A stretch of 64,000 nucleotides of DNA from NCBI RefSeq assembly GCF_005233835.1, contig NZ_SZQA01000015.1, positions 62,001-126,000 of the forward strand, in the 5' to 3' direction. This document shows, piece after piece, positions 1-64,000 of the stretch. The stretch comes from Herbidospora galbida. GTDB taxonomy: Bacteria > Actinomycetota > Actinomycetes > Streptosporangiales > Streptosporangiaceae. Within the stretch, counting starts at the first letter, position 1. Each line of letters begins with the position of its first letter. A program made the translations under genes and the position numbers. Under the pieces are notes generated by a model, which was not told the DNA's origin, did no database searches, and saw nothing but the letters and a program-made list of their open reading frames with translations.

Positions 1-27
1 CGCTGGCCGCGCTGACCTGCAGGAGGC

Positions 28-63
28 GGGCCCGTTCGGCCGGGGACGTACCCGAACGGGCCC
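28..63 (-). terminator. Strong hairpin downstream of the SH3-type gene
   Basis: A perfect 12-bp inverted repeat (arms 28-39 and 52-63, loop 12 nt) lies just after the stop codon of the minus-strand gene that ends at 80. There is no T-tract, so factor-independent termination is inferred. It could also serve a plus-strand gene entering from the left; nothing upstream of position 79 can be assigned to a gene. Confidence 0.5.
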
Positions 64-79
64 ACGATCTGGTGACCGG

Positions 80-652
80 CTAGGCGCGGCGCAGGTAGTA
101 GCCGTACGACCAGCCGGTCGTGCCGTTCTTCGTGGTCACCTTGACCCAGCCCTTCTCACGGACCGGGGAACCCTGGACGGTCGCCTTCCACTTCAGCTTG
201 CCGACCACCCGATGGCCCAGGCCCGGTCCCGACCGGACGTTGAGGTGGCTGCCCTTGCGGACGTGCTGGACCCGGTACTTCACCGAGGTCCCGGCCGCCA
301 CGACCGTCAGGTAGCCGAACGCGGTCGGATAGGTCTGGCCCTGGCAGGCGACGGAGACCGAGTAGGTGCCCGGCTTCGTGCCCGACCAGACGGTGGCCGT
401 CCCGGTGGCCCGCACCCCGTTGGGCAGCAGCGTGACGCTGCGCCCCCAGGCCGGCGAGTAGGCGTAACCGGGCCGGTTGGGGCACGCCTTGGTGCGGAGC
501 CGGACGGTCTGCCCGGCGTGGACGGTGGAGGGGGCGGCGGTCACGGCCACGGCGGAGGACGCGGCTGCGGGGAGCGCGGTGCTCGCGCCGGCCGGGAGGG
601 CCAGGCAGAACACGGTCGCTGCGGCGAGGACGGCGGGCTTGACGAGATCCAT
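80..652 (-). CDS. Secreted SH3-like domain protein
   Basis: Product of 190 aa. The N-terminus MDLVKPAVLAAATVF is a Sec-type signal peptide with an Ala-rich cleavage region. The middle is an immunoglobulin-like region of about 90 aa with two Cys that may pair. The C-terminal ~65 aa read as a bacterial SH3 (SH3_3) domain, with the typical LNVRSGPG signature and a GWVKV...GTTGWSYGYYL ending. Such domains usually bind cell-wall peptides. I placed the start at the ATG at 652 because GGAGTG lies about 5 nt upstream; a longer reading to 703 would put charged residues before the signal peptide. It is divergent from the sulfotransferase. The exact role is unknown. Confidence 0.75.
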   Translation of the reverse strand: MDLVKPAVLAAATVFCLALPAGASTALPAAASSAVAVTAAPSTVHAGQTVRLRTKACPNRPGYAYSPAWGRSVTLLPNGVRATGTATVWSGTKPGTYSVSVACQGQTYPTAFGYLTVVAAGTSVKYRVQHVRKGSHLNVRSGPGLGHRVVGKLKWKATVQGSPVREKGWVKVTTKNGTTGWSYGYYLRRA

Positions 653-704
653 GATCTCACTCCTTACGTACCAGGCAGGCTTTTGACCTGCTGTTACTAC
701 CAAG

Positions 705-722
705 AGTAATCGCTTGATTACT
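705..722. promoter_or_regulatory. Palindrome AGTAATC-GCTT-GATTACT in a divergent promoter region
   Basis: Seven-bp perfect arms with a 4-nt centre lie in the only AT-rich part of the 653-848 gap between two divergent genes. This is the size of a dimeric regulator operator. No regulator is encoded next to it, so the cognate protein is unknown. Confidence 0.4.
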
Positions 723-848
723 TATTGTGAATACCTTGGCGCAGATCTGGTTGCCAACCGCCGGTGATCCCCACGTAGCGTGGGAAGGGCCGGGACGTTG
801 AAGGAGGACCAATTCCATACTAAGTTTGTAGGAAAAGTGGAGGTTAGT

Positions 849-1802
849 GTGACTCTGCCCGGCTTCCTGGTCATCGGGGCCCCGAAGGCCGCCACGACCG
901 CCCTGCACGCCGCGCTCAACGCCCACCCGGACCTGCATCTGGCCGCGGTGAAGGAGCCGAAGTTCTTCCTCTCGGACGGGCCGCCGCCCGAGAAGGGCGG
1001 CCCCGGCGACGCGGAGACCTACCGCGAGCACGTCTGGCGCCGCGACCGCTACGAGGCCCTGTTCCGGCCGGGATACCTGAACGGCGAGTCGACCCCGTTC
1101 TACCTGTACGACCGCGAGGCCCACCGGCGCATCAAGGCGCTCATCCCCGAGGCCCGGCTCATCGTGGTCGTCCGCGACCCGGTCGAGCGGGCCCACTCGA
1201 ACTGGACCCACCTGTGGTCGGCCGGGCTGGAGCCCGTCGGCGACGTCGTCGAGGCCTGCGCCCGGGAGCCCGAGCGGATCAGGGCCGGCTGGGCCCCCTT
1301 TTGGCACTACGTCGGCCTGGGCAAGTACGGCGAGCAGCTGCGCGACCTCTACGACCTGTTCACCGAGGAGCAGGTGCTCGTCTTCCGCTACCGGGACCTG
1401 CTCGACCGCCCGGCGGAGACCCTCGACCGCATCTGCGGGCACCTCGGCGTGCGTACCGGGCTGATCTCCGAGGTCCCCCGCGAGAACGTGACCGTGCACC
1501 CCCAGGAGACGGTCCTGCACCAGGTGCTGTCGCAGGTGGTGCGGGTGGGCGACCGGCTGGGCGGCCAGGTGCTGACCGCGCCGCTCGCACGGGTGCTCCA
1601 GCGCGACGGCAAGGCCCGGCGGCCCCTGACGTGGGAGCAGCGGCAGGAGCTCATCCCGTACTTCACCGAGGACATCAAGCTGCTCGAAGAGGTCACGGGG
1701 GAGGACTTCTCCGACTGGATCCGGCCCCGCGACCGCTCGGGCGGCCAGGTCGGCCACCGCCCCGACGGCCAGGGCCAGGCCCGTAACGGACGCCCGCGGT
1801 AG
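849..1802 (+). CDS. Sulfotransferase family protein (PAPS-dependent)
   Basis: Product of 317 aa. The N-terminal GAPKAATTALHAALNAHP is the 5'-phosphosulfate-binding loop of sulfotransferases. VVVRDPVERAHSNW is the 3'-phosphate-binding segment. The length fits the Sulfotransfer_1/3 families. These enzymes move sulfate from PAPS to a hydroxyl or amine; the acceptor cannot be told from sequence. I chose the GTG at 849 because GGAGG lies at 839-843 with a 5-nt spacer and the protein then begins right at the fold (VTLPGFLVIG). A longer GTG start at 780 is possible. No PAPS-synthesis genes or obvious acceptor pathway lie nearby. Confidence 0.85.
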   Translation: MTLPGFLVIGAPKAATTALHAALNAHPDLHLAAVKEPKFFLSDGPPPEKGGPGDAETYREHVWRRDRYEALFRPGYLNGESTPFYLYDREAHRRIKALIPEARLIVVVRDPVERAHSNWTHLWSAGLEPVGDVVEACAREPERIRAGWAPFWHYVGLGKYGEQLRDLYDLFTEEQVLVFRYRDLLDRPAETLDRICGHLGVRTGLISEVPRENVTVHPQETVLHQVLSQVVRVGDRLGGQVLTAPLARVLQRDGKARRPLTWEQRQELIPYFTEDIKLLEEVTGEDFSDWIRPRDRSGGQVGHRPDGQGQARNGRPR

Positions 1803-1873
1803 CGGTGGCCGGCGCCGGGTGCGGCGGCCGGCGGGGGCGGGCGTCGGTGCCGGGGTGGGCGGAGCCGTAACGG

Positions 1874-1914
1874 AAAAAAGACGACCCGCGCCCGACGAGG
1901 GCCGTGACGCGGGT
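1874..1914 (-). terminator. Rho-independent terminator of the beta-propeller gene
   Basis: Stem ACCCGCG / CGCGGGT (1884-1890 and 1908-1914) is followed on the minus strand by a run of six T (1874-1879). It lies 6 bp past the stop codon of the minus-strand gene ending at 1920. It is convergent to the sulfotransferase and could stop that transcript too. Confidence 0.75.
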
Positions 1915-1919
1915 TCTCG

Positions 1920-2795
1920 CTAGACCAGTTCGGTGCGGAGGTCGTGGGCGCCGTCGGGGCGGGTCCACTCGTAGAAGATGCGCTGACCGCCGCCCGGCAG
2001 GTCGAGGATGTCGAGGTAGCGCAGGCCGCCGTGGGGTGACTGGGCGTGCGGGTGGACGCCCACCGCCGTCAGGGTCGAGGGGTCGGGGCCGGTGGCCACG
2101 CCGGTGCGCTCCTCGTAGTTCTCGGCCGCGCTGGCCCGGCCGTCGTAGTAGGCCAGCACCCCGTCGTCGGTGAAGCGGACCGCCGAGATGCGCACGCCGC
2201 GCGAGTCCCAGGCGCCGGGGCGGCGGTCGAGGGCGGTGCCGTGCCACGACCAGTCGCGCCCGTCGGGGCTGGTGGCGTAGTCGGTGACCATCTGGTCGGC
2301 CTCTTCGGCGACCTCCAGCGGGTGGCAGGACGCCCACAGGTGCCACTGGCCGCCGTGGTGGACGATCACCGGGTCTTTCACGCCGGTCTTGAGGTCGCCG
2401 GGCAGCACCACGCGGGCGGTCGCCGGGTCGAAGTCCTCGGGGCGGTCGGCCTCCAGGAGCTCCACCCGCCAGTGCTTGGTGCCGTAGGTCGCGCAGCTCA
2501 GGTAGAGACGCCAGGCGCCCTCCTGGGTCAGCACGAGCGTCGGGCGCTCCAGCGACTCGGTCCGCATCTGGTCTTTGGTGATCGTCAGCACCGGCTCGTA
2601 GCGCTCGCCGTCGTCGGAGCGGGCGATCTGGATCGCGTAGCCGCGGCCTTCGCCGATCGGGCGCCGCAACCGGTAGGCCAGGTAGATCGTGCCGTCGGGC
2701 GTCACCACGGCGCTCGGTGCGCCGGCCCAGAAGCCGGGGCCGTCTCCCGGCGGGGGGATCGCCACGACGGAGCGCTGAGGCTGGGGGAGGAACAT
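1920..2795 (-). CDS. Five-bladed beta-propeller, glycosidase-like (GH43/GH62-type) protein
   Basis: Product of 291 aa without a signal peptide. Repeated blades can be seen: [49 protein letters not shown] and [13 protein letters not shown]. The alternating substrate-facing Asp and Arg residues are typical of GH43/GH32/GH62/GH130-type propellers. Which Asp and Glu are catalytic is not clear, so activity is uncertain; it may be an arabinosidase, a phosphorylase or a non-catalytic relative. I set the start at 2795 because GGAG lies 8 nt upstream on the minus strand; an upstream ATG at 2816 lacks that support. It is divergent from the TIGR03118-type gene. Confidence 0.6.
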
Positions 2796-3027
2796 TCCGG
2801 AGTCTCCAAGGATCACACGTCGACGATAGACAGCGAGGTGGAGGGGTCAAAGCGGCTTTGCCTGCTTGTTAACTCGACAAACCCTACCCTTTTACTAGGT
2901 TTATAGGCCGGTGATATTCCTCTGAACCCTCTCGGGAGGGGCCGCGTATCTCCGCCCGTAAGGGAGCTTCGCGAACCTCCGCACCTTAGGTCATGAACCG
3001 AGAAGGCCCCTCGAAGGAGACCACCAG

Positions 3028-4248
3028 ATGCGTTCACGCGTCGCCGTGCTCACCGCCGGGACGCTCGTTCTGAGCACCCCCCTGAGCATTCCCGCCAGCG
3101 CCCAGACGGCCCCGCAGGCCAAACCGGCCGCCGTCGCCAAGCCCGCTGCCAAGGCTACCGGGTCGGCCGGCAGGTCGAACAGGTTCGCCCAGGTCAACCT
3201 GGTTTCCGACGTGCCAGGCAAGGCCCCCGTCACCGACCCCAAGCTGGTCAACCCCTGGGGGCTGGCGATGGGTAAGACGTTGTGGGTCTCGGGCGCCGGC
3301 ACCGGTGTCGCGACCGTCTACTCCGGCAACGCCAAGAAGGAGCAGACCGAGGTCGCCATTCCGGGCGGCACGCCGACCGGACAGGTCGTCAACACGTCGC
3401 AGGAAGAGTTCCTGATCAAGGACAAGCCCGCGACCTTCATCTTCGCCAGCCCCTCGGGGGCGATCACGGCATGGAACGCCGAGGTCAACCCCAAGAACGC
3501 GGTCATCGCGGCGTTCACGAAGAACGCCGACTACAAGGGCCTGGCGGTGATGAACACCAACCGGGGCGCCTTCCTGCTGGCCCCCTCATTCTCGCACGGC
3601 AAGATCCACGTGTACGACTCGGAGTTCGACCGGGTGCGGCTGTCCCGCTCGCAGTTCCGCGACCCGCGCATGCCCGCCGACTACGCGCCGTTCAACGTCG
3701 AGGTCGTCGGTAACGTGATCATGGTCGCGTACGCCAAGCGCGACGCCGCCACCGGCAAGGCCGTGCCCGGCCAGGGCAACGGGTTCGTCTCCCGCTTCTC
3801 CGCCAACGGGCGCTTCCTCGGCCGCTTCGCCAACCGCGGCGCGCTGAACGCGCCGTGGGCGATGATCCGGGCGCCGCGCGGATTCGGCGCCTTGGCCGGG
3901 GCCGTTCTGGTGGGTAACTTCGGAGATGGGCTGGTCAACGCCTACAACGCCCGCACCGGTCGCTACCTCGGCCCGCTGCGGCAGGCCAACGGGCAGGCGA
4001 TCCAGCTCGAGGGTCTGTGGGATCTGGAGCCGGGCACTGCGACGAACGGCGGAGAGAACTCTGTATGGTTCGCGGCGGGTATCGACAAGGCGCAGCACGG
4101 CCTCCTGGGCGTGCTGAGGCCGTCTGACGCCGGGCCGCTGCCCGGCGCGTTGTCGACGCCGGCGCCGTCGGCGTCCGCGTCGGCGACGCCCAAGCCGTCG
4201 GCGGCCACCACGCCGACGTCGTCAGCGGGCGGCATGTACGGTTACTGA
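3028..4248 (+). CDS. Secreted TIGR03118-type beta-propeller protein
   Basis: Product of 406 aa with a signal peptide (MRSRVAVLTAGTLVLST...ASAQ). The sequence LVNPWGLAM near residue 75, repeated blade ends such as GLAVMNTNRGAFLLAP, and FGDGLVNAYNARTGRYLG match my memory of the TIGR03118 family of secreted proteins of unknown function. The C-terminal ~45 aa are a Ser/Ala/Pro/Thr linker, perhaps a wall-spanning stretch. The ATG at 3028 has GGAG 8 nt upstream. The downstream gnd gene starts 26 bp later, so they may be co-transcribed, although the functions do not suggest a link. Confidence 0.7.
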   Translation: MRSRVAVLTAGTLVLSTPLSIPASAQTAPQAKPAAVAKPAAKATGSAGRSNRFAQVNLVSDVPGKAPVTDPKLVNPWGLAMGKTLWVSGAGTGVATVYSGNAKKEQTEVAIPGGTPTGQVVNTSQEEFLIKDKPATFIFASPSGAITAWNAEVNPKNAVIAAFTKNADYKGLAVMNTNRGAFLLAPSFSHGKIHVYDSEFDRVRLSRSQFRDPRMPADYAPFNVEVVGNVIMVAYAKRDAATGKAVPGQGNGFVSRFSANGRFLGRFANRGALNAPWAMIRAPRGFGALAGAVLVGNFGDGLVNAYNARTGRYLGPLRQANGQAIQLEGLWDLEPGTATNGGENSVWFAAGIDKAQHGLLGVLRPSDAGPLPGALSTPAPSASASATPKPSAATTPTSSAGGMYGY

Positions 4249-4274
4249 GCTGCCCGGAAGGATAGGAGCGGCGC

Positions 4275-5714
4275 ATGGACAAGAACGTTTTGGGCACGGC
4301 CGACATCGGGGTCACTGGCCTGGCGGTAATGGGCCGGAACCTCGCGAGGAACCTGGCCCACCACGGATACGTCGTCGCGGTGCACAACCGCACCGAGAGC
4401 AAGACCCAGGAGCTCGTCGAGAACCACGCCGGAGAGGGCGCGTTCGTCGCGACGGGCACGACGGCGGAGTTCGTGGCGTCGCTCACGAAACCCCGTAAGG
4501 CGATCATCATGGTGAAGGCCGGTCCGTCGACCGACGCCGTGATCGAGGACCTGGCGGCCCACATGGAACCCGGCGACATGATCGTCGACGGTGGGAACGC
4601 CCTTTTCACCGACACCCGGCGGCGTGAGGCGGCGCTGAAGGAGCGCGGGATCCTGTTCGTCGGCACCGGCATCTCCGGTGGTGAGGAGGGCGCGCTCAAC
4701 GGGCCCAGCATCATGCCGGGCGGCTCGCCCGAGGCCTACAAGTCCCTCGGGCCGATCCTGGAGGACATCTCGGCCAAGGTCGACGGGGTGCCCTGCTGCA
4801 CCCACGTCGGCGCCGACGGCGCGGGCCACTTCGTGAAGATGGTCCACAACGGCATCGAATACTCCGACATGCAGCTCATCGCGGAGGCCTACGACCTGCT
4901 CCGGCAGGCGCTCGGCCGCTCCCCGGGCGAGCTGGCGGAGATCTTCACCGAGTGGAACCGGGGCGACCTCGAGTCCTACCTGATCGAGATCACCGCCGAG
5001 GTGCTCGGCCACGTCGACGCCAAGACGGGCCGTCCGTTCGTGGACGTCGTCGCCGACCGCGCCGAGCAGAAGGGCACCGGCCGGTGGACCGTCCAGAACG
5101 CCCTCGAACTCGGCGTGCCGGTCACCGGCATCGCCGAGGCGGTGTTCGCGCGCGGCCTCTCGGGTGACGTCACCCGCCGCCAGGCCGCCCGCGACCTTGA
5201 GGGCCCGATCGGTTCGGCGCCGAACTACTCGCTGGTCGACGACGTCCGGCAGGCCCTGCTCGCCTCGAAGATCGTGGCGTACGCCCAGGGCTTCGACCAG
5301 ATGGCCGCCGCCTCCAAGGAGTTCGGCTGGAACATCAACCTCGGTGACATGGCGACGATCTGGCGGGGCGGCTGCATCATCCGGGCCCGGTTCCTCGACC
5401 GGATCCGCGACGCCTACGCCAAGGACCCGGGGCTGCCGACGCTGCTGGCCTCGCCGTCCTTCAGCGAGGCGCTGGCCGAGGCGCAGGGCGCCTGGCGCCG
5501 GGTCGTCTCCACGGCCGCCTCGATCGGGGTCCCGACGCCCGGGTTCTCCTCGGCGCTGGCCTACTACGACGGCCTGCGCCGCGACCGCCTGCCGGCGGCC
5601 CTGATCCAGGGCCTGCGCGACTTCTTCGGCGCCCACACCTACCACCGTGTGGACCGCGAAGGCGTCTACCACACCGACTGGAGCGGCGACCGCGCCGAGC
5701 ACCAGGAGAAGTAG
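4275..5714 (+). CDS. gnd: 6-phosphogluconate dehydrogenase, decarboxylating
   Basis: Product of 479 aa, the usual length of the long (homodimeric) enzyme. It oxidises and decarboxylates 6-phosphogluconate to ribulose 5-phosphate, making NADPH in the pentose phosphate pathway. Visible landmarks are the dinucleotide-binding GLAVMGRNLARNLA, the IVDGGNALFTDT segment, the substrate loop GISGGEEGALNGPSIMPGG, and the catalytic Lys in HFVKMVHNGIEY. The C-terminal part has the conserved GGCIIRA and the terminal HTDW region. AGGA lies at 4259-4262 and again a few bases before the ATG. It is convergent with the condensation-domain gene. Confidence 0.96.
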   Translation: MDKNVLGTADIGVTGLAVMGRNLARNLAHHGYVVAVHNRTESKTQELVENHAGEGAFVATGTTAEFVASLTKPRKAIIMVKAGPSTDAVIEDLAAHMEPGDMIVDGGNALFTDTRRREAALKERGILFVGTGISGGEEGALNGPSIMPGGSPEAYKSLGPILEDISAKVDGVPCCTHVGADGAGHFVKMVHNGIEYSDMQLIAEAYDLLRQALGRSPGELAEIFTEWNRGDLESYLIEITAEVLGHVDAKTGRPFVDVVADRAEQKGTGRWTVQNALELGVPVTGIAEAVFARGLSGDVTRRQAARDLEGPIGSAPNYSLVDDVRQALLASKIVAYAQGFDQMAAASKEFGWNINLGDMATIWRGGCIIRARFLDRIRDAYAKDPGLPTLLASPSFSEALAEAQGAWRRVVSTAASIGVPTPGFSSALAYYDGLRRDRLPAALIQGLRDFFGAHTYHRVDREGVYHTDWSGDRAEHQEK

Positions 5715-5826
5715 GACCATGCGGGGCGCCGGTGTCCTGACCGCCGGCCCCCGCACCCCCGTCCCGGACCGCGGCGTGACCCACGGGCGGCGCGCGCCCG
5801 CGTCACCGTGATCCGGGCGACGGCGT

Positions 5827-5857
5827 GGGGGCCGGTGCGCCATTCCCACCGGCCCCC
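5827..5857. terminator. Hairpin between convergent genes
   Basis: Perfect 11-bp arms GGGGGCCGGTG / CACCGGCCCCC (5827-5837 and 5847-5857) with a 9-nt loop sit in the 5715-5960 gap between gnd (+) and the condensation-domain gene (-). It is probably a bidirectional terminator. No T-tract is present. I see nothing else in this 246-bp gap. Confidence 0.55.
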
Positions 5858-5960
5858 GCACGCCCTCACGTCATTCAGGCTCTGAAGACTGTGCCGGTAA
5901 GTGAGACGGCGCTACCGCCGCCCATGCCCGGCGTGATCCAATGCGCGGGTGCCGGGCCCG

Positions 5961-7289
5961 TCATCGAAGTTCTTCCAGCAACTCCCGGAAGACGACCGGC
6001 AGCTCCTTGACCTGACCTGCGGAGAATCGGTCAAGCTTGCCCGTGAAGGCGAGCTCGTACTCGTCGCCCCGAGGGGTCGCGGTCAGCATCAGGTCGAGCG
6101 CGGCGTCGTCGACCTCGTGGTCCCAGACGCGGGCCTCCAGGCCCTGCCAGGTGGGCGGGGGCTTCGGGTCGTCCCGGTGGATGAACGAGGTCTGGAACAC
6201 CGGATGCACACCCGGGATCCGGGCCACGCCCGCCCGCGAGACCAGGGTGTCGAAGGGGATCTCGTTGGCCAGCGCCCCCGCCGCGGCCTCCCTGACCTTG
6301 GTGAGCAGCGCGGGGAACCCCAGCCCTGCGGGCAGCGCGACGCGCAGCGGCAGCATGTTCACGAACGTGCCGACGACCGGTTCGAGCTCCCGGCGGGTGC
6401 GCGAGGCCGAGACGATCCCGGTCACCAGGTCCCGCCGGCCGGTCATCCGCTGCAGCAGCGTCAGATAGGCCGCGCAGAGCGCCACGAACGGCGTCGTCGG
6501 GCCGTCTCCGAGCCGCCGCAGCCGGTCGACGGTCTCCCGGCCGATCCTGATCGCGGCGGTCGTCCCGGCCCGGCCTCCCCTGACGTGGGCGGCGGAGCTC
6601 TCGAAGAGCGGGCCCGGGGCGCCGCTCAGCAGGTCGCGCCAGTAGGGGAGCCGGTCGGCGATCCTCGTCTCCGCGCGCTGGGTCGACCAGGCCGCGTAGT
6701 CGGCGTACTGGATCGGAAGCTCCGGCCGGGGCAGGCCCGAGTAGAGCGCGGCGAGGTCGTCGGCGACGACGCCCAGCGAGCCGCCGTCGGCGGCGATGTG
6801 GTGGCAGACCAGGAACAGCCGGTGCTCGGCGGGGCCTGCCCGGAACACCGTCAGCCGCAGCAGCGGGCCCTGCCCGACCGGGAAGCGCTCGCCGCTCCGC
6901 GCGAGGGCCAGGTCGAGGGCCGCTCCCTCGGGGTCGGGCATGTCGGTGACGTCGAGGTACTCCAGGGGCGCGGGCAGCGCGCCGTGGACGACCTGCTCCG
7001 GGGCCTCCGTGTACGTCGTCCGGAACACCTCGTGCCGCCTGACCAGCGCGGCGAACGCCTCGGCCAGCCGCAGGAGATCGAGCGGCCCGGAAAGGGCCAC
7101 GCCCAGCGTCACGTTGGGCGCGGCGGCCGGGTCGGACTGCTGGGCCAGCCAGATGCGGCGCTGCTCGTGGGAGCACGGGAGCGGGCCGCCGTCCCGCGGA
7201 ACCGGGGTGACCCCCTGCGGGGCGGCCTTGCGCGCCAGCAGCTTGGCGACGAGAGCGCGGCGCTTGTCGGCCTGTTCGGGCACTGTCAT
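5961..7289 (-). CDS. Free-standing NRPS condensation-domain protein
   Basis: Product of 442 aa, a single condensation (C) domain with no A or T domain. The N-terminal helix PEQADKRRALVAKLLARK resembles the short helix that precedes C domains in NRPS proteins. The C1 motif reads SHEQRRIWLAQQ and the catalytic C3 motif is intact (HHIAADG). A later PFDTLV...HPVFQTSF region is also typical. C domains join aminoacyl or peptidyl groups held on carrier domains. It is divergent from the NRPS gene, so it may act in trans, possibly in place of the defective C domain there. Start uncertain: an ATG at 7337 is also open, which would leave only 17 bp to the NRPS start; neither start has a good ribosome-binding site. 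Confidence 0.85.
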   Translation of the reverse strand: MTVPEQADKRRALVAKLLARKAAPQGVTPVPRDGGPLPCSHEQRRIWLAQQSDPAAAPNVTLGVALSGPLDLLRLAEAFAALVRRHEVFRTTYTEAPEQVVHGALPAPLEYLDVTDMPDPEGAALDLALARSGERFPVGQGPLLRLTVFRAGPAEHRLFLVCHHIAADGGSLGVVADDLAALYSGLPRPELPIQYADYAAWSTQRAETRIADRLPYWRDLLSGAPGPLFESSAAHVRGGRAGTTAAIRIGRETVDRLRRLGDGPTTPFVALCAAYLTLLQRMTGRRDLVTGIVSASRTRRELEPVVGTFVNMLPLRVALPAGLGFPALLTKVREAAAGALANEIPFDTLVSRAGVARIPGVHPVFQTSFIHRDDPKPPPTWQGLEARVWDHEVDDAALDLMLTATPRGDEYELAFTGKLDRFSAGQVKELPVVFRELLEELR

Positions 7290-7354
7290 CCCGCGATTGT
7301 CGCCGAAGTCCTTGATCGCGGAGAAGTCCTGTTTCATCCCTGGGAGATGGCTGC

Positions 7355-13746
<6,392 letters not shown>

Positions 13747-13750
<4 letters not shown>

Positions 13751-16700
13751 CCCAGGACATCTCCGCCGCCAAGCGGGCCCTCCTCCAGCAGCGGCTCCGC
13801 CGCCGCACCGCCAAGGCCGTCATCGTCCCCCGCGAACCGGGGGTGGTCCCGCCGCTGTCGCACGCGCAGGAACGGCTGTGGTTCCTGGAGCAGTACCGTC
13901 CCGGCACCACCGCCTACACCGTCCCGTTCGCGGTCTGGCTGGAGGGCGACCTCTCCGCCGACGCCCTGCGCGACGCGCTGACCCTGGTCACCGCCCGGCA
14001 CGAGACGCTGCGCACCCGGTTCACCACCAGCGACGACGGCCTGCCCGAACTCGTCATCGACGACGAGGCCGCCGTCGATTTGACCGTGTGCGAGGCCGCC
14101 GACGCCGAGGAGGCCCGGCGGCTGATCTCGGCCGACCTGGCCCGCCCGTTCGACCTGGCCACCGGGCCGCTGCTGCGGGCCACGCTCGTGCGGATCTCCG
14201 AGGGCCGGCACGTGCTCCAGCTCGCCGCCCACCACGCCGTCACCGACGGCTGGTCGGGCGACGTGCTGCTGGGCGACATCCTGACCGTGCTCGCCGGGAG
14301 GGAGCTGCCGCCGCTGCCGGTGCAGTACGGCGACTACGCCCTCTGGCAGCGGGGCCGGGTCTTCCAGGCCGACGTCGACTACTGGCGCGACCGGCTGGCC
14401 CACCTGCCGCCGCTCGACCTGCCCGCCGACCTGCCCCGGCCGCCGGAGCAGAGCGCCAAGGGGGCCGGACACGGGTTCCGGCTCGACGCGGACCTCGTCG
14501 CCGCGCTGACCGAGATGGGGAACGCGCGCGGGGCGACGCCGTACATGACCTTCCTGGCGGCGCTGCAGGTGCTCCTCGGCCGCTGGTCGGGGCAGGACGA
14601 CTTCGCCGTCGGCACCCCCGTCAGCGGGCGCGGCCAGCCCGAGCTCGACGGGCTGGTCGGCATGTTCGTCAACACCCTCGCCATGCGGGCCGACCTCGAC
14701 GGCGACCCGGCCTTCACCGACCTGCTCGACCGCGTGAAGGACGGCGCGCTCGACGCCTTCTCGCACCAGGAGCTCCCGTTCGACCAGCTCGTCAACGAGC
14801 TCAACGTCGAACGCGACGTCAGCCGGACGCCCATCTTCCAGGTGCTGTTCGCGCTGCAGAACTACCACACCGGGCCGGCGGGCGCCGACGCGATCAAGGT
14901 CACCGGCTTCTCGGCCGAGGTGACCGCCGCCCGGTTCGACCTGGCGCTCTACCTCTACGAGGGGCCCGCCGGGATGGGCGCCTCGTTCATCTACTGCACC
15001 GACCTGTTCCACGCCTCGACGGTCGAACGGCTGGCCGAGTCGTTCACCACCCTGCTCCGCTCGATCGTGGCCGACCCGACCGCGCCGATCTCCACCCTCG
15101 ACCTGCTGCCCGCGGGCGAGGCGGCCAGGGTGCTGGCGTTCGGCGAGTCGACGGCCCCGCGGCCGACGGACGCGACGCTGCTGCACGAGGTCGTCACCGT
15201 GTCCGACGCCCCGGCCGTGGTGTTCGGCGACGACACCCTCACCTACCGGGAGCTCGACCGGCAGGCCAACCACCTGGCCCGGCGGCTCGTGGAGCACGGG
15301 GTGCGCCCCGGCGACCGGGTCGCGGTCTGCCTGGAGCAGTCGGCCGACATCGCCGTGGCGATCCTGGGCGTGCTGAAGTCGGGGGCGGCCTACGTGCCGG
15401 TCGATCCCGAGCTGCCGGCGGCGCGGACGGCGTACATGATCGAGGACGCCGGGATCGCCCTCGCGGTGACCACCCCCGAGCTGCAGCCCGACGGGGTCAC
15501 CGGGATCTTCCTCGACGGCGGGGGAGCCGACACCGCGCCGCCGACCTCGGTGACGCCCGACGATCTGGCCTACGTGATCTACACCTCCGGGACGACCGGG
15601 CGGCCGAAGGGCGTCGCGGTGCAGCACCGGGAGGTGCTGGTCTACCTGTCGGGGGTGCGGGAGCGGTTCGCGGTCGAGCCCGGCTCGGAGTTCGCGCTGC
15701 TCCAGTCGCTCGCCTTCGACTTCGGCATCACGGTCTTCTACCTGTCGCTGATGACGGGCGGCTGCCTGCACCTGCTGCCGCCGAAGACGGCCGCGCCCGA
15801 CCTGGCCGGATATTTCCGGCTCTATCCGCCCGACTACCTCAAGATCACCCCCTCCCACCTGGCCGCCCTCCTCGCCGAGGCCGACCCGGCGGAGCTGCTG
15901 CCCCGCAAGCTCCTCATCCTGGGCGGCGAGGCGGCCCCGGCCGAATGGGCGGCCGGGCTGGCCCGGCACGTCCGGGTCGTCAACCACTACGGCCCCACCG
16001 AGGCCACCGTCGGCGTGACGACCCACGAGGTCGGCGCGGCGGAGAAGGGCCTGCTGCCCATCGGCCGGCCGCTGCCGGGCGCGACGGTGCGGCTGCTCGA
16101 CGCCGACGGCCGGCCGGTACCCATCGGCATGCCGGGGGAGATCCACCTCGGCGGCGCACGGCTGGCCCGCGGCTACCTCGGGCGTCCGGCGCTGACCGCC
16201 GAGAAGTTCGTCCCCGATCGGTACGGCCCCCCGGGAGCCCGCCTCTACAAGACCGGCGACCTGGGGAGATGGCTGGAGTCGGGCGAGCTGCAGTTCCTCG
16301 GCCGCCGCGACCTCCAGGTCAAGGTGCGCGGCTACCGCGTGGAGCTCGGCGAGATCGAGACCCTCCTCGGCGGCTATGAGGGCATCGCCCAGGCGGTGGT
16401 CGAACTCCGCGACCAGCGCCTCGTGGCCTACCTGGCCGGGGTCGGCGACACCGCCGCGCTGCGCGCCTGGCTGAAGGACCGCCTGCCCGACTACATGGTC
16501 CCGGCCCGGTACGTCTGGCTCGACCGCCTCCCGCTGAAGTCGCACGGCAAGGTCGATCGGGCCGCGCTGCCCGACCCGGCGGCGGTGGTCGAGCCGGCGG
16601 CCGAGTTCACCGACCCGGAGACCGAGCTGGAGGAACTCGTCGCCGGGATCTGGGCCGCCGTGCTGGGCCTGGAGCGGGTCAGCGTCACCGACGACTTCTT

Positions 16701-19080
16701 CGACCTCGGCGGCCACTCGCTGCTGGCGATGCAGGTCGTGGCCCGGCTGCGCAAGGCCGGGCACGTCGCGACCCTGCTCGACCTGTTCAAGCACCCGACC
16801 GTGCGCGACCTGGCCCGCCTCCTCGACCCGTCGACGGAGAAGGCGGCGGGCGGCCTGCTGCACCGCCTGACCCCCTCGCGACCGGCCCGCGCCACGGTCG
16901 TCTGCGCCCCCTACGGCGGCGGCAGCGCCATCATCTACAAACCGCTGGCCGACGCCCTGCCCGACGACTGGGCGCTGTTCTCCCTGGCCGTACCGGGCAA
17001 CGAACTCGGCGAAGAGCCCCGCCCCATGAACGAGGTCGCCAAGGAGTACGCCGACGAGATCCTCGCCAAGGTCAACGGCCCGATCGTCCTGTACGGCCAC
17101 TGCGGCCTCGGCGGCATGATCAGCATCGAGGCGGCCCGCCACCTGGAGGCCGCCGGACGCGCCCCCGAGGCCGTCTACCTGGGCGGCGCCTTCCCGTTCG
17201 CCCGCCCGAAGGGCCCGTTCTCCCGGATCGGCACCTGGCTGGAGGAGCTGGGCGGCGACCAGGGCCGCATCAACGCGCTGTCGGCCGCCGGCCTGGACGT
17301 CACCGAGTTCGACCACGAGGAGCTCAAGCTCATCGTGGCCAACCGCAGGACCGGCACCCGGGAGGCCGAGGAGTACTTCACCGAGGTCTTCGAGAAGGAG
17401 CTGCCGCCGCTGTCGGCCCCGGTCATCGCGGTGGTGGGGGAGCGCGACCCCGCGATGGAGTACTACCAGGAGCGCTTCCGCGAATGGCACTGCGTGGCCG
17501 AGACCACCGCCTGCGTCGTGCTCGACGAGGCCGCCCACTACTTCGTGAAGTACCGCAACGAAGAGCTGGCCACGATCGTCACCCACACCCACCGGGCCAT
17601 CGAGGCCGGCGCGACCGAGACCCTCGAGAAGCGGACGGGCGAGGAGACCTGGTGGCTGGAGGGCCTGTCGACCCTCGGCGCGGCGGGCGACGGGGAGCCG
17701 CGTCCCGACGTCCACGTCGGGCCGAAGCCGAGCATGCGGCGCTTCGCCGCGCTGGCCGCCGGGCAGCTCGTCTCCATCACCGGGTCGGCGCTGACCGAGT
17801 TCGCGCTGCCGCTGTGGATCTACATGACCACCGGCTCGCTGGTGAACTTCGCGCTGTTCTCGGTGCTGGCGCTGGTGCCCGGCATGCTCGCCGCGCCGCT
17901 CGCGGGCACCGTGGTCGACCGGTTCGACCGGCGGAAGGTCATCCTGGCCAGCGACGTCGCGGCGGGCGGCACCCAGCTCGCCCTCGGCGTGCTCGTGTGG
18001 ACCGGGAACCTGATGGTCTGGCACGTCTACCCGCTGCTGGTGCTGCTGTCGCTGGCGCTCACCTTCCAGCGCGTCGCCTACGCCGCCGCGATCCCGCAGA
18101 TCGTGCCGAAACGGTTCCTCGGGCACGCCAACGGGCTCATGGGCATGGTCGGCGGCCTGGCCAACCTCGTGCCGCCGCTGGCGGCGGCCGGGCTCATGTC
18201 GGTCGTCGGGCTCGGCGGCATCCTCGTCATCGACGTGGTCAGCTACACGGTCGCCATCGTCACCGTGCTGCTGGTCAGGTTCCCGAAGACGATGGGCTGG
18301 CGGCGGCGCGAGCCGCTGCTCACCGAGCTGGTCAACGGCCTGAAGTTCACCTGGGGCAACCGCGGCATCCGCAGCATGCTGCTCTTCTTCGCCGTGGTGA
18401 ACCTGTTCATGTCGCCGCTGTTCCTGCTGGTCTCGCCGCTGGTGCTGAGCTTCGGCGACCTCCAGGACGTCGGCCGGGTCACCTTCGCCGGCGGCCTGGG
18501 CGTGTTCGTCGGCGGCCTGCTCATGACCATCTGGGGCGGCCCGCGACGGCGCCGCCTGCGGGGCCAGCTCTGGTCGACGGTGGCGCTGTCGGCGGGCGCG
18601 GTCGTGGTGGGGGCGCAGGAGAACCTGGTCGTGATCGCCGCCGGCGTGTTCGGGATGTTCTTCTCGCTGACCGTCCTGAACGGCATCTACAACACGATCA
18701 TCCAGGTCAAGGTCCCGCAGCGGTTCCACGGCCGGGTCTTCGCGCTCAACCAGCTGGTCGCCTTCTCCACCCTGCCGATCGGCTACGGCCTGGTCGCCCC
18801 CTACGGCACCGCCCTGTTCGAGCCGCTCATGGCCGAGGGCGGCCTGCTGGCCGGGTCGGTCGGGCTCGTCATCGGCACCGGGGAGGGACGCGGGATCGCG
18901 CTCATGTACGTGCTGTTCGCGCTCGTCATGGCGACGGCCGTGCTGGTGGCCCGGTTCATCAAGGTGCTCTGGCACTTCGACGACCGGATCCCCGACGCGC
19001 TCCCCGACGACCTCATCGGCCAGGAGATGCTGAAGGGGGCCGGACGGACCGGCCCCCTCGCGGCCAGAGATCAGCAGTAG
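13747..19080 (+). CDS. NRPS-exporter fusion, C-A-T-TE-MFS
   Basis: Product of 1777 aa. Domains: N-terminal helix SAAKRALLQQRLRRR (likely docking to the partner's acidic tail SDEEALALLEES); C domain with intact HHAVTDG (162-168); A domain (SGTTGRPKG near 614); T domain (GGHSLLA, Ser991); thioesterase (~1050-1290); MFS transporter (~1330-1765) with about 10-12 hydrophobic helices, resembling macrolide-efflux/EntS types. The pocket residues read D-F-T-K-I-G-H-V-G, close to the aspartate pattern I remember. The TE nucleophile elbow is GHCGLG, so Cys1119 replaces the usual Ser; candidate Asp (GERDP) and His (AAHYF) follow. As a fusion it could make, release and export the peptide at the membrane. 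The last codons overlap the convergent HNH gene by 10 bp. Confidence 0.93.
19035..19057. terminator. Hairpin inside the final codons of the NRPS-MFS gene
   Basis: Perfect 9-bp arms GGGGGCCGG / CCGGCCCCC with loop ACGGA lie 21 bp before the NRPS stop and just past the stop of the convergent HNH gene. With no intergenic space available, this is the only terminator-like structure for the pair. There is no T-tract. Confidence 0.4.
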
Positions 19081-19691
19081 CCGAGCATCGAGTTCAGGGC
19101 CGTCTTCTCCGCCGACTGGAGCTTCAGGGAGTACTTGTACTTCACGGCGATCCACGACTTGGCGTAGGTGCAGTAGAAGGCGGTCCTGGACGGCTTCCAC
19201 GCCGCCGGGTCCTTGTCGCCCTTGCCCTGGTTGACGTTGTCGGTCACGGCCCAGAGCTGCGGGCTCGACAGGTCGTTGGCGAACTGCTCACGGCGGCTGG
19301 TGGTCCAGGCGTTCGCGCCCGACTTCCACGCCTCCGACAGCGGGACCATGTGGTCGATGTCGACGTCGGAGGCGGCCGTCCAGGTGGCGCCGTCGTAGGG
19401 CGAGTACCAGCTGCCGGAGGTCGCGGCGCACGAGGAGTTCACGACGACGCCGCTGCCGTCGCGCTTGAGCACCTGCTCCCGGGTGTTGCACGCCCCGGAG
19501 ACGGTGCTCCAGTGCGGGAACAGGTCGCGGTCGTACGACCCGGCGTTGGCCTCGTTGGCGACCGTCAGGGCGTTGAGCTGGCTGACGGCGGTGGAGTAGG
19601 ACGGGATGCCGGGAGGGGTGGCGGAGGCGGGGGTGGCGAGCAGGACGAGGGTGGCGATCGAGGCCACGCCTAAGGACAGGGCACGCCGCAC
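19071..19691 (-). CDS. Secreted HNH (DUF1524/GmrSD-like) endonuclease
   Basis: Product of 206 aa from the GTG at 19691, which has AAGGAG 5 nt upstream. An upstream start at 19724 would add residues that do not fit a signal peptide. The signal peptide (VRRALSLGVASIATLVLLATPASA) is followed by a compact domain with DIDHMVPLSEAW, the beta-beta-metal His of DUF1524-type HNH nucleases. Downstream residues NQGKGDKDPAAWKP are also typical. Three or four Cys may form disulfides, as expected outside the cell. Such proteins are common secreted nucleases of actinomycetes. It lies between NRPS genes but on the opposite strand, so a role in peptide synthesis is unlikely. Confidence 0.85.
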   Translation of the reverse strand: MRRALSLGVASIATLVLLATPASATPPGIPSYSTAVSQLNALTVANEANAGSYDRDLFPHWSTVSGACNTREQVLKRDGSGVVVNSSCAATSGSWYSPYDGATWTAASDVDIDHMVPLSEAWKSGANAWTTSRREQFANDLSSPQLWAVTDNVNQGKGDKDPAAWKPSRTAFYCTYAKSWIAVKYKYSLKLQSAEKTALNSMLGYC

Positions 19692-19715
19692 GGGAACTCC
19701 TTGAGGGGTTGTGAA

Positions 19716-19726
19716 CCTTGTCAAGG
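19716..19726. promoter_or_regulatory. Palindrome CCTTG-T-CAAGG upstream of the HNH gene
   Basis: An 11-bp perfect palindrome sits 25 bp upstream of the HNH GTG start, in the promoter region of that minus-strand gene. On the minus strand it contains TTGACA, a possible -35 box. Operator function is inferred only from position. Confidence 0.3.
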
Positions 19727-19859
19727 AGGACTCTCACATCGCTGACAAAATCGTGAAATATCAGGCTTTGACTACCGGCGACGCCCGTCTTCGTGGGAAC
19801 GCGCTGGGGACAAGCCGGACAGAAACCGCAGTTCACCGCCCGGCCACCCGCCATCCGCC

Positions 19860-21209
19860 TCACGTAAGCACGCGGAGATCCACCGGCCGGGTGTCCCGGT
19901 ACGCCGACTCGACCACGAGCTCCTCCACCCCGCGCATCAGCGTCACCATCCGGTCGCGCGGGAACCGGCACGTGTCGGCCGTCAGGGCGATCGCCAGCGT
20001 CCCGGCCTGGCGGGTGACCACGAAGCAGAAGTCGCAGTTGAAGTGCGCCACGCCGGGCAGCCACTCCACCTGGGCCGGGCACGGGCCGTCGGTCGACACC
20101 TGCGTGGCCGTCCGCTGCTCGACGGGCCGGACGTCGTTGAAGCAGCACGACGGGTAGACGCGCACGTTCCGGTCGGCGCTCACCTTCTCCACCATCGCGT
20201 CCCAGGCGCGCTGGTCGTACTGGGCGTGGCGGTAGGAGCGCATCGCGTCGGAGTGGGACTGCTCCAGGGTCTTGGCCAGCGGCGCGAGGGGGTCGTTGCG
20301 CAGGGTGAACAGGCCGAGCTGGGTGAGCGTGGCCACCAGGTTGCGGGTGGCGGGGCGGTAGCGGTTGTGCACGATCGGGGTGATCGCGCAGACGTCGTGG
20401 CCCTGCAGCGTGCCGAGCAGCGTGGTCACCGCGGTCATCAGCACCGTGGCGGTGCTGACGTGGTGGCGGGTGGCCACGACCGCGACCGCGTCCTCCAGGG
20501 CGTGCGACTTCAGGACGGCCCGGCTCCAGCGGGGCTCCGCCGGCGGGGCGACCACCGCGGGGAACATGGCGGGCGGGATGCGCCGGTAGCCCTTCTCCCA
20601 GTGGGCCAGCGCGGCCTCCGAGCGGTAGCGGCCGACGCCCGACTCCTCCTCGGTCACCAGGTCGAGCAGCTGCTGCGACGGCTGTACGGGGAACCCGCCG
20701 CGCAGCAGCAGGTTGCGCAGCTCGCGGGCCACCAGGTCGGCGGCGTAGTCGTCGGCGGCCAGATGGCACAGCGCGAACGCCACGTGCCTGACCCGGCCCT
20801 CCACCACGACCAGGCCGAACCGGGCCGGCCACTCGTCGCCCGGCTCGAAGGCCGTGCGGGCCAGCTCGGCCAGCAGCACCTCGGCGACCTCGTCGGCCTC
20901 GTCGTCGGCGCACTCGGCCAGCCGGATCGGCAGCGCGCCCTCGCCGTGGACGACCTGGAAGGGCTCGCCGTCCTCGTCGACGTAGGTCCTGGCCCTGAGG
21001 GCCTCGTGCCGGAGGACCATCGCGGCCACCGCCGCGACGACGTCGTCCAGCGGGAAGGGCCCGCGACCCCGGGCGAAGGGGATCAGCCGGCCGATGTTGA
21101 AGAAGTGGGCGTTGGCGGGCCCGGCCTGCTGGATCGCGTCCCAGATGGCGCGCTGCCCCCAGGCCAGCCGCGCCCTTCCTTCGCGGCCCCCCGCGAACTG
21201 TGCTTTCAC
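19860..21209 (-). CDS. Degenerate free-standing condensation-like protein
   Basis: Product of 449 aa from the GTG at 21209, supported by GGAG 6 nt upstream; an open extension to 21293 reads as low-complexity sequence. The C1-like motif is LAWGQRAIWDAI. The catalytic motif reads CHLAADD rather than HHxxxDG: the first His is Cys and the Gly is Asp, but the second His and the Asp are kept. Later segments such as ALAHWEKGYRRIP and a pre-C-terminal Cys cluster (PSCCFND, HFNCDFCFVV) are unlike ordinary C domains. It may be an acyltransferase of the same fold acting on the NRPS product or on another carrier. It is on the strand opposite to the NRPS genes and separated from them by the HNH gene, so the link is by neighbourhood only. 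Confidence 0.75.
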   Translation of the reverse strand: MKAQFAGGREGRARLAWGQRAIWDAIQQAGPANAHFFNIGRLIPFARGRGPFPLDDVVAAVAAMVLRHEALRARTYVDEDGEPFQVVHGEGALPIRLAECADDEADEVAEVLLAELARTAFEPGDEWPARFGLVVVEGRVRHVAFALCHLAADDYAADLVARELRNLLLRGGFPVQPSQQLLDLVTEEESGVGRYRSEAALAHWEKGYRRIPPAMFPAVVAPPAEPRWSRAVLKSHALEDAVAVVATRHHVSTATVLMTAVTTLLGTLQGHDVCAITPIVHNRYRPATRNLVATLTQLGLFTLRNDPLAPLAKTLEQSHSDAMRSYRHAQYDQRAWDAMVEKVSADRNVRVYPSCCFNDVRPVEQRTATQVSTDGPCPAQVEWLPGVAHFNCDFCFVVTRQAGTLAIALTADTCRFPRDRMVTLMRGVEELVVESAYRDTRPVDLRVLT

Positions 21210-21324
21210 GGCGTACTCCAGAGAACCCGGCGCGGGCCCCGTGGGGACCCGCGCCAGGCGTTTCTTTTGAGGCGGATTCAGAGCGCGAGCCACGGCCGGC
21301 CTTCGGCCGTCCGCGTCTCGCTTG

Positions 21325-24300
21325 TCAGCCCGCCGGGAACAGCGTGCCGTAGTCGGCCAGGGCCATGGCGATGTCCGCCTGGGCCCAGAACCGGTGGTAG
21401 GTGAACGTCGGCACGGCGCCGCCGTCCAGGTATGCCTGGACCTTGGGCCATTCCGGGTCCTGCAGGTAGAAGGACCGGATGCCGAGGAACGACTTGCCCG
21501 GGACGATCGTGTCGCCGTTGGGCATGACGCCGCTGTAGCCCGAGGGGATGTAGACCCCCTGGCCCGTCGACGCGTTGTAGACGTCGTCGAAGCGCTGGTA
21601 GTCGGCGCGCGGCTCGGGGATCGCGATGCCCTTGCTGGTCTTCGACAGCAGCAGGCGGTCGATCAGCCCCTTGGCCGTGGCCTTCGCCTGGGTGCCCAGG
21701 GTCGAGCCGTTCTCCTTGGCGGCGTACCAGATCAGCGTGCGGGCCAGGGAGGCGGCGACGCCGACGTCGGTGCCGGTGTTGCGGATGGACACGTGCAGGC
21801 CGGGGTTGTCGGCCGGGGTGCCGGACGTGCTGTTGAAGCTCGCCGACGGGGCGCCCGACCAGTCCATCTCGTTCGGGATGGCGAAGGTCGCGCCGCTGCC
21901 CAGGGTCGTGTTCGAGATGACCCACGGGACCCACTTGTCGAGCACCGACTTGGCCATCGTGTTGCCGGTCACGTAGTAGAGCTCCGCGAGGCGCTGCATG
22001 CCCCAGGCCTGGAAGCCGAACCACTGGTTGGAGGGCGGGTCGTGGTAGACGGGGTCGACGTCGTAGGTCTGGCCGAAGAACTGCGGCAGGTTGCTCGGCC
22101 GGGCGGCGTAGGCGCCGTCCCACGAGTTGGTCGCGCCGCCCGCGATGCCGCCCTCGGCGGACTGGAGCCACTTGTAGAACTGCACCTGGCGGGTGAGCGA
22201 GGTGGTCCAGTCGGTCGCGGCCGTCGGCGACTGCGGGCGCAGCGCGGCCGGGCCGTTCGAGCTGAGCACCCAGGCCGCCAGCGGGTTCTGGTAGCCGCCG
22301 TGGTTGTGGCTGGAGCCGATCCGCCACGCCCACGTGCCGTCCATGGCCCCGCCCCAGGCGAAGTACCAGTTCAGCAGGTACGCCGAGCTGCTCTTGCCCG
22401 AGCCGGCGGTGCACGTCGGGGAGGCGCAGCCGGGGTTCTTGAAGTACTTGTCGTACATCGCGTAGCGCAGGTAGTCGCCGAGCTTGCCGGCCTTGGTGAG
22501 GGTGGCCGAGATCTGCGACTGGTTGCCCTGCTCGGTCGCCCAGATCAGCGCCCAGTAGGCGGCCTGGACGGCGCGGGCGTCGGCGTCGGGGGCGTTGGTG
22601 TAGCGCCACTGCGGAGCCGCGGTGCCCTGGATGAACAGGGGCTGGAAGCCGCCGCCGGTCTGGCCGTACCGCTGGGTCTCGCACGACGGGTGCGGGATGG
22701 TCTCGAAGACCGACTCCTGCGGGCCGCGCTGGTAGGTGTTGATGTAGGTGACCCGCTTGGTGTTGTCGCCGCACTCGCTGAGGCTGCTGCTGCGGCCGGT
22801 GCCGAAGCCGTAGACGTCGTCGACGTCGATCAGCCAGTGCATGGCGTACATGGTGCGGTTGCCGTAGGTCGACTGGAGCTCGTTGGCCAGCGGGTCCTGA
22901 CCCGCGACGACGCTCGTCGAGAGCGGCGACGGGTACTGGTTCGGCTGGTTGAACTCGGGCGCGTAGTCGGCCGGGTCACTGGGGTTGTACGCCGTCTGCC
23001 CGCCCGGCTGCCCGGCCGTCGACGGGATGATGTACTGCTCCATCAGCGCCCACGAGGCGTTGAACGGCGCCCAGTTGCGGGTGACGCGGCCGTACTGCGC
23101 CTCCAGCCAGATCAGGTAGGAGAACGCCTCCGACGTGGTCTCGTGCCCGTGGTCGGGCGCCTCGACGAGCAGCGTCTCCACCGAGTGGTAGGGGATGCCC
23201 TCCGGCGACAGGTAGCCCGAGGCGCTGGCCTTGAGCTTGTTGTACTGCGTCTGGAACTCGGTGATGTACGAGTTGGTGGTGCTCTCGTCGTCGGCCTCGG
23301 TCGCCGTGACCGCCACCGAGGACAGGCCGGAGGATGCCACGGTGAACGTGCGCGAGCCGTTGGTGCTGTCGGAGTCCTGCGCGGCGCTCAGGGTCACGTT
23401 CTGCGCGGTCGCGTAGTTCGACGGGGTGAACGTCAGCGAGGTGCCGGCGGTCGCGGTCAGGTCGGCGTCGCCGCTGGAGGCGGCCGTGGTGGTGACGGTG
23501 ACGTTCGAGGTGGGCGCGATCGCCAGCCGTACGCCGAAGATGGCGGTGTTGCCCTCGGGGACCGTCAGCGCGGTCGGCGAGACGACCAGCGACTGGGTGG
23601 TGCCCGGGTCGTCGTCGGCCTCGTTCGCGGTGACGCTCACACTGGTCAGCCCGCTGGAGGCGACCGCGATCGTGCGGGAGCCGTTGGTGCTGTCGGAGTC
23701 CTGCGCGGCGGCCAGCGTCACGTTCTGCGGGGTGGCCCAGTTCGACGAGGTGAACGTCAGGCCGGCGCCCGAGCTCACGGTCAGGTTGGTGTCACCCGAA
23801 CCGGCCGTCGAGGTCACGGTGACGTTCGACGTGGGCTGCGCCTGGAGCCGGACCGAGTAGGTGGCCGTGCCGCCCTCGGGCACGCTCACCGTGGTCGGCG
23901 ACACGATCAGTGCCTGCGGGGTCGGCGAGGGGGACGGCGACGGCGAGGGGTTCGGGCCGTTGCAGACCGTCCCGTTCAGCGAGAACGAGGTGGGGTTGGT
24001 GTTGGTGCCGCTGTACTGGCCGTTGAAGCCGATCCCGACGTTCGCCCCGGAGGCCAGGTTCTGCGCCCACGACGGCGCGACGACCGTCACGTTCGCGCCC
24101 GACTGCGACCAGGTGCCGTTCCAGCCCTGCTGCACGGTCTGGTTGCCCGGCCAGGTGTAGGTCAGCCGCCACGGGCTGACGGCGTCGCCGAGGTTCTGGA
24201 TGGAGATGTTGGCGCCGAAGCCGGAGCCGTTGTCCCACTGCTTGGCGTAGGTGACCTGGCACGCGATGGCGGCGTTGGCGGGGAGGGTGGGAAAGGTGGC

Positions 24301-24387
24301 GAGCGCGACGGCCGCCGCCACCGCGGCGAAGACGGCCGTGGCGCGGAACCGCCACGACCGCGGCCGGAGTCTGGGTGGGGGTCTCAT
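21325..24387 (-). CDS. Secreted CBM2-GH48 cellulase (exoglucanase)
   Basis: Product of 1020 aa. Signal peptide to about residue 40 (TLPANAA); CBM2 cellulose-binding domain from ACQVTYAKQWDNG to GTVC with conserved Trp residues and bracketing Cys; a Pro-Ser linker; two ~105-aa repeats (each with VPEG near the start and QDSDSTNGSRT near the end) that look like Calx-beta-type sandwiches; then the GH48 catalytic domain from about residue 372 to the end. HGHETTSEA carries the catalytic acid Glu of GH48. GH48 enzymes are processive, inverting cellobiohydrolases working from the reducing end of cellulose. The ATG at 24387 has GGAG 11 nt upstream. An 80-300-aa open extension upstream is a reading-frame artefact over the divergent Nudix gene. 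Confidence 0.95.
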   Translation of the reverse strand: MRPPPRLRPRSWRFRATAVFAAVAAAVALATFPTLPANAAIACQVTYAKQWDNGSGFGANISIQNLGDAVSPWRLTYTWPGNQTVQQGWNGTWSQSGANVTVVAPSWAQNLASGANVGIGFNGQYSGTNTNPTSFSLNGTVCNGPNPSPSPSPSPTPQALIVSPTTVSVPEGGTATYSVRLQAQPTSNVTVTSTAGSGDTNLTVSSGAGLTFTSSNWATPQNVTLAAAQDSDSTNGSRTIAVASSGLTSVSVTANEADDDPGTTQSLVVSPTALTVPEGNTAIFGVRLAIAPTSNVTVTTTAASSGDADLTATAGTSLTFTPSNYATAQNVTLSAAQDSDSTNGSRTFTVASSGLSSVAVTATEADDESTTNSYITEFQTQYNKLKASASGYLSPEGIPYHSVETLLVEAPDHGHETTSEAFSYLIWLEAQYGRVTRNWAPFNASWALMEQYIIPSTAGQPGGQTAYNPSDPADYAPEFNQPNQYPSPLSTSVVAGQDPLANELQSTYGNRTMYAMHWLIDVDDVYGFGTGRSSSLSECGDNTKRVTYINTYQRGPQESVFETIPHPSCETQRYGQTGGGFQPLFIQGTAAPQWRYTNAPDADARAVQAAYWALIWATEQGNQSQISATLTKAGKLGDYLRYAMYDKYFKNPGCASPTCTAGSGKSSSAYLLNWYFAWGGAMDGTWAWRIGSSHNHGGYQNPLAAWVLSSNGPAALRPQSPTAATDWTTSLTRQVQFYKWLQSAEGGIAGGATNSWDGAYAARPSNLPQFFGQTYDVDPVYHDPPSNQWFGFQAWGMQRLAELYYVTGNTMAKSVLDKWVPWVISNTTLGSGATFAIPNEMDWSGAPSASFNSTSGTPADNPGLHVSIRNTGTDVGVAASLARTLIWYAAKENGSTLGTQAKATAKGLIDRLLLSKTSKGIAIPEPRADYQRFDDVYNASTGQGVYIPSGYSGVMPNGDTIVPGKSFLGIRSFYLQDPEWPKVQAYLDGGAVPTFTYHRFWAQADIAMALADYGTLFPAG

Positions 24388-24562
24388 GAGCAGGTCATCT
24401 CCAGGGGGTGGGCGGATCTCAATGTGGGCGCGTTTCCGTTCGGCGTACAGGGTGTTTCGGGAACGTGACGACACGAGGTCAGCCGACGTGGGATGGCGTA
24501 CGGAGCGTGGTGAAACGTTCAGGAACACACCTTGTGTTCGGCTGGACACGGGGTTATGCTCA

Positions 24563-24587
24563 TTCTCAGAAATACTCAGTTTGAGAA
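24563..24587. promoter_or_regulatory. Candidate autoregulatory operator of the NrtR-like gene
   Basis: TTCTCA and TGAGAA (24563-24568 and 24582-24587) form an inverted repeat. A tighter palindrome CTCA-GTT-TGAG (24575-24585) is nested in it. The pair ends 10 bp before the ATG of the Nudix/winged-helix gene. NrtR proteins bind short palindromes at their own operons, so this is the natural candidate site. Confidence 0.5.
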
Positions 24588-24597
24588 AGACGGTGTG

Positions 24598-25350
24598 ATG
24601 AAAGAGGCGGAAGCGGAATGGCTGAAGACCTATGAGCCGCGTGCCTACCCGCCTGTGGGGGTGACGGTCGACCTCGTCATCCTGACGATCCGCGACAAGG
24701 AGCTCCATGTCCTGCTCATCGAACGCGGCGAGCCGCCGTTCAAGGGCGAGTGGGCGCTCCCGGGCGGTTTCGTCCAGCCTGACGAGGACCTGGCCGAGGC
24801 CGCCGCCCGGGAACTGAAGGAGGAGACCGGCCTCAAGCAGACCGACCTCGACCGTGTCTACCTGGACCAGCTGAAGACCTTCGGCAAGCCCGGCCGCGAC
24901 CCGCGCCCCCTGCGCGTGTTCACGGTGGCCTACCTGGCCTTCGCACCCCAGGTGCCCGAGCCCGTCGCCGGCACCGACGCCAAGAACGCCGCGTGGATGT
25001 CCCTGGCTGCCACCAGGAACATGAAGCTCGCCTTCGACCACGCCGAGATCCTGGCCGAGGGCGTCGAACGGGCCCGCAACAAGCTGGAGTACAGCTCGCT
25101 CGCCACGTCGTTCGTGGGGCCGGAGTTCACCATCTCCGAACTGCGCAACGTCTACGAGGTCGTGTGGGGCGAGCAGCTGCACCCCGGCAACTTCCACCGG
25201 AAGGTGGTGTCGGTCGACGGCTACGTCGAGGAGACCGGCCGCACCACCGAGCGCGGGGGAGAACGTGGGGGCCCCCGTGCGCGGCTCTACCGGTGGGGCG
25301 GCGCGACCCAGCTCCATCCGGCTTTACTGCGCCCGTCCGAGACGACCTGA
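24598..25350 (+). CDS. NrtR-like regulator: Nudix domain plus winged helix
   Basis: Product of 250 aa. Residues ~20-150 form a Nudix domain. The Nudix box is GGFVQPDEDLAEAAARELKE followed by ETG, close to GX5EX7REUXEEXGU, so catalytic residues are largely kept. Residues ~165-225 (SLATSFVGPEFTISELRNVY then VWGEQLHPGNFHRKV) match the C-terminal winged helix of NrtR-type regulators, which sense ADP-ribose and control NAD metabolism. The C-terminal ~25 aa are Gly/Arg-rich. The start at 24598 puts a palindrome just upstream. It heads an operon with a vWA protein (42 bp downstream) and a PurA-like enzyme, not the NAD genes usually found with NrtR, so its ligand may differ. Confidence 0.85.
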   Translation: MKEAEAEWLKTYEPRAYPPVGVTVDLVILTIRDKELHVLLIERGEPPFKGEWALPGGFVQPDEDLAEAAARELKEETGLKQTDLDRVYLDQLKTFGKPGRDPRPLRVFTVAYLAFAPQVPEPVAGTDAKNAAWMSLAATRNMKLAFDHAEILAEGVERARNKLEYSSLATSFVGPEFTISELRNVYEVVWGEQLHPGNFHRKVVSVDGYVEETGRTTERGGERGGPRARLYRWGGATQLHPALLRPSETT

Positions 25351-25392
25351 AGCCACCGAAAGCTCGAAGCCACCGATGAGGAGTCACCGCAC

Positions 25393-26223
25393 ATGGGATG
25401 GGGCCACTGGTCCGACAACGAGTTCCACGCCGCCCAGATCTACCGCCAAGAGCAGGGCTTACCTGCTTTCGGCCACACCGAGGAGATGAGGCGGCGTCCC
25501 CGCCATCTCCGGGAGGTGCACGACAAGCTCAACCCCTACCACGTCAGAGTCCGCGAGGCCCGCGACTCACAGGAGCACCCCGAGAGCCTCGCCGTCGCGG
25601 TCTTCTTCGACGTCACCGGCTCGATGCAGCGCGTCCCGCGCGAGCTGCAGGAACGCCTGCCGAGCCTGCTCTCCACCGTCACGGCGCTGGTCCCCGACGC
25701 CCAGATCATGTTCGGCGCGGTCGGCGACGCGAAGTGGGACCGCGCTCCCCTCCAGATCGGCCAGTTCGAGTCGGACAACCGGATGGACCAGGACCTGCGC
25801 GACATCTACCTGGAGGGCGGCGGGGGCGGCGGCATGGAGGAGAGCTACGAACTGGCCCTCTACTTCCTCGCCCGGCACACCGCGCTCGACTGCCACGAGA
25901 AGCGCGGCGTGAAGGGGGTCGCCTTCGTCATCGGCGACGAGATGCCCTACCCGTCGGTGGCCGGCTCAGAGGTGGCCAGGCTGTTCGGCGAGTCCATGGT
26001 CAAGGACGTCCGCACCGAGACCGTCGTCAAAGAGGCCTCCCGCACCTGGGACATCAACATGATCATCCCGGGCGGCACCTCCCACGCGGGCGACCAGCAG
26101 GTCAGCGGCCTGTGGCGCACGCTTCTCGGCGACCGCGTGATCGAGCTCGACGACATCTCGTCGATCTGCGACACGATCGCGCTCACCGTGGTCGACCGCG
26201 TCATGTCCCAGAAGGCCCACTAG
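25393..26223 (+). CDS. vWA domain protein in the NrtR-like operon
   Basis: Product of 276 aa, soluble, with no signal peptide. Residues ~65-270 form a von Willebrand factor A fold with a MIDAS-type metal motif in FFDVTGSMQ. A glycine-rich loop (LEGGGGGGMEESYELALYF) and GVAFVIGDEMPYPSV follow at the expected places. The N-terminal ~60 aa (GWGHWSDNEFHAAQIYRQ) are a conserved-looking extension I cannot assign. vWA proteins usually scaffold or chaperone partner ATPases or enzymes. GAGGAG precedes the ATG. Only 17 bp separate it from the PurA-like gene, so the two are probably translated together and may form a complex. Function unknown. Confidence 0.8.
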   Translation: MGWGHWSDNEFHAAQIYRQEQGLPAFGHTEEMRRRPRHLREVHDKLNPYHVRVREARDSQEHPESLAVAVFFDVTGSMQRVPRELQERLPSLLSTVTALVPDAQIMFGAVGDAKWDRAPLQIGQFESDNRMDQDLRDIYLEGGGGGGMEESYELALYFLARHTALDCHEKRGVKGVAFVIGDEMPYPSVAGSEVARLFGESMVKDVRTETVVKEASRTWDINMIIPGGTSHAGDQQVSGLWRTLLGDRVIELDDISSICDTIALTVVDRVMSQKAH

Positions 26224-26240
26224 CGAGAGTGGATGCCACC

Positions 26241-27470
26241 ATGGAAGACCACGTGATCGTCGCCGACCTCGGATACGGCGACGCGGGCAAGGGCACCATC
26301 GTCGACTACCTGTGCTCCCGGCACGACAACATCAGGGCCGTCGTCCGCTACAACGGCGGTGGCCAGGCCGGCCACAACGTCGTCACCCCCGACGGCCGTC
26401 ACCACACCTTCGCCCAGTTCGGCGCGGGCACCTTCTGGGGCGTGCGCACGTTCCTGTCGAAGTTCATGATGGTCGACCCGATCCGGCTGGCCAGCGAGGC
26501 CCACCACCTGCGCTGGCTCGGCGTCCACCGGCCGTTCGACCTGCTGACCGTCGACCCCGAGGCGCTGGTCACCACGCCGTTCCACATGCGCGTCAACCAG
26601 TTCCGGGAACGTTCCCGGGGCGAGCGCCGCCACGGCTCGTGCGGCATGGGCGTCGGCGAGACGGCGTCGTACGCGATCGAGAACCCCGGCGCGGCGATCC
26701 GGGTCGCCGACTGCGGCAACCCCCGGGCGCTGCGGCCGCTGCTCCGGCGGCTGCGTGACTGGGCCTCCGCCGAGATCGGGCAGCCGATCAGGCTCCCGTC
26801 GGTCGACGACGTGGCCGAGGCCTACCGCCAGTTCGCGGGGGCCGTCCGCACCGGCCGGCTGCCCTCGGGCGGGCCGCTCGTCTTCGAGGGCGCCCAGGGC
26901 GTGCTCCTCGACGAGTGGCACGGCTTCCACCCCTACACGACGTGGTCGACCACCACCTTCACCAACGCGTTCGAGCTGCTCGGCGAGGCCGGCATGGACG
27001 ACGCGAAGCGGCTGGGCGTGGTCCGGACGTACATGACCAGGCACGGCAACGGCCCGTTCGTGACCGAAGACCCCACCCTCCACCTGCCCGAACGCCACAA
27101 CGTGACCGGCGAGTGGCAGGGCCCGTTCCGCACCGGTCACCTCGACCTCGTGGCGCTCCGCTACGCCGCCCGCGTCTGCGGCGGCGTCGACGAGATCGCG
27201 GTGACCCACCTCGACGTGGCCGACGAGCACCCCGAGCTCAAGGTCTGCCGAGAGTACGCCGACGGCCTGACCCTGGTGCCCGGCGGCGGGCTGGAGCGCC
27301 GGGCGCAGGAGTCCGAACGCCTGCTCACCGCCCGCCCGATCCTGTCGGACGCGCCCGAGTCGTGGTCCGGGCTGGTCGCCCAGGAACTCGACGCCCCGGT
27401 CACGATCCGGTCCAGCGGACCGACCTGGCTCGACAAGAAGGTCCGCCGGTCCGCCGCGGCCCGCCGCTAG
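26241..27470 (+). CDS. Divergent adenylosuccinate-synthetase (PurA) paralogue
   Basis: Product of 409 aa, slightly shorter than PurA. The fold is clear: DLGYGDAGKGTIVDYL at the N-terminus (PurA GDEGKGK), NGGGQAGHNVV, GSCGMGVGETASYA and GHLDLVALRYAARVCGGVDE. The catalytic Asp14 and His45 are kept. Changes are visible: the loop Glu is Ala and the loop's last Lys is Thr; the aspartate-binding loop (TGRPRR in PurA) reads TGEWQGPFRTG; the GTP-base motif TKLD reads THLD. It therefore probably joins a different amine donor to IMP or to another nucleotide. Context with an NrtR-like sensor and a vWA protein suggests a nucleotide-signalling or modification role rather than purine synthesis. Its stop overlaps that of the next gene in a shared CTAG. 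Confidence 0.85.
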   Translation: MEDHVIVADLGYGDAGKGTIVDYLCSRHDNIRAVVRYNGGGQAGHNVVTPDGRHHTFAQFGAGTFWGVRTFLSKFMMVDPIRLASEAHHLRWLGVHRPFDLLTVDPEALVTTPFHMRVNQFRERSRGERRHGSCGMGVGETASYAIENPGAAIRVADCGNPRALRPLLRRLRDWASAEIGQPIRLPSVDDVAEAYRQFAGAVRTGRLPSGGPLVFEGAQGVLLDEWHGFHPYTTWSTTTFTNAFELLGEAGMDDAKRLGVVRTYMTRHGNGPFVTEDPTLHLPERHNVTGEWQGPFRTGHLDLVALRYAARVCGGVDEIAVTHLDVADEHPELKVCREYADGLTLVPGGGLERRAQESERLLTARPILSDAPESWSGLVAQELDAPVTIRSSGPTWLDKKVRRSAAARR

Positions 27471-29347
27471 CCGGCCTGGGGGAAGGCCGTGGCGACCGCC
27501 ACGAGTTCCCCGCCGAGGAATCCCTCGGCCCTGACCTGTTCACCGGTGCCCGGCAGGGTGAGGCTGCCGGCCCCGGGGACGACGTCGACTGAGCCACGGG
27601 GGCGTCCGTCGACGTACACGTCGATCCGGTCGAGGCCGAGGGTGTCGAAGTGGGTGACGAGCGCGTCGTCGCCCGGGACGACACTCACCTTCAGCCGCCG
27701 CTTCGGCAGCAGCTTCAGCTCGCGCCCGGCCGTCTCCATCAGGTCGGGGTTGCCCTCCAGCACGTCGGCGACGGTGAGCCGGTGGCGTACCGACGGAACC
27801 ACGCCGAGGTCCTCCAGCGGGGTCCCGGCCGCGTCGCCCACCCGCAGGGTGCGCCTGATCGCGACGCTGATCGCGGCGCCCGCCGGGAGCGGCTCGTAGG
27901 GGCTGCCGGGCACGTCGCGCAGGTCGTCGAGCAGGTCGGCCTGGCCCACCACGTTGGCGCCGCCCGCGCCGGTGTTGTCGTCGACGCCGATGATCGTGCC
28001 GATCGCGTGGTCGGCGAACCCGGCGGCGAAGATGTCCGACGTCGAATAGCAGCGCGCGTCGGTGATCAGCACGACCGGGCCGTGGTAGAACTGCCCGAAC
28101 GCGTTGACGATCTCCTCGGAGCTGAGCGGGAAGGCGTCGGAGTAGACCGCGCCCGTCTCGACCGACAGCTCCAGCGACCGGCGCCAGCGGGCGTAGTCGG
28201 GGGTGTGCGAGGCCAGTAGCAGGTTCAGCGGCGAGCTCACCATCTGGGCGGGCTCGGGCTGGATGCGACGGTGGGTGAGGAACTGGAGCAGGATCTCCCC
28301 GGCCAGGATGTGGCCGCCCGGGTTGCTCCGGATGTCGAGGATCAGCCCGTCCTCCGGCAGCGACGTGATGATCTGCGCGAACGCCTCGACGTGCGCCTGC
28401 AGCGCGGCCACGAACTGGGCCTGCGAGGTGAACTCGCCGAGGCTGAAGCCGGTGATCCGGACGTGCCCGAACGTGCCGGACGTCGTCTCGACCGCCCGCC
28501 AGAGGAAGATGCCGGTCGCGGTGTAGTTCGACGGCCCCGCGCCCTCGAACAGGAAGCTCCTGATCGAGGCCAGCTGCTCGCCCTCGATGTCGACGCCGCG
28601 CGGCGCGTCGCCGCCGACCGGGGCGGCCGGGACGGTCCGGCGCAGCACCAGCCACGGCATCCGCAGCTCCTGGGGCTTGCCGTCGAGGTCGACGTACGAG
28701 ACGACGACCCACTCCTCGTCGGGCGGCAGGTGCCCGGCGAGCGCCCGCTGGGTCAGCGACTCGAGCCCGCGCGCGTGCCGGGCGGCCAGGTTGCCGCCCG
28801 CGTAGCGTTCGCCGTTCGCGGTGGCGGCCCGGCCGATGGGCACCCCGTTCCAGTGCGTGACCGTGACGCCGACCCTGAGGTCGCCGCCCACGGGCAGCAG
28901 GTCGGCGTTGACCTGCGTGACGACGTAGCGGTCGCCGGCCTGCTCGATGCGGAACGGCAGGAACGCCGCCGCGTCGGCGAACGGCTTCGGCAGCTGGTAG
29001 CCGGTGTGCAGGTCGCGGACGGAGTGGAAGATCGACTGGAGCTCGAAGTGGAAGGCCCATTCGGGGTCGGGCGTCTCCTGCCGGCTGAGCCGCGACTGGA
29101 GCAGCCGCAGCCGCTGGACGGGGTTGACGCCGTGCATGGCGACCTTGAGCGGCAGGTGGGCGAAGTTCTGCTCGAACACCAGCAGCGCCTGCCGGACGAT
29201 GAGCCGCCGCTGGCCGAGCGTGAGCGTGCCGGCCGTGGCCAGGAAGTCGGCCAGTGTGCCGGGGACGATGGTCCAGACGGGCTGCGGGGCGGCGGCCTCG
29301 GGCTGCGGATCCGTGGCGGCGGCGGATAAGACGGCCTTTACGTCCAT
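27467..29347 (-). CDS. S41-family (C-terminal-processing) peptidase, cytoplasmic type
   Basis: Product of 626 aa. The start at 29347 is supported by AGGAG 6 nt upstream (MDVKAVLSAA). No signal peptide is seen. Residues ~40-150 are helical, as in S41 caps. A PDZ-like region with VGGDLRVGVTVTHWNGVPI lies near 170-190. The catalytic core has GLILDIRSNPGGH and the nucleophile region ARCYSTSDIFAAGF; the Ser in YSTSD is the likely nucleophile. A beta-rich C-terminal ~90 aa end the protein. Substrates are unknown. It is convergent with the PurA-like gene and divergent from the APH-type kinase. Confidence 0.8.
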   Translation of the reverse strand: MDVKAVLSAAATDPQPEAAAPQPVWTIVPGTLADFLATAGTLTLGQRRLIVRQALLVFEQNFAHLPLKVAMHGVNPVQRLRLLQSRLSRQETPDPEWAFHFELQSIFHSVRDLHTGYQLPKPFADAAAFLPFRIEQAGDRYVVTQVNADLLPVGGDLRVGVTVTHWNGVPIGRAATANGERYAGGNLAARHARGLESLTQRALAGHLPPDEEWVVVSYVDLDGKPQELRMPWLVLRRTVPAAPVGGDAPRGVDIEGEQLASIRSFLFEGAGPSNYTATGIFLWRAVETTSGTFGHVRITGFSLGEFTSQAQFVAALQAHVEAFAQIITSLPEDGLILDIRSNPGGHILAGEILLQFLTHRRIQPEPAQMVSSPLNLLLASHTPDYARWRRSLELSVETGAVYSDAFPLSSEEIVNAFGQFYHGPVVLITDARCYSTSDIFAAGFADHAIGTIIGVDDNTGAGGANVVGQADLLDDLRDVPGSPYEPLPAGAAISVAIRRTLRVGDAAGTPLEDLGVVPSVRHRLTVADVLEGNPDLMETAGRELKLLPKRRLKVSVVPGDDALVTHFDTLGLDRIDVYVDGRPRGSVDVVPGAGSLTLPGTGEQVRAEGFLGGELVAVATAFPQAG

Positions 29348-29426
29348 ATCGGGCTCCTGGTGGCCTTCGGATGAATTGTCGGAAGTCCACCATGGCCACA
29401 CGGAACGGTCCAGGCGAGAGCAGGGG

Positions 29427-29444
29427 GCTACTCAGCGGAGTAGC
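29427..29444. promoter_or_regulatory. Palindrome GCTACTC-AGCG-GAGTAGC between divergent genes
   Basis: Perfect 7-bp arms around a 4-nt centre lie 15 bp upstream of the APH-type kinase start and 80 bp upstream of the S41 peptidase start. An operator is plausible; it could also be a small 5'-UTR hairpin. No cognate regulator is identified. Confidence 0.3.
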
Positions 29445-29458
29445 GCAGAATGTGATCT

Positions 29459-30187
29459 ATGCGGCTCTCCGAGCGACTTCGCGCACTGATCGACGCCGAC
29501 GCCTCATGGTCGTCCGATCACGAGGGAGCCAGCGGCACGGCCCTGCGGGTGACGTCGGGCGAGAAGGTCTTCTACGTCAAGCACGGCCCGCTCGCGGGCG
29601 CCGAACACCTGCGGCTGCGCTGGCTGCGCGGACGCGTCGCCGTGCCGGAGGTGGTCGCCTTCGACGACCCCGTTCTCGTGCTCGCCGACGTGGGCGCCCC
29701 GTCGCTGGAGGCCGCCGCGCCCGCCGATGTCGGCGCCGTGCTGGGCCGGACACTGCGCCTGCTGCACGAGCTGCCCGTCGCCGGGTGCCCGTTCGACGGC
29801 CGGTTGCCGGTCGTGCTCGACCGCGCCGCCGCGAACGTGTGCGGCGGGCTGGTCGACCCGGACGACTTCGACGACGACCACCTCGGCCTGACCCCGGAGG
29901 CGGTTCTCGACCGGCTGCTGGCCCGGCGGCCGCGTGAGGAGGACCTGGTCGTGGCGCACGGCGACGTCACCCCCGCCAACGTGCTGCTGCCCGCGCCGGG
30001 GGAGCCCGTCGTCATCGACGTCCCGGCGCTGGGCGTGGCCGACCGGCACCGCGACCTGGCGCTCGTCCACCGGGAACTCGACGGGGACCGCGTGGCGTGG
30101 GAGAGCTTCCTCGCGGCCTACGGCCTCGCCGACCGCATCGACGAGGAGCTGCTGCACTACTACCGGCTGGTGGACGAGCTGCTCTGA
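29459..30187 (+). CDS. APH(3')-family aminoglycoside phosphotransferase-like kinase
   Basis: Product of 242 aa, about 20 aa shorter than classical APH(3') enzymes. The catalytic loop is VVAHGDVTPANVLL (HGDxxxxN kept) and the metal site is VVIDVPALGVADRHRDLAL, matching the APH(3') C-terminal signature. The ATP-binding Lys is likely the one in VFYVKHGPL. The family transfers phosphate from ATP to the 3'-OH of kanamycin-type drugs, but FIDCGRLG of true resistance enzymes reads VIDVPALG here, so the substrate may be another small molecule. Its 3' end overlaps the convergent TetR gene by 28 bp. Confidence 0.8.
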   Translation: MRLSERLRALIDADASWSSDHEGASGTALRVTSGEKVFYVKHGPLAGAEHLRLRWLRGRVAVPEVVAFDDPVLVLADVGAPSLEAAAPADVGAVLGRTLRLLHELPVAGCPFDGRLPVVLDRAAANVCGGLVDPDDFDDDHLGLTPEAVLDRLLARRPREEDLVVAHGDVTPANVLLPAPGEPVVIDVPALGVADRHRDLALVHRELDGDRVAWESFLAAYGLADRIDEELLHYYRLVDELL

Positions 30188-30789
30188 CCCGGGCGCAGCC
30201 CGTTGAGGGCGGTCTCGACCACGGTGTCGGCGAACTCGGTCGTCAGCGGGCCCTCGCGGTGGAGCCACCGGTTCTTCAGCGGCCCCCAGAGCAGGTCGAC
30301 GGCCACGTCGAGGTCGACGCCGGGACCGAGGTCCCCGGCCTGCTGGGCCCGGCGCAGGCGGCGGCGCTTGAGTTCGCGCATCGGTTCGTCGAGGCGCTCG
30401 GCGAAGTCGGCGGCCAGGGCCGGGTCGAGGAGGATCTCGATCGCCAGGGCGCGCATCGGCTCGCTGTAGCGCGGGTCGTTCAGCTCGTCGACGGTGGCGC
30501 GGAGCACGGTCTTCAGGTCGGCTTCGAGATCGCCGGTGTCGGGCAGGTCGGCGGGCTGGTCGTCCTGCCCTTCGGAAAGCATCAGCAGGGCGTCGAACAG
30601 CACCGCGCCCTTCGACGGCCACCAACGGTAGATCGTCTGCTTGCCCGCCCCGGCTCTGGTGGCGATGGCCTCGATGCTCAGCCGGGCGTAGCCGACCTCG
30701 CCGGCCAGGTCGAGTGCGGCGGTGAGGATCGCCCGGCGGGCGGCCTCGTTGCGCCGGGCCGCGTCGGGCGCCTTTCGCTGCGTCGTCAT
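30160..30789 (-). CDS. TetR-family repressor next to an SDR gene
   Basis: Product of 209 aa. The helix-turn-helix is SIEAIATRAGAGKQTIYRWW in the first 60 aa, with PSKGAVLFDALL after it; the C-terminal ligand domain resembles TetR_C with DLLWGPLKNRWL. It starts at the ATG at 30789 with no clear ribosome-binding site, so leaderless translation is possible. A longer open frame upstream runs over the SDR gene and is an artefact. Two near-identical palindromes fill the 87-bp gap to the divergent SDR gene, so it very probably represses both itself and the SDR gene. The inducer is unknown. Confidence 0.88.
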   Translation of the reverse strand: MTTQRKAPDAARRNEAARRAILTAALDLAGEVGYARLSIEAIATRAGAGKQTIYRWWPSKGAVLFDALLMLSEGQDDQPADLPDTGDLEADLKTVLRATVDELNDPRYSEPMRALAIEILLDPALAADFAERLDEPMRELKRRRLRRAQQAGDLGPGVDLDVAVDLLWGPLKNRWLHREGPLTTEFADTVVETALNGLRPGQSSSSTSR

Positions 30790-30802
30790 GACAGAAGCAT
30801 AG

Positions 30803-30821
30803 ACGAGACGGACCGTCTCGT
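30803..30821. promoter_or_regulatory. TetR operator 1
   Basis: ACGAGACGGACCGTCTCGT is a perfect 19-bp palindrome, close to the TetR-family start. It shares CGAGACG-N3-CGTCTCG with operator 2; the centres are 36 bp apart, roughly 3.5 helical turns. Confidence 0.8.
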
Positions 30822-30838
30822 AGTACGGTCTTGGCAAG

Positions 30839-30857
30839 CCGAGACGGTTCGTCTCGG
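30839..30857. promoter_or_regulatory. TetR operator 2
   Basis: CCGAGACGGTTCGTCTCGG has 8-bp perfect arms around a 3-nt centre and lies 19 bp before the SDR start codon, just upstream of its AGGAG. It matches operator 1 in the core CGAGACG-N3-CGTCTCG. Confidence 0.8.
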
Positions 30858-30876
30858 CAGACGACAGGAGACCGTA

Positions 30877-31758
30877 ATGACCGTTGATCGCGTGTGGTTC
30901 GTCACCGGAGCGAGCCGGGGCCTCGGCCGGGCCTTCGCGCAGGCCGCGCTCGCCGCGGGCGACCGCGTCGTCGGGGCGGCCCGCACCCTCGCCGCGCTGG
31001 AGGAGCTCGCCGCCGAGCACGGCGACCGCTTTCTCGCCCTTCCCCTGGACGTCACCGACCGCGCGGCCGTCAGGGCCGCCGTCGACGAGGCGGTGCGGCG
31101 GATGGGCCGCCTCGACGTCGTCGTCAACAACGCCGGCTACCTCGCCATGGGCATGCTGGAGGAGTTCGGCGAGGCCGAGGCCCGCGCCCAGATGGAGACG
31201 AACTTCTTCGGCCCCCTCTGGGTCGGCCAGGCCGTGCTCCCGCACCTGCGCGCCCAGGGAAGCGGCCACATCCTGCAGATCTCCAGCATCGGCGCGCTGG
31301 GCGGCTTCCCCCTCACGGGGATGTACAGCGCGAGCAAGTTCGCACTCGAAGGGATGAGCGAGGCGCTGGCCGCCGAGGCCGAGAGCTTCGGCGTCAGGGT
31401 CACCATCGTCGAGCCCGGCGGCTACTGGACCGACCTCTACACCAGCGGGCTGGTCATGACCGAGCCTCTCGACGTGTACGCGCCGCTGCGGGCCGAACTG
31501 GAGAAGCGGTTCGCCGAAGGGTCCGTCGACAGCCTGCCGGAACTCGCGGCCGAAGCCGTCATGAGGCTCGTCGACAGCGACGACCCGCCGCTGCGCCTGC
31601 TGCTGGGCAGCGCCGTCTACGACCTCGCCTTCGACGTCTCCCGGCAGAAGATGGAGACCTGGGCGGCCTGGGAGGAGGTCAGCCGTGCCGCCGAGAAGGC
31701 CGTGCCCGCGCCCCCATGGCTGGAGTTTTCTGCTACGCATGCGGCATGCAGCGATTGA
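30877..31758 (+). CDS. Short-chain dehydrogenase/reductase
   Basis: Product of 293 aa. Classical SDR signatures are present: cofactor loop TGASRGLGRAF, NNAGY, the catalytic Ser in QISSIG, and the catalytic pair YSASK. The Arg in ASRG and the Arg in AARTL favour NADP(H). A C-terminal extension past residue ~190 is typical of the extended-tail group that reduces aldehydes or ketones. The AGGAG upstream of 30877 and the palindrome overlapping its leader fix the start. It is expected to be induced when the divergent TetR repressor binds its ligand. The last codons overlap the next gene by 13 bp. Confidence 0.9.
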   Translation: MTVDRVWFVTGASRGLGRAFAQAALAAGDRVVGAARTLAALEELAAEHGDRFLALPLDVTDRAAVRAAVDEAVRRMGRLDVVVNNAGYLAMGMLEEFGEAEARAQMETNFFGPLWVGQAVLPHLRAQGSGHILQISSIGALGGFPLTGMYSASKFALEGMSEALAAEAESFGVRVTIVEPGGYWTDLYTSGLVMTEPLDVYAPLRAELEKRFAEGSVDSLPELAAEAVMRLVDSDDPPLRLLLGSAVYDLAFDVSRQKMETWAAWEEVSRAAEKAVPAPPWLEFSATHAACSD

Positions 31759-32177
31759 AGCCTCTCATCGGTGAGTGGGCCGTCACGACCGCGCTCCCCG
31801 ACGGCCGGGTCCTCGGCCGGGTCAGGTCGACGTTCACGTGGCTCGACGACCGGTTCGTCGTCCAGCGCACCGACGTCTTCCCCGGCGACCAGGGCATGCC
31901 CGAGCTGTTCCCCGCCGTCTGCGTCTACGGCCCCGACGACGACACCGGGCGGTTCACTCAGCTCTACTCCGACGGCCGGGGCGTCCACCGGGTCTACCAG
32001 TGCGTCTTCGGCGACGGCGTCTGGAGGATGTGGCGCGACCAGCCGGGCTTCGCCCAGCGCTTCACCGCCACCGTCGAGGGCGACGTCATCGACGGCGGGT
32101 GGGAGCTCGCGCAGGAGGAGGGCGTCTGGAAGCCCGACCTGTCGGTCAGGTACGAGAGAGCCGGTCGGCCAGCCTGA
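31746..32177 (+). CDS. DUF1579-like small beta-barrel protein
   Basis: Product of 143 aa with no signal peptide. The pattern LIGEWAVTTALPDG ... FTWLDDRFVVQRTD ... YSDGRGVHRVYQC ... WRMWRDQPGFAQRF resembles lipocalin-like DUF1579 proteins, which are often found next to oxidoreductases. It overlaps the SDR gene by 13 bp, so it is probably co-translated and under the same TetR control. Its ribosome-binding site is weak. Its 3' end overlaps the endonuclease V gene by 32 bp on the other strand. Function unknown. Confidence 0.7.
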   Translation: MQRLKPLIGEWAVTTALPDGRVLGRVRSTFTWLDDRFVVQRTDVFPGDQGMPELFPAVCVYGPDDDTGRFTQLYSDGRGVHRVYQCVFGDGVWRMWRDQPGFAQRFTATVEGDVIDGGWELAQEEGVWKPDLSVRYERAGRPA

Positions 32178-32790
32178 TCGGCTCGGGCAGCCGGAACTCC
32201 GGGGCCAGCCGCAGCACCTGGGCGCACGCGTTGTCCAGGCTCATCCGGTGTCCCTGCGACACGTACACCGGCTTCACGCCGGTGCGGGTGCGCAGGGCCC
32301 GGCCCACCGTCTCGCCGTCGAGGACGATCGGCGTCCACGAGCCGCGCTCGTCGGCGGGGGTCTCGTGCGTCCCGACGAACGCCGTCTTCGCCACCCCGAT
32401 CGCCGGCAGCCCGGTCAGCACGCCCAGATGGCACGCCAGCCCGAAGCGGCGGGGGTGCGCCACCCCGTAGCCGTCGCAGACCAGCAGGCCAGGGGTGACC
32501 GACAGGCGGGAGAGCGCCGTCAGCAGGGGCGGGATCTCGCGGAACGCGAACAGGCCCGGCACGTAGGGGAACCTGGCCCGCTCCCGGGCCACCGCCCGGT
32601 CGACGACGTTCAGCGAGGCGTCGAGCACCACGACGGCTCCGGTCACCGTGCCGTCCTCCGCGTAGCCCACGTCAAGGCCGGCCGTGAGGCCGATCTCCGC
32701 AGGTCCTTCGGAGCTCAGATCGGCCAGCGGGCGCAGCCGCGACTGGATCGCCTCCGCTTCGGCGACGGTAGCCGGTTCGTCCCAGGTCAT
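32146..32790 (-). CDS. nfi: Endonuclease V
   Basis: Product of 214 aa, close to E. coli Nfi (about 223 aa). It cuts DNA (or RNA in some lineages) near deaminated adenine (inosine). The metal-binding acids align: Asp in AGLDVGYAED, Glu in PYVPGLFAFRE, and Asp in CDGYGVAHPRRFG. The usual DGHG reads DGYG here, a single change at a conserved place. GVAKTAF and VSQGHRMSL follow as expected. I set the start at 32790 (MTWDEPATV); a GTG at 32826 is open but would overlap the divergent TetR start. Confidence 0.92.
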   Translation of the reverse strand: MTWDEPATVAEAEAIQSRLRPLADLSSEGPAEIGLTAGLDVGYAEDGTVTGAVVVLDASLNVVDRAVARERARFPYVPGLFAFREIPPLLTALSRLSVTPGLLVCDGYGVAHPRRFGLACHLGVLTGLPAIGVAKTAFVGTHETPADERGSWTPIVLDGETVGRALRTRTGVKPVYVSQGHRMSLDNACAQVLRLAPEFRLPEPIRLADRLSRT

Positions 32791-32819
32791 CCCCACGAAG
32801 CCCACCGTAGACTGCCGGA

Positions 32820-33401
32820 ATGACACGAGCGGGAGGTACGCGTGCGGCGCTGCTCGACGCAGCGCTCGCGGTGTTCGACGAGCGTACCTATGGCGACACC
32901 CCGGTGGCCGTGGTGGCCGAGCGGGCGGGGGTGTCGGTGGGCACCCTCTATCGGTACTTCCCCAGCAAGGAGGCGCTGGGGAACGCCGTCTACCGGCTCT
33001 GGAAGCAGCGGCTGGGCGAGCGGCTCGCGGCCGAGCGGTCGGCCGGGGCGTCCTACGCGAGCACGTTCGCGGCCATGTTCCGGACCTTCGTCGGGTTCGC
33101 GGCCGAACACCCGGCGGCGTTCGCCTTCCTCGAACTCCAGCAGCACGAGAGCTACCTCGACGTCGACAGCCGGACCGCCTCGACGTCCATCGACGAGACG
33201 GCGGTCCAATTCGTCACCGAGGGGCAGAAGGCGGGGGAGATCAGGTCCGGCGACCCGCACATGCTGGTCGCGCTCGTCTACGGCGCGCTCGTCGGGCTGA
33301 TCAAGGCGCGCCGCGGGGGGCTGCGGCTGACCGACGACGATCTGGCGGCGGCTCAGGCGGCCACGTGGGCGCTGCTTGACATACGATCGCAAGCGGAGTG
33401 A
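32820..33401 (+). CDS. TetR-family regulator of the molybdenum hydroxylase operon
   Basis: Product of 193 aa. The N-terminal helix-turn-helix reads TPVAVVAERAGVSVGTLYRYF then PSKEALGNAVY. The C-terminal domain is a generic TetR ligand pocket. It stops at 33401, inside an 18-bp palindrome that lies between it and the hydroxylase gene 38 bp downstream, so it probably regulates that operon. It is divergent from endonuclease V with a ~29-bp gap and no visible operator there, so autoregulation is less clear. Confidence 0.85.
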   Translation: MTRAGGTRAALLDAALAVFDERTYGDTPVAVVAERAGVSVGTLYRYFPSKEALGNAVYRLWKQRLGERLAAERSAGASYASTFAAMFRTFVGFAAEHPAAFAFLELQQHESYLDVDSRTASTSIDETAVQFVTEGQKAGEIRSGDPHMLVALVYGALVGLIKARRGGLRLTDDDLAAAQAATWALLDIRSQAE

Positions 33402-33412
33402 ACATTCACTCC
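33376..33412 (+). promoter_or_regulatory. Promoter and TetR operator of the molybdenum hydroxylase operon
   Basis: TTGACA (33376-33381) is a perfect -35 box. An 18-bp palindrome GGAGTGAACATTCACTCC (33395-33412; 8-bp arms, 2-nt centre) lies where the -10 box should be, so a bound repressor would block RNA polymerase. The site is inside and just after the last codons of the TetR gene. Confidence 0.7.
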
Positions 33413-33438
33413 GGAAAAGAGCCGAAGGGAAGCCCCCG

Positions 33439-36009
33439 ATGCGCCTGACGTTCAACGGCGGTCCGCGCGAGCACGACCCCGGCCCCGACGACACCGCCGC
33501 CGACGTGATCAGGACGGCGTTCGGGGCCACCGGCACCAAGGTCTCCTGCGGCGCCGGGGTGTGCGGGGCCTGCACGATCCTCGTCGACGGCGAGCCGAAG
33601 GTGTCCTGCCTGCTGCCGGCCGCCCATCTCGACGGGACCGAGGTCACCACCGTCGAGGGGGTCGGTGGTGACCATCCCGTCCAGCGGGCCTTCGTCGAGT
33701 GCGACGCGCTCCAGTGCGGGTTCTGCACCCCGGGCTTCGTGACCGAGGCGGTCGTCTTCCACGACCGGTGGCGCAAAGACCGCGAGGGGACGCCCTCCCG
33801 CGAGGAGGTCGCCGACGCGCTGACCGGGCACCTGTGCCGGTGCGGGGCCTACGAGAACATCCTCACCGCCGTCCAGAAGGCCTGCGCGGGCGAGTTCGAC
33901 GACCGCGAGCCGGTGCCCGCCCGGGTCGAGGCCCCCGCCAAGGTCACCGGAACGGCCGAATACACGGTCGACGTGACCCTCCCGGGCATGCTCCACGGCG
34001 TGATCGTGCGATCCCGGCTGCCCCATGCGCGCGTCACGGTGACGTTTCCCGAAATGAGCGGGCAAAGCCTCCGATCGGACCCGGCCGAGGAGACGCCGCA
34101 CGAGGGTTTCGTCCGCCTTCTCGACGGCGACGTCGTCCGTTACGCCGGTCAGCCGATCGCGGCGGTGGCCGCCGAGACGCCCGCCCAGGCAAGGGAACTC
34201 GCCGAGAGCGTCACGGTCTCCTACGAACCGCTGCCCTCCGTCGTCGACCCCGAGGAGGCACGGCGCGACGACGCCCCGGCGATCTTCCCCGACGCCGCCG
34301 CCCAGAAGAACGCGCCCTCCAGCGCCGAAGGCGCCGGGTTCCCGGGCCGGTGGCGGGGCAACGTCCGGTCGGGCTACGCCTCGGCCTGGCGGGGGCGCAC
34401 CGCCCGGCGTCGGCTCGACGCCGCCGAGGAGCGGAACGCGCCCGGCTACTTCGCCGCCACGTTCACCACCGCAGGTCAGTCGCACACCGCGCTCGAACCG
34501 CACGCCTCCGTCGCCGACTGGCGGGCCGACGGGCTGACGCTCTACACCTCCACCCAGGCGCTCCCGCACCTCAAGGCCGCCGCCGCCAAGCGCTGGAACC
34601 CGCCGAAGGTCGACATCGTCGCCCATCACGTCGGCGGCGGGTTCGGGTCGAAGCTCGGCCTCGGCGCCGACGCCGTCGCGGCCGTCGAGCTCTCCCGGAA
34701 GCTCGGCCGCCCGGTCAGGGTCGCGATGTCCCGCGCCGAGGAACTCACCGACACCGGCTACCGCCCCGGCACCCGCTCGGAGCTGCGGATGCTCGGCACC
34801 CCGACGGGCGGGCTGGCCGCGATCTCGCTCGACGTCTCGGGCCACGGCGGGGTCTCGACCGGCTCCATGGTCGCCACCCTGGGCCTGCTCATGTACGGCC
34901 GGGGCCCCCGCCACTTCCGCGACCGCGACGTCGTCGGCAACGCGCCCCCGGCCAGCCCGTTCCGCGGACCGGGCGGACCGCCCTTCGCGTGGGCGGTCGA
35001 ACAGGGCGTCGACGAGATCGCCCACCGGCTCGGCGCCGACCCGCTCAGACTCCGGCGCACCTGGGACGGCAACCGCCGCCGCCGCGCCCTCTACGAGATC
35101 GCCGCAGAGCTCCCGCTGTGGCGCGACCGGCCCGCCACGCCCCAGACCGGCCGCTACCGGCGCGGCGTCGGGGCGGCCGCGGCCAACTGGATCTACACCG
35201 CCGACCTCGACACCAAGGTCGAGCTCACGGTGCGCGAGGGCCGGATCGTCGCCCGGACCGCCACCCAGGACATCGGCACCGGCGTCAGAACCGTCATCCG
35301 CAACGCCGTCAGGGAGGTCTTCCCGGACGCCGCCATCGACGTCGAGGTCGGCCACTCCCACGCGCCGCACGGTCCCGTCGCCGGTGGCAGCCGGTCGACC
35401 GCCTCGGTCGGCCCGGCCGCCCGCGACGCGGCCGGGAAACTCGCCGCGCGCCTCGACGGCAAGCCCGTCGGCGAGGCCGAGGGCGTGACCGTCCTCGGCG
35501 AACGGCCCAAAGACCGGCGCGGTTCGGCGGTCCCGGTGTCCATGGACCATCTGCGGATCGGCCGGGGGCTGGCGGGGGCCGTGCACATCACCGAAGTCGA
35601 GGTCGACACCCTGCTCGGCCACACGCGGGTCACACGGGTGTGGGGCGGCGTCGCCGTCGGCGCGATCTACAACCGGGCGGCCGCGCGCAACCAGTGCGAG
35701 GGCGGCATCGTGCAGGGCATCGGCTACGCCCTCTACGAGGAGCGGGTCACCGACCCGCGCACCGGCGTGGTCCTGTCGGCGAACCTGGAGGACTACCGCC
35801 TGCCGGGCGTCAAGGACACCCCCGAGATGACCATCCACTTCCACGAGGACGGCTGGGACCACGTCCCGGGCGGCGGCATCGGGCTCGGCGAGGTGTGCAC
35901 CGTCTCGGTCGCCGCCTCGGTGGGCAACGCGATCTTCAACGCGACCGGCTTCCGCGCGCTCGACCTGCCCATCCGCCCCGACCGGCTGCTCGAAGGGATG
36001 TCCCGATGA
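33439..36009 (+). CDS. Molybdenum hydroxylase: fused 2Fe-2S and molybdopterin subunit
   Basis: Product of 856 aa. N-terminal ~150 aa: two [2Fe-2S] centres, the plant-type CGAGVCGACTILVDGEPKVSC spacing (C-x4-C-x2-C-x11-C) and the second CGFCTPGF...CRCG. Residues ~165-850: xanthine dehydrogenase/aldehyde oxidase large subunit with HHVGGGFGSK, SPFRGPGGPP, TQDIGTG and the catalytic-Glu region GGGIGLGEVC. Usually the iron-sulfur and molybdopterin parts are separate subunits; here they are one chain. It oxidises an aldehyde or N-heterocycle using molybdenum cofactor. I placed the start at 33439 (MRLTFNGG) with AAGGGA upstream; a start at 33376 would overlap the promoter. It overlaps the FAD subunit by ATGA. 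Confidence 0.9.
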   Translation: MRLTFNGGPREHDPGPDDTAADVIRTAFGATGTKVSCGAGVCGACTILVDGEPKVSCLLPAAHLDGTEVTTVEGVGGDHPVQRAFVECDALQCGFCTPGFVTEAVVFHDRWRKDREGTPSREEVADALTGHLCRCGAYENILTAVQKACAGEFDDREPVPARVEAPAKVTGTAEYTVDVTLPGMLHGVIVRSRLPHARVTVTFPEMSGQSLRSDPAEETPHEGFVRLLDGDVVRYAGQPIAAVAAETPAQARELAESVTVSYEPLPSVVDPEEARRDDAPAIFPDAAAQKNAPSSAEGAGFPGRWRGNVRSGYASAWRGRTARRRLDAAEERNAPGYFAATFTTAGQSHTALEPHASVADWRADGLTLYTSTQALPHLKAAAAKRWNPPKVDIVAHHVGGGFGSKLGLGADAVAAVELSRKLGRPVRVAMSRAEELTDTGYRPGTRSELRMLGTPTGGLAAISLDVSGHGGVSTGSMVATLGLLMYGRGPRHFRDRDVVGNAPPASPFRGPGGPPFAWAVEQGVDEIAHRLGADPLRLRRTWDGNRRRRALYEIAAELPLWRDRPATPQTGRYRRGVGAAAANWIYTADLDTKVELTVREGRIVARTATQDIGTGVRTVIRNAVREVFPDAAIDVEVGHSHAPHGPVAGGSRSTASVGPAARDAAGKLAARLDGKPVGEAEGVTVLGERPKDRRGSAVPVSMDHLRIGRGLAGAVHITEVEVDTLLGHTRVTRVWGGVAVGAIYNRAAARNQCEGGIVQGIGYALYEERVTDPRTGVVLSANLEDYRLPGVKDTPEMTIHFHEDGWDHVPGGGIGLGEVCTVSVAASVGNAIFNATGFRALDLPIRPDRLLEGMSR

Positions 36010-36881
36010 CCGCCGAATACCGCGCGGGCGGCACCGACTTGATGGAACGCCGCGCGTCGGGCCGCTCGACCGGCCCGATCATCGATCTGTACGACCGGGG
36101 CCTCCGGTCGATCGAGACCACCGAGGAGGGCGGCTTCCGCATCGGGGCGATGGTCACCGTCGACACCCTGGCGACCGACCCCGCCCTGACCGCCGCCTAT
36201 CCCGCGCTCGCGCTGACGGCCGGGGCGCTGGCGACGCCGCAGATCAGGCGCGCGGCCACGCTCGGCGGGGTGCTGCTCCAGCGCACCCGCTGCCGCTACT
36301 ACCGCAACGAGCACTACGAGTGCCTGAAGACCGGCGGCGAGGGCTGCCCGGCGCGCGGCAACCCGGGCGAGCGCGCCGTCGTGCTCGACCTCGGGCCGTG
36401 CGTCGCGCCGCACCCGTCGTCGGTGGCGATGGCGCTGCTCACCTACGACGCCGTCGCCGAGATCGAAGACCGGCCGTCGAAGCCGGTGGCCGGCCTCTAC
36501 GGCGACGGCGCCCGCGACCACCTGCTCGACGCGTCCGACCTGCTCACGGCGGTCACCCTGCCGCCGCCGGTCGAGGGCGAGCGCGCCGGATACAAGCGCG
36601 CCGCCGGTCGGGCCTCGGCCGAGTGGCCGCTGGCCGAGGCGGTCGCGCACCTGACGGTGCGCGACGGCGTCGTCGTCCGGGCCGGGGTGGCCGTCGGGGG
36701 AGTGGCGGCGGTGCCGCTGCGGCTGCCCGAGGTCGAGGCGGCGCTCACCGGGAACGCGCCGTCGGAGGAGCTGTTCGCGCGGGCGGCCCGCCTCGACTGG
36801 ACGCCGGCGTTCCCCGAGACGGCGTACAAGATCGGGCTGACCGCGACGCTGATCGGCGACGTGCTGGCTCAGGCCCTGTAG
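36006..36881 (+). CDS. FAD-binding subunit of the molybdenum hydroxylase
   Basis: Product of 291 aa. FAD contacts are EYRAGGTDLM near the N-terminus and the ATLGGVLLQR segment near residue 85. Four Cys follow between residues ~96 and 140 (RCRYYRN, YECLKTGGEGC, LGPC). From memory this matches the extra [4Fe-4S] insert of PaoB/YagS-type subunits of aldehyde oxidoreductases. The C-terminal CO-dehydrogenase-flavoprotein domain covers ~190-290. It would take electrons from the Fe-S centres of the partner subunit. ATGA coupling makes one operon; no molybdenum-cofactor chaperone gene follows. Its 3' end overlaps the helicase gene by 13 bp. Confidence 0.88.
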   Translation: MTAEYRAGGTDLMERRASGRSTGPIIDLYDRGLRSIETTEEGGFRIGAMVTVDTLATDPALTAAYPALALTAGALATPQIRRAATLGGVLLQRTRCRYYRNEHYECLKTGGEGCPARGNPGERAVVLDLGPCVAPHPSSVAMALLTYDAVAEIEDRPSKPVAGLYGDGARDHLLDASDLLTAVTLPPPVEGERAGYKRAAGRASAEWPLAEAVAHLTVRDGVVVRAGVAVGGVAAVPLRLPEVEAALTGNAPSEELFARAARLDWTPAFPETAYKIGLTATLIGDVLAQAL

Positions 36882-38161
36882 TTCTCCAGGTGGGCCAAAA
36901 CCGCATGGTTCGCGGCCCACCCGTCGGGGAACTTGATCGGCACGTTCAGCTGCACCCGTGGGCTCATCGGATGGTGGTCGAGCAGGTCGGCGATGCCCGC
37001 GCGGGCCACCACGACGCAGGCGTGCCGGTGCCGCGAGGTCAGCACGCACAGCCGCCCCGACTCCAGGTGGAACGCCGTCGCGTCGCGCCGCCCCGACAGG
37101 GGGTGGAGCACGATCGTGACGTCGTACTCACGGCCCTGGAGCCGGTTGGCCGTGTCGACGGTGACGCCCTCGGGCGGCTCGGCCAGCTTCACCGCGGCGA
37201 CCTGGTCGTTGTGGGCGCAGCCGATCGCGATCCGGTCGGGGGTCACGGGGTGGGAGCCGTGCTCGTCGTGGGCGACCGCGCCGCGCTGGACCAGCCGCCG
37301 GGCGATCTCGGCGCAGGCCTGCGCGGCCTCAGGGTCGGTGCGGACGGTGTGCCGGTTCGGCAGCTCGTAGAGCGCCCAGCCGGTGGCGGCGGCCATCTCG
37401 ACCGTACGGTCGAACGACGAGCGCATCCCCGGCACGGTCAGCTCCAGCCGCCGGGTCCCCTCCTCGGTGCCGGCGGTGAAGCCGCCCGCCGGGTAGAAGG
37501 CCTCGGCCACCATCGGCGCGGCGCTGGCGGGCAGCCGCCACGACACCGGCAGCCGGTGGGTGCGCAGCCCGTTGAGCCGCTGGGTCACCGCGACGGCGCT
37601 CTGCAGCGGGTCCCACTTCAGGCCGGTCCACCGCTCGCTGTCGACCACGCTGAACGGGTCGAGCTGGCCCGGGTCGCCGACGAACAGGGCGTGCCCGTCG
37701 GCGAACAGCCGCGCCACCCCGAGGAGCTTGTCGGAGCGCATCTGGTAGGCCTCGTCGACGATCGCCCACTTCCAGCTCCGGTCGGCCACGTAGGCCCACT
37801 TGTCGGCGGTGGCGGTGACGACCTGGCAGGCGTCCACCTGGGCGATCTTGCTGCCGGTGGTGACGGCGGCGTGGCGGCGGACCCGCTCGGGCGGGTCGAA
37901 GCCCTCGGCGTGCAGCCGTCCGATCGTCAGCTCGGGCGAGCGCCGCGCGAGCCGGTCGACCAGGTCGTCGACCTGCTCGTTGGTCTGGGCCACGATCATC
38001 AGCCGCTCGCCCTTGGCGGCGATGGCGGCGGTGGTCTCGACGACCAGCGTGGTCTTCCCGGCGCCGGGGGGCGAGTCGACCACCAGGCCGGGGGAGGCGG
38101 CGCTGGTGTAGTCGGCCAGGATCGTCTCGGTGGCCGCGCGGGCGGCCTCGGCGGGGGTCAT
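36869..38161 (-). CDS. SF1-type (UvrD/Dna2-like) helicase-ATPase
   Basis: Product of 430 aa. Motif I is DSPPGAGKTTLVVET, motif II WAIVDEAYQM, motif III VGDPGQLDPF, motif V near VDTANRLQGREYDV and motif VI near LTSRHRHACVVV. These are the marks of SF1B-like DNA or RNA helicases. It is small for the family and lacks a nuclease domain, which is instead encoded two genes upstream. It is the last gene of a four-gene-cluster strand run in which the preceding stop overlaps its start (ATGA), so it is made together with the 485-aa protein. Likely part of a nucleic-acid-processing complex. Confidence 0.88.
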   Translation of the reverse strand: MTPAEAARAATETILADYTSAASPGLVVDSPPGAGKTTLVVETTAAIAAKGERLMIVAQTNEQVDDLVDRLARRSPELTIGRLHAEGFDPPERVRRHAAVTTGSKIAQVDACQVVTATADKWAYVADRSWKWAIVDEAYQMRSDKLLGVARLFADGHALFVGDPGQLDPFSVVDSERWTGLKWDPLQSAVAVTQRLNGLRTHRLPVSWRLPASAAPMVAEAFYPAGGFTAGTEEGTRRLELTVPGMRSSFDRTVEMAAATGWALYELPNRHTVRTDPEAAQACAEIARRLVQRGAVAHDEHGSHPVTPDRIAIGCAHNDQVAAVKLAEPPEGVTVDTANRLQGREYDVTIVLHPLSGRRDATAFHLESGRLCVLTSRHRHACVVVARAGIADLLDHHPMSPRVQLNVPIKFPDGWAANHAVLAHLENYRA

Positions 38162-39615
38162 GCCCAGGGCTCCGCTGCGTCGTCGTCGGTCGGCACGTAT
38201 TCGGGCGGCGGGCCGCCGTGGGTCCACGGCGTCTCCTCGCGCGGCGGCAGGGGCGCGCGGCGCGACTCGCCGGGGTCGAGCTCGGTGTAGCAGATCACGG
38301 TCCCGACCCCGGGCACGCTGCCTTCGGCGGGCTGCGCGCCCCGGCCCATGCCGTCGTCGATCTGCACGGTGACCGTCCGGTCGGACAGGGACGTGATCGT
38401 CGCCGACTGGCGCGGACGGGAGGGCGAGCGCACCTTCTTGCCCTTGGACAGGCGTACCGGATCGGAGGTCTCGATCGTCACCAGGGGACGCGGGACCTCG
38501 CGCTTGCCGCCCGGCGGCACGATGCGCCGGGTCAGGTCGACGGCCACCACCTCGCCCGCGAACGCCACCCCGTCGGCCCGGTATTCGGCCATCACGAGGG
38601 GGTCGTCGAAGGCGCGGGTCGCCTCGAACGACTGCTGCGCCGCCTCCAGCCGGGCCAGCCGCTTGGCCGCCGCGACCGCGCTGTCGCGCTTGCCCTGCGG
38701 CAGGCCGCCGCCGTCGATCCAGGCGCGGTGCAGGGCGACGTGGACGCGGTCGCGCTCCCAGCGCGCGGTCGCGCCGGGCGACTCCTTCAGCGCCGCGAGC
38801 AGCCCGATCGCCTGCCACATGCGGTCCCACGTCGGGCGGAGCTGACCGTGCAGCGCCTCCTCGACCTGTCCGGTCGAACCGGTCGCGTCGTAGTGCTCGA
38901 TCGCCTTCTGGAGCTCCTGCCGGTCGAACTCGGGATGGGTGTCGGGCCCGGCGGGCGGGTTCAGCGGGTCGTCGGCCAGCGCCGCCGCCTCGGGGCCGGT
39001 CAGGCCCTCGGGCGGGTCGATCCAGCCGAGCAGCGCGGCCAGGTCGCCGTCTTCGGCCGCGCTCTGCCCGGTCACCCAGTGGGCGGTCAGCAGGTCGGTC
39101 ATCGCCACCATCAGCGACGACCCGGCGAACTCGCTCTGCTCGGCCAGGAACGTCAGCCACCGGCCCAGCATCGGCACCGCCGGGTCGACCGCGTAGGGCC
39201 CGGTCGTCCGCCGGAACCGCGACGAACGCCCGAGCTTGGCGGTGAACTCGACCCCGCCGGGGCTCGGCACGACGATCTGCGGCGCGTCGAGGCACCGCTC
39301 GAACGGCGTCTTGGCCTCGACCGTCTCGACCTGCCGGGAGATCCGGTCGACGTAGGGCAGCAGCACCGCGCCCAGGTCGGCGAGGAACTGGAACCGCAGG
39401 TCGCGGTTGCGCGGCTGCGGCACCACGAGCAGCGTCGGGCGGGCGGGGTCGGTGCCGACCATCGCGCCCAGCGGCGCGGCGGCCTCGCCGGCCAGCCGGA
39501 GCGGCACGAACACCATCGGCGCCTCGGCCAGGTGGACGTGGCGCACGGTGGCGCGCGGCAGCGCCCGCCCCCGCTCCCGCGCCCGCACCTTCACGTAGGA
39601 GTGGAGCAGGCTCAC
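38158..39615 (-). CDS. Large protein of unknown function in the helicase/RecB-like operon
   Basis: Product of 485 aa starting at a GTG that overlaps the previous stop (GTGA). I recognise no catalytic motif. The N-terminal half is mixed alpha/beta (SYVKVRARERGR, MVFVPLRLAG, LLVVPQPRNRDLRFQFLADL). A helical middle follows (TPFERCLDAPQIVV to ~residue 330), and the C-terminal ~130 aa contain two likely beta-barrel stretches, one with KGKKVRSPSRPRQSATITSL, that could bind nucleic acid. The end is Pro- and acid-rich. Because it is tightly coupled to both the nuclease and the helicase genes, it is probably a structural subunit of the same machine. Confidence 0.75.
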   Translation of the reverse strand: MSLLHSYVKVRARERGRALPRATVRHVHLAEAPMVFVPLRLAGEAAAPLGAMVGTDPARPTLLVVPQPRNRDLRFQFLADLGAVLLPYVDRISRQVETVEAKTPFERCLDAPQIVVPSPGGVEFTAKLGRSSRFRRTTGPYAVDPAVPMLGRWLTFLAEQSEFAGSSLMVAMTDLLTAHWVTGQSAAEDGDLAALLGWIDPPEGLTGPEAAALADDPLNPPAGPDTHPEFDRQELQKAIEHYDATGSTGQVEEALHGQLRPTWDRMWQAIGLLAALKESPGATARWERDRVHVALHRAWIDGGGLPQGKRDSAVAAAKRLARLEAAQQSFEATRAFDDPLVMAEYRADGVAFAGEVVAVDLTRRIVPPGGKREVPRPLVTIETSDPVRLSKGKKVRSPSRPRQSATITSLSDRTVTVQIDDGMGRGAQPAEGSVPGVGTVICYTELDPGESRRAPLPPREETPWTHGGPPPEYVPTDDDAAEPWA

Positions 39616-40697
39616 GCGACCGCCTCGTCGTAGAGACGCGCGACGTGGCGCAGCCGCTCGGCGATCTCGGCCTGGTCGTCGGCCACCGGCTCGCCCGGCG
39701 TCGCCACCCGCAGCGCGGTCTGCACCGACTCGATGCCGCCCAGGTCGTCGCGCACGACGCGGCCCAGCGCGTCGAGATGGCCCAGGTCGTGGGCCTCCCG
39801 GCGGCACAGGTGCGACAGCTCGCAGGCCGACAGGCACTGCGGCGCGTAGCGCGCCGGGATGGCGGCCACGGCGGCCTCGATCTGGGCCGGCGACAGCGCG
39901 TCGAGGTCGAGGCTCAGGTTCTCGGGCAGCCGGTCGAGGATCGCGTCGATCCTCGTCAGCCGGGAGAGCTGACGGGCGAGCGTGACGAGCTGGTGGCGGA
40001 CGTCGACCGTGGTCGCCGTCGGCTCGTTGGTGAAGTCGCGCGGGCAGACCAGGATCACGTCGTGGGAGACCAGGTCGCGGCCGACGAGGTCGCGCAGCGC
40101 GTGGACGTAGACCGCCGCCTCGCGCGCCGCCGCCGACACCTTCGGGGTGTCGGCCTGGTCGTCGACGATCGCGAACGACTTGATCGCCACGATGTGGAAC
40201 ATCCCGCCGAGCTGGAAGGCGATGACGTCGGGCTCCAGGTAGACCTGGGCGCCCGCGACGTCGAGCCGCAGCAGCGGCCGGTCGAGGATCGTGGCCCGGC
40301 CCCGCCCCTCGGCGGTCTGCCGGATGATCCGGCGGGTGTGCCCGTGCCGCGCGGCGTGGCCCTCGTTGCCTCCGGCGTCTTCGAGGTTGACGTAGCCCGC
40401 CTCCTCGATCGGCAGGTCGAGCAGCGTGCGCAGCAGCCGCAGCAGGTGGGCCGCGCCGTTGGCCTTCACCAGGTCGGTGAACTGCTGGTTGCGCTGGATC
40501 GCGAACGGCGACTGGCCCCACCGGTCGTCGAACCGCAGCCGCCGCATCAGCCGGGGCTTGTCGATCGCCGCCGCGTCGAGGATCGCCCGCCGGTCGCACG
40601 CCGGGTTCGCCGCCAGGGCCGCGATGCTGCGGGCGTTGTGGTCCTGCCCCGGGGTGTTCCCCCGGATGGCGTCGAGTCGGCTTTCTGGGCGGGTCAC
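39612..40697 (-). CDS. RecB/Cas4-like PD-(D/E)XK nuclease with C-terminal Cys cluster
   Basis: Product of 361 aa from a GTG overlapping the upstream stop (GTGA). The segment YLEPDVIAFQLGGMFHIVAI then KSF has the D-X(~13)-(x)xK layout of PD-(D/E)XK nucleases, but the usual acidic residue before xK is Ala, so catalysis may be altered. AREAAVYVHAL resembles the QxxxY motif of the RecB/Cas4 branch. Near residue 310, QCLSACELSHLC gives closely spaced Cys, and one more could complete an iron-sulfur cluster, as in Cas4 and AddB. An N-terminal ~150 aa is of unknown fold. Coupled to a helicase, it suggests DNA end-processing or defence. Confidence 0.65.
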   Translation of the reverse strand: MTRPESRLDAIRGNTPGQDHNARSIAALAANPACDRRAILDAAAIDKPRLMRRLRFDDRWGQSPFAIQRNQQFTDLVKANGAAHLLRLLRTLLDLPIEEAGYVNLEDAGGNEGHAARHGHTRRIIRQTAEGRGRATILDRPLLRLDVAGAQVYLEPDVIAFQLGGMFHIVAIKSFAIVDDQADTPKVSAAAREAAVYVHALRDLVGRDLVSHDVILVCPRDFTNEPTATTVDVRHQLVTLARQLSRLTRIDAILDRLPENLSLDLDALSPAQIEAAVAAIPARYAPQCLSACELSHLCRREAHDLGHLDALGRVVRDDLGGIESVQTALRVATPGEPVADDQAEIAERLRHVARLYDEAVA

Positions 40698-41443
40698 GCC
40701 GACCTCACCGTCTTCAGGCCCGACCCGAAGAGCTGCTCGACCGGCCCCAGCCGATCTGCCGCCCGCGCGGCCGCCTCCCGCCTGTCCATCTGATCCCTCT
40801 CCTGGTGTACGGCCAGCTCCGCCCCCGCCGCGGCGATCACCTTGGCCGGATCGGCCGGTCCGAAGCCGTCGCCGGCCCCCGGGATGTTCTGCGCCAGCTG
40901 CCCCAGCAGCCGGAACGCGCCCGGCGAGGCGTCGTCGAGCCGCATCAGGTGCTGGGCGAGCCGGACGGCCGAGGTCAGGAAGTCGGTGCGCGGGCTCAGC
41001 GGCCCGATGATCCGCTGCGGCAGCCCCCACGTGCTGAGCGCCAGTAAACCCCGGGCCGGTGACAGCAGTTCGGAGGTGAGCGCGGCGCACAGGTAGTAGG
41101 GCCGGGCGCCGGGCGCCGACCGGTAGGACTTCTCTTCGTCCCGCCGGAGGCTGGTGAGCTGGGTGTTGGCCATCTGGCCGCCGAAGAACGACTCGTCGAC
41201 CGCCACGATCATCCTCGCGGCGGTCGGGGCGCCGAGCAGGGTCAGCGCCCGGTGGACCTGTTCGCGTACCGGAACCAGCGGAGGCTGGGTGGCGGGCTGC
41301 TCGACCTCGGCGTCCCACTGACGCTCGGTCTCCCGCAACCGGGCCCGCAGCGCCCGCGCCTCGGCGTGCCGCCCGGCCGACGTCGCCTGCCGGATGGCTT
41401 TCCTCAGCTTCCCCATCTGTGCTTCCAGCCCGTCCAGATCCAC
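40694..41443 (-). CDS. First gene of the helicase/RecB-like operon, unknown function
   Basis: Product of 249 aa from a GTG at 41443, with AAGG upstream; an ATG at 41416 with GGAAG is an alternative and would start at MGKLRKAIRQ. The first ~60 aa are a charged helix likely to form a coiled coil (LRKAIRQATSAGRHAEARAL). The central part contains AARMIVAVDESFFGG and RPYYLCAALTSELL, then LSTWGLPQRIIGPL, and looks like a globular domain of unknown type. The C-terminus is helical. No catalytic motif is visible. Its stop overlaps the next start (GTGA), so it belongs to the same assembly. Confidence 0.7.
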   Translation of the reverse strand: MDLDGLEAQMGKLRKAIRQATSAGRHAEARALRARLRETERQWDAEVEQPATQPPLVPVREQVHRALTLLGAPTAARMIVAVDESFFGGQMANTQLTSLRRDEEKSYRSAPGARPYYLCAALTSELLSPARGLLALSTWGLPQRIIGPLSPRTDFLTSAVRLAQHLMRLDDASPGAFRLLGQLAQNIPGAGDGFGPADPAKVIAAAGAELAVHQERDQMDRREAAARAADRLGPVEQLFGSGLKTVRSA

Positions 41444-41469
41444 GTTTCCGCACCTTAACAGCGGCCCCA

Positions 41470-41523
41470 TGGAAAGCCAAGCTATTCCAGTTGCTTCCAG
41501 TAATTTCCAGCATTACATTTCCA
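41470..41523. promoter_or_regulatory. 10-bp-phased TTCCAG repeats in the divergent promoter
   Basis: TTCCAG occurs at 41485, 41495 and 41505, exactly one helical turn apart. A fourth TTCCA lies at 41519 and its complement TGGAA at 41470. They overlap a possible plus-strand promoter TTGCTT-N17-TACATT (41491-41519) of the divergent 266-aa gene and lie upstream of the minus-strand operon. This is the layout of a co-operatively bound operator shared by both units. Confidence 0.6.
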
Positions 41524-41557
41524 CAACTGAAGACACCCGCGAGAAGAGAGACGACCC

Positions 41558-42358
41558 ATGAGCCGCTGCCGCCCCCTGTTACCCCGGGCCGAACTCGACG
41601 CCCGGCTCGACGCCCGCATCGACGCCCGGATCGACGGCGACGCCGTGAGGTGGTCGGTGGTCGTGCCGTCCGCCTGCCGCGCCGCCCACGCGCGGGCCGA
41701 CCGCTTCCGCGTCAAGGTCGGCAGCGTGTCGGGCTACCGCGACACGGTCGACGTCGCCTACGTGCTGCAGCGCGCCCTCCTCCAGCCCGCCGGCGAGAGG
41801 GTGGCCGCGCTCCGGTCCGGGATCATCCGCATGTACGCCGGATCCAAGGACATCGGCGGAGCCCGCGTGCCGGCCTGGCTGCAGGCGGTCATGGACGACC
41901 GCTGGGCCCTGGTCGACGGCGAATGGCGCGAGCTCGACCCCGACCGGTTGGCCGGCGCCCTGGCCCGGATCCGCCCCCTCTTCGGCGCCGACCCCGGCCT
42001 GCCCGCCTGGCATCCGGGCGAGTCGCCCCGCGTCTACGCGGCCAACGCCGGGAACCTCCGCCCCGACCTGCTCGCCCTGCCCGGCGGCGAACTCGGCGAC
42101 CTCCTCACCGCGCGCGGCGACCTGATGTACGTGACCACCGTCGCCGGCCTCGGCCACGTCGCGACCGCCGTCGCGACGGCCGCCCGGAGCCGGTTCGCGG
42201 GCGGGACGCGCCCCTTGCGGGTGGTCTTCGTCGTCCTGTCGGTCACCCCGGTGCCGCCGGAGCGGCTGTTCCCGCTGGTCCGGCTGTCGCTCGCGGACGC
42301 CGCCCGGACGCTCGGCGATCTGGGGGTGGGCGTCGAGGTCGTCATCCACCGTCCGTAA
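41558..42358 (+). CDS. Protein of unknown function divergent from the helicase/RecB-like operon
   Basis: Product of 266 aa with no signal peptide or membrane segment. Near the N-terminus LDARLDARIDARIDG comes from a 12-nt tandem repeat (41594-41629). The middle has YAGSKDIGGARVPAWLQAVM and the end has two beta-alpha stretches (DLMYVTTVAGLGHVATAVAT; LRVVFVVLSVTPVPPERLF). I recognise no family. It shares its control region with the divergent operon, so it may be part of that system, for example a sensor or effector. Start at the ATG at 41558, with a weak GAGA upstream. Confidence 0.7.
   Translation: MSRCRPLLPRAELDARLDARIDARIDGDAVRWSVVVPSACRAAHARADRFRVKVGSVSGYRDTVDVAYVLQRALLQPAGERVAALRSGIIRMYAGSKDIGGARVPAWLQAVMDDRWALVDGEWRELDPDRLAGALARIRPLFGADPGLPAWHPGESPRVYAANAGNLRPDLLALPGGELGDLLTARGDLMYVTTVAGLGHVATAVATAARSRFAGGTRPLRVVFVVLSVTPVPPERLFPLVRLSLADAARTLGDLGVGVEVVIHRP
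41594..41629 (+). repeat. 12-nt tandem repeat inside the 266-aa gene
   Basis: Three consecutive units of the form (C/A)TCGACGCCCG(G/C) encode LDAR-LDAR-IDAR, followed by a partial fourth (IDGD). Being a multiple of three, copy-number changes would keep the frame. Confidence 0.8.
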
Positions 42359-42366
42359 GCAGCGGA

Positions 42367-42384
42367 TATACGCCTGCTATACGC
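42367..42384 (+). promoter_or_regulatory. Direct repeats TATACGC, 11 bp apart, before the NMHWGN peptide genes
   Basis: TATACGC at 42367-42373 and 42378-42384 is an 11-bp-spaced direct repeat, the geometry of SARP-regulator boxes. It lies 42 bp before the first NMHWGN peptide gene. The same heptamer appears in the intergenic region beside the SARP gene (46271-46309). Confidence 0.55.
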
Positions 42385-42425
42385 GGGCGTGCCAGTCTGG
42401 CCTCCCACCTCTGACGGGGGACCAG

Positions 42426-42662
42426 ATGAGAGAAAGAGCAAAAGCGGGCCTGACCGCCGTCGCGCTGACGGTCGGGGCTCTCGGGGCACTCAGCGCGCCC
42501 GCCGCCGCGGAAACGCCGGTCGGCGGGATCATCATCGTCGGGATCACCACCGACCCGACCAAGTACCACTACGACCCCATTGTGTGCGGGGACAACATGC
42601 ACTGGGGCAACCCCGACTGCGGCAACGACATCGACGAGACCTCTCATGGGGGCGCCGAGTGA
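42426..42662 (+). CDS. Secreted NMHWGN peptide 1
   Basis: Product of 78 aa. A clear Sec signal peptide (MRERAKAGLTAVALTVGALG...AAAE) is followed by ~50 aa containing CGDNMHWGNPDC, i.e. C-x2-NMHWGN-x2-C, so a 10-residue loop could close by a disulfide. A GACGGGGG element lies 5-6 nt before the ATG and recurs before peptide 3. It overlaps peptide 2 by GTGA. I know no family with this motif. Possible roles: secreted effector, signalling peptide, toxin, or precursor of a modified peptide, but no modifying enzyme is adjacent. Confidence 0.8.
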   Translation: MRERAKAGLTAVALTVGALGALSAPAAAETPVGGIIIVGITTDPTKYHYDPIVCGDNMHWGNPDCGNDIDETSHGGAE

Positions 42663-43041
42663 ACCTGAAGACCAGTCAGAAGGCCGTGGTCGTCGCCGCG
42701 CTGGCCGCGGGCGCGCTCGGGGTGTTCGGGGCGCCGGCCCTCGCGGCGCCGGGGCCGCTGCCGCCTCCGACGTGCGACTACGCTGTCGACTCCGACGACT
42801 GCGTCGTCCCGCCGGACCCGAACATGCACTGGGGCAACGAACGTCCCAGCGACTGACTCGGCGTGCGCGGGACGGTGTCCCATCCTGACGGGGGATCACC
42901 ATGAAGAAGAGTGTGAAAGCCGGACTGATCGTCGTCACGCTGGCCATCGGCGCACTCGTCGGCCTCGCCGGGCCGGCCGCGGCGGTGCCGTGGAACGAGG
43001 TCATCGTCGACCTGTGCCCGGAGAACATGCACTGGGGCAAC
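42594..43041 (+). repeat. Three copies of an 18-nt element encoding NMHWGN
   Basis: AACATGCACTGGGGCAAC occurs identically at 42594-42611, 42821-42838 and 43024-43041, in frame, near the 3' end of each of the three peptide genes. Sequence around them differs, so either duplication is followed by strong selection on this element or the DNA/RNA itself matters. Confidence 0.9.
42659..42856 (+). CDS. Secreted NMHWGN peptide 2
   Basis: Product of 65 aa from a GTG that overlaps the stop of peptide 1 (GTGA), so translation is probably coupled. Signal peptide (VNLKTSQKAVVVAALAAGALGVFGAPALA) then a Pro-rich ~36-aa mature part ending DPNMHWGNERPSD. It keeps the NMHWGN motif but lacks the bracketing Cys of peptides 1 and 3; instead two Cys lie upstream (TCDYAVDSDDCV). 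This may be a diverged or differently folded member. Confidence 0.7.
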   Translation: MNLKTSQKAVVVAALAAGALGVFGAPALAAPGPLPPPTCDYAVDSDDCVVPPDPNMHWGNERPSD

Positions 43042-43056
43042 GGCGAGTGCGCCTAG
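42901..43056 (+). CDS. Secreted NMHWGN peptide 3
   Basis: Product of only 51 aa: signal peptide (MKKSVKAGLIVVTLAIGALV...AAA), then ~23 aa VPWNEVIVDLCPENMHWGNG-ECA. The C-x2-NMHWGN-x2-C loop matches peptide 1. The leader CTGACGGGGGA lies just upstream, as in peptide 1, indicating duplication of the whole unit. The gene is convergent with the SARP gene. Confidence rests on the shared motif, signal peptide and ribosome-binding site rather than length. Confidence 0.72.
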   Translation: MKKSVKAGLIVVTLAIGALVGLAGPAAAVPWNEVIVDLCPENMHWGNGECA

Positions 43057-43061
43057 AGGTC

Positions 43062-43096
43062 TCCGGCGGCCACCGGACGGTGGGTGGCCACCGGGA
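43062..43096. terminator. Hairpin between peptide 3 and the SARP gene
   Basis: Arms GGCCACC / GGTGGCC (43068-43074 and 43083-43089), extended by CTCCGG and CCGGGAG with one mismatch, lie between two convergent stop codons (43056 and 43105). Probably bidirectional; no T-tract. Confidence 0.5.
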
Positions 43097-43104
43097 GAGA
43101 CGGC

Positions 43105-46100
43105 CTACTCGGGGCGGGGCGTGAGCCTCGCCGCCAGCTTCGCGGCCTCGGGGGAGTCGAGGCCGAGCAGCAGGGAGTGGGCCGTCTCCCACAGGGCCCG
43201 CGCGGCCTCCTCGTCACCCATCCTGCGGAGGGTGACGGCGAGGGCGTCCATTGCGCGGGCCCGCCAGGTCGTGTTGTCCATCTCGGCGAACAACGTCACC
43301 GCTCGTTCGAGAGGGGGCACCGCGGCGCCGAGGTCATCGCCGGACTCGAAGAGGGAGCCGAGTCCGAGAGACGCGCTGGCCTCGGCGAACTGGTCGCCGA
43401 CCCGTTGCGCGGCGGCGACGGCGGCCTTCATCGAGGTCTCGGCCGCGCGCCGTTCGCCGGAGGCGAGCTGCGCCTGCCCGAGGCCGCGCAGCAGGTAGGC
43501 CTCGCCGACGAGGTCGCCGATGGCGCGCACCAGCGGCAGCGCCGCCGCGAACGCGTCGCGCGCCGGTTCGGGGCGCTCCTGCCGGAGGTAGGCGTCGCCG
43601 AGCCGGAACAGCGCCTGCGCCTGGCCGCGCCGGTTGCCGATGTCCTCGAAGGTGCGCAGCGCGTCGCGCAGCAGCGTCTCGGCCTCGGCGAAGACGCCCT
43701 CCTCCAGCCGGATCTGGGCCATCCCGATGCCCGAGTGGGCCTGGGCCGCCCGGTCGCCGGCCTCGCTGAGCAGGTCGGCCGCCTCCTTGTAGCGGTGGTG
43801 GGCCCGCTCGGGGGTGCCGGTGATGCGGTCGAGCAGGGCCAGGTTGCGCAGCGCCAGCCCCACGCCGTGGTCGGCGCCGAGCGCCTCGAACCGGGCCGAG
43901 GAGTCTTCGAGCAGTTCGGCCGCCGTCGCGTACTCCTGCCGGAACAGGGCCAGGCTGCCCAGTCCGTACACCATCGCGGCCTCTCCGAGCGCGTCGCCCG
44001 CGGCGCGGGCGGCGGCGAGCGCGACCTCGTGGGTGGACCGCCAGTCGTCGAACAGGCTGCGCGCCTCGAACAGCGTCACGCACGTCATCGCGAGCTCCCA
44101 GGCGAGCGAGGCCAGCCCCAGGTCGGCGGCCTGCGAGACGGCCGACACGAGGCCGGCCCGCTCGGCGGCCAGCCACTCGATCGGCTCGCCCAGCAGCGCG
44201 TCGGCCAGCGCCGGATCGGGCGCCCGGCGCGGCGTGCTCCCGCGCAGCACGGCGAAGTCGCCGCCGTACTCGCGCCGGTGGGCCTCCTGCGCCAGCGACA
44301 GCCAGAGGTTGAGCGAGCGGCCCATCGCGGCGGCGCGGGCGGCGTCGTCGTCCTCCTCCAGCGCGCGTTCGCGGGCGAACAGGCGGACCAGGTCGTGGAA
44401 GCGGTAACGCACCCCGCCCGCGCCCTCCTGCGCCACCACTTCGAGCAGCTGCGCCGCGACGAGCTGCTCGAACAGCTCCCCGAGGGGCTCGCGGCCGATG
44501 CCGAGCAGCGGTCCGCCGGCCCATTCGCCGAAGTCGGGCACGCCGAGCAGGCTCAGCCGCCGGAACAGCGTCGCCGCCGCCGGGTCGAGGTCGCGGTAGC
44601 TGAGCCCGAAGTTGGCCCGCACCCGCACCCCGCCGTGGCTGAGCTCGCTGAGCCGGTTCCGCTCGTCGGCCAGGTGCCCGGCCAGGACGCCCGCGGTGAG
44701 GCGGCTGCGCCCGGCCAGCCGGGCCCCGGCGATGCGCAGCGCCAGCGGCAGCCCGCCGCACAGCTCGCTCAGCCGGGCCAGTTCGGGGTCGGCCCGGTCG
44801 ACCGCGCCACCGGCGAGGCCCGCGAGCACGGCCACGCCCTCCAGGTCGCCGAGGGTGCCGACCTGGAGGATGTCGGCGCGTTCCTGCGCCACCAGCCCGT
44901 CGAGCCCGTCGCGGCTGGTCACCATGACCGCGCACCCGGGGGAGCCGGGCAGCAGCGGCCTGACCTGGCCGGCGTCGCGGGCGTTGTCGAGCACGAGCAG
45001 CACCCGCCGCCGCGACAGCACGCTGCGCAGCAGCCCGGCCCGCTCGTCGACGTCGTCGGGGATCCGGCTGCCCGGCACGCCGAGCGCCCGCAGGAACCGG
45101 TCGACCACCTGCCGGGGCGCCAGCGGTTCGGCGTCCTCGGCGTAGCCGCGCAGGTCGACGTAGAGCTGGCCGTCGGCGAAGCGGCCGGAGACCCGGTGGG
45201 CCCAGTGGACCGCAAGGCCCGTCTTGCCGACGCCGCCCATGCCGGTGAGCCCGAGGAAGGCCGGCACGCCCTGGCTCTGCCGCAGGTCGAGCAGCCGGTC
45301 GAGCTCGCCGAGCTCCTCGGCCCGGCCGACGAAGTCGGCGACGTCGTGGGGGAGCTGCGCGGGCGTGGGGAACAGGGTCGGCCCGGTCTTGGGCTCGGCC
45401 GGGCGCGGCGCGGGCACGCCGGAGTCGCCGCGCAGGATCTCCTCGTGCAGCGCCCGCAGTTCGGCGCCGGGTTCGAGCCCGAGCTCGCCGATGAGGACGC
45501 GCCGTCCCTCGCGGAAGGTCTCCAGCGCCTCGGCTCGCCGCCCGGCCCGGTGGAGGGCGAGCATCAGGTGGGCGCGCAGCCGTTCGCGGGTCGGGTGCTC
45601 GGCGACCAGGCCGGTGAGTTCGCCGATGAGGTCCTCGTGGCGGCCCAGCGCCAGGTCGGCGGTGATCCGCAATTCGGCCGCCCGTAACCGCGCCTCTTCC
45701 AGGCGGGTTGCGGCGGGCCAGATCGCGGGGTGGTCGGCGAGGTTGCCGTACGCCGGTCCGCGCCACATCTCCAGGGCCCTGGCCAGCAGCCGCCGCCCGG
45801 TGGCGGGGTCGCCCCCGTTCATCGCCCGCGCGCCCTCGGCCGTGAGGGCCTCGAAGTCGGCCGCGTCGAGCTCGCCGGGGCCGACCGCCAGGGCGTAGCC
45901 GGAGGGGTGGCGGACCACCCGGTCGCGGTCTCCCAGGGCCTTGCGCAGGTGGTAGACGTACAGGCGGAGGTTCTCGTGCGCCGAGGCCGGCGGTTCCTCC
46001 CACAGCGCCCCGATCAGGCGGGAACCCGCCGTGGGAGCGTTGGCGTTGCCGATCAGCACGGCCAGCAGCAGCCGTTGCTTCTCCGACCGCAGCGGCACCT

Positions 46101-46149
46101 GCGCGCCGTCGATCGTGATGTCGAGGGGACCGAGAACGCGAAGCCTCAT
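43105..46149 (-). CDS. SARP regulator with NB-ARC and TPR domains (AfsR-like)
   Basis: Product of 1014 aa. Residues 1-95: OmpR-type winged helix (MRLRVLGPLDI...ENLRLYVYHLRKAL). Residues ~100-245: bacterial transcriptional activation domain. Residues ~280-560: NB-ARC ATPase with GMGGVGKT and VLLVLDNARDA. Residues ~650-1010: tetratricopeptide repeats. This is the large SARP architecture of actinomycetes, which activates antibiotic and other clusters by binding direct heptamer repeats. I chose the ATG at 46149 (GAAGG upstream) over a GTG two codons earlier. It lies between the NMHWGN peptides and the secreted Rhs pair, and TATACGC repeats on both sides suggest it controls one or both. Confidence 0.92.
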   Translation of the reverse strand: MRLRVLGPLDITIDGAQVPLRSEKQRLLLAVLIGNANAPTAGSRLIGALWEEPPASAHENLRLYVYHLRKALGDRDRVVRHPSGYALAVGPGELDAADFEALTAEGARAMNGGDPATGRRLLARALEMWRGPAYGNLADHPAIWPAATRLEEARLRAAELRITADLALGRHEDLIGELTGLVAEHPTRERLRAHLMLALHRAGRRAEALETFREGRRVLIGELGLEPGAELRALHEEILRGDSGVPAPRPAEPKTGPTLFPTPAQLPHDVADFVGRAEELGELDRLLDLRQSQGVPAFLGLTGMGGVGKTGLAVHWAHRVSGRFADGQLYVDLRGYAEDAEPLAPRQVVDRFLRALGVPGSRIPDDVDERAGLLRSVLSRRRVLLVLDNARDAGQVRPLLPGSPGCAVMVTSRDGLDGLVAQERADILQVGTLGDLEGVAVLAGLAGGAVDRADPELARLSELCGGLPLALRIAGARLAGRSRLTAGVLAGHLADERNRLSELSHGGVRVRANFGLSYRDLDPAAATLFRRLSLLGVPDFGEWAGGPLLGIGREPLGELFEQLVAAQLLEVVAQEGAGGVRYRFHDLVRLFARERALEEDDDAARAAAMGRSLNLWLSLAQEAHRREYGGDFAVLRGSTPRRAPDPALADALLGEPIEWLAAERAGLVSAVSQAADLGLASLAWELAMTCVTLFEARSLFDDWRSTHEVALAAARAAGDALGEAAMVYGLGSLALFRQEYATAAELLEDSSARFEALGADHGVGLALRNLALLDRITGTPERAHHRYKEAADLLSEAGDRAAQAHSGIGMAQIRLEEGVFAEAETLLRDALRTFEDIGNRRGQAQALFRLGDAYLRQERPEPARDAFAAALPLVRAIGDLVGEAYLLRGLGQAQLASGERRAAETSMKAAVAAAQRVGDQFAEASASLGLGSLFESGDDLGAAVPPLERAVTLFAEMDNTTWRARAMDALAVTLRRMGDEEAARALWETAHSLLLGLDSPEAAKLAARLTPRPE

Positions 46150-46270
46150 CGCCACCTTCGGGGGTGATCTCCGGGAGTGAGATGCACCTTACCGGTCGAT
46201 CGTTATATGTGCCTTATCCATTATCGGATCGGGTCAAGAGCCCTATATCCCACGAAACTCCACAAGGGTA

Positions 46271-46309
46271 TATACGCCTCTCACGTCGCCTATACGGCAA
46301 AAATACGCC
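46271..46309 (+). promoter_or_regulatory. TATACGC-type repeats between the SARP and secreted LamG genes
   Basis: TATACGCC (46271), TATACGGC (46291) and AATACGCC (46302) lie in the 207-bp gap between the divergent SARP and LamG genes; the last two are 11 bp apart. The unit equals the repeat before the NMHWGN peptides (42367). They are likely SARP boxes. Confidence 0.5.
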
Positions 46310-46356
46310 CGTGCCTCATGGTGTGCCTCAGCCCCAGCCATACCTGAGGAGACATC

Positions 46357-49029
46357 GTGGTGTCCCGATCGCGGACGGCCTCGTTAGCCGTCCTTCTCTC
46401 CCTTTCCGCCGTAGTGACGACCCTCGTGGCCACGCCCGCCCCGGCGTCGGCCGTCCCCGTTCCGATCCCCACCGCACCGACGTGCGTCTCGGCCGCCGAC
46501 AACCCCGACGGAGCCGCCGGGATGGCCGCCCAGTGCGGCACCGAGGTCGAGGTGCTCTCGGAGCGCACCGAGACCAGCCAGGTCTTCGCCCAGCCCGACG
46601 GCACGATGGAGGCCGTCACCTCCCTCTTCCCGACCCAGGTCGTCAAGAACGGCGTCTGGACCGACGTCGACACCAACCTGCGCCTGGTCGGCGGGGTGAC
46701 CCCGGTCGCGACCTCCGCCGACGTGCGCTTCTCCACCGGCGGCGCCGACCCGATGGTGACCCTCACCGAGGGCGCCGCCTCCGTCCGGATCAAGTCGCCG
46801 TGGAACCTTCCCGCGCCCACGCTCAACGGGGACACCGCGACCTACGCCGATGTGCTGCCCGGGGTCGACCTGCAGTTGCGGGCCGAACCCGACGGCTTCT
46901 CGCAGTTCCTCGTGGTGAACACGCCTGAGGCGGCCGCCAACTCCGAACTCGCCCGGATCGGGTTCCCGGTGGAGGCGTCCGGCGGGGCGTCGATCCGGGA
47001 GAACGAGTCGGCCCTGGAGGTCGTCGACGCGGCCGGGAACGTTCTCTTCGCGTCGGGCTCGGCGCTCATGTGGGACGCCGACGGCGCCGGAGACGAGGGC
47101 GCCGACAGCGCGCCCGGCCGCACCGCCGAGATGGACGTCGAGGTGAGCGCGCACGAGCTCGTCGTGGTGCCCGACCAGGCCCTGCTGACCGACCCCGGCG
47201 CGACCTTCCCGATCTACATCGACCCGGCGTTCAGCAAGCCCAGCATGGGCGGCAACTGGACCCACACCAACAGCTGCTCGCCCGGCACCAGCTTCTACAC
47301 CAGCTACCGCAGCGAGCTGCGGGTCGGCCGCCAGTGGAACACCTCGTGCAAGTGGCGGGCCTACATGCGGTTCGACACCGCCCAGCTGGCCGGCGCGACG
47401 ATCCAGGCCGCCGAGTTCGCGGTGACCGCCGACCACGTCGCCAACTGCGCGGGCGCCAACACCAACCTGCTGTTCCGCAACAACATCTCCGCGATGAACA
47501 CCGCGACCTGGAACAGCACCAGCAGCGGCAACGTGCAGACCATCGGCACCGAGAAGTTCGACGCCAACGAGTCGAGCTGCCCCTCGGGCGACCAGAAGAA
47601 GGTGTACGACGACGGCAGCGCCAGGGTGCTGGAAGGCCGGATGCAGAGCCAGGCCAACGCCCGCGCCTCGCAGACCACCTTCGCGCTCATCTCCTCGGAC
47701 GAGGGCGACCACATGGGGTGGAGCAACTTCATCCCCGGCTCGGTGGCGCTGATCATCACGTACAACCACACCCCGACGACGCCGACCTCGCTGAAGATCA
47801 CCACCGACTGCGGCATCTCCTGCGCCTGGGTCCGCTCGGGCACGCCCACGCTGTCGGCGGTCGCCGCCGACCCCAACGGCGGCACCCTGTCCCGGGTCGA
47901 GTTCGAGGTGTACGACCGCGCCCGCAGCAGCCGCAAGGCCGCCTCGGGCTCGGCCGTCTCCAACCGCACCTCGGGTCAGGCCGCGCCGTGGAAGGTCACC
48001 CCGGCGCTGCCCGAAGGGGCCTACTCCTGGCGGGTCCGGGGCTGTGACGCCTACGTCTGCGGCGGCTGGGGCGGCTGGTTCGACTTCACCGTCGACACCA
48101 CCGCGCCCACCAACGTGAGCGTGACCTCGGCGGAGTACCCGCCCGCGAGCGACGGCACCTGGAACGGCGCCGCCGGCCAGGCGGGCACGTTCGCGATCGG
48201 CGCGTCCGGGGCCAACCGCTTCGAGCTGACCCTCAACGGCGTGAACAAGGGCTGGGTGAACACCACCGGCGACGTCTGGACCGGCTCGCTGACCCCCGAC
48301 CGCGACGGCGTCAACCTGCTCACCGCCCGCGCCGCCGACGCGGCCGGCAACGTCGCGGGCAGCCCGTTCACCTACGAGTTCCTGGTCCGCCCGGTCCCGG
48401 CCAAGGCCATCGGGTGGGGATTCAACGAGGCGTCCGGCACCACCGCCGCCTCCGACCCCGCCGGGACCACGCTCGACAGCAAGGCCGGTCCGGCCGCCCG
48501 CACCGCCGGCAGGAGCGGCGGCTACGCCCTCAATCTCGACGGCGCGTCGGCGTGGGCGTCCACCCAGCCGGTCGTCGACACCAAGACGCCCTTCACCGTG
48601 ACCGCCCTGGTGAAGCTGAACTCCACCACCGTGAGCGGCCCGATCACGGCCGTCTCCTCCCACGGCGCGACCGGCTCGGGCTTCCGCCTCGGCTACCGCT
48701 CCGAGGGCTGGTGCTTCTCCATGTACGCCGCCGACGGCGGCGCCGAGACCAAGGCCTGCTCCACCGAGTCGGTCGGCACCGGCTGGACCCACCTGGCCGG
48801 CGTCTACGACGGCACCCGCCTGCGGATCTACGTCAACGGCCTGAACTGGGAGGAGGCCGACCAGGTGCCCTTCACCTCGACGTGGTCGGCGACCCAGGGC
48901 TGGTCGGTCGGCCGCGCCAAGGACGCCGGCGCCCTCACGCAGTACTGGACCGGCGCCGTCGACAGGGTGGGCGCCTACCAGAAGGCACTGACCCAGAGTG
49001 AGATCGTCACGGACGGAGCCAAGGGATGA
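46357..49029 (+). CDS. Secreted DNRLRE/LamG-type protein
   Basis: Product of 890 aa. The signal peptide ends about residue 33 (APASA). Residues ~50-280 form a beta-rich N-terminal region; ~280-470 resembles DNRLRE (WRAYMRFDTAQLAGATIQAA); ~480-690 has Ig-like segments with TVDTTAPTNVSV; ~700-885 is a LamG/concanavalin-like domain (GSGYALNLDGAS-like GGYALNLDGASAWA and WTHLAGVYDGTRLRIYVNG). Such proteins accompany the large secreted Rhs proteins of actinomycetes. Start GTG at 46357 with GAGGAG upstream; the end overlaps the Rhs gene by ATGA, so the two are made together. Confidence 0.8.
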   Translation: MVSRSRTASLAVLLSLSAVVTTLVATPAPASAVPVPIPTAPTCVSAADNPDGAAGMAAQCGTEVEVLSERTETSQVFAQPDGTMEAVTSLFPTQVVKNGVWTDVDTNLRLVGGVTPVATSADVRFSTGGADPMVTLTEGAASVRIKSPWNLPAPTLNGDTATYADVLPGVDLQLRAEPDGFSQFLVVNTPEAAANSELARIGFPVEASGGASIRENESALEVVDAAGNVLFASGSALMWDADGAGDEGADSAPGRTAEMDVEVSAHELVVVPDQALLTDPGATFPIYIDPAFSKPSMGGNWTHTNSCSPGTSFYTSYRSELRVGRQWNTSCKWRAYMRFDTAQLAGATIQAAEFAVTADHVANCAGANTNLLFRNNISAMNTATWNSTSSGNVQTIGTEKFDANESSCPSGDQKKVYDDGSARVLEGRMQSQANARASQTTFALISSDEGDHMGWSNFIPGSVALIITYNHTPTTPTSLKITTDCGISCAWVRSGTPTLSAVAADPNGGTLSRVEFEVYDRARSSRKAASGSAVSNRTSGQAAPWKVTPALPEGAYSWRVRGCDAYVCGGWGGWFDFTVDTTAPTNVSVTSAEYPPASDGTWNGAAGQAGTFAIGASGANRFELTLNGVNKGWVNTTGDVWTGSLTPDRDGVNLLTARAADAAGNVAGSPFTYEFLVRPVPAKAIGWGFNEASGTTAASDPAGTTLDSKAGPAARTAGRSGGYALNLDGASAWASTQPVVDTKTPFTVTALVKLNSTTVSGPITAVSSHGATGSGFRLGYRSEGWCFSMYAADGGAETKACSTESVGTGWTHLAGVYDGTRLRIYVNGLNWEEADQVPFTSTWSATQGWSVGRAKDAGALTQYWTGAVDRVGAYQKALTQSEIVTDGAKG

Positions 49030-52000
49030 GGAAACCGGCCGCGTTACTGATCGCCCTCGTACTGTCGGGGGCCGGAATCGTCAGCGGGGGGACGGCCAAC
49101 GCCCTCGCCGACTGGGAGCCCCCGGTCCCGGTCGACGTCACCCCCGTCCCCGTCGAGGACAACACGCGGCGCACCGTCGCCGAGACGGCCCAGCCGCCCC
49201 GGGTCAAGGGACCCTCGACCATCGTCTGGCCGGCCGACACCGCCGCCCAGATCACCCCCGGCGCGCGGGCCGTCTCGGGCCAGGCGGTCACGGTCGCCGC
49301 GGCCTCCTCGGTGGGGCGGGTCGGGGTCCGGGTGTACGGCCGCGCCGCCGCCGAGACCGCCGGGATCAGCGGCGTCATGATGTCGGTGGCCCGCAGCGAC
49401 GGCCAGAAGTCGACCGGCACGGTCGGCGTCAACCTCGACTACTCCCAATTCGCCGGCGCCTACGGCGGCGACTGGGCCAGCCGCCTGCGGCTCGTCCAGC
49501 TCCCGGCCTGCGCTCTGACCACCCCCGGCGCGAAGGGCTGCGGCCTGGACGCCGCCGTCCCCGTGGACGCCAGGAACGACGCCGCGACGCAGACCCTCAC
49601 GGCCGACGTCGCCCTCCCGGCCGGCGGCGCGCCCCAGCTGCTGGCGGCCGCGGCCGCCCCGGCGGGGCCGAACGGCGACTACAAGGCGACGTCGCTGACC
49701 CCGGCCTCGACGTGGCAGGTGTCGCAGCAGACCGGCGCGTTCTCGTGGAAGTACCCGATCAAGAGCCCGCCCGCCGTCGGGGGCCCGTCGCCCTCGCTGG
49801 CCTTCTCGTACTCGTCGCAGGCGGTCGACGGCAAGACCTCGGGCCAGAACGGGCAGGGGTCGTGGGTCGGCGACGGCTGGGACATGTGGACCGGCTTCAT
49901 CGAGCGGACGTACAAGAGCTGTCTCGACGACACCAAGGCGGTCGGCGGCAAGGACCCGAACAACAAGGACAAGAAGACCGGCGACCAGTGCTGGTGGAAG
50001 CCCAACGCCACCATGAGCCTGAACGGCAGCTCGACGGAGCTGATCGACCTGGGCGGCGGCAAGTGGAAGGGCACCGGCGACGACGGCTCCCGCGTCGAGC
50101 TGCTCCCGGACGCCTCCAACGGCGTCTACAACGGTGAGCACTGGAAGGTCACCACGATCGACGGCACCCAGTACTTCTTCGGGCGCCGCACCGACTCGGC
50201 CTGGACCACCCAGGTGTACGGCAACCACCCCGGCGACCCCGGCTACGAGTCCGGCGACTTCGCCGGCAGCCGCGAGACCCAGGCCTGGCGCTGGAACCTC
50301 GACTACGTGGTCGACCCGCACGGCAACACGATGACGCTGAACTACGGCAAGGAGACCGGCGCCTACGGCCGCGAGTTCGACGCCGACAAGCGCCAGACCT
50401 ACGATCGCGGCGGCTACCTGACCACGATCGACTACGGCACCCGCACCGACCAGTCGACCGCCTCCTCGCGGATCGCGTTCGAGGTGGCCGACCGCTGCCT
50501 GGCCGGCGCGACCTGCTTCGACTCGGGCGGCAAGGCGGTCGCGGCGTCGTGGCCGGACGTGCCGTGGGACCAGTACTGCCGCGACAAGTGCACCGAGCAG
50601 ATGTCGCCCACGTTCTGGACGCAGAAGCGGCTGGCCGTGGTGCGCGCCCAGGTGCGCGACGGCAGCGGCTTCCGCACCGTGGAGTCGTGGACGCTGAAGC
50701 ACTCGTGGCTCAACGCGGGGGTCAGCCAGAACGAGGGCGTGCCCATGTGGCTCGACTCGATCACCCACGCGGGTTCGGGCATCAAGGGCGGCGCGACGGT
50801 CACCGACCCCGCCGTCACGTTCTCGCCCGGCGCCGACCCGTTCCCCAACCGGGTCGACGGCGCCGACGACGGCCGGACCGCGCTCAACCGCTTCCGGATC
50901 GTCTCGATCACCACCGAGACCGGCGCCCAGATCGGCGTCACCTACCTGCCGAGCGACTGCACCCGCAGCTCCCTGCCCTCGGTCCACTCCAACGGCAAGC
51001 GCTGCTTCCCGCAGTGGGCGACGCAGGACGGCACCGATCCGACCCTCGACTGGTTCAACAAGTACGTGGTCAAGCGCATCGACCTGTACGACAACGGCGG
51101 CGGCTTCACCCACGAGCAGACCAACTACGACTACCTCGACACCCCGATGTGGAAGTACGACGACAGCGAGCTCGTCGAGGAGAAGAAGCGCACCTGGGGC
51201 CAGTGGCGCGGCTACGGCCACGTCCGGGTCAGGGTCGGCCTGGAGACCGGGCCGCAGTCGGTCACCGAGTACCGCTACTTCCGCGGCATGGACGGCGACA
51301 AGCAGCCCGACGACAAGGTCCGCGACGTCTGGGTGAAGGACAGCCTCGACGGCACCGGCGACGCCCACTCCAAGCGCATCGAGGACCACGACGCCTACCA
51401 GGGCCAGCTGCGCGAGCAGACCACCTTCGACGGCGTCGGCGGCCAGTGGATCAGCGGCAAGCTCACCGAGCCCGGCTTCACCCAGACCGGCGCGTCGGGG
51501 GCGCTCAAGGCGTACATGGTGCACACGCCGGTGCAGCTGACCCGCACCCGGCTCGCCGACGGCCGGACCCAGTGGTCGAAGGTGCTGACCAAGGTCAACG
51601 CCGAGAACCTGCCGACCGAGGTCAGCGACCTCGGCGACGAGTCCACGGCGGCCGACGACCAGTGCACCAAGACGTCCTACGTCCACAACGGCACCCTGTG
51701 GATCAAGGACAAGGTGCTCCAGACCGACCAGTACGGCGTCGCCTGCTCCGTCACCCCCGCCGTCCCCGGCGACGTGATCATGCAGGAGCGCAACTACTAC
51801 GACGACGCGACCAAGCCGCTCGGCACCGCGCCGACCCGCGGCCTGGTGGTCAAGGAGGAGGAGCTCAAGGGCTGGAGCGGCGCCACCCCGCAGTGGTTCG
51901 CGGTCACCACCACCACCTACGACGCCAACGGGCGCGCGACCTCGGCCACCGACTCCCTGAACCGGACGACCAAGACCCAGTACATCCCGGACAAGGCCGG

Positions 52001-55000
52001 TCCGGTCACCGAGGTGAAGACGACCAACGCGCTCGACCACACGGCCTCCTCGCTGATGGAGGCGGCCTGGCAGGTGCCGACCACCATCACCGACGCGGGC
52101 GGGCGCAAGACCGAGCTCGAGTACGACGGCGCGGGCCGGCTGACCAAGGTGTGGCTGCCGGGCCGCACCAGGAGCCAGGACGCCAACCTCCTGTACGCCT
52201 ACAAGGTGCGCAACACCGCGCCGTCGGTCACCACCACGAAGAAGCTGCTCCCCGACGGCACCGGGCGCTACCAGACCTCGACCGTGCTGTTCGACGCGCT
52301 GCTGCGCCAGCGTCAGGCGCAGAGCCAGGCGGTCGGCGGCGGCCGGGTCATCGCCGACACCGTCTACGACTCGCGCGGCCTGGTCGAGTGGACCTCCGAG
52401 CCCTACTACCACGACACCGCCGGGCCGGGTGAGGCCATCGCGGTGCCGACCAAGGCGATCCCCTCGGTCACCGCCAACACCTACGACGGCGCGGGCCGGG
52501 TCACCAAGGCCGAGTTCAAGGCCTACGGCGTGACCAAGTGGGCGACCACGACGGCGTACACCGGGACGGGCACGGTCGTCACCCCGCCGATCGGCGGGAC
52601 CAAGACCGAGACCGTCCAGGACGCCAGGGGCCGGACCGTCGAACTGCGCCAGTTCCACTCGTTCACGGCGGCCACCTACGACCGGACCCTGTACACCTAC
52701 ACCGACAAGGGCGACCTGGCGACCATCACCGACCAGGCCGGGAACGTCTGGCGCAACACCTACGACGTGCGCGGCAACAAGATCAAGCTGGAGGACCCCG
52801 ACAAGGGCGTCAGCGAGCAGACCTTCGACACGACCGGGCAGCTCACCAGCGTCAAGGACGCGCGGGGAGAGGTCCTCGCGTACACCTACGACCCGCTGGG
52901 CCGCAAGACCGCGCTGCGGGAGGACTCGGCGACCGGCCCGCTGCGCTCCGAGTGGCTGTACGACACCGCCCCCGGCGGCCTCGGCAAGCCCGCCGGCTCG
53001 ATCAGGTACAACGGCGCCGCCAAGTACTCGACCCTGATCAGCGGCTACGACACCGGCGGCTACGCCACCGGCATGACGGTCACCCTGCCCTCCGAGACGG
53101 GCGCGCTGGCCCGGACGTACGAGTACAAGACCACCTACAAGCAGGACGGCCAGCCCGCCTCGCTGACCCTGCCGGCCGTCGGCAACCTGCCCGAGGAGAA
53201 GCTCGAGTACGGCTACAACGCGGTCGGCAAGCAGTCGTACATCAAGAGCGGCGTGCAGATCTACGTCAACGACACCGTCTACAACCAGATCGGCGGGCGC
53301 ATCCAGCGCATCCTCGGTCAGGACGACAAGCGGGTCTGGCAGACCGACACCTGGGACGAGCCCACCGGCCGCCTGGTGACCAGCTCGACGACCCCGGAGC
53401 TGAAGAACCAGACGGCCAACTTCAACTACGAGTACGACCAGATGGGCTCGGTCATCAAGGTCAGCGACCGGCCGAACGGCGGCCAGCAGGCCGACCACCA
53501 GTGCTTCACCACCGACCACCTGCGCCGCATGACCGAGGCCTGGACCCCCGCCGGCGGGAACTGCGACCCGGCCGCCCGTTCGGCCACCACGCTCGGCGGC
53601 CCGGCGCCCTATTGGCACAGCTACGCGTACACGACCACCGGCAGCCGGGACACCGAGACCTGGCGCACCGCCACCACCACGACGATCCGCGACTTCGTCC
53701 AGCCCGCCCAGGGCGGCGCGGCCGGCAGCAAGCCGCACGCCGTGACCCGGGTCGACAAGTCCACCGGCGGCTCGGACACCTACGCCTACGACGAGGCCGG
53801 CAACATGAACAGCCGGACCGTCAACGGCGCCGCCACCACCCTCACCTGGGACGCGGAAGGTGATCTGGCCACCACCGTCCAGAACGGCCAGTCCACCTCC
53901 TACCTGTACGACACCGAGGGCGCCCGCCTGATCCGCAAGGAGCCCGGCTCCATCACCGCCTACCTGCCGCACGGCCAGGAGGTGAAGGCGGTCGGCACCG
54001 CGGTGACCGGCACCCGCTACTACATGCAGGGCGACGACACCGTCGCGGTGCGGACCGGGACCGGCCTCACCGGCCTGCTGTGGCTGACCCAGGACCACCA
54101 CAACACGGCCGAGGCGATGATCAAGGCCGCGGACCTGTCGGCCACCCGCAAGCGCAGCCTTCCCTTCGGCGCCCAGCGCGGCGCCAACCCGGCCTTCTGG
54201 GCGGGGGAGAAGGGCTTCGTCGGCGGTACGAACGACCCCACGGGCCTGGTCAACATCGGGGCCCGCGACTACGACCCGCTGCTCGGCGCCTTCATCAGCG
54301 TCGACCCGGTCATCGACCCGCTCGACCCGCAGCAGATGCACGGCTACAGCTACTCCAACGGCAACCCGCTGACCTTCACCGACCCCGACGGCCTGCTGTT
54401 CGGGATCAAGAAGCCGGAGTGGATGAACAAGGTCACCAACGTGGCGAAGGCGGTCGCCACCACCGTGGCCAGCCCCGTCGTCAGCGCGGCCAAGGGCACC
54501 GGGAAGTTCCTCTGGGAGCACTCCGGCAAGATCTCCGCGGTCACCGGGTACGCGGCGATGGCCGCCGCGATGATCCCCGGCGGCCAGCCGTTCGCGGCGG
54601 TGCTCGGGGCGGTCTCCACCGTGACCGGCATCATCGACACGGTGAAGTCGTGCAAGGAGGGCAAGAAGGTCGACTGCGCCGTGGGCGCGGCCGGGCTCGT
54701 GCCGGTCGTCGGCAAGGCGCTCGCCAACGGCCCCGCCAAGAACGCCGCCAAGAAGGCGATCAGAGAGGCGGACGCAAAGATCCAGGCCAGAAGACAGGAC
54801 GTCACCATCGACGAGGCCGTCATGGGGCACGCCAAACCCGGCATGAACGTCGACGTCGAGGCCGAGCGGCTCTACCAGAACCGCCTCAAGATGATCCAGG
54901 CCCAGAAGGACCGCGAACGGGCGCTCGCGGCGCAGGCCAGGGCCCGCGCCCGGGACCGGTCGTGGGACACCTGGGGCACCGCGATGAACGTCGAGAACGG

Positions 55001-55124
55001 CTACAACGAGGTCTGCAAGGGCTACCGCATCTGCCACGAGCGGGAGGTCTTCGTCCCGGCGGTCGTCAAGACGGTGACGAGCCCGCCCCGGCGGTTCCGC
55101 ATTCCGCCGCAGTTCCTCTGGTAA
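49026..55124 (+). CDS. Secreted Rhs-repeat polymorphic-toxin-type protein
   Basis: Product of 2032 aa. Signal peptide (MRKPAALLIALVLSGAGIVS...ALA). Residues ~200-950 are the beta-rich SpvB/TcdB-like and wall-type N-terminal region. From ~950 many YD/Rhs repeats follow (e.g. YTDKGDLATITDQAGNVWRN and YDPLGRKTALRE). The Rhs-associated core ends at GYSYSNGNPLTFTDPDGL (~1773-1788). The remaining ~244 aa are the variable tip: a hydrophobic segment near 1830-1870 (VTGYAAMAAAMIPGGQPF), then a Lys/Arg/Glu-rich helical part and a C-terminal end with CKGYRICHE. I recognise no toxin fold. Rhs shells usually carry a toxin in this tip. No clear immunity gene follows. Confidence 0.9.
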   Translation: MRKPAALLIALVLSGAGIVSGGTANALADWEPPVPVDVTPVPVEDNTRRTVAETAQPPRVKGPSTIVWPADTAAQITPGARAVSGQAVTVAAASSVGRVGVRVYGRAAAETAGISGVMMSVARSDGQKSTGTVGVNLDYSQFAGAYGGDWASRLRLVQLPACALTTPGAKGCGLDAAVPVDARNDAATQTLTADVALPAGGAPQLLAAAAAPAGPNGDYKATSLTPASTWQVSQQTGAFSWKYPIKSPPAVGGPSPSLAFSYSSQAVDGKTSGQNGQGSWVGDGWDMWTGFIERTYKSCLDDTKAVGGKDPNNKDKKTGDQCWWKPNATMSLNGSSTELIDLGGGKWKGTGDDGSRVELLPDASNGVYNGEHWKVTTIDGTQYFFGRRTDSAWTTQVYGNHPGDPGYESGDFAGSRETQAWRWNLDYVVDPHGNTMTLNYGKETGAYGREFDADKRQTYDRGGYLTTIDYGTRTDQSTASSRIAFEVADRCLAGATCFDSGGKAVAASWPDVPWDQYCRDKCTEQMSPTFWTQKRLAVVRAQVRDGSGFRTVESWTLKHSWLNAGVSQNEGVPMWLDSITHAGSGIKGGATVTDPAVTFSPGADPFPNRVDGADDGRTALNRFRIVSITTETGAQIGVTYLPSDCTRSSLPSVHSNGKRCFPQWATQDGTDPTLDWFNKYVVKRIDLYDNGGGFTHEQTNYDYLDTPMWKYDDSELVEEKKRTWGQWRGYGHVRVRVGLETGPQSVTEYRYFRGMDGDKQPDDKVRDVWVKDSLDGTGDAHSKRIEDHDAYQGQLREQTTFDGVGGQWISGKLTEPGFTQTGASGALKAYMVHTPVQLTRTRLADGRTQWSKVLTKVNAENLPTEVSDLGDESTAADDQCTKTSYVHNGTLWIKDKVLQTDQYGVACSVTPAVPGDVIMQERNYYDDATKPLGTAPTRGLVVKEEELKGWSGATPQWFAVTTTTYDANGRATSATDSLNRTTKTQYIPDKAGPVTEVKTTNALDHTASSLMEAAWQVPTTITDAGGRKTELEYDGAGRLTKVWLPGRTRSQDANLLYAYKVRNTAPSVTTTKKLLPDGTGRYQTSTVLFDALLRQRQAQSQAVGGGRVIADTVYDSRGLVEWTSEPYYHDTAGPGEAIAVPTKAIPSVTANTYDGAGRVTKAEFKAYGVTKWATTTAYTGTGTVVTPPIGGTKTETVQDARGRTVELRQFHSFTAATYDRTLYTYTDKGDLATITDQAGNVWRNTYDVRGNKIKLEDPDKGVSEQTFDTTGQLTSVKDARGEVLAYTYDPLGRKTALREDSATGPLRSEWLYDTAPGGLGKPAGSIRYNGAAKYSTLISGYDTGGYATGMTVTLPSETGALARTYEYKTTYKQDGQPASLTLPAVGNLPEEKLEYGYNAVGKQSYIKSGVQIYVNDTVYNQIGGRIQRILGQDDKRVWQTDTWDEPTGRLVTSSTTPELKNQTANFNYEYDQMGSVIKVSDRPNGGQQADHQCFTTDHLRRMTEAWTPAGGNCDPAARSATTLGGPAPYWHSYAYTTTGSRDTETWRTATTTTIRDFVQPAQGGAAGSKPHAVTRVDKSTGGSDTYAYDEAGNMNSRTVNGAATTLTWDAEGDLATTVQNGQSTSYLYDTEGARLIRKEPGSITAYLPHGQEVKAVGTAVTGTRYYMQGDDTVAVRTGTGLTGLLWLTQDHHNTAEAMIKAADLSATRKRSLPFGAQRGANPAFWAGEKGFVGGTNDPTGLVNIGARDYDPLLGAFISVDPVIDPLDPQQMHGYSYSNGNPLTFTDPDGLLFGIKKPEWMNKVTNVAKAVATTVASPVVSAAKGTGKFLWEHSGKISAVTGYAAMAAAMIPGGQPFAAVLGAVSTVTGIIDTVKSCKEGKKVDCAVGAAGLVPVVGKALANGPAKNAAKKAIREADAKIQARRQDVTIDEAVMGHAKPGMNVDVEAERLYQNRLKMIQAQKDRERALAAQARARARDRSWDTWGTAMNVENGYNEVCKGYRICHEREVFVPAVVKTVTSPPRRFRIPPQFLW

Positions 55125-55149
55125 CCGGGAGCCGCCCTACGATCGAGGC

Positions 55150-55419
55150 ATGAGTGCCGAGATCAGCCGAGAAGTCATCGAAAGGTTCCTGGTCGGGGGC
55201 CGCCTGGTGCAGATGCCCGCGAAACACGCGGTGCGCCTGGCGGTCCTCGACCGCGTCGCCCAGTCGTTCGAGATCGGCGTGCGCTACTCCGAGAAGGAGG
55301 TCAACGAGGTCCTCGCCGGTTTCTTCGACGACTACGCCGCCCTGCGCCGCTACCTCATCGATAATGACCTGTTGTCCAGGGAGGACGGGGTCTACTGGCG
55401 CAGTGGCGGCACCGTCTGA
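55150..55419 (+). CDS. DUF2087 protein after the Rhs gene
   Basis: Product of 89 aa. The pattern FLVGGRLVQMPAKHAVRLAV ... YSEKEVNEVLAGFFDDYAAL then RRYLIDNDLLSREDGVYWR is the DUF2087 domain, often fused to ArsR-type regulators. Here it stands alone. It starts 25 bp after the Rhs stop, the place where an immunity gene would be, but the family is not known as an immunity protein; a regulator is more likely. It is expressed in the same direction and may be a passenger. Confidence 0.85.
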   Translation: MSAEISREVIERFLVGGRLVQMPAKHAVRLAVLDRVAQSFEIGVRYSEKEVNEVLAGFFDDYAALRRYLIDNDLLSREDGVYWRSGGTV

Positions 55420-55447
55420 AACACCGCTTCACGGGTAATAAGGGGCC

Positions 55448-56404
55448 ATGCGGGTGAGTCGATGGAATGGCCTCCGCCTGTCTGATCTCCGGCGCCGTCC
55501 CTGGCTCGACCACCACGTCCGCGCGGTCCTGCGGTTCGACCAGGCCGACGGCGGCCGCCTGTCGGCGGGCATGACCTACTACGCCTTCTTCGCGATCTTC
55601 GCCCTGGCCCTGCTCGCCTTCGTGATCATGGGTCACGTCTGGGACACCCCGGGCGCGCTGACCCAGGTCGCCGACTACCTGGCCGACACCTTCCCCCGCC
55701 TCGACGTCGCGGCCCTGCGCGACGCCCGCGACACGGCGGGCTGGATCGCCCTGTTCGGTCTCCCGCTGACCGGCCTGTTCTGGGTCGACTCGATGCGGTC
55801 GTCCAGCCGGGCCGTGTGGGGCCTGAACGAATATCCGGGCCGGTTCCTCACCCGCTGGCTCATCGACCTGGGCGTGCTGGCGGCACTGGGCCTGCTGCTC
55901 GCGGCGTCGCTGGCGCTGTCGTTCGGCGCGCAGTCGGCACTGCTGTGGGTGACCGGCCACACCGTCGGCCCCGACGCCCCGGCGGCCCGCTTCGCCCTCC
56001 AGGCAGCCGCGTTCGGCCTGGGCTTCGCGGTCAACCTGCTGCTGTCGGCCGCGCTGCTGACACTGGCGCCGAGGCTGCGCCTGTCGCCGCGCCGGGTGAT
56101 CGGCCCCGCCCTGATCATCACGGTCGGGCTCGAGGTGCTGAAGTCGGCGGGGCAGCTCTACTTCAACCTGAGCTCGTCGAACCCGGCGTACACAGTGGTG
56201 GCCGGCGCGGTCGGCATGCTGCTGTTCCTGAAACTCCTGAACGTCCTGATCCTGTACGCCGCCGCCCACGCCGCCACCAGCGGCCACGGCACCGTGGTCG
56301 ACCTCGCGACGGGCCTGCACGTCAGGCCAGCCGCATCCAGCCCGGACCACGCTGCACCCATCCGGCCCGATTCGTCCGGATCCCTCTCGACGCCAGCTCA
56401 GTGA
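55448..56404 (+). CDS. YihY/BrkB-family inner membrane protein
   Basis: Product of 318 aa. After ~30 charged residues, GGRLSAGMTYYAFFAIFALAL is the conserved YihY opening, followed by about six hydrophobic helices and the family segment ALIITVGLEVLKSAGQLY. The C-terminal ~45 aa are a soluble Ser/Pro/Ala-rich tail. Function of the family is not settled; old claims of RNase BN activity were assigned to another protein. AAGGGG precedes the ATG. Its last 83 bp overlap a small convergent gene. Confidence 0.88.
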   Translation: MRVSRWNGLRLSDLRRRPWLDHHVRAVLRFDQADGGRLSAGMTYYAFFAIFALALLAFVIMGHVWDTPGALTQVADYLADTFPRLDVAALRDARDTAGWIALFGLPLTGLFWVDSMRSSSRAVWGLNEYPGRFLTRWLIDLGVLAALGLLLAASLALSFGAQSALLWVTGHTVGPDAPAARFALQAAAFGLGFAVNLLLSAALLTLAPRLRLSPRRVIGPALIITVGLEVLKSAGQLYFNLSSSNPAYTVVAGAVGMLLFLKLLNVLILYAAAHAATSGHGTVVDLATGLHVRPAASSPDHAAPIRPDSSGSLSTPAQ

Positions 56405-56678
56405 TCAGCCGCCGGGGATCCCGGGGCGTGACCGACGGGACGATCCGGGCGCCCACGTCGATCCAGAGGGCCATCCGGCGGCGGGGACGATCACGGTCGA
56501 GGTTGTACCAGTGCACGAAGTCACCGGTGCCCCACAGCCGCCAGCTCCCATGGGGCAGCGGGACCGCGTTGACCGCCCTGATGGCCCTCAGGGCGATGCT
56601 CTTATCGCCGCCCCAGAGGTAATACGTCCTGATGATCAGCTCGGTGTCCGTGCAGGTCACCAGTCCGTCGTCGTACAT
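56322..56678 (-). CDS. Small PH-like hypothetical protein
   Basis: Product of 118 aa from the ATG at 56678 (MYDDGLVTCTDTELIIRTYY); an open extension to 56702 lacks support. Alternating beta strands (LVTCTDTELIIRTYYLW, IALRAIRAVNAVPLP, RMALWIDVGARIV) and a final helix (DPRRLITELASRGI) resemble bacterial PH-domain (bPH) proteins. It has no signal peptide or membrane segment. It overlaps the BrkB gene by 83 bp on the other strand. Function unknown. Confidence 0.6.
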   Translation of the reverse strand: MYDDGLVTCTDTELIIRTYYLWGGDKSIALRAIRAVNAVPLPHGSWRLWGTGDFVHWYNLDRDRPRRRMALWIDVGARIVPSVTPRDPRRLITELASRGIRTNRAGWVQRGPGWMRLA

Positions 56679-56703
56679 AATCCGAACATATACCCAGGTC
56701 AAC

Positions 56704-56935
56704 CGGGGGGACGCCCCCCGAACCCCCCGCTGTCAGGGGCTCCGCCCCCTCACGCTCCCCCCGGCCCGCTTCGCGGTCCCGACGTCGCTCCGCTCCGGGG
56801 TCGCTGCCGCTCCCGTGCGAAGGGCTCCCTGGACAGGCCTCGCTCCGCTCGGTTCGGTCTCGCTTCGCTCGTCAGGTTGCTCGCCTCGCTCGAAACGGCG
56901 CGTGGTGGTCGGACCGGCCGGCCCGGCCACTGCTC
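56704..56935. repeat. GC-rich imperfect repeats and hairpins
   Basis: The 282-bp gap between the PH-like gene and the SMP-30 gene (56679-56960) has no gene. It holds a hairpin CGGGGGG-ACG-CCCCCCG (56704-56720), a second AGGGGC/GCCCCCT hairpin near 56735, and repeated CGCTCCGCTCG / CGCTTCGCTCG units to about 56900. Such low-complexity spacers are common between genes in this group of bacteria; they probably act as terminators. Confidence 0.6.
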
Positions 56936-56960
56936 ACCTTCAGGTCGTGGGGCCGTGCGG

Positions 56961-57764
56961 TCAGCCCAGGAAGGAATGAGCCGCGAGCCCCCTCGTGCCG
57001 GGGTCGGCCAGCAGCACCTGGCCGGAGAGGGGGCGGTCTACTTTCGCCGTGGTGATCGCCAGAACGTCGAGGTCGGGCCCCGCGAAGGCGCATCTCGTCG
57101 GCCGCTCGACCGGCACCTTGACGATCCGGTCGATCGTGCCGTCGGGGGCGTACCGGACGACCCGGGAGCCGTCCCACTTGCAGTTCCAGACGCCGCCCTC
57201 GGCGTCGACGGCCAGGCCGTCGGGGAAGCAGTCGTCGTCGGTGGCGAAGATCCGGCTCCCGTTCTCCGTGTACGCCGTGATCCGCCTGGCGGTGGAGTCG
57301 ACGTGGTAGAGGGTGCTGCCGTCCGGGCTGAAGGCGGGGCCGTTGCTGCAGGTGACTCCGCCGAAGATCTTCTCTACGGTGAGGTCGGGGTTCAGGCGGT
57401 AGAAGGCGCCGGTCGGGTCCTTCTCGGCCAGGTTCATCGAACCGAACCAGAACCTGCCCTGAGCGTCGACGGCACCGTCGTTCAGCCGGTTCTCCTCGGC
57501 GTTCTCGACCTCGGCGACGCTTTCGACGGTGCCCTCGTCGATGTCGGCGAAGGCGATGGTGTGGCGGAGTGTGGCCACCAGGCCTTTGCCGCGCAGTGCG
57601 ACCGCGCCGACCGGGCCCGGGGTGTCGAGGACGGCCGTGTCGCCGCCGGTCCAGGGTTTGGCGTAGATGCGGTGGCCGAGGATGTCGACCCAGTAGAGGC
57701 GTTCGCCGTCCCAGAGGGCGCTCTCGCCCAGCGCGCAGGGGATGTCGCTGAAGACGTCAATCAT
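56961..57764 (-). CDS. SMP-30/gluconolactonase family protein
   Basis: Product of 267 aa. Six-bladed propeller with metal-site residues Glu in LGESALWD, Asn in NRLNDGAVDAQGRFWFGSM, Asn in CSNGPAFSPDGSTLYHVD and Asp in CFPDGLAVDAEGGVW. The family hydrolyses sugar lactones to acids with Ca or Zn. It is the last gene of the ABC operon; its start overlaps the upstream permease by 8 bp. It may process a lactone of the imported sugar. Confidence 0.9.
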   Translation of the reverse strand: MIDVFSDIPCALGESALWDGERLYWVDILGHRIYAKPWTGGDTAVLDTPGPVGAVALRGKGLVATLRHTIAFADIDEGTVESVAEVENAEENRLNDGAVDAQGRFWFGSMNLAEKDPTGAFYRLNPDLTVEKIFGGVTCSNGPAFSPDGSTLYHVDSTARRITAYTENGSRIFATDDDCFPDGLAVDAEGGVWNCKWDGSRVVRYAPDGTIDRIVKVPVERPTRCAFAGPDLDVLAITTAKVDRPLSGQVLLADPGTRGLAAHSFLG

Positions 57765-58683
57765 GGGCCCTCTCCCGGCCGTAGGCGAACAGGATGGCCA
57801 GGATGACCAGGCCGTAGATCATGAGGCGGCCGTGTTCGGGCACCTGCTGGGCCCGCAGCACCGTCGTGACGGCCACCAGGGTCAGCGACCCGGCGACGAC
57901 GCCCAGGTAGTGGCCCCGCCCGCCGAGGATCGACACCCCGCCGACGACGACGGCGGCGATCGACTCGAACAGGTAGGGATCCCCGAGGCCCAGCGACGCC
58001 TGCCCGCCGTAGCCGACCAGCATGATGCCCGCCAGGGCGGCGAACCCGCCCGACAGCGTGTAGAGGGCGACCGTCACCCCCTTCACCCCGACCCCGGAGA
58101 GGTAGGCGGCCCGGGGGTTGGCGCCGGTGGCGTACACCCGCCGCCCGAAGGTGGTCAGGGTCAGCAGGACCGTCACGAACAGTGCGGCGCCCAGCCAGAC
58201 CAGCAGCGCGGCCGGGACGGTGCCGGCGAACAGGTCCCGGAGCGGCTGCGGGGCGTAGTGCCCGCACTCGCCGCAGGTCAGGCCCTGGGACACGCCCAGT
58301 GTCAGTCCCTGCATGACGCCGTTCATGCCCAGCGTCATGACGACCGCCGGGACCCCGAGCCAGGCGACGCCCAGCCCGTTGACCAGCCCGGCCAGGAGCC
58401 CCGCGCCGATCGCCAGCGCCAGCGCGAGGGGCAGTCGGTCCGCCATGCCTAGCCCGGTCGTGGTCAGCACGATCGCCGCCGCGTTGAGCACCCACGGGAT
58501 CGACAGGTCGATGCCGCCGACCAGGACGACCAGCATCTGTCCCGCCGCGACGAACCCGGTGAAGCTCGCGACGACCAGGACGGCGCGCAGGCCCGGCCAG
58601 GAGGCGAAGCCGGGAGACAGCACGGCCCCCAGCAGCAGCACGACCGCCGCGACGGCGGCGGCGTATCCGACGCGGCGGTTCAC
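57757..58683 (-). CDS. ABC transporter permease, ribose/BPD type (second)
   Basis: Product of 308 aa from a GTG overlapping the first permease stop (GTGA). About 8-10 hydrophobic segments, with the family marks VVLVGGIDLSIPWVLN near the start, LGMNGVMQGLTL, ATGANPRAAYLSGV and GGVSILGGRGHYLG. It would pair with the first permease to form the membrane channel of a sugar importer. It overlaps the SMP-30 gene at its end. Confidence 0.92.
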   Translation of the reverse strand: MNRRVGYAAAVAAVVLLLGAVLSPGFASWPGLRAVLVVASFTGFVAAGQMLVVLVGGIDLSIPWVLNAAAIVLTTTGLGMADRLPLALALAIGAGLLAGLVNGLGVAWLGVPAVVMTLGMNGVMQGLTLGVSQGLTCGECGHYAPQPLRDLFAGTVPAALLVWLGAALFVTVLLTLTTFGRRVYATGANPRAAYLSGVGVKGVTVALYTLSGGFAALAGIMLVGYGGQASLGLGDPYLFESIAAVVVGGVSILGGRGHYLGVVAGSLTLVAVTTVLRAQQVPEHGRLMIYGLVILAILFAYGRERAHD

Positions 58684-59615
58684 GCGGACCTCCGGCGGGC
58701 GAGCAGCGCGGCCCCGGTCCCGAGCAGCACCGCGACGACCAGGAACAATCCCTGGAAGAGCGACTGGTAGAGGGGGTCGATCCCGGCGAAGAACAGCACG
58801 TCGATGACGAGCGTGAGCGCGACCGCCCCCGCCACCGCGCCCATGGCGCTGCCCTTCCCTCCGGTGAACGCGACCCCGCCGACGACGACGGAGGCGATGG
58901 ACGTGAGGATGAACGGCGCCCCGGCGTTGGCGTCCCCGGCCGTCGTCGTGGCGACGTAGAACACGGCCGCCGCGGCCGAGCACAGGCCCGAGAGCGCGTA
59001 GACCTTCGCTTTCACCCGCTCGACCGGGACGCCGACCGCGCGGGCGGCGGTCTCGTCACTGCCGACGGCGTAGACGCGCATCCCGAACCTGGTCCGGCGC
59101 AGCACCCACCATCCCGCGACGGCCAGCGCCAGCCAGCCGAGGCCGGTGGGGGCGTTCGGGTTGGACAGGACCGCCCTGACCTCCGGCGCGATCGACCCGC
59201 CCGGGACGGGGAGCACCCAGAGGGCGGCCCCGGTGTAGACGGAGAGCGTGGCCAGGGTGGTGAGGATGGGCGCGATCCGCCCGTACGCCACGACCAGCCC
59301 GTTGACCAGACCGCAGAGGGTGCCCAGGAGCAGGACCGCCAGGATCCACCCGGGGGTTCCCCCGGTGGCGGCGGTGATCGCGACGCAGAGGCTTACCACC
59401 CCGCCGACCGACAGGTCGATGCCGCCGGTGAGCACGACGAGACTCTGCCCGAGGGCGACCAGGACCAGGGGCATCGTGGTGTTGAGGATGGCCAGGTAGT
59501 CGAACGAACCGGGCGGGCGGCCCAGGCTGGTGGTGTAGACGGCGAAGTAGGCGAGCGCGGTGGCGGCCAGCACGACGTAGCCGAGGCGGTCCTGGAGGTC
59601 ACGCACGGCGGGCAC
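58680..59615 (-). CDS. ABC transporter permease, ribose/BPD type (first)
   Basis: Product of 311 aa. The GTG at 59615 has GGAG 5 nt upstream; other GTGs nearby are possible. Same fold as the second permease: LVVLTGGIDLSVGGVVSLCV, LVNGLVVAYGRIAPILTTLA, RVYAVGSDETAARAVGV and SIASVVVGGVAFTGGKG. Together the two form a heterodimeric pore. It lies 29 bp after the ATPase stop. Confidence 0.92.
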   Translation of the reverse strand: MPAVRDLQDRLGYVVLAATALAYFAVYTTSLGRPPGSFDYLAILNTTMPLVLVALGQSLVVLTGGIDLSVGGVVSLCVAITAATGGTPGWILAVLLLGTLCGLVNGLVVAYGRIAPILTTLATLSVYTGAALWVLPVPGGSIAPEVRAVLSNPNAPTGLGWLALAVAGWWVLRRTRFGMRVYAVGSDETAARAVGVPVERVKAKVYALSGLCSAAAAVFYVATTTAGDANAGAPFILTSIASVVVGGVAFTGGKGSAMGAVAGAVALTLVIDVLFFAGIDPLYQSLFQGLFLVVAVLLGTGAALLARRRSA

Positions 59616-59644
59616 CTCGTCTCCGGGATCGGCGGAGTCCTCGC

Positions 59645-61216
59645 TCAGGCATCGGCGGGCTCCCTGATCGAGGCGGCCACGATGGTCTCCGCGTCGCCGA
59701 CGGGGCCGGGGAGTTCGGTCACGACGCGGCCCTCGCGGAGGACCAGGACGCGGTGGCACAGGCCGGCGATCTCCTCCGTCTCGCTGGAGTAGAAGAGGAC
59801 CGCCTTGCCGTCGCGGGCCAGGTCGGCGATGAGGTGGTAGATGTCGTGCTTGGTGGCGGCGTCGACGCCCCTGGTGACGTCGTACAGGAGGAAGACGTCG
59901 GCGTCGGTGAGCAGCCAGCGGGCCATCACGGTCTTCTGCTGGTTGCCGCCGGACAGCGTGCCGGCCGCCTGGGAGGTCGAGCGCCCGGCGCCGATGGCCA
60001 GTGTCGCCGCGATGCCGGAGATCGCGGCCTTCTCCGCCTGGTGCCGGATGAACCCGGCGCGGGAACGCCGGGCCAGCGTGGCGAGCGCGATGTTGTCCCG
60101 GATCGACAGGTGCAGCAGCAGCCCTTCGGCCTTCCGGTCTTCGGGCACATAGGCGATCCCGGCCCGGATCGCGTCCTTGGGCTGCCGCGCCGACCAGCGC
60201 TCCATGCGGGCAGCGAACCTGTGGGACGAACGCCCCGGCCCCGCCGTTGCGGGAGCGGACTCCGGGTTCACGGATGGGCTGTCCGGTCCGGCTGTCGTGC
60301 CCGGCTCTCGGCCGGCGTGGGTGTTCCGGGTGACCGACAGGCGGCCCGCCGTGGGTTTCCCCGCGCCGAACAGGGTCAGGAAGAGGTCGCGCTGGCCCTG
60401 GCCCGCCAGGCCGCCGATGCCCAGGATCTCGCCCTTTCTCAGGTCGAACGACACGTCGCGCAGTCGTCCGCTGGTCAGGCCGGTCACGGTCAGGGCGCTC
60501 TCTCCCGGCACGATTGCCGAAATTTCGGGATAGGTCGCTCCCAGCGTCCGTCCCGTCATCAAGGTGATCGCCTCCTCTTCCGTCATCCGGTCGCGGGTCG
60601 CCACGTTCGTCCCGTTGCGGAAGACGGTTACGCGGTCGGCCAGGCGTTCGATCTCGCGCCAGCGGTGTGAGGTGAAGATGACGCACGCCCCGGCGTCCCG
60701 CAGGCGGCGCATGTGCCCGGCGAGCCAGTCGACCTCCCGTTCCGCCAGGGCCGCCGTCGGTTCGTCGAGGAAGACCACGTCGGGTTCGGAGGCCAGCACC
60801 CGCACGAGTTCGACCATCTGTCTCTGCGAGACGGGCAGGTCGCGGGCGGGGGAGCCGGGGTCGATGCCGGTGGCCCCGTACCGGGAGAGCACCAGGCCCG
60901 CCTCGTGGCGGAGGCGGCCGCGGCGGACCAGGCCGAGCCGCCCCCGGGGCGGGGCGGCGAGCAGCAGGTTCTCCGCGACGGTCAGGTCGGGGAGCAGGGA
61001 GAGCTCCTGGAAGGCGGTCGCGATCCGTCCGTCGACCGCGACGGTGCCGGTGTCGGCGCGGATGGCGCCGCAGAGCACCTTGATGAGGGTGCTCTTGCCG
61101 GCGCCGTTCTCCCCGGCCAGGGCGTGGATCTCCCCGGGACGCGCCGCGAAGGACGCGTCCCGGAGGGCCTGGACGCCGCCGAACGCGCGGCCGACCCCCG
61201 TGGCCATGACGGTCAT
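59645..61216 (-). CDS. Sugar ABC transporter ATP-binding protein, RbsA type
   Basis: Product of 523 aa with two ABC domains. First half: Walker A GENGAGKST, signature LPVSQRQMVEL, Walker B VVFLDEPTAAL. Second half: GGLAGQGQRDLFL, signature TLSGGNQQKTVMA, but Walker B reads FLLYDVTRGVD, with Val where the catalytic Glu should be. Asymmetric sites are usual in RbsA. An unusual Ser/Pro/Ala-rich insert of about 35 aa (RNTHAGREPGTTAGPDSPSV and onwards) interrupts the second half. The ATG at 61216 overlaps the binding-protein stop (ATGA). It powers import of a sugar by the two permeases. Confidence 0.92.
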   Translation of the reverse strand: MTVMATGVGRAFGGVQALRDASFAARPGEIHALAGENGAGKSTLIKVLCGAIRADTGTVAVDGRIATAFQELSLLPDLTVAENLLLAAPPRGRLGLVRRGRLRHEAGLVLSRYGATGIDPGSPARDLPVSQRQMVELVRVLASEPDVVFLDEPTAALAEREVDWLAGHMRRLRDAGACVIFTSHRWREIERLADRVTVFRNGTNVATRDRMTEEEAITLMTGRTLGATYPEISAIVPGESALTVTGLTSGRLRDVSFDLRKGEILGIGGLAGQGQRDLFLTLFGAGKPTAGRLSVTRNTHAGREPGTTAGPDSPSVNPESAPATAGPGRSSHRFAARMERWSARQPKDAIRAGIAYVPEDRKAEGLLLHLSIRDNIALATLARRSRAGFIRHQAEKAAISGIAATLAIGAGRSTSQAAGTLSGGNQQKTVMARWLLTDADVFLLYDVTRGVDAATKHDIYHLIADLARDGKAVLFYSSETEEIAGLCHRVLVLREGRVVTELPGPVGDAETIVAASIREPADA

Positions 61217-62294
61217 GGGGTGCCGAGCTTGACGGAGAGGGTCGCGCCGGGGCAGGGGGTGCCGTCGGTCGCGGCCTGCTGGCACAGGACCAGGATCGCG
61301 TTCGGGCCCGAGTCGGTGAAGTCGGCGAAGAAGCTGTCGGGCAGGTCGGGGAAGACCGTCTCACCCGGGGTCAGCGCCGAGCCGGTCACGACCGGGAACG
61401 GGATCGTCAGGTTCGCCTTCTCGCGCTCCTTCTTGATGACCGCCCGCGCCAGCTCCAGCGCGACCACCGACAGGTAGGGCGGCTGGCCGATCGACATGCC
61501 GGTCACCTGCGGAGTGAGGGTCCCGGCCATGTACTTGCGGAAGCCGTTCTCGGCCTCCCCGCCGAACACCGGCATCTCGCGCTTGGCGTCGGCGAACGCC
61601 TTGATGACGCCGTCGGTGCCGCCCGACACCCACACGCCGTCGACCTCCGGCAGGCTCGGGAGTTGCGCGGCCGTGACCCGCTGGGCGGTCGCCGAGTCCC
61701 ACATGCCGCTGTACTCGGCCACCACCTTGATCCCGGGATTGGCCGCGAACACCTCCTTGGCGCCCTTGTTGCGGTCGCTGTCGGCGCCGGTCCCGGCCAC
61801 GCCGGTGACCATGACCACGTTGCCGGCGCCGCCGAGCTGGTCGACGATGAACTGCGCCAGCTGCCGGCCGAACTTCACCTGGTCGGTGTGACCGTGACGC
61901 CGCACGGGTGATCGACCGTGTTGTCGAAGGACACCACCGTGATCCCCCGGTCGCAGGCCTGCTGCACGACCCCGTTGAGCCCGCTCGTCGAGGCCGCGTT
62001 GATCACGATGCCGTCGACGCCCTGCGAGATCAGGTTGGAGATCTGCCGCGACTGCGTCGACACGTCGTTGCCGGCGTTGAAGACGCTGCACTCGACCTGG
62101 TCCTTGTACGGCGGCATCGCGCACGCCGCCTTGAACACGTTCTCCATCTCGACCCGCCACTGGTTCCCGATGAACGAGTTGGACAGGGCGATCTTCAGCT
62201 TCCCTCCGGGGGCCGACGCGGGCGGCTCGGCCGCCGTCCCGCAGGCCGTCGCCAGCACCAGCACGATGAGCATGCCGAGGCGAGGTAAATTCAT
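61213..62294 (-). pseudogene. Sugar-binding lipoprotein gene with a frameshift
   Basis: Periplasmic-binding-protein family 4 type. The first 139 codons from the ATG at 62294 read MNLPRLGMLIVLVLATACGT, a lipoprotein signal with a lipobox ending in Cys, then LSNSFIGNQWRVEMENVF and SQGVDGIVINAASTSGLNG. They run out of frame at VSFDNTVDHPCGVTVTPTR. The matching second half continues in another frame as DQVKFGRQLAQFIVDQLGG to the end at 61213. One base is missing around 61887-61891; restoring an A gives the expected VTVNTDQ. GGAG precedes the start. Either a real mutation or a sequencing error; the rest of the operon is intact. Confidence 0.9.
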
Positions 62295-62317
62295 GACTGC
62301 TCCACTTTTTGTGTCGC

Positions 62318-62340
62318 CGCCACGGGCCCACCCCGTGGCG
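62318..62340. promoter_or_regulatory. Hairpin between ROK gene and binding-protein gene
   Basis: Arms CGCCACGG / CCGTGGCG (62318-62325 and 62333-62340) with a 7-nt loop lie in the 86-bp gap downstream of the ROK gene and 24 bp before the binding-protein start. It may be a terminator of the ROK transcript, a ROK operator, or a 5'-UTR attenuator. Confidence 0.4.
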
Positions 62341-62380
62341 TGAAAGGCCCGGCTCCCGGCGGCAACCGTGAGCCGGGCCG

Positions 62381-63529
62381 TCACCTGTCGGGCAGCGGGA
62401 ACCTCTCGTCGTCCCGCAGCACGACGGCGGCGGCGCCCAAGACGACCACCACGTCCTGATCGAGCTCGCCGACGATGAAGGGCGGCAGCACCTCCCCGGC
62501 GTGGATGGCCCGGCGGGCCATGGACTCCCGCAGCGGCCCCAGCAGGATCTCCCCGGCGGGCGCGAGGTTCCCGCCCAGGACGATCAGCTCGGGGTCGAGC
62601 AGGTTGTAGAGGTTGGCCGCGGCCAGCCCGATGTGCCGGCCCGCGTCGGCGATGACCCGGCGGCAACCGAGATCCCCACCGCGCGCGAGCGTGATGACCT
62701 CGGCGATGGACAGTTCGCGTCCATGGCTCCGGCGCAGGTTGAGGGAGATCGACGCGGCGTTGGCCAGCGTGTTGAGGCAGCCACGGCCGCCGCACTCGCA
62801 GATCTCGCCGTTCTCGTCGATCGTGGTGTGGCCGAGCTCCCCGGCGGTGCCGTTGGCCCCGGCGTACAGGGATCCGTTGAGGATGAAGCCGACGCCGATG
62901 CCGGCGGCGGAGTAGACGTAGGCGACGTCCCGCAGCCCGCGCGCCGCGCCCCAGGTCGCCTCCGCGACGGCGGCGAGGTTGGCGTCGTTGTCGACGGCGA
63001 TCGGCAGCTTCAGCGCCTCGGCGGCGGTGACGTAGGGGTTGACGTCCACCCACGGTTTGAGCGTGGTGGCCCGCCCGTTGCGCCCGGTGCCGCGCTGGAT
63101 CGGCCCCGGGATAGCGATCCCGACTCCGAGCACGTCGTCGCGCGACCGCCCGCCGAGCAGCCGGTCGACCAGCTCGGCCACCACGACCAGCGTCTCTTCC
63201 GGGCCGGTACGCTCGTCGACCGCGACCGCGTCATGGGCGAGCAGCCGCCGCGACAGATCGCAGACCGCCGCCCGGACCACCCCGTTGGCGATCTCGACCC
63301 CCACCGCGACCCCGAGGGCGGGGGAGAGCGAGATGAGCTGCGCCGGCCGCCCGGCGCCCCTGGCCGGCCCGCCGGCCTCGGTGACCAGCCCCGCGCCGAC
63401 GAGCTCGTCGACGACCGCGGTGACGGTCGACCGTGAGAGCCCGATGCCGGCCAGTTCCCGGCGCGACAACGGACCGCGCTCACGCAGCGCGCGGATGACG
63501 CGGGTGCGGTTGGCGGTCCGCCGGGACAT
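62381..63529 (-). CDS. ROK-family transcriptional regulator of the ABC operon
   Basis: Product of 382 aa. N-terminal winged helix (RVIRALRERGPLSRRELAGI and STVTAVVDEL). ROK sugar-kinase-like domain with VGVEIANG, IAVDNDANLAAVAE and the zinc motif GHTTIDENGEICECGGRGC. ROK repressors sense sugars or sugar phosphates. Because it precedes and shares direction with the transport genes, it probably controls them. Start ATG at 63529 with GAGGGG upstream. Confidence 0.92.
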   Translation of the reverse strand: MSRRTANRTRVIRALRERGPLSRRELAGIGLSRSTVTAVVDELVGAGLVTEAGGPARGAGRPAQLISLSPALGVAVGVEIANGVVRAAVCDLSRRLLAHDAVAVDERTGPEETLVVVAELVDRLLGGRSRDDVLGVGIAIPGPIQRGTGRNGRATTLKPWVDVNPYVTAAEALKLPIAVDNDANLAAVAEATWGAARGLRDVAYVYSAAGIGVGFILNGSLYAGANGTAGELGHTTIDENGEICECGGRGCLNTLANAASISLNLRRSHGRELSIAEVITLARGGDLGCRRVIADAGRHIGLAAANLYNLLDPELIVLGGNLAPAGEILLGPLRESMARRAIHAGEVLPPFIVGELDQDVVVVLGAAAVVLRDDERFPLPDR

Positions 63530-63544
63530 GGTTCACCCCCTCAC

Positions 63545-63558
63545 AGAGAACGCTCTCT
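63545..63558. promoter_or_regulatory. Palindrome AGAGA-ACGC-TCTCT upstream of the ROK gene
   Basis: Five-bp arms with a 4-nt centre sit 16 bp upstream of the ROK start codon. An autoregulatory ROK site is possible; the evidence is positional only. Confidence 0.3.
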
Positions 63559-63670
63559 CGGAGTGAACCGAGTATCAGACCGGTGCCGAAAACCGTCAAT
63601 ACTCACCCGGCTACAGCGGCCATCACGACTGAATTACGCCTGAAAAACGCATAATCCGGGTTCCGAACAC

Positions 63671-63711
63671 AAGAAGAGAGGACATCCGGGTCGCGGATGC
63701 CCTCTCTTCTT
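63671..63711 (-). terminator. Terminator of the lectin gene
   Basis: Perfect 11-bp arms AAGAAGAGAGG / CCTCTCTTCTT (63671-63681 and 63701-63711) enclose a smaller inner hairpin (CATCCG / CGGATG). On the minus strand the arm itself ends in TTCTT, T-rich. It lies 14 bp past the stop of the minus-strand lectin gene ending at 63725. Confidence 0.75.
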
Positions 63712-63724
63712 TCATGCGTGGACG

Positions 63725-64000
63725 TTACGAGCGCGACCACTTCTGGTTGGAGGCGCCCGTGCAGTCCCACAGCTGGAGCTGTGCTCCGTTGGCGGTGTTG
63801 CGGCCGACGATGTCGACGCACCTGTTGGCGGCGACGTTCACCAGGTCACCCGCGCCCGACAGGGTGAACCGCTGGGCGGCGGTGCCGTTGCACGTGTAGA
63901 GCTGGATCGGGGTGCCGTTCGCGGTGCCGGCCGCGGCGGCGTCCATGCACTTGCCCATCGCGCGGACGGTGCCGTCGGAGTTGATCGACCACTGCTGGGC
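63725..64000 (-). CDS. Ricin-type beta-trefoil lectin domain protein (3' part only)
   Basis: The gene runs off the right edge; its 5' end is outside the window. The visible 91 codons are a ricin B/CBM13-type trefoil: repeats GKCMDAAAAGTANGTPIQLY then TCNG-AAQRF, and NRCVDIVGRNTANGAQLQLW then DCTGASNQKW end the protein. Each repeat has the typical QxW-type end and paired Cys. Such domains are usually attached to secreted glycoside hydrolases or proteases and bind polysaccharide. The catalytic part cannot be seen. Confidence 0.9.
   Translation of the reverse strand, partial: AQQWSINSDGTVRAMGKCMDAAAAGTANGTPIQLYTCNGTAAQRFTLSGAGDLVNVAANRCVDIVGRNTANGAQLQLWDCTGASNQKWSRS

Follow-up and report, generated by a model that had tools for sequence, protein, structure and literature searches.

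RRNPP signals are re-imported into the cell, where TPRs bind the pheromones of the Rap type. As a survey of these systems describes them, Rap-Phr, PlcR-PapR, NprR-NprX and AimR of Firmicutes each pair a small Sec-exported precursor with a cytosolic TPR protein encoded beside it (PMC10075063). The signal is a short, linear core that in most cases consists of the final 4-10 residues, and duplications within the precursor gene are frequent; by default RRNPP_detector accepts receptors of 250-500 aa, and the survey made with it covered Firmicutes and viruses (PMC10075063).

Large SARPs, AfsR among them, are built from BTAD, NB-ARC and TPR parts. In the published account of AfsR, SARPs bind direct repeats with an 11-bp pitch, the 3' repeat lying 8 bp before the -10 element (PMC10936776; see also PMC10972967). 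The same account has the NB-ARC and TPR parts of AfsR hold back its SARP domain and likens the protein to the STAND activators MalT and GutR, which need an inducer and ATP; the TPR of AfsR is tentatively its sensor, with inducer binding described as elusive (PMC10936776). The TPR superhelix of kinesin light chain, a eukaryotic cargo adaptor, is described as recognising short tryptophan peptides with acidic neighbours. NosP is a small SARP without NB-ARC or TPR, and its ligand comes from a thiopeptide precursor. It is reported to respond to peptidyl ligands from the nosiheptide precursor and offers a precedent for a peptide-sensing SARP (PMC10972967).

Here we describe three small secreted ORFs next to a large SARP gene in a 64,000-nucleotide stretch of Herbidospora galbida DNA (the window). 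Judging from the sequences, they are probably the precursors of one autoinducing peptide signal, sensed in an RRNPP-like manner by the TPR of the SARP, a STAND receptor. We found no such system, be it NMHWGN, related cores or SARP-peptide signalling, in the literature covered, a scope that leaves aside most subscription papers and all bioRxiv preprints.

Three precursor genes and their NMHWGN core

The array consists of the following features.

42426..42662, plus strand: precursor 1, ATG start, 78 aa, signal peptide and a 50-aa mature part with C-GD-NMHWGN-PD-C
42594..42611, plus strand: core NMHWGN of precursor 1 (pattern search)
42659..42856, plus strand: precursor 2, GTG start, 65 aa, signal peptide and a 36-aa mature part in which two Cys precede NMHWGN
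42821..42838, plus strand: core NMHWGN of precursor 2 (pattern search)
42901..43056, plus strand: precursor 3, ATG start, 51 aa, signal peptide and a 23-aa mature part with C-PE-NMHWGN-GE-C
43024..43041, plus strand: core NMHWGN of precursor 3 (pattern search)

As the original prediction stated, three small ORFs lie in tandem, and each encodes a signal peptide and the hexapeptide NMHWGN. Signal peptides were called by a rule of our own (basic n-region, hydrophobic core, A-x-A-like site) rather than by SignalP. The genes of precursors 1 and 2 overlap by 4 nt, the GTG start of the second lying over the stop of the first. In length and signal peptide, all three products fit the 10-100 aa Sec-exported precursors of RRNPP systems. 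A degenerate pattern for the motif never matched when the window was shuffled 100 times, and its only exact matches in the 8.3-Mb genome are these three. Pfam holds no family for precursors 1-3, and NCBIfam gave nothing above its curated cut-offs for them or for seven related precursors.

Between genomes G000 and G006, the pooled pN/pS ratio is 0.60 in frame, with single pairs spanning 0.28 to 1.04, while the shifted frames give 0.93 and 1.27; most likely, then, the three ORFs are translated. In alignments of six orthologues per precursor, no column of the core varies (0 of 6), whereas the rest of the mature part varies at 27 of 43, 20 of 30 and 12 of 18 columns for precursors 1, 2 and 3, gaps being scored as variable and G001, whose two precursors are not assignable, being left out. 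By these alignments, the conservation signal is the invariant residues of the core and not its nucleotides. The 18 nt of the motif, AACATGCACTGGGGCAAC, are indeed exactly the same in all three genes, as had been pointed out, but this identity is not evidence in itself: codon use in five ORFs of the window is so biased (AAC 0.99, CAC 0.92, GGC 0.74) that the same six residues, encoded three times independently, would match in nucleotides with P = 0.31. The identity is thereby ruled out as evidence of recent copying or special selection.

Peptides 1 and 3 contain the frame C-x2-NMHWGN-x2-C, in which the disulfide loop suggested for it could form. The loop is not essential: precursor 2 and its orthologues lack the closing Cys, and the spacing varies elsewhere. 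As the defining feature of the peptides, the loop is ruled out by the precursor 2 type.

All seven Herbidospora genomes searched, our own included, carry 2-4 copies of the motif at one place per genome, beside the same gene, the SARP; the conservation of neighbours that had been put forward as a check thus holds in 7 of 7. Precursor 3 has a 92% match over 50 residues in Herbidospora solisilvae (NZ_WXEW01000013.1). In this genus, the core copies are spread over 2-4 separate genes rather than repeated within one precursor. The exact pattern occurs in 9 of 341 family genomes. Homologues beyond the genus, the other check, are few when the exact motif is required: 2 of 334 family genomes (G085, G179), in which a signal peptide is followed by C-NMHWGN with another Cys spacing, C-NMHWGN-x5-C. 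Both have SARP genes, to which the peptide gene is again convergent, and core variants are common beside related SARPs; confinement of the peptides to the genus is ruled out.

Further ORFs accompany the array. Just upstream, at 41558-42358 (plus strand), a 266-aa protein matches residues 226-361 of the 524-residue DUF6119 profile, and DUF6119-like ORFs were seen by eye at the same place in other loci of the genus. At two loci (L141 of G003, L035 of G002), the array also encodes, on its upstream side, a small secreted peptide that ends in GVLAGHIAVD and has no tryptophan core.

A convergent large SARP and its relatives

Only 48 nt separate the stop codon of the array from that of the adjacent regulator gene.

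43105..46155, minus strand: large SARP regulator, 1016 aa, with BTAD, NB-ARC and TPR (Pfam), convergent with the peptide genes; proposed receptor

The order of its domains in Pfam (BTAD, NB-ARC, TPR) is that of the large SARPs, with a C-terminal TPR matched by TPR_12 at 1e-23; Trans_reg_C is found along with BTAD and NB-ARC, and there is no HTH_3 (PF01381). Its solved homologue is AfsR (8jke/8k60). It is not AfsR itself, scoring 549.8 bits with the AfsR equivalog NF053617, the cut-off of which is 1430. The TPR profile matches AfsR and, more weakly, kinesin light chain and Rap proteins, groups whose TPRs are described as including known peptide binders; the match to kinesin light chain is generic TPR similarity.

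Compared with RRNPP systems, the adjacency of precursor and receptor genes is shared, at 48 nt in the window and at most 420 nt at 32 of 89 related SARPs. On the other hand, the receptor has 1016 aa instead of 250-500 aa, it has NB-ARC, and its DNA-binding part is OmpR/BTAD instead of HTH_3, the genes are convergent, the phylum is different, and the NMHWGN of Herbidospora is internal, not C-terminal as usual in RRNPP precursors. Because of receptor size and DNA-binding domain, we regard the system as RRNPP-like and not as an RRNPP member. RRNPP_detector would miss it owing to its default receptor size and the taxa surveyed.

To see how often such a SARP has a peptide neighbour, we used the TPR part of the SARP as query against 150 genomes of the family, which gave 90 places in 57 genomes; 89 of the 3' flanks were examined, the remaining one (G192) being at a contig end. 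The filter accepted ORFs of 30-110 aa with a signal peptide and a Shine-Dalgarno-like sequence, at most 420 nt from the SARP stop. A convergent small secreted ORF was found at 32 of the 89 flanks, and in 31 of these a tryptophan stands among the final 25 residues of the mature part, L113 being the single exception; co-directional ORFs of this kind number 0 of 89. Without the 11 genus flanks, the counts are 26 of 78 convergent, 25 with tryptophan. Zones further out from the SARP stop gave 5 and 1 convergent matches. At other gene ends, the same test gave 2 of 93, both parts of this system, in a control of nine stretches, seven of them representing this locus in a single genus, that used a simple ORF caller and skipped six gene ends. 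The filter left 57 of the 89 flanks without a peptide; at L037 and L094 one is visible by eye below the cut-offs, and L064 was missed with the protein match extending past the SARP stop codon.

The cores found in the family include CNMHWGT, NFHWT, CDSHWM, CDSTWM, ADTHW x2, NDKWI, GDMWG, MPWV and GPPWG x3. A search across the class added 19 loci for inspection, 15 outside the family and 4 inside it: three of the 15 have a peptide (DDPWV/I x4, DDPWV x3, DTNPWD x1), as does one of the four (SDPWG x3). L151, with EVPWT repeats, was found under relaxed criteria. One large genus of this class appears to be Streptomyces-like, and 26 of its 246 genomes have a match to the SARP. There, convergent secreted peptides occur at 13 of 25 new loci, always with two or more core copies (DDMPWG, DDPWT, EVPWT or D(D/N)LPWT-like), three loci carry a co-directional secreted peptide ending SWH or DWH, and nine carry none. 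A tblastn search of plasmids with one DDMPWG precursor returned no match. The pairing of peptide and SARP is not universal, as seen from the 57 of 89 family flanks and 9 of 25 Streptomyces-like loci without a peptide by these filters, and from our own genome, where six of the eight further SARP-like matches were inspected and none had a secreted tryptophan peptide at its 3' end.

Two departures from the usual arrangement were noticed. At L196, L204 and L205, large SARPs of the Streptomyces-like genus are followed by co-directional secreted peptides with the ending DESWH or EEDWH; this looks like an alternative layout built on the same idea. In G179 (L026, 7051-8666, minus strand), the SARP is split into two open frames and has no NB-ARC; the peptide gene and its exact TATACG box (described below) are intact.

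We aligned the peptides on their tryptophan in a set of 54 mature parts; near-duplicates (L034-L036, L048 and most precursors from the rest of the genus) were left out, as were L113 and the co-directional and relaxed cases, similar Streptomyces-like rows were kept, and some mature starts were trimmed by eye. Position -3 is D or N in 43 of the 54, and position -1 is P or H in 45. From these preferences, NMHWG aligns with DMPWG. The last tryptophan is the final or penultimate residue in 32, the xW core is repeated in 21, and the Cys count is zero or two in 53.

In a tree of 67 TPR regions, the sampled NMHWGN receptors form one clade that includes G085 and G179 (support 100/99); the receptors of CNMHWGT and MPWV/G adjoin it with weaker support (91/61). 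On a tree of 51 receptors, the residues round the tryptophan require 18 changes, against 31-39 in 300 shuffles that ignore the relatedness of rows. As far as these trees go, core class follows receptor phylogeny, which is co-inheritance and by itself not proof of binding.

Promoter repeats and further putative targets

Repeats with the layout of SARP operators lie ahead of the array and of a second gene group.

42367..42384, plus strand: presumed SARP operator TATACGC-N4-TATACGC with spacer CTGC, a heptamer repeat with 11-bp pitch ahead of the array
42393..42398, plus strand: candidate -10 element CAGTCT, at a distance of exactly 8 nt from the second heptamer
46291..46308, plus strand: another presumed SARP operator, TATACGG-N4-AATACGC, preceding the LamG and RHS genes
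46357..49029, plus strand: LamG/Ig-like protein (Pfam Laminin_G_3) with a signal-peptide-like start, proposed regulon member
49026..55124, plus strand: RHS/YD-repeat protein, 2032 aa (family search), proposed regulon member

At the peptide promoter, the sequence has the complete layout of a large-SARP operator: heptamers, 11-bp pitch and 8 bp to the predicted -10 element. The box TATACG-N5-TATACG has a single exact match in the 8.3-Mb genome, the one ahead of the array. All seven genomes of the genus have it in exact form at their peptide locus, with 20 sites in total against 1 for the reversed pattern. With one mismatch allowed, our own genome has 8 sites against 2 for the reversed control, so that single one-mismatch boxes are weak evidence. 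Boxes with 0-1 mismatch also precede the peptide genes of G085 and G179 and of paralogous SARPs of G001 and G003. A CAnnCT-like hexamer lies 8 nt past the second repeat at the array promoters and is absent at the two paralogue promoters.

Outside the genus, other tryptophan peptides have different heptamers with the same 11-bp pitch. Among 32 upstream regions, 15 have a repeat at this pitch with 6-7 of 7 matches (at most 10 in shuffles, at most 11 at other pitches, the next highest being 12 bp with 11 of 32), and 6 have a perfect one (at most 2 in shuffles and 3 at other pitches, the 20-bp pitch giving 3).

The box at 46291-46308 has one mismatch in the two hexamers, and its heptamers are identical in those five of the seven genus genomes where LamG and RHS genes occupy this place. 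The last 374 residues of the RHS protein contain no Pfam domain and no known toxin domain. A polymorphic toxin with a switching tip is ruled out: over its C-terminal 242 residues, the protein is 86-95% identical to its counterparts in G002-G005.

Several other genes occur near such boxes or in place of the LamG and RHS genes. By eye, an exact TATACG box precedes a large secreted-looking protein with an RHS N-terminal-like sequence at L131 and L127 (G002:C3, G004:C7), and three TATACG hexamers with 11-bp pitch precede an NRPS adenylation-like gene at L123 and L126 (G001:C5, G003:C9). At L027 and L030 (G001, G006) there are no LamG or RHS genes beside the SARP and, again by eye, an ORF like the DUF2087 gene of the window, which follows RHS at 55150-55419, stands there instead. 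The GVLAGHIAVD peptide of G003 has an exact box of its own. So does a further secreted precursor, L142 (G003:C24 near 76439, minus strand), whose mature part starts with DMHW and continues with eight units (A/G)W(V/I/M)GP, possibly another multi-copy signal of the same locus.

A proposed peptide circuit and its alternatives

We propose that the precursors leave the cell through Sec and are trimmed by proteases to a short NMHWGN-containing peptide, which would re-enter the cell, export, cutting and re-import proceeding as in RRNPP systems. The peptide would then bind in the groove of the TPR sensor of the SARP (43105-46155), as TPRs are described to bind tryptophan-acidic peptides in kinesin light chain, and lift the inhibition of its DNA-binding part. 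The activated SARP may turn on promoters of the TATACGC-N4-TATACGC type, which belong to the peptide array and to the LamG and RHS genes; with an operator at the peptide promoter, the circuit would be one of positive feedback. These steps of processing, import, binding and activation are what we infer. Whereas the inducer of AfsR is elusive, SARPs of the present group often have a gene for a candidate ligand beside them. The inducers of MalT and GutR are maltotriose and glucitol, whereas the one proposed here is a gene-encoded peptide. Among the roles first considered for the peptides (signals, antimicrobials, or substrates of a modifying enzyme), signalling is thus the best supported, by way of the neighbouring large SARP and its relatives.

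The main competitor is a locus of regulator plus target, in which the peptides are secreted effectors, for example antimicrobial or antagonistic ones, under control of a SARP that senses something else. The operator-like repeat at the peptide promoter is expected of any target, the same co-inheritance of core and receptor would be expected for a mere target gene beside its regulator, and the same kind of box stands ahead of large secreted-looking proteins. The peptides themselves give some further grounds: exactly two Cys are present in 12 of 12 NMHWG peptides of the 54-peptide set, as would fit a bacteriocin of small size with a disulfide, and the lactococcin 972 bacteriocin family matches one precursor of the CDSHWM class, though below threshold (E 0.026, 14.8 bits, cut-off 32.1). 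However, 29 of the 54 peptides have no Cys at all, only the core is invariant among orthologues, and short tandem cores, 4-6 residues long and joined by free linkers, are more in keeping with a linear ligand released by processing than with a folded effector. Weighing both sides, we consider an effector role unlikely, yet the first alternative to keep in mind beside a signal.

The gene afsS is likewise a small neighbour of AfsR. A role modelled on it, with the peptides acting on the producing cell as secreted structural or regulatory factors and no cell-to-cell signal, would agree with the activation of afsS by AfsR, as reported for that regulator (PMC10936776). We hold it to be very improbable: signal peptides and multi-copy cores point outwards, AfsS is not known to be a secreted protein, and the SARP of the window is far under the AfsR equivalog cut-off.

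Least credible of all are precursors of a modified peptide (RiPP) with tailoring enzymes elsewhere, to which the short conserved core, rich in W and H, and a sub-threshold, probably generic similarity of the SARP to HaaT, the TPR protein of cyclophane RiPP systems (303.5 bits, cut-off 1125), could be fitted, but whose leaders are not Sec-type signal peptides, with no modifying enzyme among the family-searched neighbours in the window and no family above its curated cut-off for the precursors tested.

Returning to the peptide signal, we lean, a little less firmly than for the locus itself, towards a general reading of the survey: actinomycetes, Streptomyces-like ones included, may have widespread peptide signals with a core [DN]-x-[HP]-W-x, each sensed by a dedicated STAND-type SARP, in a class separate from RRNPP that would control secreted RHS proteins and perhaps metabolite genes.

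If this is true, many large SARPs gain their missing inducer. SARPs activate antibiotic gene clusters; should their ligands be short peptides encoded next door, a synthetic peptide could switch on silent regulators, and the idea is cheap to test, the core being readable from the genome. Actinobacterial signalling has been described in terms of cyclic or modified peptides and gamma-butyrolactones (PMC4748050). The present system would establish a linear-peptide language in that phylum, by which its bacteria may sense each other.
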